Below, piece by piece: positions 1-64,000 of a stretch of 64,000 nt of DNA; position 1 is the stretch's first letter, and the number at the start of each line of letters is the position of its first letter. The DNA is taken from the NCBI RefSeq assembly GCF_004153685.1, contig NZ_SDQD01000002.1, forward strand, positions 868,001-932,000, written 5' to 3'. Source of the stretch: Pollutimonas harenae (GTDB taxonomy: Bacteria > Pseudomonadota > Gammaproteobacteria > Burkholderiales > Burkholderiaceae_B). A program made the position numbers and the translations under genes. The notes below the pieces were generated by a model. That model searched no databases and had not been told where the DNA came from. It worked only from the letters and a program-made list of their open reading frames with translations.

Positions 1-694
1 AAGGCATGATGCTCTCGCCCACAATGACCGCCGCCAGACCAATCACTATGGTGCCTATGCCCATTGAGATATCGGCGCCGCCCTGTGATTGAGCGAACAA
101 GGCTCCAGCCAGTGCACACAATGCATTGGAAATAGCCATGCCTGCCAGCACCCTGTTTCCGGTGGCAACGCCCTGCGAGCGAGCCATACGCGGATTCGAA
201 CCAGTAGCCCGCATCGCCAGACCGGCTTTGGTGGAAAAATACCAGTCGAGTGCAAACTTGATAATGATGACCAACACCAGCAGAAGCAGAGGACGAACGA
301 TGTAGTCGCTGATGCCCTCCGGCTGCAAGATGGTAAATACCGTAGGTTCGGTTATAAGCGGTACATTGGGGCGCCCCATGATGCGCAGATTGATGGAATA
401 CAACGCAATCATCATCAGAATGCTGGCCAGCAAATCCATGATCTTTAGCCTGACATTCAGCCATCCTGTGATCATGCCGGCAATTGCGCCGGCAAGGGCT
501 GCAACCAAGGTGGACGTAAACGGGTCCATGCCCATACTGATCAGCGTGGCGGCCACCGCCCCACCCAGAGGAAAGCTGCCGTCAACCGTCAGGTCGGGAA
601 AGCGCAGCACCCGGAAAGAAATAAATACCCCGAGCGCAACCAAGCCGAAGACCAGGCCAATTTCAAGCGCACCCCATAAAGAATAAATAGACAT
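1..694 (-). CDS. ABC transporter permease, TrpY-like (partial, cut by window edge)
   Basis: This reading frame stays open from an ATG at 692-694 to the left edge, giving about 231 residues with no stop; the C-terminus lies outside the window. It reads as a multi-pass inner-membrane permease of the branched-chain-amino-acid-like class, with an N-terminal LRFPDLTVDGSFPLGG motif typical of permeases paired with TrpX/DUF534 binding proteins. The binding-protein gene lies 103 nt upstream on the same strand, so the two form one importer operon, and an ATPase gene probably follows outside the window. The substrate is not readable from sequence; tryptophan or another aromatic compound is suggested only by family analogy. 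Confidence 0.88.
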   Translation of the reverse strand, partial: MSIYSLWGALEIGLVFGLVALGVFISFRVLRFPDLTVDGSFPLGGAVAATLISMGMDPFTSTLVAALAGAIAGMITGWLNVRLKIMDLLASILMMIALYSINLRIMGRPNVPLITEPTVFTILQPEGISDYIVRPLLLLVLVIIIKFALDWYFSTKAGLAMRATGSNPRMARSQGVATGNRVLAGMAISNALCALAGALFAQSQGGADISMGIGTIVIGLAAVIVGESIMP

Positions 695-721
695 TGTTCT
701 GATTCAGTGTAGCTAAAATAG

Positions 722-758
722 AAGCAGGCGGGCTGTGTAGGCAACAACCCGCCTGCTT
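722..758 (-). terminator. Intercistronic hairpin between binding-protein and permease genes
   Basis: An 11-bp perfect inverted repeat (arms AAGCAGGCGGG at 722-732 and CCCGCCTGCTT at 748-758) with a 15-nt loop lies between the binding-protein stop and the permease start. No long U-tract follows on the minus strand. It looks more like an mRNA-stabilising or partial attenuating stem that keeps binding-protein expression above permease expression than a full terminator. Confidence 0.6.
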
Positions 759-797
759 TAATCTGTGCGGCGATTTTAATCGGCAAGCACTAAGATT

Positions 798-1766
798 TTA
801 CTCGACAACCTGCGTGGCCGACTTGACGAAGTCTTCAGACAGCGAAATGCCCTGTTTTTCAGCAGCGCCCGGATTCACGTAGAGCTCAAGCTTGTCGCTG
901 GTTTCGGAAGGCAGGTCGCCCGGCTTTGCGCCTTTGAGAATCTTGATAACCATTTTGCCGGTCTGCAGGCCCAGGTCTTTGTAGTTGACACCCAGGGCGG
1001 CAATGGCTCCGCGCTTGACGCTATCAGTGTCGGAGGCAATCAAGGGAATATCAGCATCGTTGCCGACTTTAACCAGGGCCTCGTAGGCCGACACCACGTT
1101 GTTGTCGGTGTTTGTGTAGATGACGTCGACTTTGCCAACCAGGCTGCGTGCGGCCGCGCCCACATCTACTGTGCGTGCAGCAGTTGCTTCGACCAGCGTC
1201 ATGCCAGCCTCGGGCAGGAGCTTGCGCATCTGCTCGACGACAACAACCGAATTGGCTTCGCCAGGGTTGTACACCATACCCACGCGTTTACCTTCAGGTA
1301 CGACCTTCTTGATGAGATCGACTTGTTTTTCAAGGGCCAGGCTGTCGGAAACACCAGTGACATTGGTGCCCGAGGCCTCCATGGACGGCACCAACTGCGC
1401 CGCTACGGGATCAGTGACCGCCGAATAAACTACAGGTATGGTTTTGGTGGCGGCAACCACGGCCTGGGCCGATGGTGTGGCGATGGCGACAATGACGTCG
1501 GGATTGTCACCGACAAACTTGCGTGCTATTTGCCCCGCTATGGCGGTGTTGCCCTGCGCCGTCTGGAATTCCCAATCAAGCCCTTTGGCTTCGGTGTAAC
1601 CAGCTTCGGTGAGTGCCTGCAGGACACCATCGCGGATGGAGTCCAGGGCCGGATGCTCGACGATGGACGTGACTGCCACCGATTGCGCCATGACCGGCGT
1701 ATGAGCCAAGGCGCCCAGAATCGCCGCAGTGCCTAGAGCCAACTTGGCAGAGTTGCTAAACCTCAT
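798..1766 (-). CDS. ABC transporter substrate-binding protein, TrpX/DUF534 family
   Basis: A 322-residue periplasmic binding protein of the family that includes TrpX. A signal peptide ends at about residue 27 (APVMA-like end followed by QS), then a two-lobed type-I periplasmic fold with motifs such as VAIATPSAQA and VYSAVTDPVAA characteristic of this family. An AAGGAG ribosome site sits 7 nt before the ATG. It would capture the ligand for the permease encoded directly downstream. The ligand cannot be assigned: aromatic amino acids are known for TrpX, but most family members are uncharacterised. Confidence 0.88.
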   Translation of the reverse strand: MRFSNSAKLALGTAAILGALAHTPVMAQSVAVTSIVEHPALDSIRDGVLQALTEAGYTEAKGLDWEFQTAQGNTAIAGQIARKFVGDNPDVIVAIATPSAQAVVAATKTIPVVYSAVTDPVAAQLVPSMEASGTNVTGVSDSLALEKQVDLIKKVVPEGKRVGMVYNPGEANSVVVVEQMRKLLPEAGMTLVEATAARTVDVGAAARSLVGKVDVIYTNTDNNVVSAYEALVKVGNDADIPLIASDTDSVKRGAIAALGVNYKDLGLQTGKMVIKILKGAKPGDLPSETSDKLELYVNPGAAEKQGISLSEDFVKSATQVVE

Positions 1767-1911
1767 GGAATGCTCCTTAACGAATGACGGAAGGCACGAA
1801 GTTCGTGCCAGAGATGGGCGTTAGTCTAACTCGTTAAAGACCCAAATGCCTAAAGGGATATCCCTTTATTCGATACAAGCACATGGGGGCATGCTCAGTC
1901 GGTGTCTGCAG

Positions 1912-2715
1912 CTATACCGTCATTGATCGACCTGGTCTCTGGGATAACAACTCCCTCGCCCAGCGACGTCCCGGCAAACCGTATTTGGATTCCACATCTT
2001 CGGCGCGCAGCAGAAACTCGCGAGCCGTCACATCCAGCAAAGGCCCCTTGAAGGCAAGCACTATGCGATTGCCGGCATCGATCTCGGGCAGCTCCAGCAC
2101 CCGGCCATCAAAAGCCTCGCGGATATTCCGGATGTTGGGTGCAAAGCTGGCATGATCACCAAATAAATTTACCACCATGATGCCGGTGTCGGCCAGGCTG
2201 CGGAAACAGCCTTGGTAAAACTCCGGCGAGTCGCGCACAGGCCCCTGCGCGTGCGCATCATACAAATCAACCATGAGCGTTGTGCATCGCCCGATATTGC
2301 GACTTTCTTCGACCCAGCGGCCGGCATCGCAATGATCTATGCTGGATCGCTGCGATTCCGGCAAGCGGAAATAAGCACGGCACACGGCCGTGACAGCAGG
2401 ATTCCACTCGACAGTCACCACCGATGCCGAGGTGTACTTGAGCGTGTACCGGAGCAAAGAACCCGCACCCAGACCGAGAATACCTACCGTATCAGCCTTG
2501 GTAGGCTCCAGAAACAGCAACCAGGCCATCATTTGTTGCGTATAGGCCAGCACCAGCTCGGCTGGCTTGGCTATCTGCATTGCTCCCTGTACCCATTCAG
2601 TACCAAAGTGCAAATAGCGTATGCCGTCCAGCTCAGACAGGCTGGGCTCGTCGTCTTCCGACGGTCCGCTGAGCTCAAACACGTTCGAAGATCGCCGCAA
2701 TGCCCTGCCCACCAC
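1912..2715 (-). CDS. Spermidine-synthase-like methyltransferase-fold protein
   Basis: Up to 267 residues with a Rossmann core (VGILGLGAGSLLRY about residues 78-91, then VVTVEWNPAVTAVC), as in spermidine/spermine synthases and related SAM-binding proteins. Bordetella-type genomes carry such a protein annotated as spermidine synthase-like; an aminopropyltransferase activity is not proven by sequence. The start is ambiguous: the frame opens with GTG at 2715, right after an in-frame TAG and inside the thiolase gene, and a second GTG at 2682 overlaps the thiolase stop by only a few bases. The 2682 start would remove 11 residues. It is probably translationally coupled to the thiolase. Confidence 0.75.
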   Translation of the reverse strand: MVGRALRRSSNVFELSGPSEDDEPSLSELDGIRYLHFGTEWVQGAMQIAKPAELVLAYTQQMMAWLLFLEPTKADTVGILGLGAGSLLRYTLKYTSASVVTVEWNPAVTAVCRAYFRLPESQRSSIDHCDAGRWVEESRNIGRCTTLMVDLYDAHAQGPVRDSPEFYQGCFRSLADTGIMVVNLFGDHASFAPNIRNIREAFDGRVLELPEIDAGNRIVLAFKGPLLDVTAREFLLRAEDVESKYGLPGRRWARELLSQRPGRSMTV

Positions 2716-3856
2716 CTATGCACATAGTGACCAGCGCATACCTGCCCTGGATTCGGTTCAACTCGTGCAAAGCCTTGACGGTGATAATGGCTCCGGTGGC
2801 TCCTATGGGGTGACCAAGGCTGATGCCACTGCCGTTGGGGTTGACCTTGGCAGGGTCCATTTCAAGACCTTTGATCACAGCGCATGCTTGCGCCGCAAAA
2901 GCTTCATTGGCCTCAATCACGTCCATCTGGTCTATGCTCAGCCCAGCCTTTTCCAGTGCAATACGCGTAGCAGGCACCGGGCCTATGCCCATGTATTTAG
3001 GGTCAACGCCAGCATGGCCGTAAGAAATCAGCTTGGCCATAGGCGCCAATCCTCTGGCCTGGGCCTGGCGGGCTGTCATGAGCAGTACGGCTCCGGCGCC
3101 ATCGTTCAGGCCCGAGGCATTGCCCGCCGTGACCGTGCCGTTTTCTTTGAGAAAAACCGGCTTGAGCTTGTTGAAGTTCTCGGCTGTTGCGCCCATGCGC
3201 ACATGCTCGTCGGTATCGAACACCACCTCACCACGACGCGTTTTCTGCACGATGGGAACTATCTGTTCCTTGAAATAGCCTTGCGTGATCGCCGCTTCGG
3301 CGCGCTGGTGGGACAAGAGGGCCAGAGCATCCTGCTCTTCGCGACTGATGGAGTATTTCTTGGCCACGTTTTCGGCGGTCACACCCATGTGCGTGTTTTC
3401 GAAGGGATCAGCCAGAGCCCCCGTCATCATGTCGACCATGGCGCTATTGCCCATGCGCGCGCCCCAGCGATGCGCGGGAACACTATACGGTGCGCGGCTC
3501 ATGCTTTCAGCGCCACCAGCGATCGCCACCTCGACGTCTCCGAGCATGAGGGATTGGGCGGCTGACACAATGGCCTGCAAGCCAGACCCACATAGGCGGT
3601 TGACATTGAAAGCGGGTGTTTCATGAGTAACGCCGGCCTGCACCGATGCAACCCGTGATAGATACATATCGCGCGGTTCAGTATTGATGACATGACCAAA
3701 CACCACATGGCCGACATCCGCTGCGGGAACATTGCTGCGATCCAGAACGGCCCTGACAACCGTCGCACCCAAATCGCAAGGAGGTACATCTTTCAAGCCT
3801 CCACCAAAGTCTCCGATAGCCGTGCGGCAGGCTCCTACTACAACGACGTCTTCCAT
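2675..3856 (-). CDS. Acetyl-CoA acyltransferase (beta-ketothiolase)
   Basis: A 393-residue thiolase II, the normal family length. The acylated nucleophile is Cys89 in NRLCGSGLQA; the GHPIGATGA histidine motif and the second active cysteine in CIGGGQG are present near the C-terminus. It catalyses reversible condensation of acetyl-CoA with acyl-CoA, serving beta-oxidation, acetoacetyl-CoA formation or polyhydroxyalkanoate precursor supply. No PHA synthase or reductase gene is adjacent, so the pathway is open. The downstream spermidine-synthase-like frame overlaps its 3' end. Confidence 0.93.
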   Translation of the reverse strand: MEDVVVVGACRTAIGDFGGGLKDVPPCDLGATVVRAVLDRSNVPAADVGHVVFGHVINTEPRDMYLSRVASVQAGVTHETPAFNVNRLCGSGLQAIVSAAQSLMLGDVEVAIAGGAESMSRAPYSVPAHRWGARMGNSAMVDMMTGALADPFENTHMGVTAENVAKKYSISREEQDALALLSHQRAEAAITQGYFKEQIVPIVQKTRRGEVVFDTDEHVRMGATAENFNKLKPVFLKENGTVTAGNASGLNDGAGAVLLMTARQAQARGLAPMAKLISYGHAGVDPKYMGIGPVPATRIALEKAGLSIDQMDVIEANEAFAAQACAVIKGLEMDPAKVNPNGSGISLGHPIGATGAIITVKALHELNRIQGRYALVTMCIGGGQGIAAIFERV

Positions 3857-3935
3857 ATGTGGTCTCCGTGAATCTGAATTGAGAATTTACCCATTCATAT
3901 TACCGCAGCGCAGCATTTACATGCTTGTGCTGCAC

Positions 3936-3977
3936 AAAAAAAAAACGGCAAAGCGCGTGGCTTTGCCGTTTTTTTTT
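3936..3977 (-). terminator. Bidirectional intrinsic terminator
   Basis: A nine-base-pair stem (CGGCAAAGC, 3946-3954, pairing with 3960-3968) with a five-base loop is flanked by ten A on the left and nine T on the right. It is a textbook Rho-independent terminator in either direction. It lies 21 nt after the stop of the small minus-strand gene at 3998-4141 and would end that transcript before the thiolase operon. Confidence 0.92.
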
Positions 3978-3997
3978 CAGAATTCAATCAGGCTGGA

Positions 3998-4141
3998 TCA
4001 ATCCTGGGATTCTTTAGACTGGGCGGGCTGCTTTGCATCATCGGCGCGTTTTTCAACTTTATCGTCTGTTGTGCCAGGTGCTACCCAGTTAAGTGGTTCA
4101 ATTACGAAAGGCTGCTTTTTTGCAGTCGGTTTAGTTGCCAT
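3998..4141 (-). CDS. Small hypothetical protein, 47 residues
   Basis: A short ATG frame encoding 47 residues that start MATKPTAKKQPFVIEPLNW and end in a hydrophilic, charged tail (EKRADDAKQPAQSKESQD). An AAGGAG site lies 6 nt before the ATG, and a strong intrinsic terminator follows the stop, so the unit looks like a complete monocistronic gene. There is no signal peptide or membrane segment. The N-terminus is lysine-rich, the middle hydrophobic, and the tail probably disordered. I do not recognise the family. Confidence 0.72.
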   Translation of the reverse strand: MATKPTAKKQPFVIEPLNWVAPGTTDDKVEKRADDAKQPAQSKESQD

Positions 4142-4264
4142 GTTGAACTCCTTATTGCATTACAAAAGGCGCACCGCGCGCCTTCGTACTCTTTTAGGGT
4201 ACCCTATTGGCAGAAATAAATCCAATTTACTCAATAACTTACACATAAACATAACGGGAATCAC

Positions 4265-5053
4265 GTGAAGCTAGCAACATGGAACGTCAACTCGCTGAAA
4301 GTACGCCTGCCGCAAGTGCTGGACTGGCTGGAAAACTCACCTGTAGAGGCACTGTGCTTGCAGGAACTGAAACTGGCTGATGACAAGTTCCCTATCGATG
4401 CATTTACCGAGGTCGGATACCAGGCTTGCTGGGCCGGTCAGAAAACCTATAACGGGGTAGCCATCATCACGAAAACGGCGGGGACCGACATACAGCGCAA
4501 TCTGCCAAACTTCGAAGACCACCAACAACGCATTATTGCTACAACGCTACCCAGCCCGGCAGGTGATATCCGGGTGGTCAGCGCCTACTGTCCCAACGGG
4601 CAAGCAGTTGGCAGTGACAAGTACGAATACAAACTCAAGTGGTTTATGGCTTTGCAAGAGTGGTTGCGCCAAGAACTGGAGCGCTATCCCCGCCTGGCTG
4701 TTTTGGGTGACTATAACGTTGCTCCACATGACGAAGACGTACACGACCCCAAAAAATGGGAAGGCGACATATTGGTATCCGAGCCCGAGCGAGCCGCGTT
4801 CAATGCCTTGCTATCACTGGGATTCACCGACTCGTTCCGCGAGTTCGAGCAAGAGGATAAATCGTTTACCTGGTGGGACTACCGCCGCTTTGCTTTCCGC
4901 CGTAATGCGGGCCTGCGCATAGATCATGTTTTGTTATCAGACGCGTTAAAACGCTACTGCTCGGCATGCACCATCGACAAGAGCCCCAGAGGCAATGAGC
5001 AACCATCAGACCACACACCTGTGGTCGCAACGCTGGATTTCCAATGCGCCTGA
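4265..5053 (+). CDS. xthA: Exodeoxyribonuclease III
   Basis: A 262-residue member of the exonuclease III/AP endonuclease family. The metal-binding glutamate Glu34 sits in CLQELK; LGDYNVAPHDEDVHD carries the catalytic Asp/Asn pair and PSDHTPVVA the catalytic Asp-His near the end. It cleaves DNA at abasic sites and degrades 3' ends in base-excision repair. The start is GTG (4265-4267), immediately giving the conserved KLATWNVNSL beginning. The upstream ribosome site is weak (CGGGA). Confidence 0.95.
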   Translation: MKLATWNVNSLKVRLPQVLDWLENSPVEALCLQELKLADDKFPIDAFTEVGYQACWAGQKTYNGVAIITKTAGTDIQRNLPNFEDHQQRIIATTLPSPAGDIRVVSAYCPNGQAVGSDKYEYKLKWFMALQEWLRQELERYPRLAVLGDYNVAPHDEDVHDPKKWEGDILVSEPERAAFNALLSLGFTDSFREFEQEDKSFTWWDYRRFAFRRNAGLRIDHVLLSDALKRYCSACTIDKSPRGNEQPSDHTPVVATLDFQCA

Positions 5054-5126
5054 TGTTATTTACATTTTGATACCCGCCTACCCGTTTCTCTTGGTAATGT
5101 AACGCAAACTTCACAGGATGAATCGT

Positions 5127-5789
5127 ATGGCGCAGCGGGTGTTGGGTTTGGGGCGTGCGAGGCGCGTATCGGGTTATTTGAAAAAAATGGTTCCGGGTGC
5201 TTTTCTTCAGGAGTTCTTCGCCCAGCCAGGCATCGTAGGTGCTATCTGTCCCAGCTCCCCCTTCCTCGCCCACCGCATGGCCCGGGAAGTAAGCCATATC
5301 AAAGACGGGTTGATTATCGAGTTGGGGCCGGGGACGGGCGTCGTAACCAAGGCCCTGCTTAAACAAGGGGTTGCTCCGGAGCGTCTGCTGGTACTTGAGT
5401 ATTCAAATCGATTCGTGCAGCGTCTGCGCCGACAATTTCCCCTGGTCAACATCGTGCACGGCAATGCGGCCGATTTGTGCAGGATTGTTCCCGCCGGCAC
5501 CAAAGTGTCCGCCATTGTCTCCAGTCTGCCTTTATGCTCCTTGCCTGAACCGCTCATGCAGTCAATCGTGCAACAATGGCGGGAACTACTACATGACTCG
5601 GGCGTAGCTGTACAGTTCACGTACAATCTGCACAGACCTGCTTGGCACAAGCATGTGCAGGGCGTGCAAACCGGCTCCAGCATAGTTTGGGGCAATCTGC
5701 CTCCCGCCCGGGTATCCACTTTCTCGTTTCACACTCACAAGCTTTCTTCACCGCACCATGAGCACCCACCCGCAGAGCACCCCGGTTGA
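5127..5789 (+). CDS. SAM-dependent methyltransferase, phospholipid N-methyltransferase-like
   Basis: About 220 residues. The Rossmann glycine motif IIELGPGTGVVT is followed by a conserved acidic residue in LLVLEYSNRF and a SSLPLCSLP segment, a pattern shared by phosphatidylethanolamine N-methyltransferases of the PmtA type and rRNA dimethylase relatives. The N-terminus (SGYLKKMVPGAFLQEFFAQPGI) fits the phospholipid group. ATG 5127 is chosen because AGGA lies 8 nt upstream; an ATG at 5118 would add three residues. The stop overlaps the next frame by 32 nt. The true substrate is uncertain. Confidence 0.75.
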   Translation: MAQRVLGLGRARRVSGYLKKMVPGAFLQEFFAQPGIVGAICPSSPFLAHRMAREVSHIKDGLIIELGPGTGVVTKALLKQGVAPERLLVLEYSNRFVQRLRRQFPLVNIVHGNAADLCRIVPAGTKVSAIVSSLPLCSLPEPLMQSIVQQWRELLHDSGVAVQFTYNLHRPAWHKHVQGVQTGSSIVWGNLPPARVSTFSFHTHKLSSPHHEHPPAEHPG

Positions 5790-6093
5790 TACCCTTGAAC
5801 ACGGCCTGGTTCTTGATGTTGTCATTGAAGACCTGCAGTTCAGGGCTTACGTGGTCATCAGTGAGCCCGACATCAACCTGGTCGCCGACTTCGTGCCGGC
5901 GGAGCAATTCGAACAGGATGGCGACGTACACGTCACCGCCATCAGCCATCCCGATGAAGCACGCACTCAAATTCAGGATATCGCCTTCAATATGAATCTG
6001 GGCGATGCAGCCGTGTTTTTGTGTGGCAACGAGCAGATATACCGGCACACGCTCGAAGAGCTTGGACAGCAAGCTGCCAGCCAGCTCAACTAA
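5758..6093 (+). CDS. Hypothetical acidic protein, 111 residues
   Basis: An acidic, probably cytosolic protein of 111 residues with no recognised domain, signal peptide or membrane segment. It has strong G/C at third codon positions like its neighbours, which supports real coding. It starts inside the 3' end of the methyltransferase gene and ends 79 nt before gmk. There is no clear ribosome site, so translation is probably coupled to the upstream gene. A 185-codon frame on the opposite strand covers the same bases but looks like a shadow. Confidence 0.62.
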   Translation: MSTHPQSTPVDTLEHGLVLDVVIEDLQFRAYVVISEPDINLVADFVPAEQFEQDGDVHVTAISHPDEARTQIQDIAFNMNLGDAAVFLCGNEQIYRHTLEELGQQAASQLN

Positions 6094-6172
6094 GGTGTCG
6101 TTTACCGGCGCTAGCCACTGATACCGTTCTTTTGCTATTCTTGCCGCTTGCGCATATTTTGTAACTCTTATC

Positions 6173-6808
6173 ATGTCGTCTTATTCTGGCAATATTTTTA
6201 TGGTGGTAGCCCCCAGCGGCGCGGGCAAATCCAGCCTGGTCAATGCCCTGCTGGCCGAAGATCCCACTCTAGTGCTCTCCATATCGTGCACAACCCGCGA
6301 CCCTCGCCCAGGCGAAGAAGCCGATAAACACTACCGCTTTGTCAGCCATGATCAATTCAAGGCACTACAGCAACAGAAAGCCTTGCTGGAATGGGCCGAG
6401 GTACACGGCAACTACTACGGCACGCCCCGCGACCGCATCGATCTGGCGCTAGCTCAAGGCCAGGACGTTTTGCTCGAAATTGATTGGCAAGGCGCGCGCC
6501 AGGTACGTGAGCATTTTCCCCAGGCAGTCGGCATTTTTATATTGCCTCCATCAATCCAGGCCCTGGAATCTCGCCTGACCAAACGCGGGCAAGATGCACC
6601 ACAGGTCATTTCTCGCCGATTACTGGCCGCCGGCAGCGAGATGTCACACGCCTCAGAGTGCCAATATGTTATTATTAATCAAGAATTTAGCCTTGCCTTA
6701 CAGCAATTGGCTCAAATTGTTGCCGCCACACGCTTGCGCTATGCCACACAAGCGCAGCGCCACGCAGAACTCTTTTCACAATTGGGTATCAGCAAAACTG
6801 TTGCCTGA
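6173..6808 (+). CDS. gmk: Guanylate kinase
   Basis: A 211-residue guanylate kinase of normal length. The P-loop APSGAGKS lies at residues 13-20; the GMP-binding stretch [11 protein letters not shown] and the [13 protein letters not shown] motif follow. It phosphorylates GMP or dGMP to the diphosphate using ATP. Together with rpoZ and spoT downstream it forms the conserved proteobacterial gmk-rpoZ-spoT string, linking guanine nucleotide supply with (p)ppGpp metabolism. Confidence 0.97.
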
Positions 6809-6839
6809 TCCCTCTAACTACTTAATCCATAGGTAAAAA

Positions 6840-7043
6840 ATGGCTCGCATTACTGTTGAAGACTGCCTGGCGCAGATACCCAACCGCTTTAACCTGACTC
6901 TGGCCGCTACTTATCGCGCACGCGAACTGGCACAGGGCCACGAACCTCGCCTCGACAGCAAAGACAAGCCCACCGTCACCGCCCTACGTGAAATAGCCGC
7001 TGGTGTAACCGGCCTGGAAATGCTGCGCAAAGTTCCAACCTGA
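6840..7043 (+). CDS. rpoZ: DNA-directed RNA polymerase omega subunit
   Basis: A 67-residue omega subunit starting [19 protein letters not shown], the standard betaproteobacterial form. The conserved ATYRARELA helix is present. Omega assists folding of the beta' subunit and forms part of a (p)ppGpp site on RNA polymerase. It lies 31 nt after gmk and 15 nt before spoT on the same strand. Confidence 0.97.
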
Positions 7044-7058
7044 TCATCCGGGGCGGCT

Positions 7059-9329
7059 ATGGCGTTTTCTGTCCTCCGTGGTGCTTCCTCCGGCCTGCTG
7101 GCCGCACTCAAGAAGGGTCCACGGCTGCGCCGACGCAAGTCGGCCAAGAAACAAGGACAGCTTCCCGCGCCACATGAAGCACCCAACACCATAGCCTCGC
7201 TCGACCCGCTGACAAAAATCGTCAGCCAATACCTGAAACCCAAAGAAGTCGAACGCATCAAAGAGGCCTATCGCTTTGCCGATCAGGCTCATCTGGGTCA
7301 GTTTCGCGCCAGCGGCGAACCCTATATATCCCACCCCATCACGGTCACTGAAATCTGCGCAGGCTGGAAGCTTGATGCCGACTCCCTGATGGCGGCGCTA
7401 TTGCACGACGTCATAGAAGACCAGGATGTCAGCAAACAGGAGCTGGCCGAAAAATTCGGTGCCGACGTGTCGGAAATCGTCGATGGCCTGTCCAAGCTCG
7501 ACAGGCTCGAATTTGCCACCAAGGCTGAGCAGCAAGCTGAAAGCTTCCGCAAGATGCTGCTGGCCATGGCGCGCGATGTACGCGTCATTCTTATCAAGCT
7601 GGCAGATCGCCTGCACAATATGCGCACCTTGGGCGCAGTAGCGCCCGAAAAACGTCGGCGCATTGCACATGAAACCCTGGAAATCTACACGCCCATCGCG
7701 CACCGTCTGGGCTTGAATGCCCTGTTTCGCGAACTGCAGGACCTCTGCTTTCAGGCAATTCATCCCAACCGCTATCAGGTGCTGCACAAGGCCATGATGG
7801 CCGCCCGCGGTAATCGGCGCGAAGTCCTGGGCAAAATCACCGATGCAGTGCGTGTTGCCCTGCCCGCTGCCGGCATCGAAGCCGAAGTAAGCGGTCGAGA
7901 AAAATCGCTCTATAGCATCTACACCAAGATGGTCGAGCAAAAGAAGAGCTTTTCCGACGTGCTCGACATCTACGGTTTTCGCGTCATCGTGCATACGCTG
8001 CCTGAATGCTACCTGGCTCTGGGCACACTGCATCAGCTGTACCGTCCGGTACCCGGAAAATTCAAGGACTATATTGCCATTCCCAAACTGAATGGCTACC
8101 AGTCACTGCACACAACGCTGGTGGGGCCTTATGGTACCCCAGTCGAGTTCCAGTTCCGCACGCGCGACATGGACCACATCGCTGAAGAAGGCGTCGCCTC
8201 GCATTGGCTATACAAAGACGACGATGTCTCCTTGAACGATTTACAAAAGCGCACGCACCAATGGCTGCAGTCATTGCTCGACATACAAAGCCAGACTGGC
8301 GATTCAGGTGAGTTTCTGGAGCACGTCAAGGTCGATCTGTTTCCCGATGCCGTCTACGTGTTCACGCCACAAGGCAAGATTATTTCTCTGCCGCGTGGTG
8401 CCACACCAGTGGACTTCGCCTATACCATCCACACGGACATCGGCAATCAGGCCGTCGCATCAAAAATCAATGGTGAGTTCGCGCCATTGCGCACAGAGCT
8501 CAAAAGCGGCGACGCGGTCGAAATCATTACCTCGCCCGCCTCCAGGCCCAGTACCCAGTGGCTTAATTATGTCCGTACCGGGCGGGCCCGCTCTGAAATC
8601 CGGCATTATTTACGTACCGTCAAATACGAAGAATCAGTGGCTTTCGGCCAACGCCTGCTCAACCAGGCCTTCAAGCAATTGAACCTGGAGCGGCCCGCCG
8701 AAGATGATCCCGAATGGGAAAAACTCGCCAAAGGATCTGGCGCCAGCTCTCGCGACGAAATTCTGGCTGACATCGGACTGGGTAAACGTCTGGCCGCTGT
8801 TGTGGCCCGACGCTTTGCCCCTGAGAATCCGATTCTTGCCACGACAGCGGCCGCTGTAGACGAAATCACGTCATCCAGCAGCGCACCCATCGTCATACAC
8901 GGCAACGAGGGTCAGGCCGTTCAGCTGGCACCCTGCTGCGGCCCCTTGCCTGGCGATGCCATTATCGGCGGCATACGCCTGGGGCATGGCCTGGTCGTGC
9001 ACATGGAAGAATGCGCGGTTGCCCAGCGACAGCGCGCCCGTGAGCCGGAGCGCTGGATTCCCGTCGTGTGGGATGCCAATACCGCAAGACACCTCTCGAC
9101 CCGTCTTGACGTTACCGTGATCAACGAGCGCGGCGTGCTCGGACGCCTGGCCGCTGAAATCACGGCTGCCGAATCCAACATCATGCATTTGAGCATGCCC
9201 GACGATGCCGCGACCACCGGCCTGTTGCATCTTACGGTTCAAGTCGACAATCGCAAGCATCTGGCCCAGGTCATCCGGGCCATACGGCATGTGCCGCAGG
9301 TCCAGAAGATCGTCCGGGTCAAGGGTTAA
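7059..9329 (+). CDS. spoT: Bifunctional (p)ppGpp synthetase/hydrolase
   Basis: A 756-residue RelA/SpoT-family protein. The N-terminal HD hydrolase domain keeps its His-Asp pair (residues 116-117 in LLHDVIEDQD). The synthetase domain follows (SLYSIYTKM...YGFRVIV), then a TGS domain (YVFTPQGKIISLPRGATPVDF), a zinc-finger/helical region with CCGP, and a C-terminal ACT domain. Because HD is intact it should both make and degrade the alarmone. The first 45 residues are basic and poorly conserved, so an internal start is possible; ATG 7059 is the first start after rpoZ. Confidence 0.94.
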   Translation: MAFSVLRGASSGLLAALKKGPRLRRRKSAKKQGQLPAPHEAPNTIASLDPLTKIVSQYLKPKEVERIKEAYRFADQAHLGQFRASGEPYISHPITVTEICAGWKLDADSLMAALLHDVIEDQDVSKQELAEKFGADVSEIVDGLSKLDRLEFATKAEQQAESFRKMLLAMARDVRVILIKLADRLHNMRTLGAVAPEKRRRIAHETLEIYTPIAHRLGLNALFRELQDLCFQAIHPNRYQVLHKAMMAARGNRREVLGKITDAVRVALPAAGIEAEVSGREKSLYSIYTKMVEQKKSFSDVLDIYGFRVIVHTLPECYLALGTLHQLYRPVPGKFKDYIAIPKLNGYQSLHTTLVGPYGTPVEFQFRTRDMDHIAEEGVASHWLYKDDDVSLNDLQKRTHQWLQSLLDIQSQTGDSGEFLEHVKVDLFPDAVYVFTPQGKIISLPRGATPVDFAYTIHTDIGNQAVASKINGEFAPLRTELKSGDAVEIITSPASRPSTQWLNYVRTGRARSEIRHYLRTVKYEESVAFGQRLLNQAFKQLNLERPAEDDPEWEKLAKGSGASSRDEILADIGLGKRLAAVVARRFAPENPILATTAAAVDEITSSSSAPIVIHGNEGQAVQLAPCCGPLPGDAIIGGIRLGHGLVVHMEECAVAQRQRAREPERWIPVVWDANTARHLSTRLDVTVINERGVLGRLAAEITAAESNIMHLSMPDDAATTGLLHLTVQVDNRKHLAQVIRAIRHVPQVQKIVRVKG

Positions 9330-9350
9330 CGCATTGCACAGCCGGCCCGC

Positions 9351-10208
9351 TCAAGGGGCAAAGGCATTGATGAAAATGGCCGGATCGACACGGGTGCTGT
9401 TCAGGCTTACATTCCAGTGCAAATGTGGCCCTGTTGCGCGGCCTGTTGCGCCGACCTGCCCGATCACCTGACCCCGACTGACCTCTTGTCCTGGCTCTAC
9501 CTGAAAGCGGGACAAGTGGCAGTACATGGTAATGAAACCCTGCCCGTGATCAATAAAAATGGTTTTACCATTAAAAAAGTAGTCAGCAACAATGGTCACG
9601 ACCCCGTCGGCTGGCGCCTTGATCGGTGTGCCAGCCGGCACGGCAAAGTCCAATCCTGAATGTGGGTTGCGCTCTTCTCCGTTAAAAAAACGTCTTAAGC
9701 CGAAAGGACTGGAAAGACGCCCATTGACGGGCTTATCCAATGACACATTGCTGGGCCCCGTGGAGCGAAAATTTCCGTAGGCCTGGATTTGCTCTTTGTA
9801 TTCGCGTTCGAAACGTTTGACCTGCGCCGGATCAGGGTTGACATGGCTCTTGTTCTTAAGCTTGATGTGCTGCGATTTATACTTTTTGGTGCCTACCTGA
9901 AATACCAGCTTGCGCTTGCCCTGGCTGCTTTCCACTTGTATAGGCTGCGGACCAGCTTTGGTTTTCAAATCTATGCCCACCACGGCGATCCAGGCATCAT
10001 TGCTATCGCGCAAGACCATGACCCGATCGTCTTTGTAGAAAACACGGGGCGCTTCAGTGTCCGGCCCAAGATCGACCACGGCAACGCCACCGGGAACAGG
10101 GTGATTCAATAGGCGACTGATATAGCCTTGTGCGCTAACCAGCGCCGGCAGCAGCAAACCAAGTGCCACAATCAATAAGTAACGACAACGCATGAGGATG
10201 GATTGCAT
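9351..10208 (-). CDS. Secreted M23-family peptidoglycan endopeptidase
   Basis: About 285 residues with a signal peptide (hydrophobic LLIVALGLLLPALVSA, cleavage before QG). A Peptidase_M23_N-like beta domain follows, then a LytM/M23 zinc peptidase domain. Metal ligands are visible in HSGLD and GPHLHWN, so the enzyme should be active on peptide cross-links in the periplasm. The frame extends to a TTG at 10250, but ATG 10208 or ATG 10193 gives a normal signal peptide; no start has a good ribosome site. It is convergent with spoT, with 21 nt between stops. Confidence 0.88.
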   Translation of the reverse strand: MQSILMRCRYLLIVALGLLLPALVSAQGYISRLLNHPVPGGVAVVDLGPDTEAPRVFYKDDRVMVLRDSNDAWIAVVGIDLKTKAGPQPIQVESSQGKRKLVFQVGTKKYKSQHIKLKNKSHVNPDPAQVKRFEREYKEQIQAYGNFRSTGPSNVSLDKPVNGRLSSPFGLRRFFNGEERNPHSGLDFAVPAGTPIKAPADGVVTIVADYFFNGKTIFIDHGQGFITMYCHLSRFQVEPGQEVSRGQVIGQVGATGRATGPHLHWNVSLNSTRVDPAIFINAFAP

Positions 10209-10280
10209 AAGTAAAGGGCTTAGCGTATATCCTGCGGCGAAGACAATCAAGGTGAATGACTAGGAATAACCCCTAAATTG

Positions 10281-10292
10281 CCTGTATACAGG
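10281..10292. promoter_or_regulatory. Palindromic operator candidate upstream of the TRAP operon
   Basis: A perfect 12-bp palindrome CCTGTATACAGG lies 104 nt before the TRAP binding-protein start. The TGTATACA core resembles operators bound by GntR-family repressors of the FadR/VanR group, which often control TRAP transporters for organic acids. A TACAAT element at 10315-10320 could be the -10 hexamer, but no good -35 is seen. No such regulator is encoded nearby in the window. Confidence 0.45.
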
Positions 10293-10395
10293 GCGCACCT
10301 GATCAAACGCACACTACAATCCTGCTGAACAATAATTTCAGGAAGCAGCGCTCATTGCAGCTGCTTCCAAAAACACGTTAACCAAAGGATTTCTC

Positions 10396-11370
10396 ATGAA
10401 GAAGACGTTAGCCTTGTTGACCGCGGCAGGTGCCGCTCTGGCTCTGAATGCACAGGCCGCCACCAAGTGGGATCTACCCAGCGCATACCCGGCATCCAAT
10501 CTGCACACTCAGAATCTTGAACAGTTCGTCAAAGACGTCAATGAACTGTCCAAGGGTGAGCTTCAGATCACGCTGCACAACAATGCCTCTTTGTATAAAG
10601 CGCCTGAAATCAAGCGCGCAGTTCAGGGCAACCAGGCACAGATCGGTGAAATCCTGCTCACCAACTACGCCAACGAAGATCCCATATACGCACTTGACGG
10701 CCTGCCCTTTCTGGCAACCGGCTACGACGCCGCCTGGAAGCTCTACCAGGCTCAAAAAGACCTGCTCAACAAAAAACTTGAATCACAAGGCATGACCTTG
10801 CTGTACACCGTGGCCTGGCCGCCCCAAGGCATTTTCGCCAACAAAGACATCAAAACGGTGAAAGACCTCGAAGGCGTCAAATGGCGCGCCTATAGCCCCG
10901 TTACCGCCCGCATTGCCGAACTGGTGGGTGCCCAGCCCGTCACTATTCAGCAGTCCGAGCTGGCCCAGGCTATGGCCACCGGCGTTGTCGATGCCTTCAT
11001 GACCTCGGGTTCTACCGGCTGGGACACCAAGACCTACGAGTACATTAAAAAATTCTACGACACCCAGGCCTGGTTGCCCAAGAACGCAGTCATCGTCAAT
11101 AAAAAGGCCTTCGACAGCCTCGACGACGCCAGCAAGAAAGCGCTGCTCGAAGCCGGTGCCGCCGCTGAAAAACGCGGCTGGGCATTGTCCAAGGAAAAAA
11201 CTCAGTGGTACCTGGACAAGCTGGCTGAGAACGGCATGGAGATCATCAAGCCCAGCGCCGAGCTCATGAGCGGTCTGGATAAAGTCGGCGACACCATGCT
11301 AACAGAATGGATCAAGCGTGCTGGTCCTGACGGCCAGCAGGTCATCGACAAATTCCAGGCTGCCAAATAA
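10396..11370 (+). CDS. TRAP transporter substrate-binding protein, DctP family
   Basis: A 324-residue periplasmic binding protein with a signal peptide ending ALNAQA (about residue 21). The family's substrate-carboxylate arginine is in VKWRAYSPVTARIAELVGAQP, followed by the QQSELAQAMATGVVDAF segment typical of DctP proteins. It captures an organic acid for the QM permeases encoded next. An AAAGGA ribosome site precedes the ATG. The exact ligand is unknown; the family takes C4-dicarboxylates, sugar acids, keto acids and others. Confidence 0.93.
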   Translation: MKKTLALLTAAGAALALNAQAATKWDLPSAYPASNLHTQNLEQFVKDVNELSKGELQITLHNNASLYKAPEIKRAVQGNQAQIGEILLTNYANEDPIYALDGLPFLATGYDAAWKLYQAQKDLLNKKLESQGMTLLYTVAWPPQGIFANKDIKTVKDLEGVKWRAYSPVTARIAELVGAQPVTIQQSELAQAMATGVVDAFMTSGSTGWDTKTYEYIKKFYDTQAWLPKNAVIVNKKAFDSLDDASKKALLEAGAAAEKRGWALSKEKTQWYLDKLAENGMEIIKPSAELMSGLDKVGDTMLTEWIKRAGPDGQQVIDKFQAAK

Positions 11371-11426
11371 CTTGCTCATCAAGCTTGACCGCAAGTCTTA
11401 TTCATTGCATTAACAGGCCAGGAATC

Positions 11427-11933
11427 ATGCGCCGCTTTCTCGACAAACTTTATCTTGTGAGCGGGGCCCTGGCCGCCATTTTCACCGTAGGCGTGCTGGT
11501 GGCTGTCACCATGTCCATCGTCACACGCCAACTTGGCGTACACATAGGCGGCCTCAACGCCTATGCCGGATACTCCATGGCCGCAGCCGGCTTTCTTGCA
11601 CTGGCCCACACATTCAAAAGCGGCGAGCACATACGTGTCACGCTGATCTTGTCATCGTTACCCGCCAAAGGACGCATGCGGCTGGATCTGTGCGCACTGG
11701 TCATAGCCTGCATCATTGCCGGCAACCTGTGCTGGTTCAGCTTCAAACTGGTGCTTGATTCCTACGCCTATAACGATATTTCCACCAGCGACGACGCCAC
11801 ACCTTTATGGATACCTCAAATCTCGATGGCAGTCGGTACATTGATCTTCTTCATTGCCATTCTGGACGAAACCATCCGGCGGTACAAAGGCATTCCAGAA
11901 ACAATCCAGAGCGAAGAAGCACACTATGAATGA
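11427..11933 (+). CDS. TRAP transporter small permease, DctQ family
   Basis: About 168 residues with four predicted membrane helices, the hallmark of the TRAP small subunit. The start at ATG 11427 (MRRFLDKLYLVSG) is chosen because it gives a normal N-terminus and has CAGGA just upstream; the frame itself extends to 11385. The 3' end overlaps the large-permease start by 8 nt, which points to translational coupling. Confidence 0.9.
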   Translation: MRRFLDKLYLVSGALAAIFTVGVLVAVTMSIVTRQLGVHIGGLNAYAGYSMAAAGFLALAHTFKSGEHIRVTLILSSLPAKGRMRLDLCALVIACIIAGNLCWFSFKLVLDSYAYNDISTSDDATPLWIPQISMAVGTLIFFIAILDETIRRYKGIPETIQSEEAHYE

Positions 11934-13227
11934 AGCACTGGTTATCACCATGCTGGTCATATCCATTTTTGGATTCCTGGCTGGCGGCGTGTGGGTAGGA
12001 TTGACCCTGGCGGGCACCGCATGGCTGGGTATGGAACTATTTTCCAGCCGACCTGCGGGCGATGCCATGGCCATCACAATCTGGGGTGCGTCATCCAGCT
12101 GGACGCTGACCGCCCTGCCCCTGTTTCTCTGGATGGGTGAAATCCTGTTCCGCTCCCGCCTGTCGCAAGATCTGTTCAAGGGGCTTGCTCCGTGGCTGGA
12201 CGGGATTCCAGGCCGCCTGCTCCATACCAATATCGTTGGTTGCGCCATATTTGCCGCAGTGTCCGGCTCCTCGGCTGCCACCTGCGCCACCATAGGCAAG
12301 ATGACCATCCCCGAGCTGACCCGGCGTGGCTACCCGCAGGGTCAAATCATCGGCACGCTGGCCGGCGCCGGAACGCTGGGTCTGCTCATACCGCCTTCCA
12401 TCATCATGATCGTCTATGGCGTGGCGGCCGATGTTTCGATTTCCAAGCTGTTTATTGCCGGTATTTTCCCAGGCATGTTACTGGCTGGCCTGTTCATGGG
12501 TTATATCGCTGTCTGGGCTCTGCTGAACCCCAGCCAGATACCTGCAGCTGATCAAAAACTGACCTTTTTCCAAAAGCTATACCAGTCCCGACACCTGATC
12601 CCGGTGGTAATTCTCATCGGTATTGTGCTGGGCACTATCTACACCGGCTTCGCCACAGCCACTGAAGCCGCCGCGGTCGGTGTTATAGGCTCCCTGATCC
12701 TGTCCTTTCTTCAAGGCTCCATGAACTGGAAGGTGTTCAAAGAGGCTGTGATGGGCGCCACACGGCTGTACTGCATGATCGCCCTCATTCTGGCTGGTGC
12801 ACAGTTCCTGACCTTATCAATGGGCTATATAGGCCTGCCACGCGCCCTGGCCGAATGGATAGCTTCGCTGGGGCTATCGCAATTCGGCCTGATCATGGCG
12901 CTCATGGTCTTTTTTGTTGTTCTGGGTTGCTTTCTTGATGGAATTTCCATCGTAGTGCTGACCATGGGTATATTGCTGCCCACCGTTACCTCGGCTGGCA
13001 TAGACCTGATCTGGTTCGGCGTTTTTCTGGTCTTTGTCATTGAAATGGCTCAGATCACGCCACCCGTGGGTTTCAACCTGTTCGTGCTGTCAGGCATGAC
13101 CAAGAAGGAACTGCCCTATCTGGCCCGAGTGTCTTGCCCCATGTTCCTGCTCATGATTGTTGGGATCCTTCTGCTCTATGTAGCGCCCGAAATCGCCACA
13201 TGGCTGCCCCGCAACATGAAAATGTAG
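11926..13227 (+). CDS. TRAP transporter large permease, DctM family
   Basis: A 433-residue multi-pass membrane protein, normal length for DctM. Family motifs include GSSAATCATIGKMTIPEL and GTLAGAGTLGLLIPPSI. It forms the ion-coupled translocation channel with the DctQ-like subunit and receives ligand from the DctP-like protein. ATG 11926 is preferred over the frame's earlier ATG at 11854 because it yields the conserved beginning directly at the first helix and the usual short overlap with the small permease. Confidence 0.94.
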   Translation: MNEALVITMLVISIFGFLAGGVWVGLTLAGTAWLGMELFSSRPAGDAMAITIWGASSSWTLTALPLFLWMGEILFRSRLSQDLFKGLAPWLDGIPGRLLHTNIVGCAIFAAVSGSSAATCATIGKMTIPELTRRGYPQGQIIGTLAGAGTLGLLIPPSIIMIVYGVAADVSISKLFIAGIFPGMLLAGLFMGYIAVWALLNPSQIPAADQKLTFFQKLYQSRHLIPVVILIGIVLGTIYTGFATATEAAAVGVIGSLILSFLQGSMNWKVFKEAVMGATRLYCMIALILAGAQFLTLSMGYIGLPRALAEWIASLGLSQFGLIMALMVFFVVLGCFLDGISIVVLTMGILLPTVTSAGIDLIWFGVFLVFVIEMAQITPPVGFNLFVLSGMTKKELPYLARVSCPMFLLMIVGILLLYVAPEIATWLPRNMKM

Positions 13228-13246
13228 CCGGCGCAAAAAAACCTGG

Positions 13247-13915
13247 TCAGGCAGCTTGCACACGTCCACCTGATAAATGCAATTCACGCTGGCACAAAGC
13301 AGCCAGTTGTTGATCGTGCGTGACCATGATCAAGGTTGTATCGAGCTCACGATGCAGTTCGAACATCAGTTCGATCACCCGCGCGCCATTGCGGGTATCA
13401 AGACTACCGGTGGGCTCGTCGGCGAACAGCAGTTTGGGCTGGACTACAAATGCCCGCGCCAGCGATACACGCTGCTGCTCACCTCCCGATAGCGTCTTCG
13501 GATAATGATGCAGGCGATCTTTCAAACCCACCCTCTCCAGCATGCCCTGGGCAGCATCCCGCGCCGGTTTGCCGGCAAGCTCCAGCGGCAGCATTACATT
13601 TTCAAGTGCTGTGAGATTGGGCAATAACTGAAACGATTGAAAAACAAAGCCCACATGCGCCGCCCGCAGGGCGGCCCTGGCCTCTTCATCGAGTGCAAAT
13701 AAATCGTTGCCAAGCAACAAGACCTGGCCTGAACTCGGAACATCCAGGCCAGCCAGTAGTCCAAGCAGGGTTGATTTTCCCGACCCTGAACTGCCGGTTA
13801 TCGCCAGAGCCTCGCCCGGGTCAACCGTAAAACTGACATTGTCTAAAATGTCGAGCACACCGGACGAATCAACGACACGCTGACAAAGCTGTTTAACTTC
13901 AATGGAATGAATCAT
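13247..13915 (-). CDS. ybbA: ABC transporter ATP-binding protein, YbbA/LolD-like
   Basis: A 222-residue ATPase with Walker A GSSGSGKST, signature LSGGEQQR, Walker B LLFADEPTG and the family's FVFQSFQLLPNLT segment, all as in LolD/MacB-type exporters. It lies head-to-head with a tesA gene, an arrangement also known for E. coli ybbA/tesA, which supports the YbbA assignment. Its usual permease partner (YbbP) is not next to it, so the partner must be encoded elsewhere. It is convergent with the TRAP permease gene, with only 19 nt between them. Confidence 0.88.
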   Translation of the reverse strand: MIHSIEVKQLCQRVVDSSGVLDILDNVSFTVDPGEALAITGSSGSGKSTLLGLLAGLDVPSSGQVLLLGNDLFALDEEARAALRAAHVGFVFQSFQLLPNLTALENVMLPLELAGKPARDAAQGMLERVGLKDRLHHYPKTLSGGEQQRVSLARAFVVQPKLLFADEPTGSLDTRNGARVIELMFELHRELDTTLIMVTHDQQLAALCQRELHLSGGRVQAA

Positions 13916-14573
13916 GCTGATGTGGATACGCCGTAGTTTTGCAATCGTTGCACTGTGTTGTTTTCAGTTTGCTGCCAGCTTGGCCTGGGCCAACTCACAG
14001 CATACCAGCCCTCAGCCCGCCGTATTGGTGCTGGGAGACAGTCTTTCTGCCGAATACGGCTTGCCGCGTGGCTCGGGCTGGGTATCTGTGATCGATCAGC
14101 GTCTGGACGAACAGAATATTCCCTACCAAATACACAATAGCAGCATAAGCGGTGATACCAGCAGTGGCGGCCTGAGCCGTCTGCCTGCGGCGCTGGAACA
14201 GTACAAGCCGTCGATTGTGATCATTGAACTGGGCGCCAATGATGCCTTGCGAGGCCTGCCGCTAAGCATGACGGAAAAAAACCTGTCAAAAATGATCGAG
14301 CTATCAAAGCAAGCCCATGCAAGAGTACTTTTACTGGGCATGCAAATACCGCCCAACTATGGCCGCAAGTATACCGAGCAGTTTCAGAGCCTGTATCAGC
14401 AGCTGGCCGAACGGCACGGCATACAACTAACCCCGTTCTTACTGGACGGCATCGCTGCTGACCGCAGCCGATTTCAGGCGGACGGCATTCATCCCAACGA
14501 AGCTTCGCAGGTGGTGCTTGCCGATAATGTATGGGGACAATTGGCGCCTATGCTGCAGGAGCATGGCAAGTGA
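13914..14573 (+). CDS. tesA: Arylesterase / acyl-CoA thioesterase I, GDSL family
   Basis: A 219-residue SGNH hydrolase. An N-terminal signal peptide (hydrophobic IVALCCFQFAASLAWA) directs it to the periplasm. Block I nucleophile motif VLGDSLSAEYGL, block III GANDALRG and the terminal DGIHPN Asp-His are all present, so it should hydrolyse acyl esters or thioesters. Its ATG (13914-13916) overlaps the opposite-strand ybbA ATG within one CATG. A second ATG at 13920 is possible, but GGA at 13904-13906 is better spaced for the first. Confidence 0.93.
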   Translation: MLMWIRRSFAIVALCCFQFAASLAWANSQHTSPQPAVLVLGDSLSAEYGLPRGSGWVSVIDQRLDEQNIPYQIHNSSISGDTSSGGLSRLPAALEQYKPSIVIIELGANDALRGLPLSMTEKNLSKMIELSKQAHARVLLLGMQIPPNYGRKYTEQFQSLYQQLAERHGIQLTPFLLDGIAADRSRFQADGIHPNEASQVVLADNVWGQLAPMLQEHGK

Positions 14574-14608
14574 CGATGGCACTGACTATGAAGCTTTTGG
14601 GCTGAACA

Positions 14609-14646
14609 ACAAGTCAGCTGGCTGCAAATACAACCCGCTGACTTGT
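14609..14646. terminator. Inverted repeat between convergent tesA and ppiD
   Basis: A 10-bp perfect inverted repeat (ACAAGTCAGC at 14609-14618, GCTGACTTGT at 14637-14646) with an 18-nt loop lies between the tesA stop and the ppiD stop. There is no long T-run on either side. It probably acts as a shared 3' stem for both transcripts. Confidence 0.45.
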
Positions 14647-14655
14647 ACTGAATTA

Positions 14656-16623
14656 TCAGTTTTGTGATTCATCCTCGCCTGTCAGGGCTGCTTGAGCTTC
14701 GGGCAATAGCGTTACGTTGGCTTGCTTACGCATGGCTTGCAGCACGGCTTGTTCTTCGGCCTGACCCCAGGCCTGATTCAATTGCATGGGCAACCCCGCC
14801 AGCAAGGGATTATCGACCTCGCCGGGTTTGACGCTTTCGACGCGCACAAGCACATAACCTTGCGAGCCTTTCACGCCGGTGTACACAGGCAAGGTCTCGG
14901 TTGGAACATTGAAAGCAGCATCCGTTACGGATTGGTCCAGGCCTTGCGGATCGATGCGGCTGATCTCCAGCGGAGTGCCAAAGCCTTCAGGCACTTGGCT
15001 GATGTCTTGCTTCTTGAAGGTTCCGAGCGCTGCCTGGCCAGCCTGCTCGGCGGCAAGCAGAGCCTGCTCGGCCTTGAGCTGTTCACGGATATGGCCGGAC
15101 ACCTGTGCCAGCTCTGGAACGTGAGCGGGCGTGACGTTCTCGACACGCACCACCATCATGGTATCGGGAGAAATTTCAATGACTCCTGAATTCTGCTTTT
15201 CATTCAGAACCTGAGGCGAAAACAAAGCCCTGCGAACACGGACATCGTCGAGCAACGTGGCGTCTTCGCTAGCCGAAGCGGCATTGGCCGGCACCTGATC
15301 GGAGGCCAGCAAGTGATCGCGGGCAATTCCTGCCGCGGTCTTGACCTTCAGGCCAAGCTCATCAGCAGCAGCTTGCAGGCTGTCGGGGTTGTCGTACACC
15401 AGACTGGTAAGCTTGGTGGCCATTTCGGCGTAGCGGTCAGCCCCCAGCTGGCGGCTGACTTCCGTTTGGACTTTGGCCTTGGCTTCTTCGAAAGACTCGC
15501 CCTTTTCGGCTTGCACTTCGTTGGCCAGGAAGACATGGTAGCCCCCTGGACCTTCCACGGCGTCGGACACTTGGCCAGCCTTGAGACCAAAAACCACTTG
15601 CTCAAGAGGTGCAGGCCAGGATCCCTGGGTAATCCAGCCGAGTTTGCCGCCGTCTTTGGCGGTACCCGCATCTTGCGACTCTTTCTGTGCCAGCTCGACA
15701 AACGAGGCGGGCTCCGCCTGTGCCTTCTTGGCAATATCTTGCGCTTTGCTTAATGCTTCAGCTTTTTGTGCTTCAGAGGCATCGGCAGGAACATTGACCT
15801 GGATATGGCTGACGTTTACCCGGGCTGGCTGTACATAACGCGCTTTATTCTGCTCGTAGTATTTTTGCAGATCTTCATTGCTGACCTGCGGCAAATTCGC
15901 CATGGCGGCTTCTTCGTTCAGCAACAAGTACTGCGCACTTACTTGTTCGGGCAATTCAAGGCTTTGTTTGTTCTTGTCGTACCAGGCCTGGATATCGCCA
16001 TCGCTGATCTCTACGCCTGCTTCCTGGTCGGACGAAGGGAAAGGCAACAGCCGCACCGTGCGCTGCTCGGACAGGGCTTGCTTGAGCTTGTCGGTAACGA
16101 CAGAAGGAACCGAAGCTGTGAGGGTAACGGGCCCCAGGACGCGGCTCAAGGCCAGCTCACCTCGTTGCCCCTGCTCGAAGTCGCGCGTAGTCAGACCCGC
16201 CGAGGCCAGCACATCGTTATATCGCTCTGCTGAGAACTGACCGTCTACCTGCAATTGAGGCATGGAAGCAATAGTCTGCCTCAACACCGTGTCGGACACG
16301 CTGAAGCGTTCTTTGGCGGCTGTTTCAACCAGCACCGTGCGATCTATCAGCGACTCGAGCAAGGCGCTACGCGCTGCCGGGCTATCGAGAATAGCTGGAT
16401 CGAAGGCGCCCTGACTGCTCTGTTGCAGCTGTTGCAACTGATTGCGACGCGCCTGATCAAAGTCTTGTTGGGTAATCGATGTATCGCCCAGCGTGACGAT
16501 ATCGTGGTCACCCGACACATAGTTGGTATAGCCGCTTACACCAATCAGCACGAAGGACGGAAGAATCAACACCAGCAGAACAAGTTGCATCAGGCGTTGA
16601 TGGGTACGAATAAAATCGAACAT
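14656..16623 (-). CDS. ppiD: Periplasmic folding chaperone / peptidyl-prolyl isomerase D
   Basis: A 655-residue PpiD. One N-terminal transmembrane anchor (LMQLVLLVLILPSFVLIGVSG) places the rest in the periplasm at the Sec exit. A SurA_N-like chaperone region is followed by one parvulin/rotamase domain (ARVNVSHIQV ... GGKLGWITQGSW ... GGYHVFL), then a long C-terminal region. It assists folding of newly exported proteins. The N-terminal MFDFIRTHQRLMQ beginning is the usual start. In many relatives lon/hupB or tRNA genes lie upstream; here a glycerophosphodiesterase gene lies divergently upstream. Confidence 0.95.
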   Translation of the reverse strand: MFDFIRTHQRLMQLVLLVLILPSFVLIGVSGYTNYVSGDHDIVTLGDTSITQQDFDQARRNQLQQLQQSSQGAFDPAILDSPAARSALLESLIDRTVLVETAAKERFSVSDTVLRQTIASMPQLQVDGQFSAERYNDVLASAGLTTRDFEQGQRGELALSRVLGPVTLTASVPSVVTDKLKQALSEQRTVRLLPFPSSDQEAGVEISDGDIQAWYDKNKQSLELPEQVSAQYLLLNEEAAMANLPQVSNEDLQKYYEQNKARYVQPARVNVSHIQVNVPADASEAQKAEALSKAQDIAKKAQAEPASFVELAQKESQDAGTAKDGGKLGWITQGSWPAPLEQVVFGLKAGQVSDAVEGPGGYHVFLANEVQAEKGESFEEAKAKVQTEVSRQLGADRYAEMATKLTSLVYDNPDSLQAAADELGLKVKTAAGIARDHLLASDQVPANAASASEDATLLDDVRVRRALFSPQVLNEKQNSGVIEISPDTMMVVRVENVTPAHVPELAQVSGHIREQLKAEQALLAAEQAGQAALGTFKKQDISQVPEGFGTPLEISRIDPQGLDQSVTDAAFNVPTETLPVYTGVKGSQGYVLVRVESVKPGEVDNPLLAGLPMQLNQAWGQAEEQAVLQAMRKQANVTLLPEAQAALTGEDESQN

Positions 16624-16673
16624 TAATCACTCACTGACCTGCGACCAACACGCGCCCGCAAGACGGTAACATC

Positions 16674-16704
16674 AAAAAAGGCGATAAGAATCGCCAATAT
16701 TATA
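16674..16704 (-). promoter_or_regulatory. Terminator-like hairpin overlapping a -10 element upstream of ppiD
   Basis: On the minus strand a 6-bp stem GGCGAT/ATCGCC (16680-16695, 4-nt loop) is followed by six T (16679-16674), an intrinsic terminator shape. Directly upstream of the stem on that strand is TATAAT (16704-16699), a perfect -10, with only a weak -35. Transcripts from that promoter would begin inside the stem and so escape it, while read-through from further upstream would be stopped. No minus-strand gene lies upstream within the gap. Confidence 0.45.
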
Positions 16705-16846
16705 AAAATCAGAGCCGAACGTAAAAATTTTATGCAGTTTACCACCACCCTCGCCGCAAGGCAGGAAGCAAGAGCGATAAAATGAGTCTGATGCACTTAC
16801 TATTATGCACGGTCTTTCTATTCTGGCTTTAATCGGACCCCTTAAA

Positions 16847-17605
16847 ATGACGCCTTGCCGCCCTGACTGGCCTTATCCGACCTTGATCGCCCACCGTGGC
16901 GCAGGTCATCACGCACCTGAAAACACACTCGCAGCCATGCGTATGGGCGCAGCGCAAGGATTCATGATGATGGAATACGACGCCAAGCTCAGCCGCGATG
17001 GCGTCGCCCTGTTGCTGCACGACGATGCGCTGGATCGCACCACAAACGTCAGCGGCAATGCAGCCGATAAAACCTGGGCCGAGCTGGCAGCAGTAGACGC
17101 TGGTAGCTGGCATTCGGCTCAATATGCCGGTGAACCCATACCGTCCCTGCACGCCATCGCAGCGTTCACCCGAGCCAACCACATACATAGCAATATAGAA
17201 ATCAAACCGCATACCGGACTAGACGCAGAAACCGGCAAACAGATCGCCAGGCTAGCCCGCAACCTTTGGGCCGGCGCGACGCTGCCGCCACTGCTGTCGT
17301 CGTTTTCAGAAACCGCATTGCAGGCTGCCCTGGATGAAGCCCCAGAACTGCCACGTGCCTTGCTGATTTCAAAAGAAGTACCCACGGACTGGGCCAAGCG
17401 CCTGCAACGGCTGGAATGCCAGGGCCTCAACCTGAATGATCAATACACCACGCGTGCGCTCGTTGAAGAAATACGCAATGCCGGCTATACCGTGGCTGTC
17501 TGGACTGTCAATAATCGGGCACGGGCTCAAGAGCTCCTCGATTGGGGCTGCAATGCGATCTTTACCGACGAAGTACAAACCATTTTGCCTGCCGACTTCG
17601 TCTGA
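16847..17605 (+). CDS. ugpQ: Glycerophosphodiester phosphodiesterase
   Basis: A 252-residue GDPD-family enzyme. The catalytic LIAHRGAGHHAPENT region near the N-terminus and EYDAKLSRDGVALLLHDDALDRTT carry the two histidines and the metal-binding Glu/Asp. It cleaves glycerophosphodiesters to glycerol-3-phosphate and an alcohol, and having no signal peptide it acts in the cytosol. ATG 16847 is preferred because it starts close to the conserved core; the frame's earlier ATG at 16805 adds 14 residues with no ribosome site. No ugp transport genes are adjacent. Confidence 0.92.
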   Translation: MTPCRPDWPYPTLIAHRGAGHHAPENTLAAMRMGAAQGFMMMEYDAKLSRDGVALLLHDDALDRTTNVSGNAADKTWAELAAVDAGSWHSAQYAGEPIPSLHAIAAFTRANHIHSNIEIKPHTGLDAETGKQIARLARNLWAGATLPPLLSSFSETALQAALDEAPELPRALLISKEVPTDWAKRLQRLECQGLNLNDQYTTRALVEEIRNAGYTVAVWTVNNRARAQELLDWGCNAIFTDEVQTILPADFV

Positions 17606-17633
17606 AGCCTGGCAGCGTCTATAAGGAAACCTC

Positions 17634-18488
17634 TTGTTCAGCTACCGACACGCCTTTCACGCGGGCAACCACGCCGATGTCCTGAAACACGCAATCTTCG
17701 TACATATTCTGGACCATCTGAACCGCAAGGACAGCGCATACTGGGTGATCGACACACACGCTGGCGCCGGGCTGTACGATTTACGCAGCGAATGGGCCAG
17801 CCAGAATGGCGAATTTACCGACGGCCTGGACCGCCTGCTGGGCGCTGACAACATGCCAGCCCTGATAGAACGTTACCTGGAAGAAGTCCATCATTTCAAT
17901 CCGGATGGCGTGGCCAACTTCTATCCCGGCTCACCCTGGCTGGCCTTGCGTGCATTGCGCGGACAAGACCGCCTGAGGCTGTTCGAGATGCATCCATCCG
18001 AAATCGATGTGCTCGAACAGAATCTGAAGGGTCAGGGCCGGAGTGCGCTACGTCAGACAACGATCTACAAGGCTGACGGCTTTGCGGGACTTAAAAGCCA
18101 GCTGCCTCCCGCACCACGCCGTGGTGTGGTCATTATTGATCCTTCTTACGAAGACAAGCAGGATTACCGCAAGACGTTGCAGGCGGTGAACGATGGCTTG
18201 AAGCGCTTTGCCACCGGCACGTTTGCCGTGTGGTACCCCTTGGTGCAACGCCTTGAGGTGCAAGAGCTGGTTCGTTCTCTGGAGCGTCTGCAAACGCCCT
18301 GGGTGCATGCAAGTCTGACGGTGCGCAAGCCTTCGGGCGATGGCTACGGGTTGCACGGCAGCGGGATGTTTGTGCTTAATCCTCCGTGGACTCTGTACGA
18401 TGAGCTGGCTGTTGCCTTACCTTGGTTAAGCGAGCAACTAAAGATGGATGATCGCGCCGGGCATACCTTGAAACGGCACGGGTCGTAG
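17634..18488 (+). CDS. rlmJ: 23S rRNA (adenine2030-N6)-methyltransferase
   Basis: A 284-residue RlmJ (YhiR/ComJ) protein. It begins with the family signature FSYRHAFHAGNHADVLKH and contains YWVIDTHAGAG and the N6-adenine methyltransferase-type VVIIDPSYE (DPPY-like) motif. It methylates one adenine of 23S rRNA and is also linked to use of external DNA as nutrient. The start is TTG (17634), with AAGGA 8 nt upstream; no ATG exists at the conserved N-terminus. Confidence 0.94.
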   Translation: MFSYRHAFHAGNHADVLKHAIFVHILDHLNRKDSAYWVIDTHAGAGLYDLRSEWASQNGEFTDGLDRLLGADNMPALIERYLEEVHHFNPDGVANFYPGSPWLALRALRGQDRLRLFEMHPSEIDVLEQNLKGQGRSALRQTTIYKADGFAGLKSQLPPAPRRGVVIIDPSYEDKQDYRKTLQAVNDGLKRFATGTFAVWYPLVQRLEVQELVRSLERLQTPWVHASLTVRKPSGDGYGLHGSGMFVLNPPWTLYDELAVALPWLSEQLKMDDRAGHTLKRHGS

Positions 18489-18505
18489 CCTGATTTGTCA
18501 GGTTT
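18489..18505 (+). terminator. Short hairpin after rlmJ
   Basis: CCTGA and TCAGG arms around a TTTG loop directly follow the rlmJ stop, then three T. This is a weak intrinsic terminator at best. The remaining bases up to 18601 hold nothing else that I can recognise. Confidence 0.35.
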
Positions 18506-18601
18506 AAGTACTGGATTATTGAGCTGCCAGCCCAAGCGAACCCGGTCATATTCGCCACACTTAAAACCAACGGTTAGCAGCCATTCACTTACAGCCAGCA
18601 A

Positions 18602-19336
18602 CTACAAAAACCGCTCGCCCTCTTTCAGATACCGCCACTGCCCTGGTGGCAGATCGCCCAGCACAATACGTCCCATGCGTACCCGTTTAAGGCCTATGAC
18701 CTTCAGACCCACCTGCTCACACATGCGTCGGATCTGTCGCTTCTTGCCTTCCTGCAAGACAAAACGCAGTTGGTCCTCGTTTTGCCACTCTACCTGGGCA
18801 CGGCGCAACGGCTTACCGTCAAGTGACAGACCAAAATTAAGCAAAGCCAGGCCATTGCCCGCAATCTTGCCCTGAACGCGCACCAAGTATTCTTTATCGA
18901 TATCAGAATCTTCATTGATCAACTGACGTGCAATCCGGCCATCTTGCGTCAGCACCAACAGGCCTTGCGAATCGATATCCAGCCTACCTGCTGGGGCCAG
19001 ACCCCGCAAATGGCCTGGCTCGAATTTCAGGGGAGATTTATCAACACGGTAACGTGTACTGGCGCTGATCAGGGAGACCGCAGGTCGATAGCCCTGCTCT
19101 GCCTGCCCCGATACATAGCCCACCGGCTTGTTCAATAATATCGTCACACGTGACGTCTGGCGCCGCTGCGCCTGCTTGTCGAGCGTGATTTTCTGGTCAG
19201 GCCAGGCTTTGCTGCCCAGTTCCGACACCACCACGCCGTCTACCCGCACCCAGCCCCGCTCGATGTAGGCATCGGCCTCGCGGCGCGAACACAAGCCGCG
19301 TTCGGCCATTAATTTTGAAATTCGTATTTTTTCCAT
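18602..19336 (-). CDS. rRNA pseudouridine synthase, RluF/RsuA family
   Basis: A 244-residue enzyme with an N-terminal S4 RNA-binding domain ([24 protein letters not shown]) and a RsuA/RluB/E/F catalytic domain. The catalytic aspartate is in [10 protein letters not shown], and the [13 protein letters not shown] motif follows. The KPVGYVSGQ segment and the C-terminal [12 protein letters not shown] are closest in pattern to RluF, which modifies 23S rRNA U2604, but the target cannot be fixed by reading alone. It is convergent with rlmJ and divergent from the ubiC-like gene. Confidence 0.88.
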
Positions 19337-19372
19337 AAGCGCTATTTTATGACTTTGGCGATAATAGCGTTT

Positions 19373-19969
19373 ATGGAATTACAGCCAACATATCGCAGCA
19401 CCTGGAAGTCCAACCCCTTACCTTGTCTGAGTCGGCCGCAAAGACACTGGCTTTTCCGGCCCGGAGCCCTCACCGCAGGTTTGCGTCAGCTGGGCCAGGT
19501 GCAGCTACGGGTCATCAACGAACAAGCAATCGGCCTGCATCCCGCCGAGGCCTGGATGCTGCAGCGTGACATACGCAGCCCCATCTGGGTGCGCGAAATC
19601 ATGATGTCCATAGACGGCATCGACAGCGTATTCGCGCGCAGCTTTACTCCACTAAGCGCATCGCACGGACTATGGCAGGGCATGCGGCGCCTGCGCTCGC
19701 GCCCTTTGGCCGACATGCTCTACCACAACCCTCAAATCATACGATCACCGTTTTTAGCCTGCCGTCTGCATAGCCAGAACCCTTTATACGGTACGGCACA
19801 GCGCATCATGGGCTCGCAGCGCCCTCCCGCACACAAGTTGCTGGCACGCTGCTCAGTGTTCTGGCGCGGTGGTGAACCTTTATTGGTAGCCGAGTGCTTT
19901 ATGCCAGAGTTCTGGGCGCTCGCGGCCAAATCAGCCTACGCACAGGGACTGGATCCGGCCAAGCTATAA
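19373..19969 (+). CDS. ubiC: Chorismate--pyruvate lyase
   Basis: About 198 residues, slightly longer than E. coli UbiC. Family landmarks are visible: an arginine in the [13 protein letters not shown] stretch, the ADMLYHNP segment matching the GRYLF region, and the catalytic-site glutamate near the C-terminus in [11 protein letters not shown]. It removes pyruvate from chorismate to give 4-hydroxybenzoate for ubiquinone. An upstream in-frame ATG at 19349 would add eight residues; neither start has a strong ribosome site. Chorismate is also the precursor of dihydroxybenzoate needed by the siderophore genes at 56491 onward. Confidence 0.85.
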
Positions 19970-19970
19970 A

Positions 19971-20507
19971 TCAGCGCCAGCGTTCGACTTCCACTGACAC
20001 GCTGTCGTTGTCTGAAGCGACCAGCGCGACGCCTTCCTGTATGGTCACATGCAAAGTCATATTGCGTTGAGATAAGCTCGCCAGCGCCTGAACGGCTGTC
20101 GGTTCAACCGACAGCACATCGAGCTTGCGCATTCTGGCCACTGACGCCTGCACGCCCTGCCACCAGACCTGGCTGGCATGTCCGCCATAACAGAACACCA
20201 CTACCTGATCTGACTTGCCGCCCGCCTGCAGCAGGCGGCGTTCATCGGGATGCCCAAGCTCTATCCAGTTCAAGACAAAGCCAGTCAAGTCCTTCTGCCA
20301 GAGAGAAGGCTCATCGGTGGTGCTCAGGCCGCGCGTAAACGATAAGTCTTCGCTGGCGTACATGGCAAAGGCCAGTACCCTGAGCATCATGCGCTCGTCG
20401 GTTTCGGATGGGTGCCGCGCAAGAGTCAGCACATGACTGCCATAATAGTTGCGGTCCATATCGGCCACATGCAGTTCGAGTTTGAATATCGTCGCGCGTA
20501 AAGCCAT
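19971..20507 (-). CDS. yaeQ: YaeQ family protein
   Basis: A 178-residue YaeQ protein, the usual length, starting with the conserved ALRATIFKLELHVADMDRNYYGSH. The family has a PD-(D/E)XK-nuclease-like fold with no settled biochemical function; a transcription-antitermination link has been proposed for relatives. Here its start lies one base after the glnB stop, so it is almost certainly co-transcribed with glnB. Confidence 0.93.
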   Translation of the reverse strand: MALRATIFKLELHVADMDRNYYGSHVLTLARHPSETDERMMLRVLAFAMYASEDLSFTRGLSTTDEPSLWQKDLTGFVLNWIELGHPDERRLLQAGGKSDQVVVFCYGGHASQVWWQGVQASVARMRKLDVLSVEPTAVQALASLSQRNMTLHVTIQEGVALVASDNDSVSVEVERWR

Positions 20508-20508
20508 G

Positions 20509-20898
<390 letters not shown>

Positions 20899-22191
20899 TC
20901 AATCGTGAGCTGTGGCGGAGTCCCAGCGCCTGCTGAAATCCGCACCCGATGGAGCCTGGTACAAGCGCAAGGAAAGCTCGGGCAGTATGGCCAGAAGGTG
21001 GTCAAAAATATTGCCTTGTATACGCTCATACTCGACCCACGCAGTATTGTTGGCAAAGCAATATATCTCGACGGGTATGCCTTGAGATTCGGGTTCCATC
21101 ATCCGGACTATCATCAGCATGTCCTGGTGCAGCTCGCGCTGGGTACGCAAATACGCCAGTGCATAAGCCCTGAAAGTGCCAATATTGGTCAGGCGCCGCC
21201 GATTGCCCTGCAGTTCGCCCATGAGCCCCAATGCCTGGTTGCTGCTTTCAAGCTCCTGCTGTTTGCCAGCCAGGTAATCCTTCAGCAGTGCAAACCGGCT
21301 TAATGCCCTGATTTCATCTTCGGTCAGAAAGCGCACCGTGCTGGCATCCAGACGCAGGGTGCGCTTGATGCGACGGCCGCCCGACTCGAACATATAACGC
21401 CAGTTGCGATAGCTTTCCGAAAACAGCTTGTAGGTGGGTATCGTGGTGACGGTCTTGTCCCAATTTTGCACCTTGACCGTGTGCAAGGCCATATCGATGA
21501 CGAAACCGTCAGCCCCGGCTTGCGGCATGTCTATCCAGTCGCCGATGCGCAGCATGTCATTGGATGTCATTTGCGCGCTGGCCACCAGCGAAAGCAAGGT
21601 GTCTTTGAACACCAGCAACAGCACGGCTGACAAGGCACCCAGGCCCGATAACATCAGCAAGGGGGAGCGATTGACCAGGATCGAAATAATCAAGATGACG
21701 CAGACAATCCAGACCACGATCTTGCCAAGCTCCAGGTAACCTTTGATGGATCGGGTTTGCGCACGCGTGCTGGCATCGTAGGTATCTTGCCAGGCCGACA
21801 ATATTCCGTTGGCAGCCATGAACAGGAAAACAAAACCGGCCGACAGGAAAATACGAGCCAACAAAGCAGCATATCGCTCGTCTATGGGCAACAGGCCGAT
21901 GTTGGACATGATGACCAGCATAGGCACCGCATAGCTGATATTGCGAAATACGCGGCGGCGCGACAGCGCAACCGACCAATCATCCCGGCCAACTGCGGTA
22001 AGTGCCCTCCGGGTGATCTTCGCCAGCACGCGTGAGGTAATCCAGCCTGCCACCACCACGAGTATGGTCAGCACCGCGAGACCCAGCAACACCTGGGCCC
22101 AAATGGCGTCTGGCATGTTCTGGCTCAGCCAGTTATCGCCCATCCAGCGGACCAGCAAGCTCTGTTCTATATGTTGTGGAAGTTCTCGCAT
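20899..22191 (-). CDS. Mechanosensitive ion channel, MscS family (YbdG-like)
   Basis: About 430 residues, near the length of E. coli YbdG. Several N-terminal membrane helices precede the pore-lining TM3 and the MscS beta domain (GDWIDMPQAGADGFVIDMALHTVKVQNWDKTVTTIPTY). It opens under membrane tension to release solutes on osmotic downshift. The frame extends to 22320, but that would run into divergent argH; ATG 22191 is chosen, although its ribosome site is weak. Confidence 0.9.
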   Translation of the reverse strand: MRELPQHIEQSLLVRWMGDNWLSQNMPDAIWAQVLLGLAVLTILVVVAGWITSRVLAKITRRALTAVGRDDWSVALSRRRVFRNISYAVPMLVIMSNIGLLPIDERYAALLARIFLSAGFVFLFMAANGILSAWQDTYDASTRAQTRSIKGYLELGKIVVWIVCVILIISILVNRSPLLMLSGLGALSAVLLLVFKDTLLSLVASAQMTSNDMLRIGDWIDMPQAGADGFVIDMALHTVKVQNWDKTVTTIPTYKLFSESYRNWRYMFESGGRRIKRTLRLDASTVRFLTEDEIRALSRFALLKDYLAGKQQELESSNQALGLMGELQGNRRRLTNIGTFRAYALAYLRTQRELHQDMLMIVRMMEPESQGIPVEIYCFANNTAWVEYERIQGNIFDHLLAILPELSLRLYQAPSGADFSRRWDSATAHD

Positions 22192-22251
22192 TGTGTCGCG
22201 TGAGCACCATGAATTTGGCAACCCCCAATCATAACGTAAGGCTTCCTCCCT

Positions 22252-22257
22252 TATAAT
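22252..22257 (+). promoter_or_regulatory. -10 element very close to argH start
   Basis: A perfect TATAAT lies 9 nt before the argH ATG. Initiation about 7 nt downstream would start the transcript only a few bases before the ATG, leaving no room for a ribosome-binding site, and no Shine-Dalgarno sequence is visible in the gap. No convincing -35 is seen. Confidence 0.45.
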
Positions 22258-22266
22258 CCAGTCACT

Positions 22267-23685
22267 ATGCCAAAAAATACTTCTTCCGATCTGCAAAACC
22301 AGTTTGCCAACAAAGCGCAAGCCTGGTCCGCCCGATTCTCCGAACCCGTCTCCGAGCTGGTCAAACGCTATACAGCGTCCATCAATTTCGAACAGCGCCT
22401 GGCTCCGTTCGACATTCAGGGCTCACTGGCACATGCCGACATGCTCGCTGCCATAGGCATCATCAGCGCCGACGACAATGCTGCCATCCAGCAAGGCATG
22501 GCCCAAATTCTGAAAGAAATCGAATCGAACACGCTTGCCTGGTCCATTGATCTCGAAGACGTACACCTGAATATAGAAAAGCGTCTGGTCGAACTCATTG
22601 GTGATGCGGGAAAACGGTTGCACACCGGCCGCTCCCGCAACGACCAGGTAGCCACCGACATCCGGCTGTGGTTGCGTCACGAAATTGACCTGGCCATCGA
22701 TTTGCTGCAACAGTTGCGCCACAAGTTGGCCACCCTGGCACTCGAGCACGCCGAAACCATCCTGCCTGGCTTTACCCATCTGCAAGTGGCCCAGCCCGTA
22801 ACCTTCGGCCACCATCTGCTGGCCTATGCAGAGATGTTCGGTCGCGATGCAGAGCGCCTGGCCGACTGCCGTAAGCGGGTCAACCGCCTGCCGCTGGGTG
22901 CCGCCGCACTGGCAGGCACGTCCTATCCCATCGACCGCGAGCGCGTTGCCGCCACCCTGGGCTTTGACGAAGTCTGCCGCAACTCGCTAGACGCCGTATC
23001 CGACCGCGATTTTGCCATAGAATTTTGCGCCTCAGCCGCACTGATCATGACGCATATTTCACGCTTGTCCGAAGAGCTTGTTTTGTGGATGAGCCCACGC
23101 GTGGGCTTTATAGATTTGGCCGACCGCTTTTGCACTGGCAGCTCGATCATGCCGCAAAAGAAAAACCCCGATGTTCCTGAACTGGCACGCGGCAAAACCG
23201 GGCGCGTCAATGGCCACCTTATCGCCCTGCTTACGCTCATGAAAGGTCAGCCCTTGGCCTACAACAAAGACAACCAGGAAGACAAAGAAGGTTTGTTCGA
23301 CGCGGCCGACACCATCCGCGATACGCTGACCATTTTCGTCGACATGGTGGGCGGCATCAAGGTCAAACCCGAAGCCATGCGCGCAGCCGCCCTGCAAGGT
23401 TTTGCCACGGCCACCGACCTGGCCGACTATCTCGTCAAGAAAGGCATACCGTTTCGCGATGCGCACGAAACCGTGGCCCACGCGGTGCGTGCCTGCGAAG
23501 ATCAAGGCTGCGATCTGGCCGATCTGTCTCTTGAGCAGCTGCAGGCTTTTCACCCATCGATCGAGCAAGACGTGTTCAGCGTGCTGACGCTCGAAGGTTC
23601 GGTCGCCGCGCGCAAGCACATAGGCGGCACTGCACCCGAGCGTGTCAAGATCGAAGCCCAGCGCGTGCTGGACTCAGGCCGCTGA
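22267..23685 (+). CDS. argH: Argininosuccinate lyase
   Basis: A 472-residue lyase of the fumarase/aspartase superfamily, normal length. The signature [12 protein letters not shown] is intact, as are the upstream HTGRSRNDQ and [13 protein letters not shown] motifs that contribute substrate and catalytic residues. It splits argininosuccinate into arginine and fumarate, the last step of arginine synthesis. It is divergent from the MscS-type gene and convergent with the small Nif11-like gene. There is no visible Shine-Dalgarno sequence. Confidence 0.97.
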
Positions 23686-23721
23686 TCGTCCAGGCGGCTT
23701 TCTTACAGTCATAGGCCTGGC

Positions 23722-23931
23722 CTATTCCGTCGCATCGGACAGGGTCAGTGCACTTTGCAAATACAACGCCAGTTCGCTCCGGTCGACGGCAATCTGCAGG
23801 CGCTGCGCGGAATCAAATACGATGTCTATTGCCTGCTCAAGCGATTGAGCAGCATACAGTCTATCGAGTAGCAAAGAGTCCTTGCTGGGCAAGCGCTGCA
23901 ATGTTTCAAAGGTGTGGGCGGAAATACTCAT
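23722..23931 (-). CDS. Small Nif11-like protein, 69 residues
   Basis: A short helical protein with the pattern of the Nif11-like domain: an N-terminal MS..F..L, an acidic-Leu helix, AAQSLEQAIDI in the middle and DRSELALYL near the end. There is no Gly-Gly leader site and no cysteine/serine-rich core after the domain, so it does not look like a typical RiPP precursor. ATG 23931 is chosen; the frame starts 15 nt earlier at 23946. It is transcribed divergently from the large SARP-type regulator gene across a 170-bp gap and may be its target. The family call is a by-eye resemblance. Confidence 0.62.
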   Translation of the reverse strand: MSISAHTFETLQRLPSKDSLLLDRLYAAQSLEQAIDIVFDSAQRLQIAVDRSELALYLQSALTLSDATE

Positions 23932-24029
23932 ACGTGTCTCGCACATTATTACAAGGTAAACAACAACAAGGCGAGACCCGGACTAACCCTGGCGCCGTTC
24001 AGCCTCGCACGTTATGCTTTGCCAATAGT

Positions 24030-24057
24030 TTCAACAAAAGAAATTATTTTGTATTAA
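24030..24057 (+). promoter_or_regulatory. Candidate promoter of the SARP-type regulator gene
   Basis: In an AT-rich stretch, TTCAAC (24030-24035) and TATTAA (24052-24057) are spaced by 16 nt, a plausible -35/-10 pair reading toward the regulator. Initiation near 24064 would put the heptamer repeat at 24072-24089 just downstream of the start point. Confidence 0.4.
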
Positions 24058-24071
24058 TTTGAGCAAATTAC

Positions 24072-24089
24072 CGTAAGCTGATCGTAAGC
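24072..24089 (+). promoter_or_regulatory. Heptamer direct repeat with SARP-type spacing
   Basis: CGTAAGC occurs twice (24072-24078 and 24083-24089) separated by four bases, an exact 11-bp period. SARP regulators are known to bind direct heptamer repeats with this geometry. The repeat ends 12 nt before the ATG of the gene for a SARP-type protein, which suggests autoregulation. If the upstream promoter is right, binding here would repress rather than activate. Confidence 0.5.
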
Positions 24090-24101
24090 CAGACCACGCT
24101 C

Positions 24102-27100
24102 ATGAATTCGACTTTCCCAGAACCCTCCTTGTCCATCCAGCTATTGGGGGAAGCTAAGCTGATGCGGAATCAGCAGCCGTTAAGCGGAAAGCTTTACGAC
24201 AAAGTTATCGCCCTGCTCGCTTACCTGATCGTCGAATCCGGCCAAAGTCATACGCGCGAACGCCTGGCAATGTTGTTATGGCCTGCATTCTCCTCTGACA
24301 TCGCCCGGGGCAACCTGCGACAGACCCTGTATTACTTGCGCCAAATATTTCACACGGATGCGGCGTCCTTGCTGTCCTCCAACCGGAACACCGTGCAATT
24401 CCTGCATGACGAATCGCGTTGTCGGATCGACCTGAAACGATTTACCCAGCCGGCACCGATTTGTCTCCAATGTGCAACAACATCTGTGTCGACACCGTGC
24501 GAAACCTGCCTGAACCATCTTGCAATGCGCGTTGACGCCTACCAGGGTGAGTTTCTGGCCGGCCTGTCGCTGACCGATGCGCCCGACTTTGATATTTGGC
24601 TGGAGGCACAGCGCTTGAGCCTGCGAGGACAGGCTTTTGCTCTGGCTGAACAGCTGAGCCACGCCCACGAGACGCAAGGACGGCTCGACACGGCGCTGAG
24701 CTACGCCTTGCGCTGCATCGAGCTCGAACCCTGGAACGAGTCGGGCCATCGCCAGCACATGCGTCTGCTGGCAAGCAAGGGTCAACATGGCGCGGCCCAA
24801 GCCTTTTACGACGCTTACAGCAACAAGCTTGAGCGCGACTTGAACGTCGAACCCGACCAAAGTACACAAGCTCTTTTCGAATCCATTCATAAGGGTGGGC
24901 TGCAGGTAGGAGCACCACTCTCAAGTACGCTGACGCCAACCATTCCCCGGGTCGAAACAGGGCGCAGGCAGGCTACTATTTTATGTTGTCATGTTGGCTT
25001 GCCTCCGAATTTCGGGACAAAGGGGCCGGAACAATTGGCGGCGCCCCGTTCGGTATGCGCATCGGTGCTACGTCGCTATGCGGGCCATATCGCCTTGGGG
25101 CAAGGCGGCTACATTTATGCTTATACGGGATATCCGCAAGCATCGGAACATGCGGGGCTGCAGGCTGTACAAGCGGCTCTTGAGCTGCAGGCATGCCTGA
25201 TGCCGCATTATCGGCTTCGGATTGGCATTCACACCGGCATCATTGTGACGGGGTTCGACCCCGCCCTTCCAGACATCATCGGAAATGTATCCGCCATAGC
25301 TTGGCAACTGTGCCGACGTATGCAACGAACAGGCATAGTCATCAGCGAAAGCACCCGCCGCCTGGTGCATGGCCGGTTTCGGCTACAGACCTTGAAGCCG
25401 ATGCATGTCAAAGAAGACTCGGCAGATGCAAATGATATGCACATACCGGTTTATAAGCTGATCGGCCCATCGCAGACCAGTGGCCGCGTTACAGTGCCAC
25501 ATGCCGGCCTGATCGGAAGACAACAAGAACTTCAGCGCCTCAAGCGGCTCTGGCGACTTGCTTTGTCCGGCCAGGCACAGTTCCTGGCCCTGCGGGGCGA
25601 AGCAGGGCTGGGCAAAACCCGCATCGCGCGCGCACTGATCGAGCAGACTGATCCCACAAACTCGATCGTGCGCCACCTGCACTGCTACTCGGAACACCAG
25701 CACACACCGTTTTATCCCATCATCTCGATGTTTGAAGCAACACTGGGGTTTACGGACGACGACACCGTCATATATCGACGCGAGAAACTGAATCAGCATC
25801 TTGTTCATCACCACCCAGCCATTGCATCCCGCGCCTTTCCTATCCTGATGGCCATGCTTTCCATAGCACCGCCCCAGGCCCCGGTACTGCCGCCGCGTCA
25901 GCGCAAACAGCAAACCCTGGACATGCTGCTCACACTGCTGGACAGCATAGCAATGCGTGGCACGCTGCTCTTGATCATCGAGGATGCGCAGTGGCTGGAC
26001 GTGACCAGCCTTCAGTTACTCGAACGGCTTGTTCATCGGCAAAACCCCGTCGCGCTGTTTACCCTGATCACAGCCCGCTGCGAGTTCACGCCGGCCTGGC
26101 TGCAAGCGAACTCGGTGCTCGAGCTTCAACCCTTAAAAGACAAACACATCGCTCGCTTGGCGCAAGCGGCGAGCAGATCATCCCTGTCCAGCCAGTTAAT
26201 TGGGCACATTATTCAGCGGGCAGACGGCATACCTTTATATGCCGAAGAAATGGCACAGCTTTCTTCCCACTCAGTCCACGACGCCATACCCGCCTCACTA
26301 CAGTATTTGCTTCGCGTCCGGCTTGAAGCCGTCCCGCATGCGCGCCGACTCTTGCAGCTGGCCGCTACTATCGGCCGCAAATTCGGACACGATTTGCTGC
26401 AGCGTGTCAGTGCCCTCGACAACGAAAAACTCGACGCCATCCTGCACGAATTGACCGAGGCCCGGCTTATAGAGCTGATTGAGCCGCAAGACGCCGTTTT
26501 CCAGTTTCGCCATGCCCTCTTGCAGGAAGCGGCCTATACCTCCCAGGTTCAAGCCGACATGCAGCAGGCCCATCTGCAAGTGGCCACCATGCTCAGCACG
26601 CACTATGCCCAGCGGACCGCTCAGCAGCCTGGTGAAATAGCACGGCATTACACGGCGGCGGACGATGCCGAAGCCGCCCTGCCCTGGTGGCTGGCAGCGG
26701 GCCGCAAAGCCTTGCGTGTATCTGCCAACGCCGAAGCCAGAGATTATCTGCAAACGGGGCTGGATCTTGTCGCAAAACTTCCCCATACCCCGGAGCGCAA
26801 GGCCATGGAACGCGAATTCCTGCTTCCTCTGGGCCAAGCCTTGCTTTTGTTGCGCGGCTACGGCTCCGAAGATGCAGTAGCCGTCTATGACCGCGCTCTG
26901 ACGCTGGACGAGGCTAGCGTGTCGCCGCGTCAGCGATTCGAAATCCTGTGGGGGCAATGGATGGTTTCCAGTTCCCGCCCTGGGTCCGGCTTCAGGCATT
27001 CATGGGATATCACCCAGCAATTGTTGCAACTGGCCCGCGATAGCGGCGACGATGAACTCCTGGTGCAGGCCTATTCAGCCGCCGCCAACATCACGCTATG

Positions 27101-27725
27101 GCGCAATCAGCTCGATGATGCGTGCCGCTATGCCCGGGCCGCCATCGGTCATCCGACCGCCACGACCGGCAGCACCATCGAAGGACTGGACCCACGCGTC
27201 ACCAGTCTCGCCCATCTGTCCTGGGCCTATTGGCGTTTGGAGCAGGTCAGTGATGCCTTGGCTGTCAGCCGCCAATCTGTAAAACTGGCGCAATCACGAA
27301 ACGCTCCCGACACCCTTTGCTTTGCCCTGGCGTTTGCCGCTATGCTGCACCGTTTTTTGGGGCAAACCGACTCGATGGCCAGGCTGGCGCAGCAAATCCG
27401 ACAGGCGGCCGACTCTCATCAATTGGTGCTATGGCGCGGCATCGGCGACATGCTGCTGGGCTGGAAGCAGGCTCATGACGGCCAGGAAGAAGGCTTGATC
27501 ACGCTGAAGGCGTGCGTCCAGGGCGTAAAGCAAATCATGCCTGGTGTCGCCGTCATGTTCATCCACGCTCAGGCAGAAGCCTATGGTTTTCTGGGCCGTC
27601 ACAAAGAACAGCTGCGTATCATCGATGAGGGTCTTCAAACGGCGCAGCAAGTGCATGAGGGTTTTTTCAATCACCTGCTCGAGCAATTACGCCATCAATG
27701 TCCGGCGTATCAAATACAGCAATAG
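24102..27725 (+). CDS. Large SARP-type regulator: winged helix, BTAD, degenerate cyclase, AAA ATPase, TPR-like repeats
   Basis: 1207 residues. Residues about 8-105 form an OmpR/SARP-like winged helix; about 140-265 form a BTAD helical domain ([13 protein letters not shown] ... [16 protein letters not shown]). Between them is a CX2C-X8-CX2C cluster (Cys121, 124, 133, 136). Residues about 287-430 match a class III cyclase fold, but the two metal-binding aspartates are replaced by His297 and Gln334, so it should not make cyclic nucleotide. An AAA/NB-ARC-like ATPase follows with Walker A GEAGLGKT (499-506) and Walker B LIIEDAQW (Asp628). The C-terminal 400 residues are helical, TPR-like. It probably senses a ligand or partner through the C-terminus and controls transcription by ATP-driven switching. 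The 3' end overlaps rlmD tail-to-tail by 59 nt. Confidence 0.87.
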
Positions 27726-29016
27726 ATTCCACATGCCCTGTATGGGGAAACATATTGATGACCCCCGCGCTTTGCAAGCGGTAACCGCCTTCATGCACCA
27801 GTATGCCGGCATCGCGAGCCAGCGTGGCCGGACTGCAGGAAACGTAGACTATGCGTTTAGGACGCTCATCAGGCAACAAGGCCGACAGCGCCCTGGCAAC
27901 GGCCTCTGCGCCTTCTCGGGGCGGATCGATCAACATGCGATCAAAATATCCCAAATCGCGCAACCATTGCACATCTACCTCGAATAGATTCAGCGTAGAG
28001 AACGCAGTCTTGGCCTCCAGCCCGTGCTGACGTGCCGCGGCCAAAGCGCGTTCGGTCAGGGCTGTGCTGCCCTCTATGCCAACCACTGACGAGGCCTGCG
28101 TAGCCAGTGGCAAGGTAAAGTTGCCCAGCCCGCAAAACAGATCCGCCACGCGCTCACCCTCTTGAACATCCAGTAGCTTCAGGGCTTTCGATATCAGCGT
28201 GCGATTGATGGCATGGTTCACCTGGGTAAAGTCAGTAGGCTGATAAGGCATGCGCAAGCCGAATTCGGGCAAGGTATAGGCCAGCTTGCCTTCATCTGCG
28301 GCATCCAGTAAATGCACGGTCTCTGGCCCTTTGGGTTGCAACCACCAACTGACATTATGCCGTTCGGCAAAATCACGCAGCAAGGTGATATCGGCTGCTG
28401 TCAGCGCTTCCATATGACGCAGCAGCAACGCGGTCACTTTGTCACCCACAGCCACTTCTATCTGGGGAATTCTGTCAGGCTGCGCCAAGGATTCAACCAG
28501 CACTCGCAGCTTAGGCAAAAGTTCGGATACCTGTGGGGGCAATACAAGACAGCTTGTCATGTCGGCGACATAACTGCCGCGACGCTCACGAAAGCCGACC
28601 AGTACGCCACCCTTTTTCCTGACCAGGCGTACCGAGAGGCGCGCACGGTAACGATAGCCAAAAGCAGGACCATGCAGGGGTGGCAGTACTCTGGCTGGCT
28701 TTACCTTGCCAAGGTGCTCCAGGGCGTCTTCCAATACCCGCTGTTTGACAGCCACCTGCGTCGCCGGCTCCAGGTGTTGCATGGCACATCCACCACAGAC
28801 GCCAAAATACTCACAGGGCGGCGTTACACGCTGCGCGGAAGACTTCAATATCTGTTCAGTTCTTGCGGTATCGAAAGAAGGCTTACGCCGCGCGATACGG
28901 GCGAGCACACGCTCGCCGGGCAAGGCTCCTTCAACAAAAACCACCTTGCCTTCACGACGGGCAACGCCGCGTGCTTCAAGGTCGAGCGATTCAATTTCTA
29001 GTACTTCTAGCGTCAT
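27667..29016 (-). CDS. rlmD: 23S rRNA (uracil1939-C5)-methyltransferase
   Basis: A 449-residue RlmD (RumA). An N-terminal TRAM domain is followed by a [4Fe-4S] cluster site formed by Cys68, Cys74, Cys77 and Cys156. The SAM domain has [14 protein letters not shown], and the catalytic cysteine is Cys394 in [13 protein letters not shown]. It methylates U1939 of 23S rRNA. Its last 59 bases lie opposite the end of the regulator gene, and no terminator separates the two stops. Confidence 0.96.
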
Positions 29017-29142
29017 TATCCGGATACCTAAAACGTTAAGGAGACGGGCACAGTGGCGACGATCTACCCGTCTGCTGCCTCCCCTGGCGATCTCCGGCCC
29101 GAATTTTACCTGCTCTGGCGTTCAAGCGAAGCCCATATGAAT

Positions 29143-29164
29143 CGAGCCGGCATCAGCCGGCTCG
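29143..29164. terminator. Strong hairpin between the Spy-like gene and rlmD
   Basis: A 9-bp GC-rich perfect stem (CGAGCCGGC/GCCGGCTCG) with a 4-nt loop lies 47 nt after the stop of the Spy-like gene and upstream of rlmD. On the minus strand T5 precedes rather than follows the stem, so it is not a classical terminator for that gene. It may still stabilise the mRNA 3' end. Confidence 0.45.
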
Positions 29165-29210
29165 AAAAAGAGTCTGCAAGTGTTCGGTCTTACCCGGACA
29201 CAGGAGGGAT

Positions 29211-29843
29211 TCAAGAAGAGGCTTTTTCAGCTTGGGACTGGGCCTTGTGCTGTTTGCGCTCTTCGACACGCTTGGCGAATTTCTCGGCACGCTCATTGAA
29301 GTGAGCCACCACCTTCTGCTGCTGGCTATCGTCCAGCTTATCCCAAACGGCCAACCACTTGTCATCGACTTTGCGGCGTTCATCCATGGCTTTCTCTCGA
29401 CGCTCGTCTTTCTGCTTGAGTGCGGCTTCAGGATCGATTTTCCCACTTTTCAGCTGCTCAAACCGGGCCTGATGTGCGGTTTTCATAGCCTCGCGCCGCT
29501 CGCCACGCCCTGCTTTCTGCTCAGCCTTGGCCTCATTGACCAGCTTGAGCTGGTCTTCAGTGAGCGCCAGCGTATCAACGAATTCTTTATTCAAAGGACC
29601 GTAACCAGGAACCCAGATGGCTGCATCACGCATGTGGCGCTGACCGTGCCCGTGATGATGTGAGCCCCGTTTGTACACCTGTTTTCCGGCTTGCTCACCA
29701 CTGCCGCTGGTCGAAGCAGATATCTTGGTGGAATCCGGCGATGCTGTCGTTGGCGTGCCGGTCGCTGCAAAGGCCGTGCTGCCCAAAGCCATGGCGGCAG
29801 TCAAGGCAGCAATCTGGGTAGAGTAAGCGAATATTTTTTTCAT
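29211..29843 (-). CDS. Periplasmic Spy/CpxP-like LTXXQ-motif protein
   Basis: A 210-residue protein with a clear signal peptide (ALTAAMALGSTAFA, cleavage before ATG-type residues). The Spy/CpxP hallmark is present as ALTEDQLKL, and the second motif position reads DDSQQQKV near the end. Most of the mature part is charged alpha-helix (KAEQKAGRGERREAM). A histidine-rich segment GSHHHGHGQRH near residue 60 could bind metal. Relatives are envelope-stress chaperones or sensors of two-component systems. No two-component genes are adjacent. Confidence 0.82.
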   Translation of the reverse strand: MKKIFAYSTQIAALTAAMALGSTAFAATGTPTTASPDSTKISASTSGSGEQAGKQVYKRGSHHHGHGQRHMRDAAIWVPGYGPLNKEFVDTLALTEDQLKLVNEAKAEQKAGRGERREAMKTAHQARFEQLKSGKIDPEAALKQKDERREKAMDERRKVDDKWLAVWDKLDDSQQQKVVAHFNERAEKFAKRVEERKQHKAQSQAEKASS

Positions 29844-29952
29844 GAAGATTCCTTTTGGTCAGTAGGAAGCTTCATTGTGCAGTTGAACCAGTTTCGACCC
29901 TGTTTCAGAAAAAACGTGAGTCTTTCAGATGATTTCATGTCCCTGAAGGCAG

Positions 29953-30735
29953 TTAATCGGCATCCCAGGTAGCCATGTATTCCTTCCAGTGCGGCGCGTC
30001 GCTGGCTTGCAGCGTATCGCGTACGAGCTGTACTTCGGCGTCGTAGGCCACTCGGTCCAGTTCGCCCTTCATGAATCGGAAGCGGCAATAAACCAGCCAA
30101 GTGTTGACGACATCGGTTTCGCAATATGCACGGACCTCGTCGGCCTGACCATTCGACCAGGCTTTCCAGACCTGGCTGCCATCCATGCCCAGTTTGCCCG
30201 GAAATCCGCAAAGCTTGGCCAGGTCGTCCAGCGGAGCGTTGGCACGGCCATTATATTTTGCCAGCAAGTCCATCAGGTCGATATGTCGGTTGTGATAACG
30301 GCTGATGTAGTTGTTGTATTTGAAGTCACGGTCATCTTCACCCATATCCCAATAGCGCGGGGCCTGCACGCCATGAATCAGGCTGCGGTAATGCAGCACC
30401 GGCAAATCGAAGCCAGATCCATTCCAGCTGATCAGTCTGGGCGTGTAGTGCTCTATGGTTTTGAAGAAGCCTGTCAGCAGAGAAGCCTCGGGGTCATCGG
30501 CAGAACCTAGTGTTTTAACGCGAAAACCGTTGTCGTCGCGAAAGACACAACCGATGACGGCAACCTGATGCAGATGCAGAGGCAGAAAGTCGTTGCCATG
30601 TGATTCCCGCCTGGCCTCGAGCGCGGTCTCGATGACTTGCGTATCGGACATGCTCGCATCCCACTGCGGATTCAGCCGTCGCAAACCTCGTGCATCGGGT
30701 ATCGTTTCGAGATCGAAGACCAGGGTGGGTGTCAT
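29953..30735 (-). CDS. PolB-like 3'-5' exonuclease
   Basis: A 260-residue protein of the predicted PolB-like 3'-5' exonuclease family. The DEDD nuclease motifs are visible: FDLETIPD (ExoI), WNGSGFDLPVLHYR (ExoII) and AYCETDVVNTWLVY (ExoIII). The DNA polymerase domain itself is absent. It may act in nucleic-acid proofreading or repair, but no specific role is established for the family. Its ATG overlaps the nlpD-like stop by 4 nt, so it is translated with the surE-pcm-nlpD unit. Confidence 0.88.
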   Translation of the reverse strand: MTPTLVFDLETIPDARGLRRLNPQWDASMSDTQVIETALEARRESHGNDFLPLHLHQVAVIGCVFRDDNGFRVKTLGSADDPEASLLTGFFKTIEHYTPRLISWNGSGFDLPVLHYRSLIHGVQAPRYWDMGEDDRDFKYNNYISRYHNRHIDLMDLLAKYNGRANAPLDDLAKLCGFPGKLGMDGSQVWKAWSNGQADEVRAYCETDVVNTWLVYCRFRFMKGELDRVAYDAEVQLVRDTLQASDAPHWKEYMATWDAD

Positions 30736-31526
30736 CGGGCCGGCAGATAGGACATGGGATTGACCGGTGTGCCCTTGCGACGAATTTCAAAGTGCAAACG
30801 TGGCGAGGTGGTATCAGTTTGCCCTATGGTGGCTATTTTTGTACCTTTTTTGATTTCCTGGCCGGTCTTGACCAGCAGCGTCTGGTTATGCGCGTAGGCG
30901 GTAATAAATCCATTGCCATGGCCCAGCAGTATCAGGTTACCCAGACCTCGCACACCATTGCCGGCATACATGACCTTGCCATCAGCGGCGGCATTTACCG
31001 GATCGCCCACCGCACCTTCGATGTCTATGCCTTTGGTGTTGCTATTGAAAGTCTGGATGATTTTTCCGGGAGCTGGCCAGCCCCAGCTGACCATTGCCGC
31101 ATCGCTGGCCCGCGCTGTTGCCGTAGGCTGTACAGGCTCTACTGGTGTGACCGGCAATGGTGTAGCCGTTGCCGCACCGGTGGATCCGGCCGGTGCTGGT
31201 ACGCTGCTGTTCAAGCGCAAGACCTGCCCTATGCGCAACTGGCTGGGGTCGGTAATATTATTAAGCCGGGAGATCTCGGCGACACTCAGATTTTGAGACT
31301 GAGCAATTTTGTATAGCGTGTCGCCCGCCTTGACCACATACGTAGCCCCGGTCGCAGGTGCGGCGGCGCCGCCCGACATATCGGTAACAGGAGCCTGGGT
31401 GGTGCGTGATGCACATCCGGCTAACGCAACCGTTGCCACAATGGCCACCAGCATCAGATAACGAGACGTGCGTGTAGGCTTTTCTTGTGTCGGCGTAGCG
31501 ATAGACTGGAACGTCCCTGCATGCAT
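30732..31526 (-). CDS. nlpD: LysM/LytM-domain lipoprotein, NlpD-like amidase activator
   Basis: A 264-residue lipoprotein with lipobox VALAGC (Cys38), one LysM domain (YVVKAGDTLYKIAQSQNLSV) and a C-terminal LytM domain. The zinc ligands are partly lost: the HxxxD histidine is replaced (TKGIDIEG) and only one histidine remains in SPRLHFEIR. This degeneration is typical of NlpD/EnvC activators, which switch on AmiC-type amidases during cell division rather than cutting peptidoglycan. The upstream pcm and surE genes confirm the locus. A long 22-residue segment precedes the hydrophobic core, so the start could be later. Confidence 0.92.
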   Translation of the reverse strand: MHAGTFQSIATPTQEKPTRTSRYLMLVAIVATVALAGCASRTTQAPVTDMSGGAAAPATGATYVVKAGDTLYKIAQSQNLSVAEISRLNNITDPSQLRIGQVLRLNSSVPAPAGSTGAATATPLPVTPVEPVQPTATARASDAAMVSWGWPAPGKIIQTFNSNTKGIDIEGAVGDPVNAAADGKVMYAGNGVRGLGNLILLGHGNGFITAYAHNQTLLVKTGQEIKKGTKIATIGQTDTTSPRLHFEIRRKGTPVNPMSYLPAR

Positions 31527-31536
31527 AAAGCTCTCC

Positions 31537-32355
31537 TTAAAGCTGTGTTCCCGGCTTTAGTGGAACGAAGCGCACCGATTCGAGCTCTTCGCGGCGCCAA
31601 GTAGTGGCGCCCGTGCGCTCGATGAGTATCAGGCGTTGCGCAGTCGACCCTTCCGGGGCAATTAAACGGCCCCCAATCGCTAGCTGTTCCAGCAACGCCT
31701 GGGGTATTTTAATACCGGCAGCAGCAACGATGATTCCATCGAAAGGCGCTACGCCGGGTAAACCTGCCATGCCATCGCCAAACGTCAGGCGGACACGGGC
31801 AATAAGTTTCAGACTGCGGAGCCGATCACGGGCCATATCGTAAAGCCCGCGAATCCGTTCGACCGCATGTACTTCTTTAATGAACTGTGCCAACACTGCA
31901 GACTGATAGCCGCAACCAGCACCCACTTCCAGTACTTTAACCGGAACGCGATTTTCGCACATGGCTGAAACCATGCGTGCCACGACCCAGGGTTGAGAGA
32001 TGGTTTGGCTGTAGCCTATAGGTAGGGCTGCGTCTTCGTAGGCCCGACTGGCGAGTCCCTCGTCTACAAACAAGTGTCTTGGTACAGCCATCATGGCATC
32101 CAGTACGCGCTCGTCCTGGATGCCCTGCTTACGTAGGCGGGCTATCATCATGCCACGCGACCGCTCGGAGTTCAAACCCAAGTTGACAGTTGTTGACGTA
32201 TTGGATCGTACTGCCGGTACGTTGGCCGGAACTTTGCCATGCAGAATGACGCGGGTGTTGCTATTAGTGGCCGAAACACCACCGCCGAAACTCGAGCGCC
32301 CGAATCGGTTGGTACTGCCCGTAGCAAAGGGCGAAGGCACTACGGGTTTGCGCAT
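31537..32355 (-). CDS. pcm: Protein-L-isoaspartate O-methyltransferase
   Basis: A 272-residue protein; the PIMT core begins near residue 62 ([19 protein letters not shown]) and includes [15 protein letters not shown] (SAM site) and [14 protein letters not shown]. It repairs isoaspartyl damage in ageing proteins. The first 60 residues are low-complexity (Ser/Asn/Val-rich) and absent from the classical 208-residue enzyme; an in-frame ATG only appears inside the core, so the extension may be real. The start overlaps the surE 3' end by 16 nt. Confidence 0.92.
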
Positions 32356-33098
32356 AATGGCCCCGCCCAGTCGCGAACTTGCGTCAACTGCTCATAGTGC
32401 GTCAGATCAAAACGCAGTGGTGTCATCGACACCGCCTGCTGCTCGATGGCGCCAAAGTCGGTATCGTCGGCAGAATCGGATACCCCACCTACGGGGCCTA
32501 TCCAGTAGACGGGATCACCGTAAGGCGTGTGGCTTTTAACCACTGGCTCGGACGGATGCCGCTTGCCCAGACGGGTAACACGCATTTCCTGTATGGCTTC
32601 AAACGGTACGGCGGGTATGTTGACATTCAGCAATGTATGGTTGGGCAGAGGGTTGCGCATATGCTGCTCGGCAATCTTGCGCGCCACCCTGGCTGCGCCG
32701 TCCAGGTGTTCCCAGCCCTTCTGGACCAATGAAAAAGCAATGGCAGGTATACCAAACAGATAGCCTTCAGTGGCTGCCGCAACGGTACCCGAATACAAGG
32801 TGTCTTCTCCCATATTGGCGCCATTATTTATGCCCGACACAACGAGGTCGGGGCGAAAATCAAGCAGGCCGGTCAGGGCGATATGCACACAATCAGAGGG
32901 TGTGCCGTTTACATAATAAAAACCATTGACGGCCTGACGCACCGACAAAGGCCGGTTCAGCGTCAATGAGTTGGACGCCCCGCTGCAGTTTGTTTCGGGT
33001 GCAACCACAGTAAGATCGCCCAGCCCTTTCAGGGACTGCACCAACGCTTCGAGTCCGGGAGCGGTATAGCCATCGTCGTTGGATACCAGTATGTGCAT
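32340..33098 (-). CDS. surE: 5'/3'-nucleotidase SurE
   Basis: A 252-residue SurE phosphatase. The metal site NDDG is at residues 7-10, with the [11 protein letters not shown] and [22 protein letters not shown] motifs intact. It dephosphorylates nucleoside monophosphates and short polyphosphate. It heads the surE-pcm-nlpD-exonuclease unit and is divergent from plsY. Confidence 0.96.
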
Positions 33099-33208
33099 TG
33101 CCTTCCATAAATATCAACTGAACGTAGCGAATTGTACCTGCTCGTTTTGGTATTTTGGGCGACACTGGGTAGAATCGCGGCAGAACCTTTCGGAGTCCAC
33201 GACCTTAT

Positions 33209-33847
33209 ATGACAGCAGCCACTTCCCTTCTTATCACAATCGGCATGATGATAGGCTCATATTTTCTGGGGTCGGTTTCGTTTGCCGTAGTCGTCAGCCG
33301 TGCCATGGGGCTGGCCGATCCGCGCAGCTTCGGATCCAGGAACCCTGGCGCAACCAACGTGTTGCGCACCGGAAACAAAATGGCAGCAGCACTGACTCTG
33401 CTGGGCGATGCGGCCAAGGGCTGGCTTGCGGTATTCATCGCCGCGTACGTGGCCCGGCATTTTGGTATCAGTTCAGTGCTGGTCGCGGGCTGCGCCGTGG
33501 CCGCCTTTTTGGGCCATGTGTTTCCGATTTTCTTGAAGTTCAAGGGCGGTAAAGGCGTCGCGACCGCGCTGGGTGTGCTGCTGGCCATCAACCCATGGCT
33601 AGCGCTGGCTACCGCAGGCACCTGGCTGATTCTTGCTTATGTCACGCGCTATTCCTCGCTGTCATCGATACTGTCGGCCATTTTTGCACCACTTTACTAT
33701 CTGCTGGGTGGCAATGTAGCCTGGCGTCTGGACACAGTCATCGCTCTGGCCATCGTCACAATCAGTGTCGTGCTGCTGTTCAGGCACAGCGCCAACATCA
33801 GTCGCCTGATGACTGGCAAGGAAAGCCGCATAGGCGGCAAGAAGTAA
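33209..33847 (+). CDS. plsY: Glycerol-3-phosphate acyltransferase PlsY
   Basis: A 212-residue inner-membrane protein with about five helices. PlsY motifs are present: GSVSFAVVVSR, the SRNPGATNVLR loop, and KGGKGVATALGVLLAI. It transfers an acyl group from acyl-phosphate to glycerol-3-phosphate, the first step of phospholipid synthesis. It is convergent with tsaD, with 28 nt between stops. Confidence 0.96.
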   Translation: MTAATSLLITIGMMIGSYFLGSVSFAVVVSRAMGLADPRSFGSRNPGATNVLRTGNKMAAALTLLGDAAKGWLAVFIAAYVARHFGISSVLVAGCAVAAFLGHVFPIFLKFKGGKGVATALGVLLAINPWLALATAGTWLILAYVTRYSSLSSILSAIFAPLYYLLGGNVAWRLDTVIALAIVTISVVLLFRHSANISRLMTGKESRIGGKK

Positions 33848-33875
33848 TCAGCATGACCAAAGTCGGTGGGCTGGC

Positions 33876-34940
33876 CTAACCAGCCGCAGGTGTGCTGGCA
33901 GCCGATACGCACACATCCTGCAGGTCCCAGCGGGGTTTGACCGTAAACGCATGATTGCCGCCATCCAGCACGGCCAAGCCCGCCTTGATGCGCAAGGCGC
34001 CTGCATAGGCAATCATCGCACCATTATCGGTGCATAAATCCAGCGGTGGAAAAAATACCTGGCCGTTCAAACGAGCCATGGCCTTTAGCAAATGGGCCCG
34101 TAGATGCCTGTTGGCACCCACTCCGCCAGCCACCACCAGCCGTTTCAAGCCGGTTTGTTTCATGGCCTTGATGGCCTTGCTGGACAACACATCAACAATC
34201 GCCGCCTCGGTGGCGGCCGCCAGATCAGCCCTTTGCCGATCCGACAAAGTGCCGGTTTCTTTCTCAAGCGCCTTCAGGCGCGTCAGTACCGCCGTCTTCA
34301 GTCCACTAAAGCTGAAATCCAGGTCGCCGCTATGCATCATGGGCCTGGGCAAATCAAAGGCCGTTGCGTCGCCCTGCTCGGCTAGCCTGGACAGTGCTGG
34401 GCCACCCGGATAGCCCAATCCCATGAGCTTGGCCGTTTTGTCGAAGGCCTCGCCCGCGGCATCGTCCAGAGTTTCGCCCAGCAACTCGTATGTGCCTACA
34501 CCGTCGACGCGCATCAATTGTGTATGACCACCCGACACCAATAGCGCAACAAAGGGAAACTCGGGTGCCGGATCGGCCAGCAAGGGAGACAGCAAATGTC
34601 CTTCGAGGTGATGGATGGGAATGGCTGGCAAGCCTCGCGCCCAGGCAAATGACTGTGCCACGCTGGCACCCACCAGCAAGGCCCCCGCCAGGCCCGGGCC
34701 TGCCGTGTAGGCCACCGCATTGATATCTGCCATGCCCAGGCCGGCCTGCTCCAGCACCTGCCGGGTCAGGGGCAGGATGCGCCTGATATGGTCGCGCGAA
34801 GCCAATTCGGGCACTACCCCCCCGTACTCTCTATGCATGGCGATCTGGCTGTGCAAGGCATGCGCCAGCAAGCCTTTTTCAGTACAGGCCAGCGCGACAC
34901 CGGTTTCGTCGCAAGAACTTTCGAAGCCAATTATTATCAT
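33876..34940 (-). CDS. tsaD: tRNA N6-adenosine threonylcarbamoyltransferase
   Basis: A 354-residue TsaD (YgjD/Kae1). It starts [16 protein letters not shown], with the metal-binding HHLEGHL and nucleotide-binding SGGHTQL and [10 protein letters not shown] motifs. It completes the universal t6A37 modification of tRNAs reading ANN codons, with TsaB, TsaC and TsaE. ATG 34940 is chosen; the frame's earlier start at 34967 adds nine unrelated residues. Confidence 0.97.
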
Positions 34941-35084
34941 GGACGATAGTTTACAACTCTGGCGCACTTACGCTTGAACAGCAAATGGAATTAGAATCCG
35001 GTGGAAGCATGGGGGTTGATGTCGCAACCGCATCTGCCGGCCATGATCTGACCACAACTTAATACCCACACTTTGGAACGCTTC

Positions 35085-36377
35085 ATGCTCGAACGATTTT
35101 TTCAGCTGCGCGAACATGGCACAACGGTACGCACCGAGATTCTGGCGGGCATCACCACCTTTCTGACGATGTCATACATTATTTTCGTTAATCCGGAAAT
35201 ATTGTCCAGTACGGGCATGGATAAAAATGCCGTCTTTGTCGCGACCTGCCTGGCCGCCGCTCTCGGCACACTGATCATGTCGCTGGTTGCCAATTGGCCC
35301 ATAGGTATGGCGCCTGGCATGGGTCTGAATGCTTTTTTTGCCTTCACCGTCGTTGGTAGTCTTGGCTATAGCTGGCAGCAGGCGCTGGGTGCGGTATTCA
35401 TTTCAGGCGTCATATTTGTGCTGATTACCGTGACCGGCGTACGCTCATGGCTGATCAGAGGCATTCCTCCATCATTGCGCTCGGCTATTGCGGCCGGTAT
35501 TGGCCTGTTCCTCGCCATCATCGCACTGGGCAACGCTGGCATAGTCGTAGCACACCCCGCCACCAAGGTAGCGCTGGGCGACCTGACCACGCCGCCCGCC
35601 CTGCTTGCCCTGCTTGGTTTCTTCATTATTGCCGCGCTCGATGCACTGAAGGTTCGCGGGGCCATTCTGATCGGTATCCTAGCGGTAACCGTATTATCCA
35701 TGCTTATTGGGCAAACGGGTTTCAACGGTATTTTCTCTGCCCCACCCAGCCTGGCACCCACCTTTTTTCAACTGGACATCATGGGCGCCCTGCATACGGG
35801 TTTTGTACATGTGATTCTGGTGCTGGTGCTGGTCGAAGTCTTTGACGCCACAGGCACCATGATAGGCGTTGCAAGCCGTGCCGGCCTGATCGAACCAGGC
35901 AAGCCCAATCGCCTGGGCCGTGCCCTGCTGGCCGACAGCTCTGCCATCGTGGCAGGCTCATTTCTTGGCACCAGCAGTACCACCGCTTATGTCGAAAGCG
36001 CATCTGGGGTGCAAGCGGGCGGACGCACCGGGCTTACAGCCCTGACCGTCGCCATTCTGTTTCTGTTGTCACTATTCCTGGCGCCACTGGCCGGTTCTGT
36101 GCCCGCTTACGCCACGGCCCCGGCCCTGCTTTATGTGGCTGGTCTGATGCTGCGTGAAATCACGCAGATCGACTGGGACGACATCACTGAAGCCACACCT
36201 GCGGCCCTGACCGCCATCGTCATGCCATTTACCTATTCCATAGCCAATGGCCTGGCTTTCGGCTTCATCAGCTACGTCGTGCTCAAAGCTGTTACAGGTA
36301 GATTTCGCGACATCCATGCAGCCACCCTGCTGGTTGCGGTACTGTTCATTATCAAATACGGTTTTTTCTCAGAATAA
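35085..36377 (+). CDS. NCS2-family purine permease (AzgA-like)
   Basis: A 430-residue inner-membrane transporter with 12-14 helices. It begins FFQLREHGTTVRTEILAG and includes GMAPGMGLNAFFAFTVV, the pattern of the AzgA/PbuG (COG2252) group that imports adenine, guanine or hypoxanthine with protons. The SSTTAYVESASGVQAGGRTG region is the family's substrate-binding signature. ATG 35085 has GGAACG upstream; the frame also has a TTG at 35073. No purine-metabolism genes are adjacent. Confidence 0.93.
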   Translation: MLERFFQLREHGTTVRTEILAGITTFLTMSYIIFVNPEILSSTGMDKNAVFVATCLAAALGTLIMSLVANWPIGMAPGMGLNAFFAFTVVGSLGYSWQQALGAVFISGVIFVLITVTGVRSWLIRGIPPSLRSAIAAGIGLFLAIIALGNAGIVVAHPATKVALGDLTTPPALLALLGFFIIAALDALKVRGAILIGILAVTVLSMLIGQTGFNGIFSAPPSLAPTFFQLDIMGALHTGFVHVILVLVLVEVFDATGTMIGVASRAGLIEPGKPNRLGRALLADSSAIVAGSFLGTSSTTAYVESASGVQAGGRTGLTALTVAILFLLSLFLAPLAGSVPAYATAPALLYVAGLMLREITQIDWDDITEATPAALTAIVMPFTYSIANGLAFGFISYVVLKAVTGRFRDIHAATLLVAVLFIIKYGFFSE

Positions 36378-36472
36378 AGCTCAGTTCCGGCTACACGCCT
36401 GGAAACAAGGGGTCGGTGTCGCGCCATATCGACAAAGGCGTTACACTTGACCTTCACCTATCATTGAAAAAC

Positions 36473-36495
36473 AAGCGGCTGCCAGGCCGCTTTTT
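36473..36495 (+). terminator. Intrinsic-terminator-like hairpin in the thioredoxin leader
   Basis: AAGCGGC (36473-36479) pairs with GCCGCTT (36486-36492) around a 6-nt loop and is followed by five T in total. It lies 14 nt before the ATG of the thioredoxin-like gene and close to its GGGA ribosome site. It probably terminates the purine-permease transcript, but a promoter for the thioredoxin gene would have to lie upstream of it or nearly inside it. Confidence 0.6.
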
Positions 36496-36509
36496 ATTTA
36501 GGGATTCCT

Positions 36510-36890
36510 ATGAGCACCATCGAATTGAACAAAGACACCTTTCAGGCGGCTATCCAAGACAGCAAGCCTCTGATTGTGGATTTCTGGGCGCCGTGGTGCG
36601 GGCCTTGCCGCAATTTCGCTCCTGTCTTCGAAGAAGCTTCCGAGCAGCACGAAGACCTTGTATTCGCCAAGGTCAATACCGAAGAAGAGCAAGAGTTGGC
36701 TACCGGCCTGAAGATACGCTCGATCCCCACCCTGATGGTGTTCCGCGAACAAGTCCTGCTGTTTTCACAAGCGGGCGCCTTGTCACCGGCCCAGCTTCAG
36801 GACCTGATCGAACAGGTCAAAGCAGTAGATATGGAAAAAGTGCATGCTGAAATTGCCGCCCAGCAAAACGGCGCCGGACAAAGCAACTAG
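36510..36890 (+). CDS. Thioredoxin family protein
   Basis: A 126-residue thioredoxin fold with the classical WCGPC active site (Cys30 and Cys33) and the cis-proline in RSIPTLMVF. No signal peptide, so it works in the cytosol as a disulfide reductase or exchange partner. The C-terminal 20 residues extend past the fold (KVHAEIAAQQNGAGQSN). TrxA and TrxC are the main alternatives; it lacks the TrxC N-terminal zinc finger. Confidence 0.93.
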   Translation: MSTIELNKDTFQAAIQDSKPLIVDFWAPWCGPCRNFAPVFEEASEQHEDLVFAKVNTEEEQELATGLKIRSIPTLMVFREQVLLFSQAGALSPAQLQDLIEQVKAVDMEKVHAEIAAQQNGAGQSN

Positions 36891-36931
36891 CGCTTTCAGC
36901 GACGCTTTGAATTGACGCGGCCTGGCTGCAA

Positions 36932-37534
36932 TCAGTCACCTGATTCTTCGTCGGCCGGCCGCCACAAACCCTGGCCTCGCGTCAGGTTAACGAACTGTTC
37001 TGCCATGGCGGCTTCATTCTGTCGCGGCAAGACCAACAGCCAACGCACGCCCTCGGTGTCAAACGATTCCTGGGCCACACGCGCCCCGTGCGTAGCCAGG
37101 CGAGACTGCACGATGGCCATATCGCCAAAGCGACAATGGCACTCTACCCGCAGCTCATCCACCAACTCGATTTTCTGTGCCAGGCGCAGGCATTGAGCGG
37201 CCACGCCACCGTAGGCACGTATCAGGCCACCCGGACCGAGCTTGATACCACCGAACCATCGCACGACCAGCACAGCAACGCGATCACACTGCTGGCCGTC
37301 TATGGCCTGAAGTATGGGACGGCCTGCCGTACCGCCCGGTTCGCCATCATCGTTGAAACGATACTCCGAACCTATTCGGTAGGCCCAGCAATTGTGCGTA
37401 GCGTCTGTAACACCGTGCTCAGCAAAAAACGCCAAAGCCTGGGCGGGATTATCCACTTTGTCGGCCAAAGCGATGAACCGGCTTTTCTTGATGTCTTCCT
37501 GGTAGGTGGCCAGGCCGCTCAGAGTGCTTGGCAT
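36932..37534 (-). CDS. yigZ: YigZ/IMPACT family protein
   Basis: A 200-residue protein with the IMPACT (UPF0029) N-terminal domain, signature DDGEPGGTAGRPIL and VVRWFGGIKLGPGGLIRAY, plus the C-terminal DUF1949 domain. The eukaryotic relative IMPACT modulates translation control; the bacterial role is unsettled. It lies 19 nt after the ABC-F gene on the same strand, so the two are probably co-transcribed, both being translation-linked. Confidence 0.93.
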   Translation of the reverse strand: MPSTLSGLATYQEDIKKSRFIALADKVDNPAQALAFFAEHGVTDATHNCWAYRIGSEYRFNDDGEPGGTAGRPILQAIDGQQCDRVAVLVVRWFGGIKLGPGGLIRAYGGVAAQCLRLAQKIELVDELRVECHCRFGDMAIVQSRLATHGARVAQESFDTEGVRWLLVLPRQNEAAMAEQFVNLTRGQGLWRPADEESGD

Positions 37535-37553
37535 GGCATCAGAACAGGCTTAA

Positions 37554-39155
37554 TCAGGCTTCGATACCGCGCGAAGACAGGTATTCGTCGTAAGTGCCGT
37601 GGTAGTCGACGACTTCGCCGCCAGGCATGATTTCGAGTATGCGGGTTGCCAGACCGGAGACAAATTCCCGGTCGTGCGATACAAAGAACAGCGTGCCTGC
37701 ATAAAGCTCAAGGGCAAATTGCAACGACTCGATCGACTCCATATCGAGGTGGTTGGTGGGCTCATCAAGCAACATGACATTATGACGGCCTAGCATCAGG
37801 CGACCAAAACTCATGCGATTCTTTTCACCACCAGACAGCACGTTGACTTCCTTGCTGATTTCGTCGCCAGAGAACAACAGGCGGCCCAACACAGAGCGCA
37901 TGGACTGGTCGTCATCACCGGCCTGACGATAGTCGCCCAACCAGTCAAACAGGTTTTTATCCGACTCGAACTGATCGGACACATCCTGTGCCATATAACC
38001 CAGGTCGGCACTATCGGACCACTTCACGCTGCCGGTATCAGGGGCGAGGTTACCCGCCAGCATGCGCAGCAAGGTGGTTTTACCGACCCCGTTGGCACCG
38101 ACGATCGCTACCTTTTGGCCGGCTTCGACCATGGCGGAAAAAGGCTTGATGACCTGATGGTCGTAGGACTTGCTGATGCCATCTACAGTGACAGCGAGCC
38201 GGTGCAGGACTTTGTTCTGTTCAAAGCGAATATAGGGATTCTGCCGGGACGAAGGCTTGACTTCGACAGCGCTGGCCTTGATGCGGTCAATCTGCTTGAG
38301 TCGGGACGTAGCCTGCCTGGCCTTGGATTTATTGGCCGCAAAGCGCCGCACAAAATCCTGCAACTCGGCAACGCGTTCCTTGGCCTTGGCATTAGCTGCG
38401 CTTTGACGCTCGCGCGCCTGGGTGGAGGCCAGCATGTAGTCGTCGTAATTGCCTGGATAGACGCGCAACTCGCGGTAGTCCAGGTCGGCCATGTGCGTAC
38501 ATACCTGATTCAGGAAGTGACGATCGTGACTGATGATGATCATCGTGCTTTGATAGCTGTTGATCACATCTTCCAGCCAGCGGATCGTATTGATGTCCAG
38601 GTTGTTGGTGGGCTCGTCGAGCAGCAACACATCGGGATTCGAGAACAGAGCCTGGGCAAGCAACACGCGCAGCTTCCAGCCAGGAGCGATTTCGCGCATG
38701 GGTTGCTCATGCTGCTCTACAGGAATTTCCAGGCCCAGCAGCAATTCTCCGGCACGCGCCTCGGCAGTGTAGCCGTCGTACTCGGCGAACTTGGCTTCGA
38801 GATTGGCCGCGTGCATGTAGTCGTCTTCAGTCGAATCGGGGTTGGCATAGATGGCGTCACGCTCGGCCATTACCTGCCACATTTCCTCGTGACCCATCAT
38901 GACTACGTCCAATACCCGGGAGTCTTCATAGGCAAACTGATCCTGGCGCAGCTTGCCCAGCCTGACCCCAGGTTCCAGTGACACATTACCCCCAGACGGC
39001 TCCAGGTCACCCCCGATGATTTTCATGAAGGTGGACTTGCCCGAACCATTGGCCCCAATCAGGCCGTAGCGATTGCCTTCGCCAAACTTGACGCTGACAT
39101 TTTCGAACAAAGGTTTGGGACCAAACTGAATAGTAAGATTTGCGGTGGAGATCAC
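37554..39155 (-). CDS. ybiT: ABC-F family ATPase, YbiT-like
   Basis: A 533-residue cytosolic protein with two ABC domains and no membrane segments. Walker A motifs are GANGSGKST and GANGVGKTT. The first signature is replaced by IAPGWKLRV while the second is a normal LSGGEKNRM; this asymmetry is also typical of YbiT. The linker [19 protein letters not shown] is the P-site tRNA interaction motif region. ABC-F proteins bind the ribosomal E site and relieve stalled translation. Confidence 0.93.
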
Positions 39156-39209
39156 AGGGTGCCGTTCACATAAGAAAGGAAAACAACCTGCTAGTTTAAC
39201 AAGCCGCCG

Positions 39210-40157
39210 TTAAAAATGCTCTTCGAGTACCAAATGCGCCATGCCCGGCTCCGTGGCGATACCTACCTTCTTTCCTATGGGCAAAGTGGCTTTGACCTTG
39301 ACATGGCCATAGGGCAAGCCAGTAATGACCGGCACCTTGATGGCCGAGCGCAGCCACGCGACAGTGGACGGAAAGTCATAGCCACCATCGGCGGCGCCTA
39401 GTCGATATTCTGTGAACCTGCCCAATACAATGGCTTTTTGTCGTCCTAGTATGCCCGCATGCAATAGTTGGGTCAGCATACGTTCAATGCGATAGGGATG
39501 TTCGCCTATGTCTTCGAGGAACAGAATACCGCCGCGAATCTTGGGCATGTAAGGCGTACCGACCAGGGAGGCCACCATGGCCAGATTACCGCCCCACAAC
39601 ACGCCACGCGCATCTACCGGGTCGGCATCCTGGGTTTCAAAACTGAGGATTTCAAGCTCTTGATGCATGCTTTCCACAAATAGCGAAGCGGTCAGCTCAT
39701 CGAGTTTTTTAGCACCAAAATCGAAGATTGCGGTTGGGCCGCTATAGCTGACGGCTCCGGTCTTGGCCAACAGCGCCAAATTGAAAGCGGTAAAGTCGCT
39801 CAGGCCCACAAAGATTTTTTCGCTGGCAGCCACCTGCTCCCAGTCTATGAATGGCAGCAGCCGGTTAAGCCCATATCCACCGCGCGTGGCCATGACGATG
39901 GGATGCTTTTGCTTGAGTGAGCGGGCAATGGCAGCCAGACGCTGCTTGTCGGTGCCGGCAAAACGCTCGTGCACGGCCAGAGCCGTGCGATCAACAGCTG
40001 TCTTGAAGCCCAGGTCAGCAAGCCGCTGACGTGCCAGATCGAGCGTGGCGGCATCAGCCACCGCACCCGATGGCGAAATCAGGTAAATTCCGCCAGGCTT
40101 TCTATGCTGGTGTGCGTGGTGTTCATGATGATGATCGTGCTCATGGTGCTGAGTCAT
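39210..40157 (-). CDS. ldcA: LD-carboxypeptidase with histidine-rich N-terminus
   Basis: About 315 residues of the S66 family. The catalytic triad can be placed by motif: Ser120 in VGLSDFT, Glu215 in LFLEDIGE and His285 in LPYGHVKVK. It removes the terminal D-Ala from muropeptide tetrapeptides during recycling in the cytosol; MccF-type self-immunity peptidases are related. Residues 4-18 contain ten histidines before the fold begins, an unusual metal-binding-like tail. ATG 40157 is chosen; the frame extends 69 nt upstream. Confidence 0.9.
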   Translation of the reverse strand: MTQHHEHDHHHEHHAHQHRKPGGIYLISPSGAVADAATLDLARQRLADLGFKTAVDRTALAVHERFAGTDKQRLAAIARSLKQKHPIVMATRGGYGLNRLLPFIDWEQVAASEKIFVGLSDFTAFNLALLAKTGAVSYSGPTAIFDFGAKKLDELTASLFVESMHQELEILSFETQDADPVDARGVLWGGNLAMVASLVGTPYMPKIRGGILFLEDIGEHPYRIERMLTQLLHAGILGRQKAIVLGRFTEYRLGAADGGYDFPSTVAWLRSAIKVPVITGLPYGHVKVKATLPIGKKVGIATEPGMAHLVLEEHF

Positions 40158-40247
40158 GGTTGAACCTGTATTGGAATTAAAGACTTGCCGCAAATAGTAA
40201 TGCATGCGGACTGGCTGCCCTGCCATGCGGGGTATCTGGCGTGGCGT

Positions 40248-41565
<1,318 letters not shown>

Positions 41566-41595
41566 GGAAAGCTCTTGTAATGTGATTCCGGCAGT

Positions 41596-43080
41596 TTAAC
41601 GCGATAGGCCATGCCGCAACAGGCGCCGCAACACACGGGGCACCATGCCAGGCAGGTCTTCGGAGAGTAGCCCGGGGCCGAACAGTCTGGCGGCCTCACC
41701 ATGCAGCCAGACACCCGCTGTTGCGGCATCGAAAGCCTCCATGCCCTGAGCCATGAGACCGGCGATCAGACCCGCCAGCACATCGCCGGTACCACCAGTG
41801 GCCAGATAGGCAGGTGCGTTGCCATTGATGACGGTCCTTCCGTCGGGCGCCGCAATGACCGTATCGGCACCCTTCAAGACCACAATGGCCCCGCTGCTGC
41901 GTGCCGCCTGGCGTGCTCTGTCGAGTTTAGGACCATCAACCGAAAACAGCCGATTGAACTCGCCTTCATGCGGGGTCAGCACACAAGGGCCCGCTATCGC
42001 GGAGAACAAGGCTTGTGGGTCGGAGCTGAATACACTGATGGCATCGGCATCCAGCACGACGGCACGACGGCTGGCCAAAGCCTGCAATGCATGCATGCGC
42101 GTCAGATCCGACACACCTGCTCCGGGTCCCACCACAAGCACATTGATGCGCCCATCGGAGAGAACCTCGTCCAGAGACCCGGATTCGCGCAACGGATACA
42201 CCATGACACTAGTCACGCTGCCAGCATAAACAGACCATGCTGTAGCGGGGGCGGCGATGCTGACCAGTCCTGCTCCGACTCTTGCACAAGCTGTGGCAGC
42301 TAGCCTGGCCGCTCCGGTCATAAGACGCCCGCCGATCACCAGTGCATGCCCGCGTTGGTATTTATGCCCGTCGGGCGTCGGCCACGGATAGCGTTGCAGC
42401 CATAGCTCAGGGCCGTTCTGGAAGACAGAGATGGGTAGCGCAGCCAGCACCGTATCCGGAACACCAATGTCGACCACCTGAATCTCACCGCACAGTTGTC
42501 TACCCGGTAGAAGCATGTGACCGGGTTTCTTGCGAAAAAAAGTGACTGTAATACTAGCCGGTGCAACCAGGCCCAACACCTGTCCTGTGTTGCCGTCAAG
42601 ACCGCTAGGCACGTCGACCGCGCACACCGGAAGCCCACGGTCAGCCAACGCGGCAATGACGGACGCCGCAGCGCCACTTAAGGGACGCGACAAGCCGGCG
42701 CCGAACAGGGCATCAATGACCAAACCCGCCCCATCAAGCAAGGCAGGCGTCAGGGGGTGGATATCATCGTTCCATAACTGGGCATGGTGAGCCGCATCGC
42801 CGGTGAGCAAAGCCTTGTCACCCAACAAGCCCAGGCGTACCGGCCAGCCGGCATCCCGAAGGTGACGGGCTGCTACAAAGCCGTCGCCGCCATTATTACC
42901 AGGCCCGCACAGTATGCTGACAGTCTGGCGCCGCCAACGAGCGCTTACAGCGCTTGCCACTGCCGCGCCTGCCGCTTCCATCAGGGCAATGCCGCTTATC
43001 CCGGCTTGAACGGCTGCTTGATCGGCTTGCGCCATTTGCGCCGTCGTGAGCAGCGCCAGATGATGGTCGGGAGCATTCAT
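41596..43080 (-). CDS. nnr: Bifunctional NAD(P)H-hydrate epimerase/dehydratase
   Basis: A 494-residue Nnr (YjeF) protein. The N-terminal epimerase domain has GPGNNGGDGFVAARHL and DALFGAGLSRPL; the C-terminal ADP-dependent dehydratase domain has VVGPGAGVSD, LTPHEGEFNRL and GTGDVLAGLIAGLMAQG. It repairs damaged NAD(P)H hydrates. ATG 43080 is chosen; the frame continues to 43176 but would enter the divergent ABC transporter gene. Confidence 0.95.
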   Translation of the reverse strand: MNAPDHHLALLTTAQMAQADQAAVQAGISGIALMEAAGAAVASAVSARWRRQTVSILCGPGNNGGDGFVAARHLRDAGWPVRLGLLGDKALLTGDAAHHAQLWNDDIHPLTPALLDGAGLVIDALFGAGLSRPLSGAAASVIAALADRGLPVCAVDVPSGLDGNTGQVLGLVAPASITVTFFRKKPGHMLLPGRQLCGEIQVVDIGVPDTVLAALPISVFQNGPELWLQRYPWPTPDGHKYQRGHALVIGGRLMTGAARLAATACARVGAGLVSIAAPATAWSVYAGSVTSVMVYPLRESGSLDEVLSDGRINVLVVGPGAGVSDLTRMHALQALASRRAVVLDADAISVFSSDPQALFSAIAGPCVLTPHEGEFNRLFSVDGPKLDRARQAARSSGAIVVLKGADTVIAAPDGRTVINGNAPAYLATGGTGDVLAGLIAGLMAQGMEAFDAATAGVWLHGEAARLFGPGLLSEDLPGMVPRVLRRLLRHGLSR

Positions 43081-43165
43081 GATGAAAAATATCCGTTTGA
43101 TATACGATAGCGCAACAAGCAGCTGTGTACTATAGCTCCTGACGCAGAACAGCCGGAATCCATCC

Positions 43166-44092
43166 ATGCCGTCCATTATTACCGTATCGAATCTTGATAA
43201 AACCTATGCTTCAGGTTTTCAGGCGCTTAAAAACGTCAATCTGGACATCCATCGGGGCGAGATTTTTGCCCTGCTGGGCCCCAATGGCGCAGGCAAGACC
43301 ACATTAATCAGCATTATTTGCGGCCTGGCCACCCCCAGTGGCGGCACGGTCACCGCCGATGGGCACGACATCGTCAAGAACTATCGGGCCGCCCGTTCAA
43401 AAATCGGACTGGTACCCCAGGAACTCACGACTGATGCCTTCGAAACCGTTTGGGCCACCGTCAGTTTCAGCCGCGGCTTGTTTGGCAAGCCCGCGAATCC
43501 GGCGCATATAGAAAAAATTCTGCGCCAGCTGTCTTTGTGGAGCAAAAAAGACAACCAGCTAAGAACACTCTCGGGCGGCATGAAACGTCGCGTGCTGATT
43601 GCCAAGGCGCTGTCGCACGAGCCGCAAATCCTGTTTCTGGACGAACCTACGGCAGGAGTGGATGTTTCGCTGCGCAAAGAAATGTGGGAGGTCGTGCGGT
43701 CGCTGCGCGATACGGGCGTCACCGTCATTCTTACCACCCACTACATTGAAGAAGCCGAAGAAATGGCCGACCGTGTCGGTGTGATCAACAACGGTGAAAT
43801 CCTGCTGGTCGAAAAAAAGCAGGAACTCATGCGCAAACTGGGCAAGAAGCAACTGACGCTGCAACTGCACGAGCCCCTACGATCGATTCCACAGAGCCTG
43901 TCTGGCTATCAACTGGATCTGTCCGAGGATGCATGCGAAATCGTCTACACCTACGACACTCAGCACGAGCATAACGACATGGCCGCGCTCTTTAAAGACC
44001 TGAGTCTGGCAGGCATAGCCTTCAAGGACCTGCAAACCAAACAGAGCTCACTTGAAGAAATCTTTGTGAAACTGGTACGGAGCTCAACTTGA
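43166..44092 (+). CDS. ABC transporter ATP-binding protein, YadG-like
   Basis: A 308-residue ATPase with Walker [10 protein letters not shown], signature LSGGMKRRV and Walker [13 protein letters not shown], followed by a C-terminal regulatory extension. It is the type-2 exporter class (YadG, drug or polysaccharide export). The stop overlaps the permease start in the usual TTGA arrangement, so the two are coupled. The exported substrate cannot be inferred. Confidence 0.93.
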
Positions 44093-44850
44093 ATATTCAC
44101 GCCATGCGCGCCATTTATTTTTTCGAAATGGCTAGAACGTGGCGCACTATGATGCAAAGCATTATTGCGCCGGTTATCTCTACATCGTTGTATTTTGTGG
44201 TGTTTGGCGCAGCCATCGGCCATCGCATCACCGAAGTCAGCGGTGTCAGCTACGGAGCTTTCATCGTACCGGGCCTGATCATGCTGTCGTTGTTGACGCA
44301 AAGCATCTCCAACGCGTCATTTGGTATTTATTTTCCAAAATTCAGCGGCACCATATACGAACTGCTTTCTGCTCCAATATCGTATATGGAAATCACAATC
44401 AGCTATGTCGGCGCTGCTGCCACAAAGTCAATTATTCTGGCAGCCATCATCTTGCTCACCGCCACGTTTTTTGTGCCCTTGCGCATTGATCATCCGGTCT
44501 GGATGCTCTTTTTCCTGGTAATGACCTCCCTTACTTTCAGCTTGTTCGGCTTCATTATCGGCATTTGGGCCGATGGCTTTGAAAAGCTGCAAATCGTTCC
44601 TTTGCTGATCGTCACTCCCCTGACCTTTCTCGGTGGCAGTTTTTACTCCATAGATATGTTGCCGCCCTTCTGGCAAACTGTAACGTTGTTCAACCCAGTG
44701 GTGTATTTGATCAGCGGCTTCCGCTGGAGTTTCTACAGCATCGCTGATGTAAACATATACGTCAGCCTGGGCATGACCCTGTTCTTTCTGGCATTGTGCC
44801 TGGTGCTGATTGCCTGGATCTTCCGCACAGGCTACCGCCTTAAACCCTGA
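44089..44850 (+). CDS. ABC-2 type transporter permease, YadH-like
   Basis: A 253-residue permease with six predicted helices and the ABC-2 motifs [20 protein letters not shown] and [19 protein letters not shown], similar in arrangement to YadH. The start is TTG at 44089, overlapping the ATPase stop; ATG 44104 is an alternative five codons later. It forms the membrane part of the exporter. Confidence 0.92.
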
Positions 44851-44881
44851 GCCCCACAGCCACTCATCGAGTCATAGATCA

Positions 44882-45778
44882 ATGCCCAAAGCCCAAGCAA
44901 AAGAATTTCACGGTGTTTTTCCTTATCTGGTTTCTCCCGTCAATGACCAAGGCCTGGTCAAGCAGGCCGTTCTGACCCGCCTGTGTCACGATCTGATCGC
45001 CGCGGGCGTGCATGGACTCGCGCCTCTGGGGTCGACCGGCGAGTTTGCTTATTTGAATGCCGATCAACGCTCAGAGGTCGTCCAGACTGTCATCGCTGCA
45101 GCGGCGGGCAAAGTACCCGTGGTGCCGGGGGTAGCCTCCACAACCTTGCGCGATGCGCAAGAACAGACCCGCCGCTACGAAGCCATGGGCGCTGATGGCA
45201 TTCTGGCCATTATGGAAGCATATTTTCCTGTGGACGATGATGGCGTCTATCGGTATTTCAAGGCTATTGCCGAGGCTACCTCGCTGCCCGTGGTCATCTA
45301 TACCAACCCGAACTTCCAGCGCAGCGACCTGAGCGTACCCACGCTCGAAAGGCTCAGCCACATACCCAATATTCGCTATATCAAAGACGCATCCTCGAAT
45401 ACCGGGCGCCTGATGTCCATCATGAACCAGGTCGAAGGCCGCATAGAGGTATTTGCCGCGAGCGCCCACATACCCGCTGCCGTCATGCTCATAGGTGGTA
45501 AAGGCTGGATGGCTGGTCCCGCCTGTGTGGCGCCTCGGCAAAGCGTCAGACTCTACGAGCTTTGCCGGGCCCAAAAGTGGAATGAAGCCTTGGAGCTGCA
45601 ACGAAGCTTATGGCGTTTGAACCAGATATTCGCCAAATACAATCTGGCGGCCTGCATCAAGGGAGGCTTGCTCCTGCAAGGCTACGACGTCGGCGCGCCC
45701 ATAGCACCACAAGCACCGCTGACCGAAGCAGGTCTGGCGGAAGTCGCAGCGGTCTTGCGCAGCATAGGCGCACTTTGA
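44882..45778 (+). CDS. Dihydrodipicolinate synthase family protein (DapA-like aldolase)
   Basis: A 298-residue TIM-barrel aldolase. The Schiff-base lysine is Lys168 in YIKDASS, and the active-site tyrosine is Tyr140 in VIYTNP; the pyruvate-binding [10 protein letters not shown] loop is present. The family includes DapA, N-acetylneuraminate lyase and keto-acid aldolases. With no lysine genes nearby and with divergence from DapA's usual sequence, the pathway is open. ATG 44882 is chosen; the frame extends into the upstream permease gene. Confidence 0.88.
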
Positions 45779-45877
45779 ATCTTTCCGTTTCCAGGCCAAG
45801 CGTGAACGCGAAGGCGAAGCGTACGCACTAATAGGCAAGCGACGCAGGCAAAGTGCGCGCTTGCTGTAAAAATGGAA

Positions 45878-46360
45878 TTAATCGCGGAAATTATTGAATT
45901 GGAGAGGCAGATCGACGTCTGACTTGCGCATCAACGCCATGGCGTTCTGCAGGTCATCACGCTTTTTGCCCGATACACGCAGTTTTTCGCCATTGATCTG
46001 CGCCTCGACCTTCAGCTTTGCGGCCTTGAGTTCGGCAATCAGCTTTTTTGAAATAGCTTGCTCGATGCCTTGCCTGATAGTCACCTTGCGGCGTGCCCCA
46101 CCCAGGTTTTCAAGCGGGTCACCCACTTCCATGCACCGTATATCAATGCTGCGTGCAGTCAGGCGGCCACGCAAAATATCAAGCATCTGGTTCAACTGAA
46201 ACACACTGGGTGCGGTTTGCGTCACGACAAAACCATCAAGTTCAAACTTGGCATCCACACCCTTGAAATCGAAGCGCGTGGACAATTCACGGTTTGCCTG
46301 ATCGATCGCATTGCTCAGTTCGTGCTTGTCGACCTCGGAAACCACATCAAATGAAGGCAT
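45878..46360 (-). CDS. yajQ: YajQ family protein (nucleotide/cyclic-di-GMP-binding)
   Basis: A 160-residue YajQ protein, normal length, starting PSFDVVSEVDKHELSNAIDQ with tandem RNP-like folds. Relatives bind nucleotides, some cyclic di-GMP, and influence virulence or phage infection in other bacteria. ATG 46360 is chosen over the frame's earlier start at 46387. It lies 39 nt after the acyl-CoA synthetase gene on the same strand. Confidence 0.94.
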   Translation of the reverse strand: MPSFDVVSEVDKHELSNAIDQANRELSTRFDFKGVDAKFELDGFVVTQTAPSVFQLNQMLDILRGRLTARSIDIRCMEVGDPLENLGGARRKVTIRQGIEQAISKKLIAELKAAKLKVEAQINGEKLRVSGKKRDDLQNAMALMRKSDVDLPLQFNNFRD

Positions 46361-46399
46361 ACATAAATCCTGTAAACAAAAAAACAATAAGAACTCGTC

Positions 46400-48061
46400 C
46401 TATTGGACGGCAGCCGCCTCCAGGGCTTCGGCCTGCTTGCGCAACTCGAACTTCTGTATCTTTCCGGTAGACGTTTTGGGTAGCTCGCAAAACACCACTT
46501 GGCGCGGCACCTTGAAGCTTGCCATATGTTTTTTGCAATGTTCGATGATGGATTCAGGTGTCGCCTGAGCACCATCTTTCAGCTCGATAAAAGCGCAAGG
46601 GGTTTCGCCCCAGCGCTTATCAGAACGCGCAACCACCGCCGCTGCCAATACATCGGGATGCCGGTAAAGGATGTCTTCAACTTCGATGGACGAAATATTT
46701 TCGCCGCCTGAAATAATGATGTCTTTACTGCGATCCTTGATCTTGACATAGCCATCCGGGTCCATGACAGCCAGATCACCACTGTGGAACCAGCCGCCCG
46801 CAAGCGCCTCTTGTGTAGCCTTGGGATTCTTCAGGTAGCCTTTCATGGTGATATTGCCACGGAACATGATTTCACCCATGGTTTCGCCATCGGCCGGCAC
46901 CGGCTGCATGGTATCAGGATCCATGACGGCAATGCCGCGCTCAAGATGATAGGTAACCCCCTGGCGCGCATTCAGGCGGGCACGCTCACCTATGTCGAGA
47001 TCGCCCCAGTTTTGATGCTGGGCGCACACAGTGGCTGGACCATAGGTTTCGGTCAATCCGTAGACGTGCAGCAAATTAAAGCCCATGCGTTCCATGCCTT
47101 CTATCATGGAAGCAGGTGGCGCTGCACCCGCCACCATGGCCTTGACGCCTTGCGGAACACCCTGCTTGATGCTGTCGGGCGCATTGACCAACATGCTGTG
47201 CACGATAGGCGCACCGCAATAATGATCAACACCATGCTCGCGTATGGCATCAAAAATAGCCTGTGCCTCGATGCGACGCAAACATACATTGACCCCGGCG
47301 CGCGCTGCCACCGCCCAGGGAAAGCACCAGCCGTTGCAGTGGAACATGGGTAAGGTCCACAAATACACGGCGTGCTTGGGCATATCCCATTCAAGAATAT
47401 TGGAAATGGCCGCCGTAGCCGCACCACGGTGATGATAGACCACGCCTTTGGGATTGCCAGTGGTGCCGCTGGTGTAGTTCAGGGCGATGGCATCCCATTC
47501 GTTGCCAGGCAGCGACCAGGCGAAATCAGGATCGCCGCCTGCGATGAAATTTTCGTACTCTGAATCGCCTATGGGCTGATTGGATCCGGTATACAAGCTG
47601 TCAGTCGCATCAATAACCTTGATGGGCGCTGACGATGTACGCAGGGCCAAGGCCTTGCTCATGGTTGGCGCAAACTCGGGATCGACAATCACCACTTTGG
47701 CTTCGCCATGATCAAGCATGAATGCCACCATTTTTGGGTCGAGCCGCGTATTGATGGTGTTGAGAACCGCACCGGCCATGGGCACGCCGAAGTGAGCCTC
47801 GACCATGGGCGGAGTATTGGGCAGCATGACGGCAACCGTGTCGCCCTTGCCTATGCCTGATTTGCTCAAGGCGCTGGCAAGCTGCCTGCAACGGCGATAC
47901 AGCTCGGACCAGTTACGGCGCAAGGCCTGTGGACCTGTTCCGTGAACCACCGCCAATTGCTGCGGATAGGTGGCCGCGGAACGTTCGATAAAAGACAGTG
48001 GCGACATCGCCGCGTAGTTGGCGGGCGTTTGCGGTAAGTCCTGGTCGAAAATACTGGTCAT
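46400..48061 (-). CDS. Fatty-acid/acyl-CoA synthetase (AMP-forming)
   Basis: A 553-residue adenylate-forming ligase. Core motifs: YTSGTTGNPKGVVYHHRG (P-loop), VYGLTETYGPATV, WFHSGDLAV and the A10 lysine region KTSTGKIQKFELR. The length and the TLPMFHCNGWCFPW motif resemble the medium-chain AlkK/FadD3-like group. It activates a carboxylic acid with ATP and CoA. The N-terminal MTSIFDQDLP resembles related ligases. The precise acyl substrate is unknown. The gap to 48155 holds nothing recognised. Confidence 0.9.
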   Translation of the reverse strand: MTSIFDQDLPQTPANYAAMSPLSFIERSAATYPQQLAVVHGTGPQALRRNWSELYRRCRQLASALSKSGIGKGDTVAVMLPNTPPMVEAHFGVPMAGAVLNTINTRLDPKMVAFMLDHGEAKVVIVDPEFAPTMSKALALRTSSAPIKVIDATDSLYTGSNQPIGDSEYENFIAGGDPDFAWSLPGNEWDAIALNYTSGTTGNPKGVVYHHRGAATAAISNILEWDMPKHAVYLWTLPMFHCNGWCFPWAVAARAGVNVCLRRIEAQAIFDAIREHGVDHYCGAPIVHSMLVNAPDSIKQGVPQGVKAMVAGAAPPASMIEGMERMGFNLLHVYGLTETYGPATVCAQHQNWGDLDIGERARLNARQGVTYHLERGIAVMDPDTMQPVPADGETMGEIMFRGNITMKGYLKNPKATQEALAGGWFHSGDLAVMDPDGYVKIKDRSKDIIISGGENISSIEVEDILYRHPDVLAAAVVARSDKRWGETPCAFIELKDGAQATPESIIEHCKKHMASFKVPRQVVFCELPKTSTGKIQKFELRKQAEALEAAAVQ

Positions 48062-48155
48062 GAGGTCTCCTTCCTGATGTTATGCCTGCGGCCATGACGA
48101 CTTAAGGTAGTGTACGTGCATGGGCGCTGATGATGACAAAATCATAGCGCCCGCA

Positions 48156-48881
48156 TCAAAAAAGCGCCAGCAAAGACAGCAGAACAGGTACTAACACTGC
48201 GGTGGCGATGCCGTTTAACCCCATGCCTAGTGCAGCAAAGGCGCCGGCCGTTTCGTTGACCTGAAAAGCCCGGGCCACGCCTATGGCATGTGCACTGAGC
48301 CCCAGGGAAAAACCTTGGCTAACCGGATCGCGTACCTTAAGCATTCGGAGCAGTTGGCCTGACATCATGGCGCCCGAAATACCTGTAATGGCGACGGCGA
48401 CCGTGGTCAATGATGGCAGGCCACCGCTAATCGCAGCCACTTCCATGGCAATGGGCATGGTTGCCGATTTGGGGCCTAGGGAAAGCTGGGTAGGCAGGCT
48501 GGCGCCCATGAACCGGGCAATCCCCCAGGCCGACAAGATGGCACAGGAAGAACCGGCCAGCAGCGCCACCATAACTGGTAAAAACAGGCGCTTCAGGCGA
48601 TCCAGCTGACTGTATAGGGGGATGGCCAGCGCCACCGTTGCCGGACCGATCAGAAACTGCAGCAGCCACGTGTGCCGGGCGTATACAGGATACGGCGTAT
48701 CGGTTGCGTACAAAAAGGCAATGACGATAATGACAGCAACCAGAACGGGCAGCAGTAACGGATTGCCGCCGCTGCGCTGATAAAGCACCGCGGCAAGCAG
48801 ATAGGCAGCCAGAGTGAAGCCCAGCCAGAACAGGGGCGTATCGGCCAGATAGACCCAGGCGGCAAGCAGGTTTTCCATCAT
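48156..48881 (-). CDS. lrgB: LrgB/CidB family protein
   Basis: A 241-residue multi-pass membrane protein of the LrgB/YohK type, with the family's LSLGPKSATMPIAMEVA and LGLSAHAIGVARAFQ motifs. In staphylococci LrgAB/CidAB modulate murein hydrolase export and pyruvate transport; in Gram-negatives the role is less clear. It overlaps lrgA by 4 nt (ATGA). Confidence 0.92.
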   Translation of the reverse strand: MMENLLAAWVYLADTPLFWLGFTLAAYLLAAVLYQRSGGNPLLLPVLVAVIIVIAFLYATDTPYPVYARHTWLLQFLIGPATVALAIPLYSQLDRLKRLFLPVMVALLAGSSCAILSAWGIARFMGASLPTQLSLGPKSATMPIAMEVAAISGGLPSLTTVAVAITGISGAMMSGQLLRMLKVRDPVSQGFSLGLSAHAIGVARAFQVNETAGAFAALGMGLNGIATAVLVPVLLSLLALF

Positions 48882-49237
48882 GAATCACTACGCCCCGTGA
48901 TCCGGATCATCCAGCGCAAGGTAACTGCCGTAACGATAATGGTCAGGGCCACACCGACTATGCAAGCCAGCAGAAACGGAATCCACTCACTCTCCAGCGG
49001 CCCAAAATAAAGCATGATGCCAGCCACCAACGGCACGAACAACAACATCAAGTGCTTCAGCATATGGTGGCAGGTATCACGCAAACCCGTGGGGACACGG
49101 CCATATGCCATGAGCGCAACCAGCATCAGCAACATACCGATAAGTGGGCCAGGCAATGGCAAGCCCGTAAGCCGCGCAAGGACCTCGCCTGCTGCCTGCA
49201 TCATGAAGAGAACGGTTACGGCAAGCAAAATAGGCAT
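48878..49237 (-). CDS. lrgA: LrgA/CidA family holin-like protein
   Basis: A 119-residue membrane protein with about four helices and the LrgA motif LPLPGPLIGMLLMLVAL. The frame is open for 190 more codons upstream, but that stretch does not resemble the family and overlaps the EamA gene; ATG 49237 with GGA upstream is the credible start. It is translated together with lrgB. Confidence 0.9.
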   Translation of the reverse strand: MPILLAVTVLFMMQAAGEVLARLTGLPLPGPLIGMLLMLVALMAYGRVPTGLRDTCHHMLKHLMLLFVPLVAGIMLYFGPLESEWIPFLLACIVGVALTIIVTAVTLRWMIRITGRSDS

Positions 49238-49284
49238 AGTGATCCAGTATGAGGAGCTTTCCAATAAGGTGTTTTTTATTCTAT

Positions 49285-50187
49285 TTAAGGCACTAGCGCC
49301 GGGCGGCGTCTCAAGCCCCAGCCCTGCCGCATGGCGGCAGCCGCGAACAATATGACCACCACACCCAGCCATTGCATCCATTGCAGTCGGTGCCCGAAGG
49401 CAATCCAGTCGACCAAAATAGCCACAACCGGGTAAATGAACGACAAGGCACCGGTTATCGAGGTAGGCAATTTCTGGATCGCACCATAGAGCAAGACATA
49501 CATCAGACCGGTGTGGACGACACCCAGTGCCAGCAGTGTAAGCCAGGCCACCGGTGGCTGGCTCGGCAAGGCTGAAACCTGAGCAAAGGGGGCGAGCAAT
49601 AAAATTCCGGCACAGACCTGAATCAGCGCAATCAAATGGGGTGGCATACCCGTCAGCTTCTTGACCACAATGGCAGCCACAGCATATAAAAATGCTGCGC
49701 CCAGCGCCAGTGCGACACCCACCAGATAGGCGCCGGCACCATAAGCTGGCGCCGCTCCATGCTGCTGCGTAATGGCCAGCATGCCCAGGAAAGCCAGGCT
49801 CAGCCACGCCACTTTGTCGAGCGTAATGCGCTCACCCAGGAATAACGCACCCAGGCCGACCAGCATGAAAGGCTGGGTGTTGTATACCGCGGTTGCTATG
49901 CCTATGGAGGCGCGTGAATAGGCAGCGAACAGCAGCAGCCAGTTGCCCACGATGGCAACGCCACTGATCACAGCCCAAAAGAACTTGTTCCAGCTGAGCA
50001 ACTGGGGCTTCAGAAATCCCATCAGCCCGCAAATCAATAATAAAGTAAGGGCCCCGATGGCGCAGCGCCAGAACACGACATCCAGCACCGCCTGGCCGGA
50101 CATCAACACAAACCACCCTATCGTTCCTGAAATGAGCATGGCGCTTGCCATCTCGAAGGAACCACGTTTTATTTGCTCGTTCTTCAT
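49285..50187 (-). CDS. EamA/DMT-superfamily transporter
   Basis: A 300-residue transporter with ten predicted helices in two EamA repeats. Members export amino acids, metabolites or drugs. It is divergent from the Lrp-type regulator at 50321, an arrangement common for amino-acid exporters controlled by their neighbouring Lrp/AsnC protein. The substrate is inferred only loosely. Confidence 0.9.
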   Translation of the reverse strand: MKNEQIKRGSFEMASAMLISGTIGWFVLMSGQAVLDVVFWRCAIGALTLLLICGLMGFLKPQLLSWNKFFWAVISGVAIVGNWLLLFAAYSRASIGIATAVYNTQPFMLVGLGALFLGERITLDKVAWLSLAFLGMLAITQQHGAAPAYGAGAYLVGVALALGAAFLYAVAAIVVKKLTGMPPHLIALIQVCAGILLLAPFAQVSALPSQPPVAWLTLLALGVVHTGLMYVLLYGAIQKLPTSITGALSFIYPVVAILVDWIAFGHRLQWMQWLGVVVILFAAAAMRQGWGLRRRPALVP

Positions 50188-50320
50188 TACCTACACTCCA
50201 TGTTTGCATAGTGTAAGTGTGACGTTTTCAGGCCTGTTGTTCCATGGAAAATATAAAGAGAAATAGTATTCTTTCCTTATTTATGGCAAGGTATATTTAT
50301 CTTTTACCTTAAAAAATGTC

Positions 50321-50782
50321 ATGCCAGACGAAACAGACCAAATTCTGATCGCTGCACTCATGGAGGACTCGCGCCGTTCATTGAAGGCATTAGCCCAAAT
50401 CAGCGGCCTGTCGTCACCGAGCGTGGCCGAACGCCTGCGCCGACTAGAAGAGCGCGGGGTACTGACTGCGTACACCGTCACGGTAGATCCTAAATCCTTC
50501 GGCTACCAGCTTCAGGCAATCGTGCGGATTCGCCCCATGCCCGGCCGTATGCACGCCATCGAACGCCTGATACAGGCCATTCCAGAATTCACTGAATGCG
50601 ACAAGGTCACGGGAGAGGACTGTTTCGTCGCACGCCTCAATGTGCGCTCCATGGAGCAACTGGACGCCATTCTGGACAAATTATCGGATCAGGCCGAAAC
50701 CAACACTTCCATTGTCAAGACCACACCAGTCAAAAGGCGACTGCCACCCCTCAAGCACTATGCGACGACGCCAGAAAAATGA
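50321..50782 (+). CDS. Lrp/AsnC family transcriptional regulator
   Basis: A 153-residue protein with an N-terminal helix-turn-helix (LIAALMEDSRRSLKALAQISGLSSPSVAERLRRLEERG) and a C-terminal RAM/AsnC ligand domain (IPEFTECDKVTGEDCFVARLNV). It probably senses an amino acid and regulates the divergent EamA exporter gene across 133 bp. The AT-rich intergenic region is a natural place for operators, but no clear palindrome is seen by eye. Confidence 0.93.
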   Translation: MPDETDQILIAALMEDSRRSLKALAQISGLSSPSVAERLRRLEERGVLTAYTVTVDPKSFGYQLQAIVRIRPMPGRMHAIERLIQAIPEFTECDKVTGEDCFVARLNVRSMEQLDAILDKLSDQAETNTSIVKTTPVKRRLPPLKHYATTPEK

Positions 50783-50789
50783 AACATGC

Positions 50790-51527
50790 ATGATGCGCAG
50801 GATTACCAAGTCGCTCGCGCTTATCGTTCTGACGGCCGGCTGCGCATTGCTGTCCGGCTGTGCGATACCGACTTCTGATACAGACTCTTCCGGGCAAGAT
50901 ACCGAAGAAATCTCCTTCGACCAGCTCGCACAAACCGATTTCAATCGTACTGTCACCATTGCCATGCGGGATAACCTGGACAGTCTTGAGCGCCTGCTCG
51001 AGAAGCTGTATCGTCGCAACCCCGCTGAATGGCGAAAAACCGGCAAACCCACCATAGAGGCCGCCATCGAGCGCGGGCGCAGCATGATCGAACTCGGCCT
51101 CGCCCCACCAGAACTGGCCGGACTGCGCGACATTGAAATCCTTGCCGTGGCGCTGGATCCCGCCTATCGGGGCGATCGTGTCGGCGCTTTCATAACCGGC
51201 ATGGCCAGCATGATCATCAGTGCGCACGACGGTAAAACACGCTTCTACATTTCGGACATACTCACCGCTGAACATGTCTATAACGCCGCCCGCAACATCG
51301 AAGCTGCTGCCTGGCTGCTGGCAACCCGAAAAGGCCCTTCTGGCGCGCCACTGCTCAGGGCCAATGAAATGAGCGCAGCAGTCACCAACTTGAGCTTCGA
51401 ACGCGAATTCGGCGCTTTGATAGGCCGACTTGATCTGGTAGCCAATCTACTGGACGAAAACCTGCGGCGCGTCGGCATCAACTACGTACAAGGGCTGTTT
51501 TTTTTCAACTTTCTGCCAGTTCGCTAA
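50790..51527 (+). CDS. Hypothetical lipoprotein
   Basis: About 245 residues. A signal sequence ends in the lipobox LSGC (Cys24), so it is a lipoprotein. The mature protein is helical, with conserved-looking segments such as RRNPAEWRKTGKPTIEAAIERG and HDGKTRFYISDILTAEHVYNAARNIEAAAWLLATR. I do not recognise the family. The adjacent Met at 50793 is an equally possible start; the frame's earlier beginning at 50640 lies inside the Lrp gene. Confidence 0.83.
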   Translation: MMRRITKSLALIVLTAGCALLSGCAIPTSDTDSSGQDTEEISFDQLAQTDFNRTVTIAMRDNLDSLERLLEKLYRRNPAEWRKTGKPTIEAAIERGRSMIELGLAPPELAGLRDIEILAVALDPAYRGDRVGAFITGMASMIISAHDGKTRFYISDILTAEHVYNAARNIEAAAWLLATRKGPSGAPLLRANEMSAAVTNLSFEREFGALIGRLDLVANLLDENLRRVGINYVQGLFFFNFLPVR

Positions 51528-51556
51528 ATTTTATGCAGCCTCTGCACAAACCGGCA

Positions 51557-51568
51557 CATAGGCCTATG
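51557..51568. promoter_or_regulatory. Palindrome upstream of the PheC-like gene
   Basis: CATAGGCCTATG is a perfect 12-bp palindrome 94 nt before the PheC-like ATG and just after the lipoprotein gene. It could be an operator, but no matching regulator is known to me, and no clear -35/-10 is placed around it. Confidence 0.3.
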
Positions 51569-51661
51569 ACCTAGGATTCGGTATAGTTCCACAGCAAGCC
51601 GCACTGGATTGCATCGTGCTCTCTTACCCCTGTCTTCATACTCATACTAAAAGGAAGAACC

Positions 51662-52435
51662 ATGAAACCTCTTTTTCGTCTTGTTGCTGGCGTAGCCATG
51701 GCCATGACATTGGGCACCGCAGCACAGGCCGGGCCACGCCTGGACCGCATCATGGACAGCCAGACCATCAGGGTCGGTACGCCTGGCGACTATCGGCCTT
51801 TCGCCATCAAGACAGACAAAGGCTATGAAGGTCACGACATCGACGTCATTGAAGCCATGGCCAAGGTATTGGGGGTCAAGGTCGACTATGTACAAACATC
51901 ATGGCCCAATCTTCTGAAAGACCTACAGGCCGACAAATTCGATGTGGCGGTTGGAGGCATCACCCGCAACGTCGCCCGCATCAAGGTGGTCGATATGCTC
52001 CCCGGCTATGCCCCCTTTGGCAAGGTAGCCCTGGTTCGCAAAGACCAGGCATCCAAATACAAATCGGTTGACGACCTGAATCAGGCGTCCGTCCGCGTAA
52101 TCAAGAACCCCGGTGGTACCAACGAAGCCTTTGTGCTCGAAAACCTGAAAAAAGCCAAAGTCAGTACACATGAAAAAAACGCTGAAATTCCGGCCCTGAT
52201 TGCCGAAGGTAAAGGCGACGTAATGATTACCGAGACGTATGAAGCCCTGCACTACAGTAAAGCCGATCCGCGTCTGGCAGCCGTGTTCGTCGAAAACCCT
52301 CTCACGCCCGAAAACCAGCTGGGTTTCATGCTGCCTGTAGACGATGCCGACTATGTGCGTCTCATGAATTTTGCGTGGGATCTTCTCGATGACCGAGAGG
52401 TGCTCGAAGACGCAGAAGACCGCTGGCTCGATTAA
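51662..52435 (+). CDS. Periplasmic binding-fold protein resembling cyclohexadienyl dehydratase (PheC)
   Basis: A 257-residue exported protein (signal peptide ends TAAQA). The PheC hallmarks VGTPGDYRPFAI, YEGHDIDV, TSWPNLLKDL and NPGGTNEAFV are all present, as is an acidic pair in TETYEALHY that aligns with the catalytic glutamate region of PheC. PheC decarboxylates/dehydrates prephenate and arogenate in the periplasm; PheC evolved from solute-binding proteins, so an amino-acid-binding role is the alternative. No transporter genes are adjacent, which favours an enzyme. AAGGA lies before the ATG. Confidence 0.8.
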   Translation: MKPLFRLVAGVAMAMTLGTAAQAGPRLDRIMDSQTIRVGTPGDYRPFAIKTDKGYEGHDIDVIEAMAKVLGVKVDYVQTSWPNLLKDLQADKFDVAVGGITRNVARIKVVDMLPGYAPFGKVALVRKDQASKYKSVDDLNQASVRVIKNPGGTNEAFVLENLKKAKVSTHEKNAEIPALIAEGKGDVMITETYEALHYSKADPRLAAVFVENPLTPENQLGFMLPVDDADYVRLMNFAWDLLDDREVLEDAEDRWLD

Positions 52436-52507
52436 AGCCCGCCAGGCAATCTCGTTGAGCAGTATCAGCACGCCCTAATGCCCGAATACTCTATACTTTC
52501 GTTTTTT

Positions 52508-52526
52508 GTAAATTATTCTCATTTGG
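52508..52526 (-). promoter_or_regulatory. Candidate Fur box upstream of the siderophore uptake genes
   Basis: The 19 bases, read on the minus strand, match the consensus Fur box at about 12 of 19 positions, including GAGAAT and ATT half-sites. The site ends 6 nt before the permease ATG. A TATACT (52492-52497) just upstream could be the -10 of the regulated promoter. Confidence 0.55.
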
Positions 52527-52532
52527 CATTTA

Positions 52533-53585
52533 ATGCTTTCTGCTCAAACAACGGGCCTGGCCGAAACGCAATATCGGCAGCTGCTCAAGATGCGCTGGCT
52601 GCTGATCGCCGCATTGGTATGCATTATTGTTTTTTCGATGCTGGCCGATTTCACGCTGGGGCCTTCGGCTCTTACCTGGTCTGATTTATTTCAGACCTTG
52701 CTACAACCTTCTGCAGCGGAACCCACTGTTCGCGTTATTGTCTGGCAATTCCGGCTGCCTTACGCCATGATGGCTGTTGTGGTGGGCATGGCCCTGGGCC
52801 TGGCCGGCGCCGAAATGCAGACCATACTGAACAACCCCCTGGCCAGCCCGTTCACCCTGGGCATTTCTTCTGCCGCGGCATTCGGTGCCTCGTTGGCTAT
52901 CGTCCTTAACTTATCGATTCCAGGCTTGCCGCACGCCTGGATGATTTCAGGCAACGCTTTTGTATTTGCGCTGGTGTCCGCCCTGCTGCTTGATGCGGCT
53001 GCCCGCTGGGGCGCCATGAGTAGTTCTGGCCTGGTGCTGTTTGGCATCGCGCTGGTGTTTTCATTCAATGCGCTGGTCTCACTCATGCAATTCGTGGCGA
53101 GTGCAGAAGACTTGCAAAGCCTGGTGTTCTGGACCATGGGCAGTCTGTCGCGGGCTACCTGGCCCAAGGTGGGTGTCATGGCACTGGCCGTGGCCCTGAT
53201 ATGGCCGTTGGCCATGCGCGACGCATGGAAATTGACCGCCCTGCGCCTGGGCGAAGATCGCGCCTTCAGTTTCGGCATCAACGTCCAGCGCTTGAGGCTG
53301 ACATCATTGCTGCGCATCAGCCTGCTTGCCGCATTGGCCGTCTCGTTTGTCGGTACCATCAGCTTTATTGGCCTGATTGCACCGCACATTGCTCGCCGCC
53401 TGTTTGGCGAAGATCATCGCTTCTACCTGCCCGGTAGCGCTCTGATCGGTGCCATGGTTTTGTCGCTGGCTTCGATTGCCTCCAAGAATATTGCCAGCGG
53501 CAGTATTGTTCCCGTGGGCATCGTCACTTCGCTGGTCGGTGTTCCCTTCTTCCTGTCGGTGGTGTTACGCCGCCAAAGCAATTGA
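52533..53585 (+). CDS. Siderophore ABC transporter permease, FecCD family
   Basis: A 350-residue permease with about ten helices. FecCD/BtuC motifs are present: GLALGLAGAEMQTILNNPLASPFTLGI and the cytoplasmic coupling region with SFVGTISFIGLIAPHIARRLFG. Only one permease gene is present, so it probably forms a homodimer as BtuC does. It heads a block of permease, ATPase, binding protein and esterase, preceded by a Fur-box candidate. Confidence 0.94.
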   Translation: MLSAQTTGLAETQYRQLLKMRWLLIAALVCIIVFSMLADFTLGPSALTWSDLFQTLLQPSAAEPTVRVIVWQFRLPYAMMAVVVGMALGLAGAEMQTILNNPLASPFTLGISSAAAFGASLAIVLNLSIPGLPHAWMISGNAFVFALVSALLLDAAARWGAMSSSGLVLFGIALVFSFNALVSLMQFVASAEDLQSLVFWTMGSLSRATWPKVGVMALAVALIWPLAMRDAWKLTALRLGEDRAFSFGINVQRLRLTSLLRISLLAALAVSFVGTISFIGLIAPHIARRLFGEDHRFYLPGSALIGAMVLSLASIASKNIASGSIVPVGIVTSLVGVPFFLSVVLRRQSN

Positions 53586-54376
53586 TGGCCATGCTGGAAG
53601 TCAACCAGTTGCAAGTTGCCTATCGCAAGCAGGCAATCATTCCCGATCTTACGCTCCAGCCGCTGCAGCAAGGCCAGCTTGTGTCCCTGCTGGGTCCCAA
53701 TGGCAGCGGAAAATCTACTCTGCTCAAGGCGTTGGCGGGCCTGCTGCCGCTCAAGCATGGATCCGTTCGTCTGAATGGCCAGAATCTGAACAAGATCTCT
53801 TTCGAGCAGCGAGCCCAGCACGTGGTCTATCTGCCGCAATCCCTGCCGGCGTCAGTACACCTGCGCGTGCTCGAATCCGTACTGGTTGCAGCCCGGGCGT
53901 CGGCTCTTTCAGCCGATGCGGGCCAAGTACATCTTGACCAAGTCATGATGCTGCTCCAGCGCCTGGGCATAGAGCACCTGTCCATGCATTACCTGGATCA
54001 GCTATCAGGTGGACAGAAGCAACTTGTCGGTCTGGCCCAGGCGCTGATTCGTCGACCACGCCTGCTGCTGCTCGACGAGCCCTTGTCAGCACTGGACTTG
54101 AACTATCAATTTCATGTCATGGATTTATTGCGACAGGAAACACACGAACACGGCCTGATTACGCTGATTGTGCTGCACGACCTGAATGTGGCATTACGCC
54201 ATAGTGACTATGCCGTGATGATCAAAGGAGGAACACTGTTGGGCGAAGGTACGCCGGCTACGGTGATTACCCCTGCCGCATTGGCTGACGGCTACGGTGT
54301 CGAAACCCGCATAGAACCCTGCTCCCGGGGTATGTTGCAAGTTCTGATTGATGGGCTTCAAGCCCCGGTAAGGTAA
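53585..54376 (+). CDS. Siderophore ABC transporter ATP-binding protein, FecE-like
   Basis: A 263-residue ATPase with Walker A GPNGSGKST, signature LSGGQKQLV and Walker B LLLLDEPLSALD. Its ATG overlaps the permease TGA (TGATG), an arrangement for coupled translation. ATG 53591 is a close alternative. It powers uptake through the FecCD-type permease. Confidence 0.94.
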   Translation: MAMLEVNQLQVAYRKQAIIPDLTLQPLQQGQLVSLLGPNGSGKSTLLKALAGLLPLKHGSVRLNGQNLNKISFEQRAQHVVYLPQSLPASVHLRVLESVLVAARASALSADAGQVHLDQVMMLLQRLGIEHLSMHYLDQLSGGQKQLVGLAQALIRRPRLLLLDEPLSALDLNYQFHVMDLLRQETHEHGLITLIVLHDLNVALRHSDYAVMIKGGTLLGEGTPATVITPAALADGYGVETRIEPCSRGMLQVLIDGLQAPVR

Positions 54377-54380
54377 AACA

Positions 54381-55511
54381 ATGGTATTACGTTTCGCACG
54401 CGCATGCGTTTTGATCTGCCTGATGCTGAGCAGCGCAATGGCTGGCGCCCAGCCCATCACGGTGACCGACGCAGCGGGCCGCAACGTGACGCTGCAGCAA
54501 CCGGCCAAACGCATTATCCTGACGCAGGCCCGCCATTTGCAGGTTCTGGCCTTGCTGCATCCCGATCCCGTCAGTATTCTGGCCGGATGGTCGGACGAAT
54601 TCCGCAGCTCATTCTCCAACGAATATCAAAGCTATCTGGAACGCTTTCCTGCCATCGCAAACATACCCATCGTAGGCCGCCATACCGCCGATACTTTCTC
54701 GGTTGAAAAGGCACTTGCATTGCAACCAGACCTGCTCCTGCTCACAGCCAGTTTCGCGGGCATAGGCAAAGGCCAGGATCCGAACGATTCGCTGATCATC
54801 CGGCAGTTCGAGGCGGCCGGCATACCGGTTCTGATCATCGATTTTTTTGTACAACCGATGGAAAACACGGTGCCCAGCCTGCGCGCACTGGGTAAAGCCC
54901 TCGGTCAGGAAGTACGCAGCGAAGCCTTCATCAAGCTGTACGAATCGCATATGGCGGCCGTGGCCGAACGCCTGGCCGACCTGCCTCCCGATGAAAGACC
55001 AGCCGTATTCGTCCATGCGCATGCCGGCAGCACCGACTGCTGCAACTCGCCCGGCACAGGTACATTCAGCGAAATGGTTGAATATGCGGGCGGCCACAAT
55101 ATTGGCAGCGACGTGCTCAAGACCGTCACCGGCAGGCTCAGCTTTGAATATATCAACTCCCGCAATCCCGACGTCTACGTGGCAACCGGCACCGGCTCTG
55201 GAAAACGCACACGCACTGGTCTGACTATAGGTGCAGGCGCTACTGAAGAAGAAGCACGACTAAGCCTCGAGCGCGTCATAGACAACAACCGCCTGGGCGC
55301 CCTGCCCGCCATACGTCACGGCAATGCCCACGGCATATGGCATGCCTTCAACGATTCGCCCCTGCATGTCATCTTCATCGAGGCGCTTGCGGGTTGGATA
55401 CATCCGGAACGCTTTGCCGGCATCTCTGCCCAGAAAACACTGGATGAAATCAACCAGCGCTTTTTGACCGTACCCTTACAGGGTACTTATATGGTGAATC
55501 TGAACAAGTAA
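54381..55511 (+). CDS. Iron-siderophore periplasmic binding protein
   Basis: A 376-residue protein with a signal peptide (hydrophobic CLMLSSAMAGA, cleavage before QP) and a class III periplasmic-binding fold (PAKRIILTQARHLQVLALL, VEKALALQPDLLLL). The HAHAGSTDCCNSPGTGTFSEMVEYAGG segment is the second-lobe motif of FecB/FepB-like proteins, with two adjacent cysteines that may form a disulfide. It delivers ferric catecholate to the permease. Ligand specificity is inferred from the neighbouring synthetase genes. Confidence 0.9.
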   Translation: MVLRFARACVLICLMLSSAMAGAQPITVTDAAGRNVTLQQPAKRIILTQARHLQVLALLHPDPVSILAGWSDEFRSSFSNEYQSYLERFPAIANIPIVGRHTADTFSVEKALALQPDLLLLTASFAGIGKGQDPNDSLIIRQFEAAGIPVLIIDFFVQPMENTVPSLRALGKALGQEVRSEAFIKLYESHMAAVAERLADLPPDERPAVFVHAHAGSTDCCNSPGTGTFSEMVEYAGGHNIGSDVLKTVTGRLSFEYINSRNPDVYVATGTGSGKRTRTGLTIGAGATEEEARLSLERVIDNNRLGALPAIRHGNAHGIWHAFNDSPLHVIFIEALAGWIHPERFAGISAQKTLDEINQRFLTVPLQGTYMVNLNK

Positions 55512-55530
55512 GGATCGGAGCCAGTCACTG

Positions 55531-56340
55531 ATGCCGGCGTTTTCCACCACAGAACACCTATTGACCAATAATGCTGGCCGCGAGTACTGCTTGCGTGTCT
55601 GGCGGCCGGCCGGCATTCGGCCCAATGCACGTCTGGGTACACTGCTATTTCTGGATGGGCATTGGCTGAACGATACCCTGGATGAAGCATTGAGTTCGGT
55701 AGCGCTGGACACAGTACAAATAGCCAGTCTGGGCTATCGTGTTGCGGAACGCAGCATCCTGGCGCCCTGGCGGGCCTACGACTATACTCCTGCTGGCCCG
55801 CGTGGGCTGGATAGCGATCCCAGGAAAGCCGAGTGGCCCTGCGGAGGCGCGAATCACCTGCTTGATTTTCTGCGTCAGCAAGTATTGCCCAGGCTGAATA
55901 CACCGGACGGCGCTGATGACCCCGTGACGCTTTTCGGTCATTCGTATGCGGGCCTGTTCAGCCTTTACGGATGGCTGGTAGCGCCTGCTTTATTCAAGCG
56001 CATTTATGCCGCCAGCCCATCCTTATGGTGGTATTGGCCGCATATGCTGGCTCTGCTGCAAGCCCGACACCCCGGCTCACTGCTAGACATAGGCAATAGC
56101 ACGCCTGTGCATCTTTATATAGGCAGCGACGAGCGCTGGCGCCCTCTACCCGCCATTCCCGGTGCAGCACGCGAACCGGGGGTATCGACCATACCATTTG
56201 CCCAACGCTTCCATTCGGCGCTGTTGGCATCCGGCCACCCGGACAACAGCCTTCAGATTCTGGCCGGCCTGGCACATGGCCCCATGCTGCATAGTGCTGC
56301 GCAAAATGCACTAAAACACTTCATCAGTGTACAGAAATAG
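55531..56340 (+). CDS. Alpha/beta hydrolase, IroE/Fes-like siderophore esterase
   Basis: A 269-residue serine hydrolase. The nucleophile is Ser138 in GHSYAGLF and the catalytic histidine is His249 in LAGLAHGP. The pattern matches IroE/Fes-type trilactone esterases, which hydrolyse enterobactin or its ferric complex. No signal peptide is seen, so it would act in the cytosol on imported ferric siderophore. It follows the binding-protein gene by 19 nt and precedes the synthetase genes. Confidence 0.86.
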   Translation: MPAFSTTEHLLTNNAGREYCLRVWRPAGIRPNARLGTLLFLDGHWLNDTLDEALSSVALDTVQIASLGYRVAERSILAPWRAYDYTPAGPRGLDSDPRKAEWPCGGANHLLDFLRQQVLPRLNTPDGADDPVTLFGHSYAGLFSLYGWLVAPALFKRIYAASPSLWWYWPHMLALLQARHPGSLLDIGNSTPVHLYIGSDERWRPLPAIPGAAREPGVSTIPFAQRFHSALLASGHPDNSLQILAGLAHGPMLHSAAQNALKHFISVQK

Positions 56341-56471
56341 CCCTTGCATGTATTCACGCATCTTGCCTTGCACGAAATCGGCCACGCGGCAGACGTACTT
56401 GAGCCTCTGAACGCGATCATGCTCTGTTTCAGCCTACATTCAGCCCACAAAATGCTAAGATAGCGCACTGG

Positions 56472-56490
56472 CTAAATAACACTCATTCTC
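56472..56490 (+). promoter_or_regulatory. Candidate Fur box upstream of the siderophore assembly genes
   Basis: The 19 bases immediately before the aryl-AMP ligase ATG match the consensus Fur box at 12 of 19 positions (ATT.TC and AAT cores). Its position overlaps the ribosome-binding region, so Fur would block initiation or elongation of the assembly operon. It is separate from the box at 52508-52526, so the locus has at least two Fur-controlled promoters. Confidence 0.5.
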
Positions 56491-58137
56491 ATGACCAATC
56501 TCACTATCCCTCAGCATGGATGGCCCGACGAATACGTACAACGCTATCGTCAGGCCGGGCATTGGCAGGGTGAAACTTTTGGTGCCCTATTGCGTAGCCG
56601 GGCCGAGCAGCACCCCGATCGCATCGCGGTCGTTGGCGGGTCGAAAAACCTGACTTATGCGCAACTGGATGAGCATGCGTCGGCCATTGCCGCGGGCCTG
56701 CTGGCACAAGGCTTCCAGGCGGGTGACCGCATTGTTGTGCACCTGCCCAATATTCCAGAATTCATTACCGTTGTTTTTGGGTTGTTCAGGGCCGGTATCA
56801 TTCCTCTTTACGCCTTGCCCGCACATCGCATCACCGAAATCGAGCATTTCGCCAAATCGGGCGGTGCCACAGGCTATCTGTGCGCGGCAGAACACGGTGG
56901 TTTCAACTATCTTGGCCTGGCCACCACCTTGCAAGAGCGCTGCCCTGATGTCGAGCATGTGATCGTCATTGGCGATGCCACAGATCGCTATACCAGTCTG
57001 CAGGACATTGAAGCGGCTGGCGCCAATACAGACGTTCTCGCCACCGCATCTTCTGCCCAAGACATTGCATTTCTACAAATTTCAGGTGGCAGTACAGGGC
57101 TGTCCAAGCTCATTCCCCGCACTCACGACGACTATATTTACACGCTGCGCGAAAGCGCACGCATCTGCGAACTGGACGGCGATAGCGTCTTGCTGTGCGC
57201 CCTGCCCATGGCCCATAACTTTCCCATGAGCTCTCCGGGCTTTCTAGGCACCTTGTACGCGGGCGGACGTGTGGTGCTTAGCCTATCGCCCAGCCCCGAA
57301 GCCTGCTTCGAGCTGATTAAACGAGAAAAAGTAACGCAGTGCAGTCTGGTGCCCCCCTTGCTTATGTTATGGCTCGACGCCGCCGAACGCAGCAAGCCCA
57401 ACTTATCCAGCCTGCGTGTCATACAAGTCGGTGGCGCCAAGCTCATCCCCGAAGTGGCCCAGCGGGTCAGGCCAACACTGGGCGTGACGCTGCAACAGGT
57501 TTTCGGCATGGCGGAGGGCCTGGTCAACTACACACGACTGGGCGATGACGCTGAAACCATTATCGAAACCCAGGGCCGGCCTATCAGCCCGGACGACGAG
57601 CTGCTTATCGTCGACGACGACGGACAAGCCGTCGCCGACGGTCAAGCCGGGCATCTGCTGACACGCGGCCCATACACCATACGCGGTTACTACAACAATC
57701 CAGCCGCCAATCAACGCTCCTTTACTGAAGACGGCTACTACCGTACCGGTGACATCGTCAAACTGACTCCCGACGGCTATCTGGTCGTACAGGGCCGCGC
57801 GGGCGATCATATCAACCGCGCAGGCGAAAAAATTTCTGCCGAAGAAATCGAAAACCACCTGCTTGCGAACCCCGCCGTTTTCGACGCAGCCGTGGTATCT
57901 GTACCCGACACCTATCTCGGAGAGCGCAGCTGCGCCTTCATTATTCCCCGGAATGAAAAACCGCGCGCCGTCGAACTGAAAAAATGGATGCGCGAACGCG
58001 GCATAGCCGATTTCAAAGTGCCTGATCAAATCATTTTTGTAGACACTTTCAGCGAAACCGCTGTCGGCAAAATCAGCCGCAAGACCCTGCGCGCGCAGTT
58101 GCGCGCCCAACTCGACACCACACAACAAAACTCATGA
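56491..58137 (+). CDS. entE: 2,3-dihydroxybenzoate-AMP ligase (aryl-acid activating)
   Basis: A 548-residue stand-alone adenylation enzyme similar throughout to DhbE/EntE, with P-loop SGGSTGLSKLIPRTHDDY and GMAEGLVNYTR. Specificity-pocket residues read Asn243, Phe244, Ser248 and Val337. Ser248 and Val337 favour 2,3-dihydroxybenzoate; Phe244 is more common in salicylate ligases. It activates the aryl acid and loads it on the carrier protein encoded next, whose ATG overlaps its stop. Confidence 0.92.
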   Translation: MTNLTIPQHGWPDEYVQRYRQAGHWQGETFGALLRSRAEQHPDRIAVVGGSKNLTYAQLDEHASAIAAGLLAQGFQAGDRIVVHLPNIPEFITVVFGLFRAGIIPLYALPAHRITEIEHFAKSGGATGYLCAAEHGGFNYLGLATTLQERCPDVEHVIVIGDATDRYTSLQDIEAAGANTDVLATASSAQDIAFLQISGGSTGLSKLIPRTHDDYIYTLRESARICELDGDSVLLCALPMAHNFPMSSPGFLGTLYAGGRVVLSLSPSPEACFELIKREKVTQCSLVPPLLMLWLDAAERSKPNLSSLRVIQVGGAKLIPEVAQRVRPTLGVTLQQVFGMAEGLVNYTRLGDDAETIIETQGRPISPDDELLIVDDDGQAVADGQAGHLLTRGPYTIRGYYNNPAANQRSFTEDGYYRTGDIVKLTPDGYLVVQGRAGDHINRAGEKISAEEIENHLLANPAVFDAAVVSVPDTYLGERSCAFIIPRNEKPRAVELKKWMRERGIADFKVPDQIIFVDTFSETAVGKISRKTLRAQLRAQLDTTQQNS

Positions 58138-58373
58138 ATACTCCCCTGACGCTTGAATCCATGCGAGCCGACATTGCCCGCGTCCTGCATGAAGATCCTT
58201 CCGAGATTGGCAATGATGACAACCTCATGGATCTGGGCCTGGACTCCATGCGCACCATGACACTTGCATCACAATGGCGCGACGTTGGTGTAAACATTGA
58301 TTTTTCTGAAATGGCGCTGAATGCAACGCTGGGACACTGGTGGTCGCTGGCCGAGTCAGCCCAGCAAGGCTGA
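58134..58373 (+). CDS. Stand-alone aryl carrier protein
   Basis: A 79-residue carrier domain with the phosphopantetheine serine Ser38 in LGLDSMRTM. In EntB/DhbB this domain is fused to an isochorismatase; here it stands alone, with no isochorismatase domain. It would carry the activated aryl group to the condensation domain of the NRPS. It overlaps the ligase gene by 4 nt and lies 41 nt before the NRPS. Confidence 0.9.
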   Translation: MNTPLTLESMRADIARVLHEDPSEIGNDDNLMDLGLDSMRTMTLASQWRDVGVNIDFSEMALNATLGHWWSLAESAQQG

Positions 58374-58414
58374 CTCAGTTAACGTGGTAGACGTCGTATC
58401 CGTATTCCCGTTTC

Positions 58415-61400
58415 ATGAAAGTTAACGATCTTATTATCCTGTCTTCTGACGACCCTCACTTCATGCAGGATCGGGGACACGCCACACCGCTGACTGAAGC
58501 ACAGGAAGGGCTTTGGTACGCCCAGCGTCTGGATCCTCAAAACCCCATCTTCAATACCGGGCACTGCACCGAAATCAAAGGCTCGCTGGAGCTTCCGGAG
58601 TTCATGCAGGCTGTGGGTCAAACTCTGCGTGAAGCCAATGCCTTGTCCTTGAGATTCATGGATCATGAATCGGGTCCTTTGCAATATTTCGATGCCGCAT
58701 CCACGCCATCCCTGGAGGTGGTGGACCTGAGCGCCGAGCCTGCCTCAACGAAAATGGCCAGGGCGCAAATGCTGCGCGACCTGCACACGCCCATAGATCC
58801 GCTTGTCGATGCCCTGGCACGCCACGTCCTGTTTATAGCTGGCGATCATCATTATTTTTGGTATCAACGAATACATCATCTGGCCGCCGACGGCTACGGA
58901 ATGTCGCTCATTGAAAAGCGCGTCATTCAGCTATACCAGGCATTGATCGAACAGGGCAATCAAGGCACGCCGCTCACTCCCTTTGAAGCTGTCGTCAAGG
59001 AAGACCTGGCTTACCGGGCCGGAACCCGACGCGTGGAAGATTCCGGCTTCTGGCAAGACAGTCTGCAACAGCTGGACGAAGTCGCCAGCCTGGGCGCCGG
59101 CACCGCCCTGACCGCGCACAGCATACTGCAAGCCCGCTGCATACTTGACAACGAGCTGGTGGCCCGCTTGCAGCGTCGGCAAGACGAAGCCCAATGTAGC
59201 TGGCCCGATCTGCTGACCGCTCTGGTTGCCGCCTATGTGCAGCGACATACTGGCCAGGACACTACCGTCATAGGGGTCCCCTGGATGGGGCGTATGGGCA
59301 ATGCCAGCGCACGTAGCGTAGCAACCATCATGAATGTGGCTCCGCTAAAGCTGAATATTGACCAGTGCGAGCCTCTGGACACATTTTTCAGAAATGTCGC
59401 CAAACAATTGCGCCTGGCCCGCAAGCATGGCCGATATCGCAGCGAACAGCTGCGCCGCGACCTGAACCTGCTGGGCGGGCAACGCCGTCTGCACGGGCCT
59501 TTGGTAAATATCTTGCCCTTTGACGCGCCCTATGGGCAATCCCGTCTGCAGGCCCGGCAAGAGGTGTTATGCGCCGGCCCGGTTGAAGACCTCAATTTCA
59601 ATTTCAGGGCGCACGCCGATGGCTCGGAACTGCGTCTCGAGCTTGAAGCCAATCCCAAGCTATATCAGCAGACAGACCTGGACATCCACCTGGAACGGCT
59701 GGTCGGGTTCATAGACAGGGCTTTGCGGGCCGAATCACTGTTGGCGGTAGAAACACTGGGGCCGGCTGAAGCGCGGCATTGGCTATATGCGGTGAACCAG
59801 ACGGAACACGACGCGCCTGACACCACGCTCAGCGCCCTGACCACTGCAAGCTGCGCGGCCCACCCTGAACGCGAGGCCTTACGCTTTGACCATCACTCCA
59901 TCACCTATCGCGAATTCGAGACACTGGTCCGGCGCGCTGCGACGGGTTTACGACAGGCTGGTGTGAAGGCGGGCGACATCGTAGCCGTCGCCCTGCCACG
60001 CAGTGACTTCATGGTCATGAGTCTGCATGCCATCATGAAGGCGGGCGCAGCCTATCTGCCGCTCGACATCGAACAACCCGACGAGCGCATTGCACGCATA
60101 CTGAATTCCGCGCAGCCCGCGGCCGTCATTGGCGATAACAGTACATGGTCCAGGCTCGCCGCCTCCTCCAATGCCCTGAATGTAGAAGCCTTGTTCGCGA
60201 CAGCAGATACCATTCCCGCCTGGCCGGAGCCGGCACCGCAAGACCCCGCGTACGTGCTCTACACGTCGGGTTCTACCGGCGAGCCCAAGGGGGTGGTCGT
60301 TAGCCATCGTGCCATCGTCAACCGCCTGCTGTGGATGAAAAATCATTATGCGCTGGGGCCTGGGCACTGCTTCCTGCAAAAAACGCCTTATACCTTCGAT
60401 GTGTCGGTATGGGAGCTCTTCCTGCCCATGCTCTGCGGCGCCCCGCTGGTCATCGCCCTACCCGGCTTGCACCGCGATCCTCACGCCCTGGCCCAGTTCA
60501 TCAGGAAGGCGCGCATCAACGTCGCCCACTTTGTGCCGTCCATGCTGGCCGCTTTTTTAAATGAGCCCGGCAGCGCGGGGCTGGAGCTGGAGCATGTGTA
60601 CTGCAGCGGCGAGGCGCTGAGCGCCGGCCTGCGCGACCGCTTCCATACGCGCATCAAATCCGAATTACATAATCTGTACGGCCCCACCGAAGCAGCGGTT
60701 GATGTCAGTTATTGGCGCGCACATCGCGACGATACGTCCGATCCGCTGCCCATTGGGCTGCCGGTATGGAATACGCAGCTTTATGTCCTGGATCGCTACC
60801 TGCGGCCTGTCCCGCCTGGGGTGGCGGGTACGCTTTACCTGGGCGGGCGCCAGCTCGCCGACGGCTATCTTGGCCGGCCCGACCTGACAGCCGAGCGTTT
60901 TGTCCCTGATCCATTTTGCACACAGCCCGGCGCTCGCATGTACGACACCGGCGATCTGGCCCGCTGGCGCAACGATGGCGCGGTGGTGTACTTGGGTCGC
61001 CTGGATCATCAAATCAAGATACGCGGCCAGCGCATTGAGCTGGGGGAAGTCGAAACCGTGCTCAGCCGTTACCCGGCCTGCCGCGAACTGGTGGTCATGG
61101 CGCGTGAAGACCAACCCGGGCAAACCCGTCTGGTCGCCTATATGGCAGCGCGGGCAGGCCACACCATGGATCCGGACAGCGTGCTGACATACGCTCGCGA
61201 ACATCTGCCCGATGCCATGGTGCCTTCCGCCATCATTGAGCTTGACGTCCTGCCCGTGAATGCCAACGGAAAGCTGGATCGCAAAGCCCTGCCCGCCCCT
61301 GCCTTTACAGCTGGAACTGGCCGCATGGCGCAGACCGCCACAGAGCAAACACTTGCCCGATTGTTTAAGAAGGTACTCGAACTGAATGCCGAGCCGGCAG

Positions 61401-62401
61401 CCGATGACGACTTCTTTTCGCTCGGCGGACACTCCTTGCTGGCAGCCCGGCTGGCCAACCTGCTGCGTAAACAGTTCTCGGAAGCATTGACGCTGGGCGC
61501 CATCTTCGAACATCCCACCGTATCCCGCCTGGCCGCTTATCTGGACCGCTCGGACACCATGGAGCGCCCCGCCCTGGGCGATGGATTTGGTCGGCATTTC
61601 ATCTTACAGCCTGATACTGGCCAGGGTCGGCCTGCTCTGTTCTGCATACATCCAGCAGGTGGCCTGAGCTGGTGCTACGGCTTGCTGGCCCGGCAGCTGT
61701 CTACCACGCGTGCCGTCCATGGCGTGCAATCGCCCTGGCTCGGTTACGACAGTACCAACATCAATTCCCTCCACGAGCTGGCAAACCGCTATGCCGATCA
61801 AATCGAAACCATGCAAAGCGAAGGACCTTATCACTTGCTGGGCTGGTCGGTGGGCGGGATTATTGCGCACGAAGTTGCCTGCGTACTGGCCGAGCGCCAT
61901 CGACCGGTCGGCGTAGTCTGCATGCTTGACGCTTATCCCAGCGAAGTGTGGCGTGCACGCCCCGAGCCGGCCCATGACGCCGCCTACAAGGCCATCATGC
62001 ATATTGCCGGCTACGACCCCGATGCGCTGGGCGCAGGCAAACTCAATCGCAAGGGAGTGATTGAATTCCTGCGCGGCAGCGGGCATGCCCTGGGTGAGCT
62101 TACCGACGTTCAGCTCGACGGCATTATTTCTTCGGTCGAGCATAGCAATGCTCTGGTGCGTCAGCACGAACATCGTTTTTACAATGGCCCGCTGCTCTAC
62201 TATCGCGCCGCCCTGGATCATCAGGACGAAGACCTGCATCCGGATATGTGGCGGCCCTGGGCGGCCAACATAACAGTGCACGACACAGCCTCGCTGCACG
62301 CCCACTTGACCGGCGAACAGGCAACCACACAGTTGTTGCCCACACTCGATCTGGCACTGGTGAGAGCCGACTCACTGACGGCCAGAGGAGACTACGGCTG
62401 A
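58415..62401 (+). CDS. entF: EntF-like nonribosomal peptide synthetase (C-A-T-TE)
   Basis: 1328 residues in one module. Condensation domain with HHLAADG (154-160). Adenylation domain with YTSGSTGEPKG (from 616); the specificity pocket reads D-V-W-H-Y-S-L-V-D-K, one conservative change from the EntF serine code. Carrier domain with LGGHS (Ser1007). Thioesterase with GWSVGG (Ser1145) and a C-terminal histidine region (1295-1297). The thioesterase should cyclise or release (DHB-Ser)n, the enterobactin reaction. No epimerisation or methylation domain is present. Confidence 0.93.
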   Translation: MKVNDLIILSSDDPHFMQDRGHATPLTEAQEGLWYAQRLDPQNPIFNTGHCTEIKGSLELPEFMQAVGQTLREANALSLRFMDHESGPLQYFDAASTPSLEVVDLSAEPASTKMARAQMLRDLHTPIDPLVDALARHVLFIAGDHHYFWYQRIHHLAADGYGMSLIEKRVIQLYQALIEQGNQGTPLTPFEAVVKEDLAYRAGTRRVEDSGFWQDSLQQLDEVASLGAGTALTAHSILQARCILDNELVARLQRRQDEAQCSWPDLLTALVAAYVQRHTGQDTTVIGVPWMGRMGNASARSVATIMNVAPLKLNIDQCEPLDTFFRNVAKQLRLARKHGRYRSEQLRRDLNLLGGQRRLHGPLVNILPFDAPYGQSRLQARQEVLCAGPVEDLNFNFRAHADGSELRLELEANPKLYQQTDLDIHLERLVGFIDRALRAESLLAVETLGPAEARHWLYAVNQTEHDAPDTTLSALTTASCAAHPEREALRFDHHSITYREFETLVRRAATGLRQAGVKAGDIVAVALPRSDFMVMSLHAIMKAGAAYLPLDIEQPDERIARILNSAQPAAVIGDNSTWSRLAASSNALNVEALFATADTIPAWPEPAPQDPAYVLYTSGSTGEPKGVVVSHRAIVNRLLWMKNHYALGPGHCFLQKTPYTFDVSVWELFLPMLCGAPLVIALPGLHRDPHALAQFIRKARINVAHFVPSMLAAFLNEPGSAGLELEHVYCSGEALSAGLRDRFHTRIKSELHNLYGPTEAAVDVSYWRAHRDDTSDPLPIGLPVWNTQLYVLDRYLRPVPPGVAGTLYLGGRQLADGYLGRPDLTAERFVPDPFCTQPGARMYDTGDLARWRNDGAVVYLGRLDHQIKIRGQRIELGEVETVLSRYPACRELVVMAREDQPGQTRLVAYMAARAGHTMDPDSVLTYAREHLPDAMVPSAIIELDVLPVNANGKLDRKALPAPAFTAGTGRMAQTATEQTLARLFKKVLELNAEPAADDDFFSLGGHSLLAARLANLLRKQFSEALTLGAIFEHPTVSRLAAYLDRSDTMERPALGDGFGRHFILQPDTGQGRPALFCIHPAGGLSWCYGLLARQLSTTRAVHGVQSPWLGYDSTNINSLHELANRYADQIETMQSEGPYHLLGWSVGGIIAHEVACVLAERHRPVGVVCMLDAYPSEVWRARPEPAHDAAYKAIMHIAGYDPDALGAGKLNRKGVIEFLRGSGHALGELTDVQLDGIISSVEHSNALVRQHEHRFYNGPLLYYRAALDHQDEDLHPDMWRPWAANITVHDTASLHAHLTGEQATTQLLPTLDLALVRADSLTARGDYG

Positions 62402-62515
62402 TGCATGCCGTTACGTCCAAGCGCGTCTGTACACCAAGCCGCCAGCCGGCTCTCCCATAAACCGTATGTCCCAAACCCTTTTAAGCTGACCAACCTGCTT
62501 CGACAAGGAATATAA

Positions 62516-63919
62516 ATGCAAACCTCTCTTATTGGCATTCGTTTCAACAGACCCGCCGTGTTGAAACAGACAGCGGCCGTACTTGTCATGGCGCTGTGCG
62601 CCGGCAGCGCGTATGCGTCCAACACCGTATTCGATCAACCCGACCCCGACTTCAAGGGCAGGGTCTTCAGCCCCGGCGTCGTCACGCCGGGCGGCAATGC
62701 AGTGATTAACGGCTCCGGATTCAAGGCAGGCCAGGAAATACAACTGCTGCGCAGCGGTCAAAACGTAGCCAAAGATCAAGTACTGACGGCTGGCCAGGAC
62801 GGCAAGTTCAGTACCAGCATTGCCATCCCCGCCGATGCGGCCATCGGCCGCCATCCTATCGTTGTACAAGTTGCCAAGCCTTCCGCAGCCGAAGTCTTCG
62901 AGCTTAAGGTGTCGCCTGATATTAAATTCAGCGGCGCGGACAAGTTCACCATCGTTTCGGAACGCCTGCGACCCGGTATGTATCAAAGCGCCTACAGTGC
63001 AGCCAGCAACATGCTGTATGTCACCTCCTCTGCAGGCCGTCCCCCCGCTACTGAATCAGTGCTGATGAAGGTCGACCCAGACACACTGAAAATTGAAGCC
63101 AGCGCTACAGCTGCTACCAGCATGGTCAATGGCAAGAATCGGGTCATGGCCATCTTTGGAGTGGCGGTCGATGATGCAGCGGGCACAGTATGGGTCACCA
63201 ATACCCGCGACAATACCGTCGCCGTGTACAAGCAATCCGACTTGTCCCTGGTCAAGCAGTTTGAACCCGGTGCCGCCCCACACGCCCGTGATGTCGCTAT
63301 CGATAGTGCGCATCATCGTGCCTATGTGTCGGCTTTCGGTGCCGGTGAAATCGCAGTATTCGATACCCAGAAACTCGAACCGCTGGACGCTATCGCCATC
63401 AAGTCAGGCATTCGCGGGGAAGAGTTCAAGCCTATGGGCCTGTCTCTTGATGCCAGGAACAGCAAACTGTACACCGTCAGCCTGCCCAGTAACCAGGCCG
63501 CAATGATCGACCTTGCCAAGCAGCAAGTGGAACAGGTCTATGCCTTGCCGGGTGCCGAAGGCTCGATTGGCGTTGCGGTCGCACCCGAGGCCAATGTTTT
63601 GTTCGTAGCCTCGCAAGGCAGCGACAATATACAAATCCTTGATCTTGAAAAAGGTGAAGTCCTGCATTCCGTAAGCGTTGGCGCCAGTCCCTTGAGTGTG
63701 GTGTGGGATGCAAAAGACAAGCTGGCCTATGTGATCAGCCGTGGCGCGGGCTCCATCGCCGTCATCAACCTGGACGGCAAGCTGCTGGCCAACCTCAAAG
63801 CCGGTAGCTTGCCCAATCATTTGAGCACCGACGGTAAAGGTCACATATTCTCCATCAACAAGGCTCGCGGCAAAGACGATGAAACACGCGACCAAGTCAC
63901 CAAAATCACTCTGAAATAA
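62516..63919 (+). CDS. Secreted YncE-like beta-propeller protein
   Basis: A 467-residue exported protein (signal peptide ends AGSAYA). An IPT/Ig-like region (about residues 50-135: GVVTPGGNAVINGSGFKAGQEIQLL) precedes a seven-bladed 40-residue-repeat propeller with YncE-type blades (GTVWVTNTRDNTVAVYKQ; ANVLFVASQGSDNIQILDL). E. coli YncE is iron-regulated and lies near a TonB receptor gene, which fits its place after the siderophore synthetase. An accessory role in iron uptake is inference. Confidence 0.86.
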   Translation: MQTSLIGIRFNRPAVLKQTAAVLVMALCAGSAYASNTVFDQPDPDFKGRVFSPGVVTPGGNAVINGSGFKAGQEIQLLRSGQNVAKDQVLTAGQDGKFSTSIAIPADAAIGRHPIVVQVAKPSAAEVFELKVSPDIKFSGADKFTIVSERLRPGMYQSAYSAASNMLYVTSSAGRPPATESVLMKVDPDTLKIEASATAATSMVNGKNRVMAIFGVAVDDAAGTVWVTNTRDNTVAVYKQSDLSLVKQFEPGAAPHARDVAIDSAHHRAYVSAFGAGEIAVFDTQKLEPLDAIAIKSGIRGEEFKPMGLSLDARNSKLYTVSLPSNQAAMIDLAKQQVEQVYALPGAEGSIGVAVAPEANVLFVASQGSDNIQILDLEKGEVLHSVSVGASPLSVVWDAKDKLAYVISRGAGSIAVINLDGKLLANLKAGSLPNHLSTDGKGHIFSINKARGKDDETRDQVTKITLK

Positions 63920-63926
63920 GACGTTA

Positions 63927-63954
63927 TGACTAGCCATGATTCCATGGCTAGTCA
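63927..63954. terminator. Twelve-base-pair hairpin after the YncE-like gene
   Basis: TGACTAGCCATG (63927-63938) pairs perfectly with CATGGCTAGTCA (63943-63954) around a 4-nt loop, 8 nt after the stop. No U-tract follows. It probably stabilises or partially terminates the transcript before the next gene. Confidence 0.5.
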
Positions 63955-63980
63955 ACCATGTATTGGAAAGGAATCAAGCC

Positions 63981-64000
63981 GTGAGCATACCCGCCATCGC
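63981..64000 (+). CDS. Start of a further gene (partial, cut by window edge)
   Basis: A GTG at 63981 preceded by an AAAGGA ribosome site with good spacing opens a frame (starting MSIPAI) that runs off the window. Only six codons are visible, so no function can be given. Its position makes it a likely further member of the siderophore locus. Confidence 0.4.

Follow-up and report, generated by a model that had tools for sequence, protein, structure and literature searches.

A conserved SARP-like tandem repeat as a predicted activator site between a SARP/TOMM-cyclase hybrid regulator gene and a divergent leader-like gene in Alcaligenaceae

The window, i.e., the whole 64,000-nucleotide stretch of DNA that was analyzed, belongs by kinship to the Alcaligenaceae, and its setting, judged by the flanking genes and the seven proteins scanned, is not the actinomycete antibiotic cluster in which SARP genes usually lie. 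Two divergent genes, coding for a small protein of 69 amino acids (aa) and a large regulator of 1207 aa, lie back to back (Table 1), flanked by argH, a 23S-methyltransferase-like gene and other open reading frames (ORFs); a 74-aa alternative reading of the small gene begins at position 23946. Between the two genes the heptamer CGTAAGC occurs twice, with a gap of 4 bp and a period of 11 bp, and the repeat ends 12 nt ahead of the ATG of the 1207-codon ORF. These coordinates agree with the original prediction, in which the repeat was taken for a site with SARP spacing through which a SARP-type regulator controls its own gene and possibly that of its small neighbor.

Table 1. Features of the locus (positions of the window) and the observations attached to them
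Feature	Position	Strand	Remarks
Divergent small gene, 69 aa	23722..23931	-	ATG at 23931; leader-like, without double glycine and without core
-10-like TCAAAT of the putative leftward promoter	24057..24062	-	6/6 columns invariant; distance to repeat the same in 6/6
Promoter-proximal half-site (GCTTACG on the minus strand)	24072..24078	-	5/7 columns invariant in six loci
Promoter-distal half-site (GCTTACG on the minus strand), 11 bp off	24083..24089	-	5/7 columns invariant in six loci
Regulator, 1207 aa: winged helix and BTAD, cyclase-like stretch, AAA ATPase, TPR-like C-terminal part	24102..27725	+	Pfam; TIGR03903 below cut-off
SARP domain of the regulator, residues 1-272	24102..24917	+	Model pLDDT 90.2; AfsR/EmbR fold

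Seven proteins of the window were scanned against Pfam, and the regulator matched BTAD (1e-14) and AAA_16 (5.1e-18), with a cyclase-like stretch (1.6e-5) and, over the winged helix, a weak match to Trans_reg_C. The model of residues 1 to 272 was closest to AfsR (Z = 18.9) and EmbR (Z = 17.9) over 243 to 246 residues (Foldseek E = 3e-10), the next unrelated fold having a Z score of 12.8. As modeled, the N terminus is folded like AfsR/EmbR, a winged helix followed by BTAD, which is the SARP architecture, and the claim that a SARP-type regulator stands beside the repeat was thus borne out by both Pfam and fold. Like AfsR, the large SARP of Streptomyces coelicolor, the regulator carries ATPase and TPR-like parts behind this domain; in contrast to AfsR, it has a cyclase-like stretch added between BTAD and ATPase. 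Residues W74, R87, and R94 of AfsR, which contact phosphates, aligned with W60, R73, and R80 of the regulator, whereas the base-reading residues T88 and R92 were replaced by Q74 and Y78. Residues 271 to 1192 matched TIGR03903 (TOMM kinase/cyclase fusions) from model position 269 onward (4.8e-105; 352.6 bits versus a curated cut-off of 705.75). The part behind the SARP domain is thus like that of these fusions, but with a score under the cut-off and an N-terminal SARP domain instead of a kinase the regulator is not a TIGR03903 member.

The length of 69 aa and the start of the small protein were kept in five loci, among which the gene differed mainly at codon position 3. The protein had no Pfam match (PF07862 was not reached), and NCBIfam gave no match in the five orthologues; assignment to Nif11 by direct match was rejected, and the kinship runs only via genome G129. 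A profile made from the five rows found matches in 10 of the 268 genomes of the family, the five loci included, and the best matches outside these fell on the leader portions of three genes arranged in tandem in G129 (1.2e-14, 4.4e-12, and 3.1e-11). These three genes had E values of 0.0012, 2.2e-7, and 5e-7 against TIGR03798 (19.0, 31.0, and 29.9 bits; cut-off, 32.3). The small gene is, by descent and as judged from these matches, kin to the Nif11-type leaders of RiPP precursors, but it matches neither of the two leader models. The three G129 precursors continue with LAGVAGG and a core, whereas the protein of the window stops just short of there, and in all five orthologues the protein ended after 69 aa without a double glycine or core. 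TIGR03797 was over the cut-off in G129, G233, and G190 and not in G000, G001, G208, G209, and G210. Since the protein ends before the double glycine and TIGR03797 does not exceed the cut-off in the host genomes, the small gene looks like a leader gene without a core or an exporter. In G129, an NHLP export system (L157, 107-9087), with TIGR03794, TIGR03796, and TIGR03797 over the cut-off, lies beside the three tandem Nif11-like precursors.

When the 155-bp gap was shuffled with dinucleotides preserved, 148 of 20,000 shuffles (0.74%) contained an exact lag-11 heptamer repeat, close to the earlier estimate of about one such gap in a hundred. Because the 64-kb window contains four exact lag-11 heptamer repeats in all, the exact repeat taken alone is weak evidence, a one-in-a-hundred curiosity. 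CGTAAGCN4CGTAAGC occurred exactly only once in the 3.37-Mb genome, and with two mismatches allowed there were 20 further sites, versus 28 for the reversed-pattern control.

Orthologous loci were compared between the window and five other genomes of the family (G001, G209, G208, G210, and G190; G209 is the same contig as Pusillimonas noertemannii DSM 10065), whose regulators were 53 to 77% identical in protein sequence to that of the window (77% in G001, 63% in G209, 56% in G210, and 53% in G190; 59% over residues 5 to 679 for the truncated G208 regulator). Each of the six orthologous loci that the family yielded had two heptamers 11 bp apart. CGTAAGC was found twice in the window, G209, G208, and G210; G001 had the deviating half-site CGTAAAC together with CGTAAGC, and G190 had CGTGAAC in both copies. 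That the word in G190 was changed alike in both places is what would be expected from a protein reading both words alike. The spacers between the heptamers varied among the loci, and in the six-way alignment 10 of the 14 heptamer columns were invariant, compared to 0 of 4 spacer columns, 0 of the 12 columns past the repeat, and 16 of the 110 columns from 23947 to 24056. In the lag test, which covered lags 7 to 22, the 7-column pair identity of the window group stood at 0.98 for lag 11, no other lag exceeding 0.64, and the lag-11 score was reached by none of 300 column shuffles. Owing to this conservation we judge the repeat to be real, with the appearance of a conserved SARP-like docking site; alignment of the orthologues, proposed at the outset as the check, spoke for the repeat and its SARP spacing. 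A chance repeat without function, which the shuffled gaps and the other repeats of the window would allow for, is extremely improbable in view of the pair being kept in 6/6 loci next to variable spacers and flanks and of the like change of both G190 words. G208 has a shortened regulator, a 688-aa ORF that stops within the ATPase region (L107, 7445-9511); the methyltransferase-like gene still lies downstream, and the operator is kept.

Read on the minus strand, all six loci had (C/T)T(T/C)ACGN, 4 nt, the same again, 8 nt, and TCAAAT, which amounts to CTTACGN-N4-CTTACGN-N8-TCAAAT with TTCACGG as the words of G190; this pattern and the spacing patterns of the paralogues given below were composed after viewing the alignments. 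TCAAAT, the putative -10 hexamer, and its distance to the repeat (8 bp, or 9 bp counted from GCTTACG) were invariant in the six loci. According to the available part of PMC10936776, the direct repeats of SARP promoters are spaced at 11 or 22 bp, with 8 bp between the 3' repeat and the -10 box, and the afs box of AfsR is centered at -29.5; the available part of PMC10972967 gives spacers of usually 4 to 15 nt between SARP heptamers. The afs box and the site in the window are alike in consisting of two direct repeats 11 bp apart near a poor -10, which in the window is a putative one (PMC10936776, same part). With TCAAAT set at -12 to -7 by assumption, the heptamers of the window would occupy -39 to -33 and -28 to -22, and the GTTCA of the G190 words lines up with the GTT(T/C)A of the AfsR repeat. 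The G190 regulator has R at position 78, and at the base read by AfsR R92 the G190 words carry T, as against C in most of the others; this covariation comes down to one change in an assumed register and is a hint, to which the G001 half-site is an exception.

Because TCAAAT stands at a fixed distance on the minus strand and there is no room for a -10 box to the right, the site would face leftward, and the divergent small gene should be the one that is activated. Previously named only as a possible second target, this gene thus becomes the expected one. Transcription would start leftward near 24050, leaving about 120 nt untranslated ahead of the small gene. As a -10 box TCAAAT is mediocre, agreeing with the sigma-70 consensus at four of six positions, and a consensus promoter scan of the minus strand of 23650-24200 reported no promoter. 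Activation of the regulator's own gene from the repeat was rejected, since only 12 nt (4 nt in G210) separate the repeat from the start codon. We chose the start codons ourselves, the GTG of G190 being uncertain; a start further downstream is unlikely because it would cut the fold, in which L14, L15, and G16 of the first strand region were invariant in 14 regulator sequences. With respect to the regulator's own gene, a repressor site is about the most that the repeat could be. Of the regulatory reading with which we began, the SARP-like site beside a SARP protein stood, while autoregulation as its main point did not; as far as the alignments tell, the repeat is on firmer ground than before, but its direction had been misread.

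The site might instead serve the regulator's own gene only, as an autorepressor operator, with TCAAAT belonging to something else. Its nearness to the start codon in the orthologues would suit such an operator, as would its presence in G190, where the small gene is absent. A pure repressor site would, however, have no use for an invariant TCAAAT kept at constant distance on its far side (6/6), and the layout is the same as that of the tssA-side sites described below; we regard an operator of this kind as unlikely. As to a promoter for the regulator itself, one weak rightward match was found at 24019-24047, where 0.6 was expected. The element TTATGCTT at 24012-24019 was conserved within the gap (5/8 columns invariant in six loci) and may be part of the regulator's own promoter. 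Searching 23600-24300 against Rfam gave no RNA element above the gathering score.

CGTRARCN4CGTRARC occurred without mismatch once per genome in six genomes, always at the regulator locus. The composite operator ATTTGA-N9-CGTRARC-N4-CGTRARC, searched with one mismatch allowed and found with none used, was present in 6 of the 268 family genomes, exactly the six with an orthologue, and the reversed control was absent from all 268; two genomes of the same genus (G002 and G003) had neither regulator nor site. As the site is found in exactly the orthologue-bearing genomes and once in each, it goes with the regulator and is local. With one mismatch allowed, CGTRARCN4CGTRARC counts did not exceed the control in five of the six genomes, and G190 had 17 sites, the exact one included, versus 15 for the control; from these counts we see no regulon.

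The genome of the window has a second such regulator, 27 to 29% identical and divergent from type VI secretion genes. We examined 49 homologues chosen from the matches, with short BTAD proteins and fragments omitted, and submitted 37 of them in five groups to the lag test, the other 12 being ungrouped or from groups of fewer than four. Lag 11 was the maximum in three of the five groups, i.e., those of the window, the type VI secretion paralogues, and g4a, and subfamilies g32 and g4b gave no lag-11 signal. The type VI secretion group comprised 10 rows, in all of which the tssA neighborship rests on the alike start of the divergent ORF, and in its long intergenic region lag 11 alone stood out in two places, on the regulator side (0.84, versus at most 0.57 at other lags; 0/300 shuffles) and on the tssA side (0.74, versus at most 0.51; 0/300 shuffles). 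Toward tssA, the tssA-side site reads TCAA(C/T)(A/G)G-N4-TNAACGN-N8 or N9-TA(A/G)NAT in 10/10 rows, five with N8 and five with N9. Group g4a (eight closely related rows) gave a weak signal, its score being reached by 3/300 shuffles at lag 11 and 61/300 over all lags, and had (T/C)AAAC(G/A)N-N4-TAAACGG-N8-CATTAT directed at the regulator itself. In the window, type VI secretion, and g4a groups, the distance from the end of the core ACG to the hexamer is 9 or 10 bp. By Pfam, the type VI genes of one locus run include ImpA/VasJ, VipA, and VipB; at L104 the paralogue (6990-10490, plus strand) faces away from type VI secretion genes (250-6654, minus strand), and L003, L031, and L112 are arranged likewise.

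Another tandem binder, such as a PhoB/OmpR-type response regulator, might control the regulator or the small gene through the repeat. Pho boxes of such response regulators are built of 7 + 4 bp units and share the 11-bp layout, and the winged helix of SARPs is itself of the OmpR type, in keeping with the weak Trans_reg_C match. A global box would recur, though, and the composite site was confined to 6/268 genomes with one copy each, while the paralogues have different words at the same period; a binder of this type is accordingly a good deal less likely than even the autorepressor operator.

We consider it probable that the adjacent regulator uses 24057-24089 as a SARP-type activator site, acting leftward, because of the conservation with its paired word change, the co-occurrence with the regulator, the distance of TCAAAT, the SARP fold, and the layout at the paralogues. 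Two protomers of the 1207-aa protein, dimerized through the SARP domain, would sit side by side on the heptamers, one per helical turn, and the bound regulator would help RNA polymerase to use TCAAAT leftward, so that the 69-aa gene would be switched on via its leader of some 120 nt. Occupancy 12 to 30 nt before the regulator's start codon would probably lower the regulator's own expression as well (autorepression). The regulator as the binder, the direction of activation, the start site, the autorepression, and any signal sensed by the ATPase/C-terminal part are what we infer from these comparisons. This part, with the cyclase-like stretch, may sense a nucleotide, phosphorylation, or the leader-like peptide. 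Weighing against this activator site are the 4/6 match of TCAAAT, the minus-strand scan, the deviating G001 half-site, the silence of g32 and g4b, the weak signal of g4a, the loss of T88 and R92, the spacing patterns having been composed with the alignments in view, the absence of the small gene as divergent ORF in G190, and the retention of the operator in G208 despite the truncated regulator. As the divergent ORF of G190 is a different one, the target is not constant; that ORF (L106, reverse complement, 4757-8098) codes for a 1113-aa protein with NPDVA-like repeats.

The SARP operators that we found described are from Streptomyces (available parts of PMC10972967 and PMC10936776), and literature searches for BTAD with type VI secretion, for Gram-negative, betaproteobacterial, or Alcaligenaceae SARPs, and for Nif11 with SARP/AfsR gave no study among the matches listed. 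Most likely, a betaproteobacterial SARP/TOMM-cyclase hybrid here acts through an operator of SARP-like logic on a leader-like gene that has no core; the hybrid differs from AfsR in its betaproteobacterial host, its predicted leader-like target next door, and the lack of a visible regulon. A SARP-like box could be traced by comparative genomics in Alcaligenaceae, in the same register and with different words across subfamilies, including one next to type VI secretion genes, which offers testable operators for large regulators for which the literature searches found no study.

Eight order-level homologues were inspected over 300 nt (the G520 row begins inside the gene). One exact lag-11 pair was found (G455), 6-of-7 pairs were also present in G425b, and the other six had none; one exact pair among eight rows is near chance. 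The G455 pair, CGTGAAA-N4-CGTGAAA, lies 139 nt upstream of the start of a 30% identical regulator (L179) and is near the G190 word. No relative of the small gene was present in the eight loci. In G425 (L196, 191-11646), a 36% identical regulator follows, in the same orientation, an NHLP-type exporter-like ORF that is below the cut-offs, a Nif11 precursor (PF07862, 28.6 bits versus a cut-off of 23.8) with double glycine and short core, and, judged by reading the sequence, an adenylating-enzyme-like ORF. By its gene content, this run ties the regulator type to Nif11 leaders. As for the TOMM kinase/cyclase fusions, published relatives are located next to NHLP-type precursors accompanied by "a large, Ser/Thr kinase" (available part of PMC2887384). 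The TOMM kinase/cyclase-type module is thus linked to leader peptides at the locus of the window, in the G425 run, and in these published kinase-accompanied precursors. It is conceivable, albeit doubtful, that a RiPP leader has here become an intracellular signal, the coreless Nif11-type leader, whose gene the hybrid would activate, binding the TOMM-type cyclase-ATPase module of its own regulator and tuning it, in a closed two-gene feedback loop without a natural product. Similarly speculative is the broader idea that such cyclase-ATPase modules recognize Nif11/NHLP leaders and so link the amount of precursor to transcription, and that Gram-negative SARPs drive systems including type VI secretion via 11-bp boxes. 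Weaker relatives of the small protein were seen in G190 and G191 (L158, about 7271-7453, and L162, about 6771-6947), outside recognized exporter clusters.
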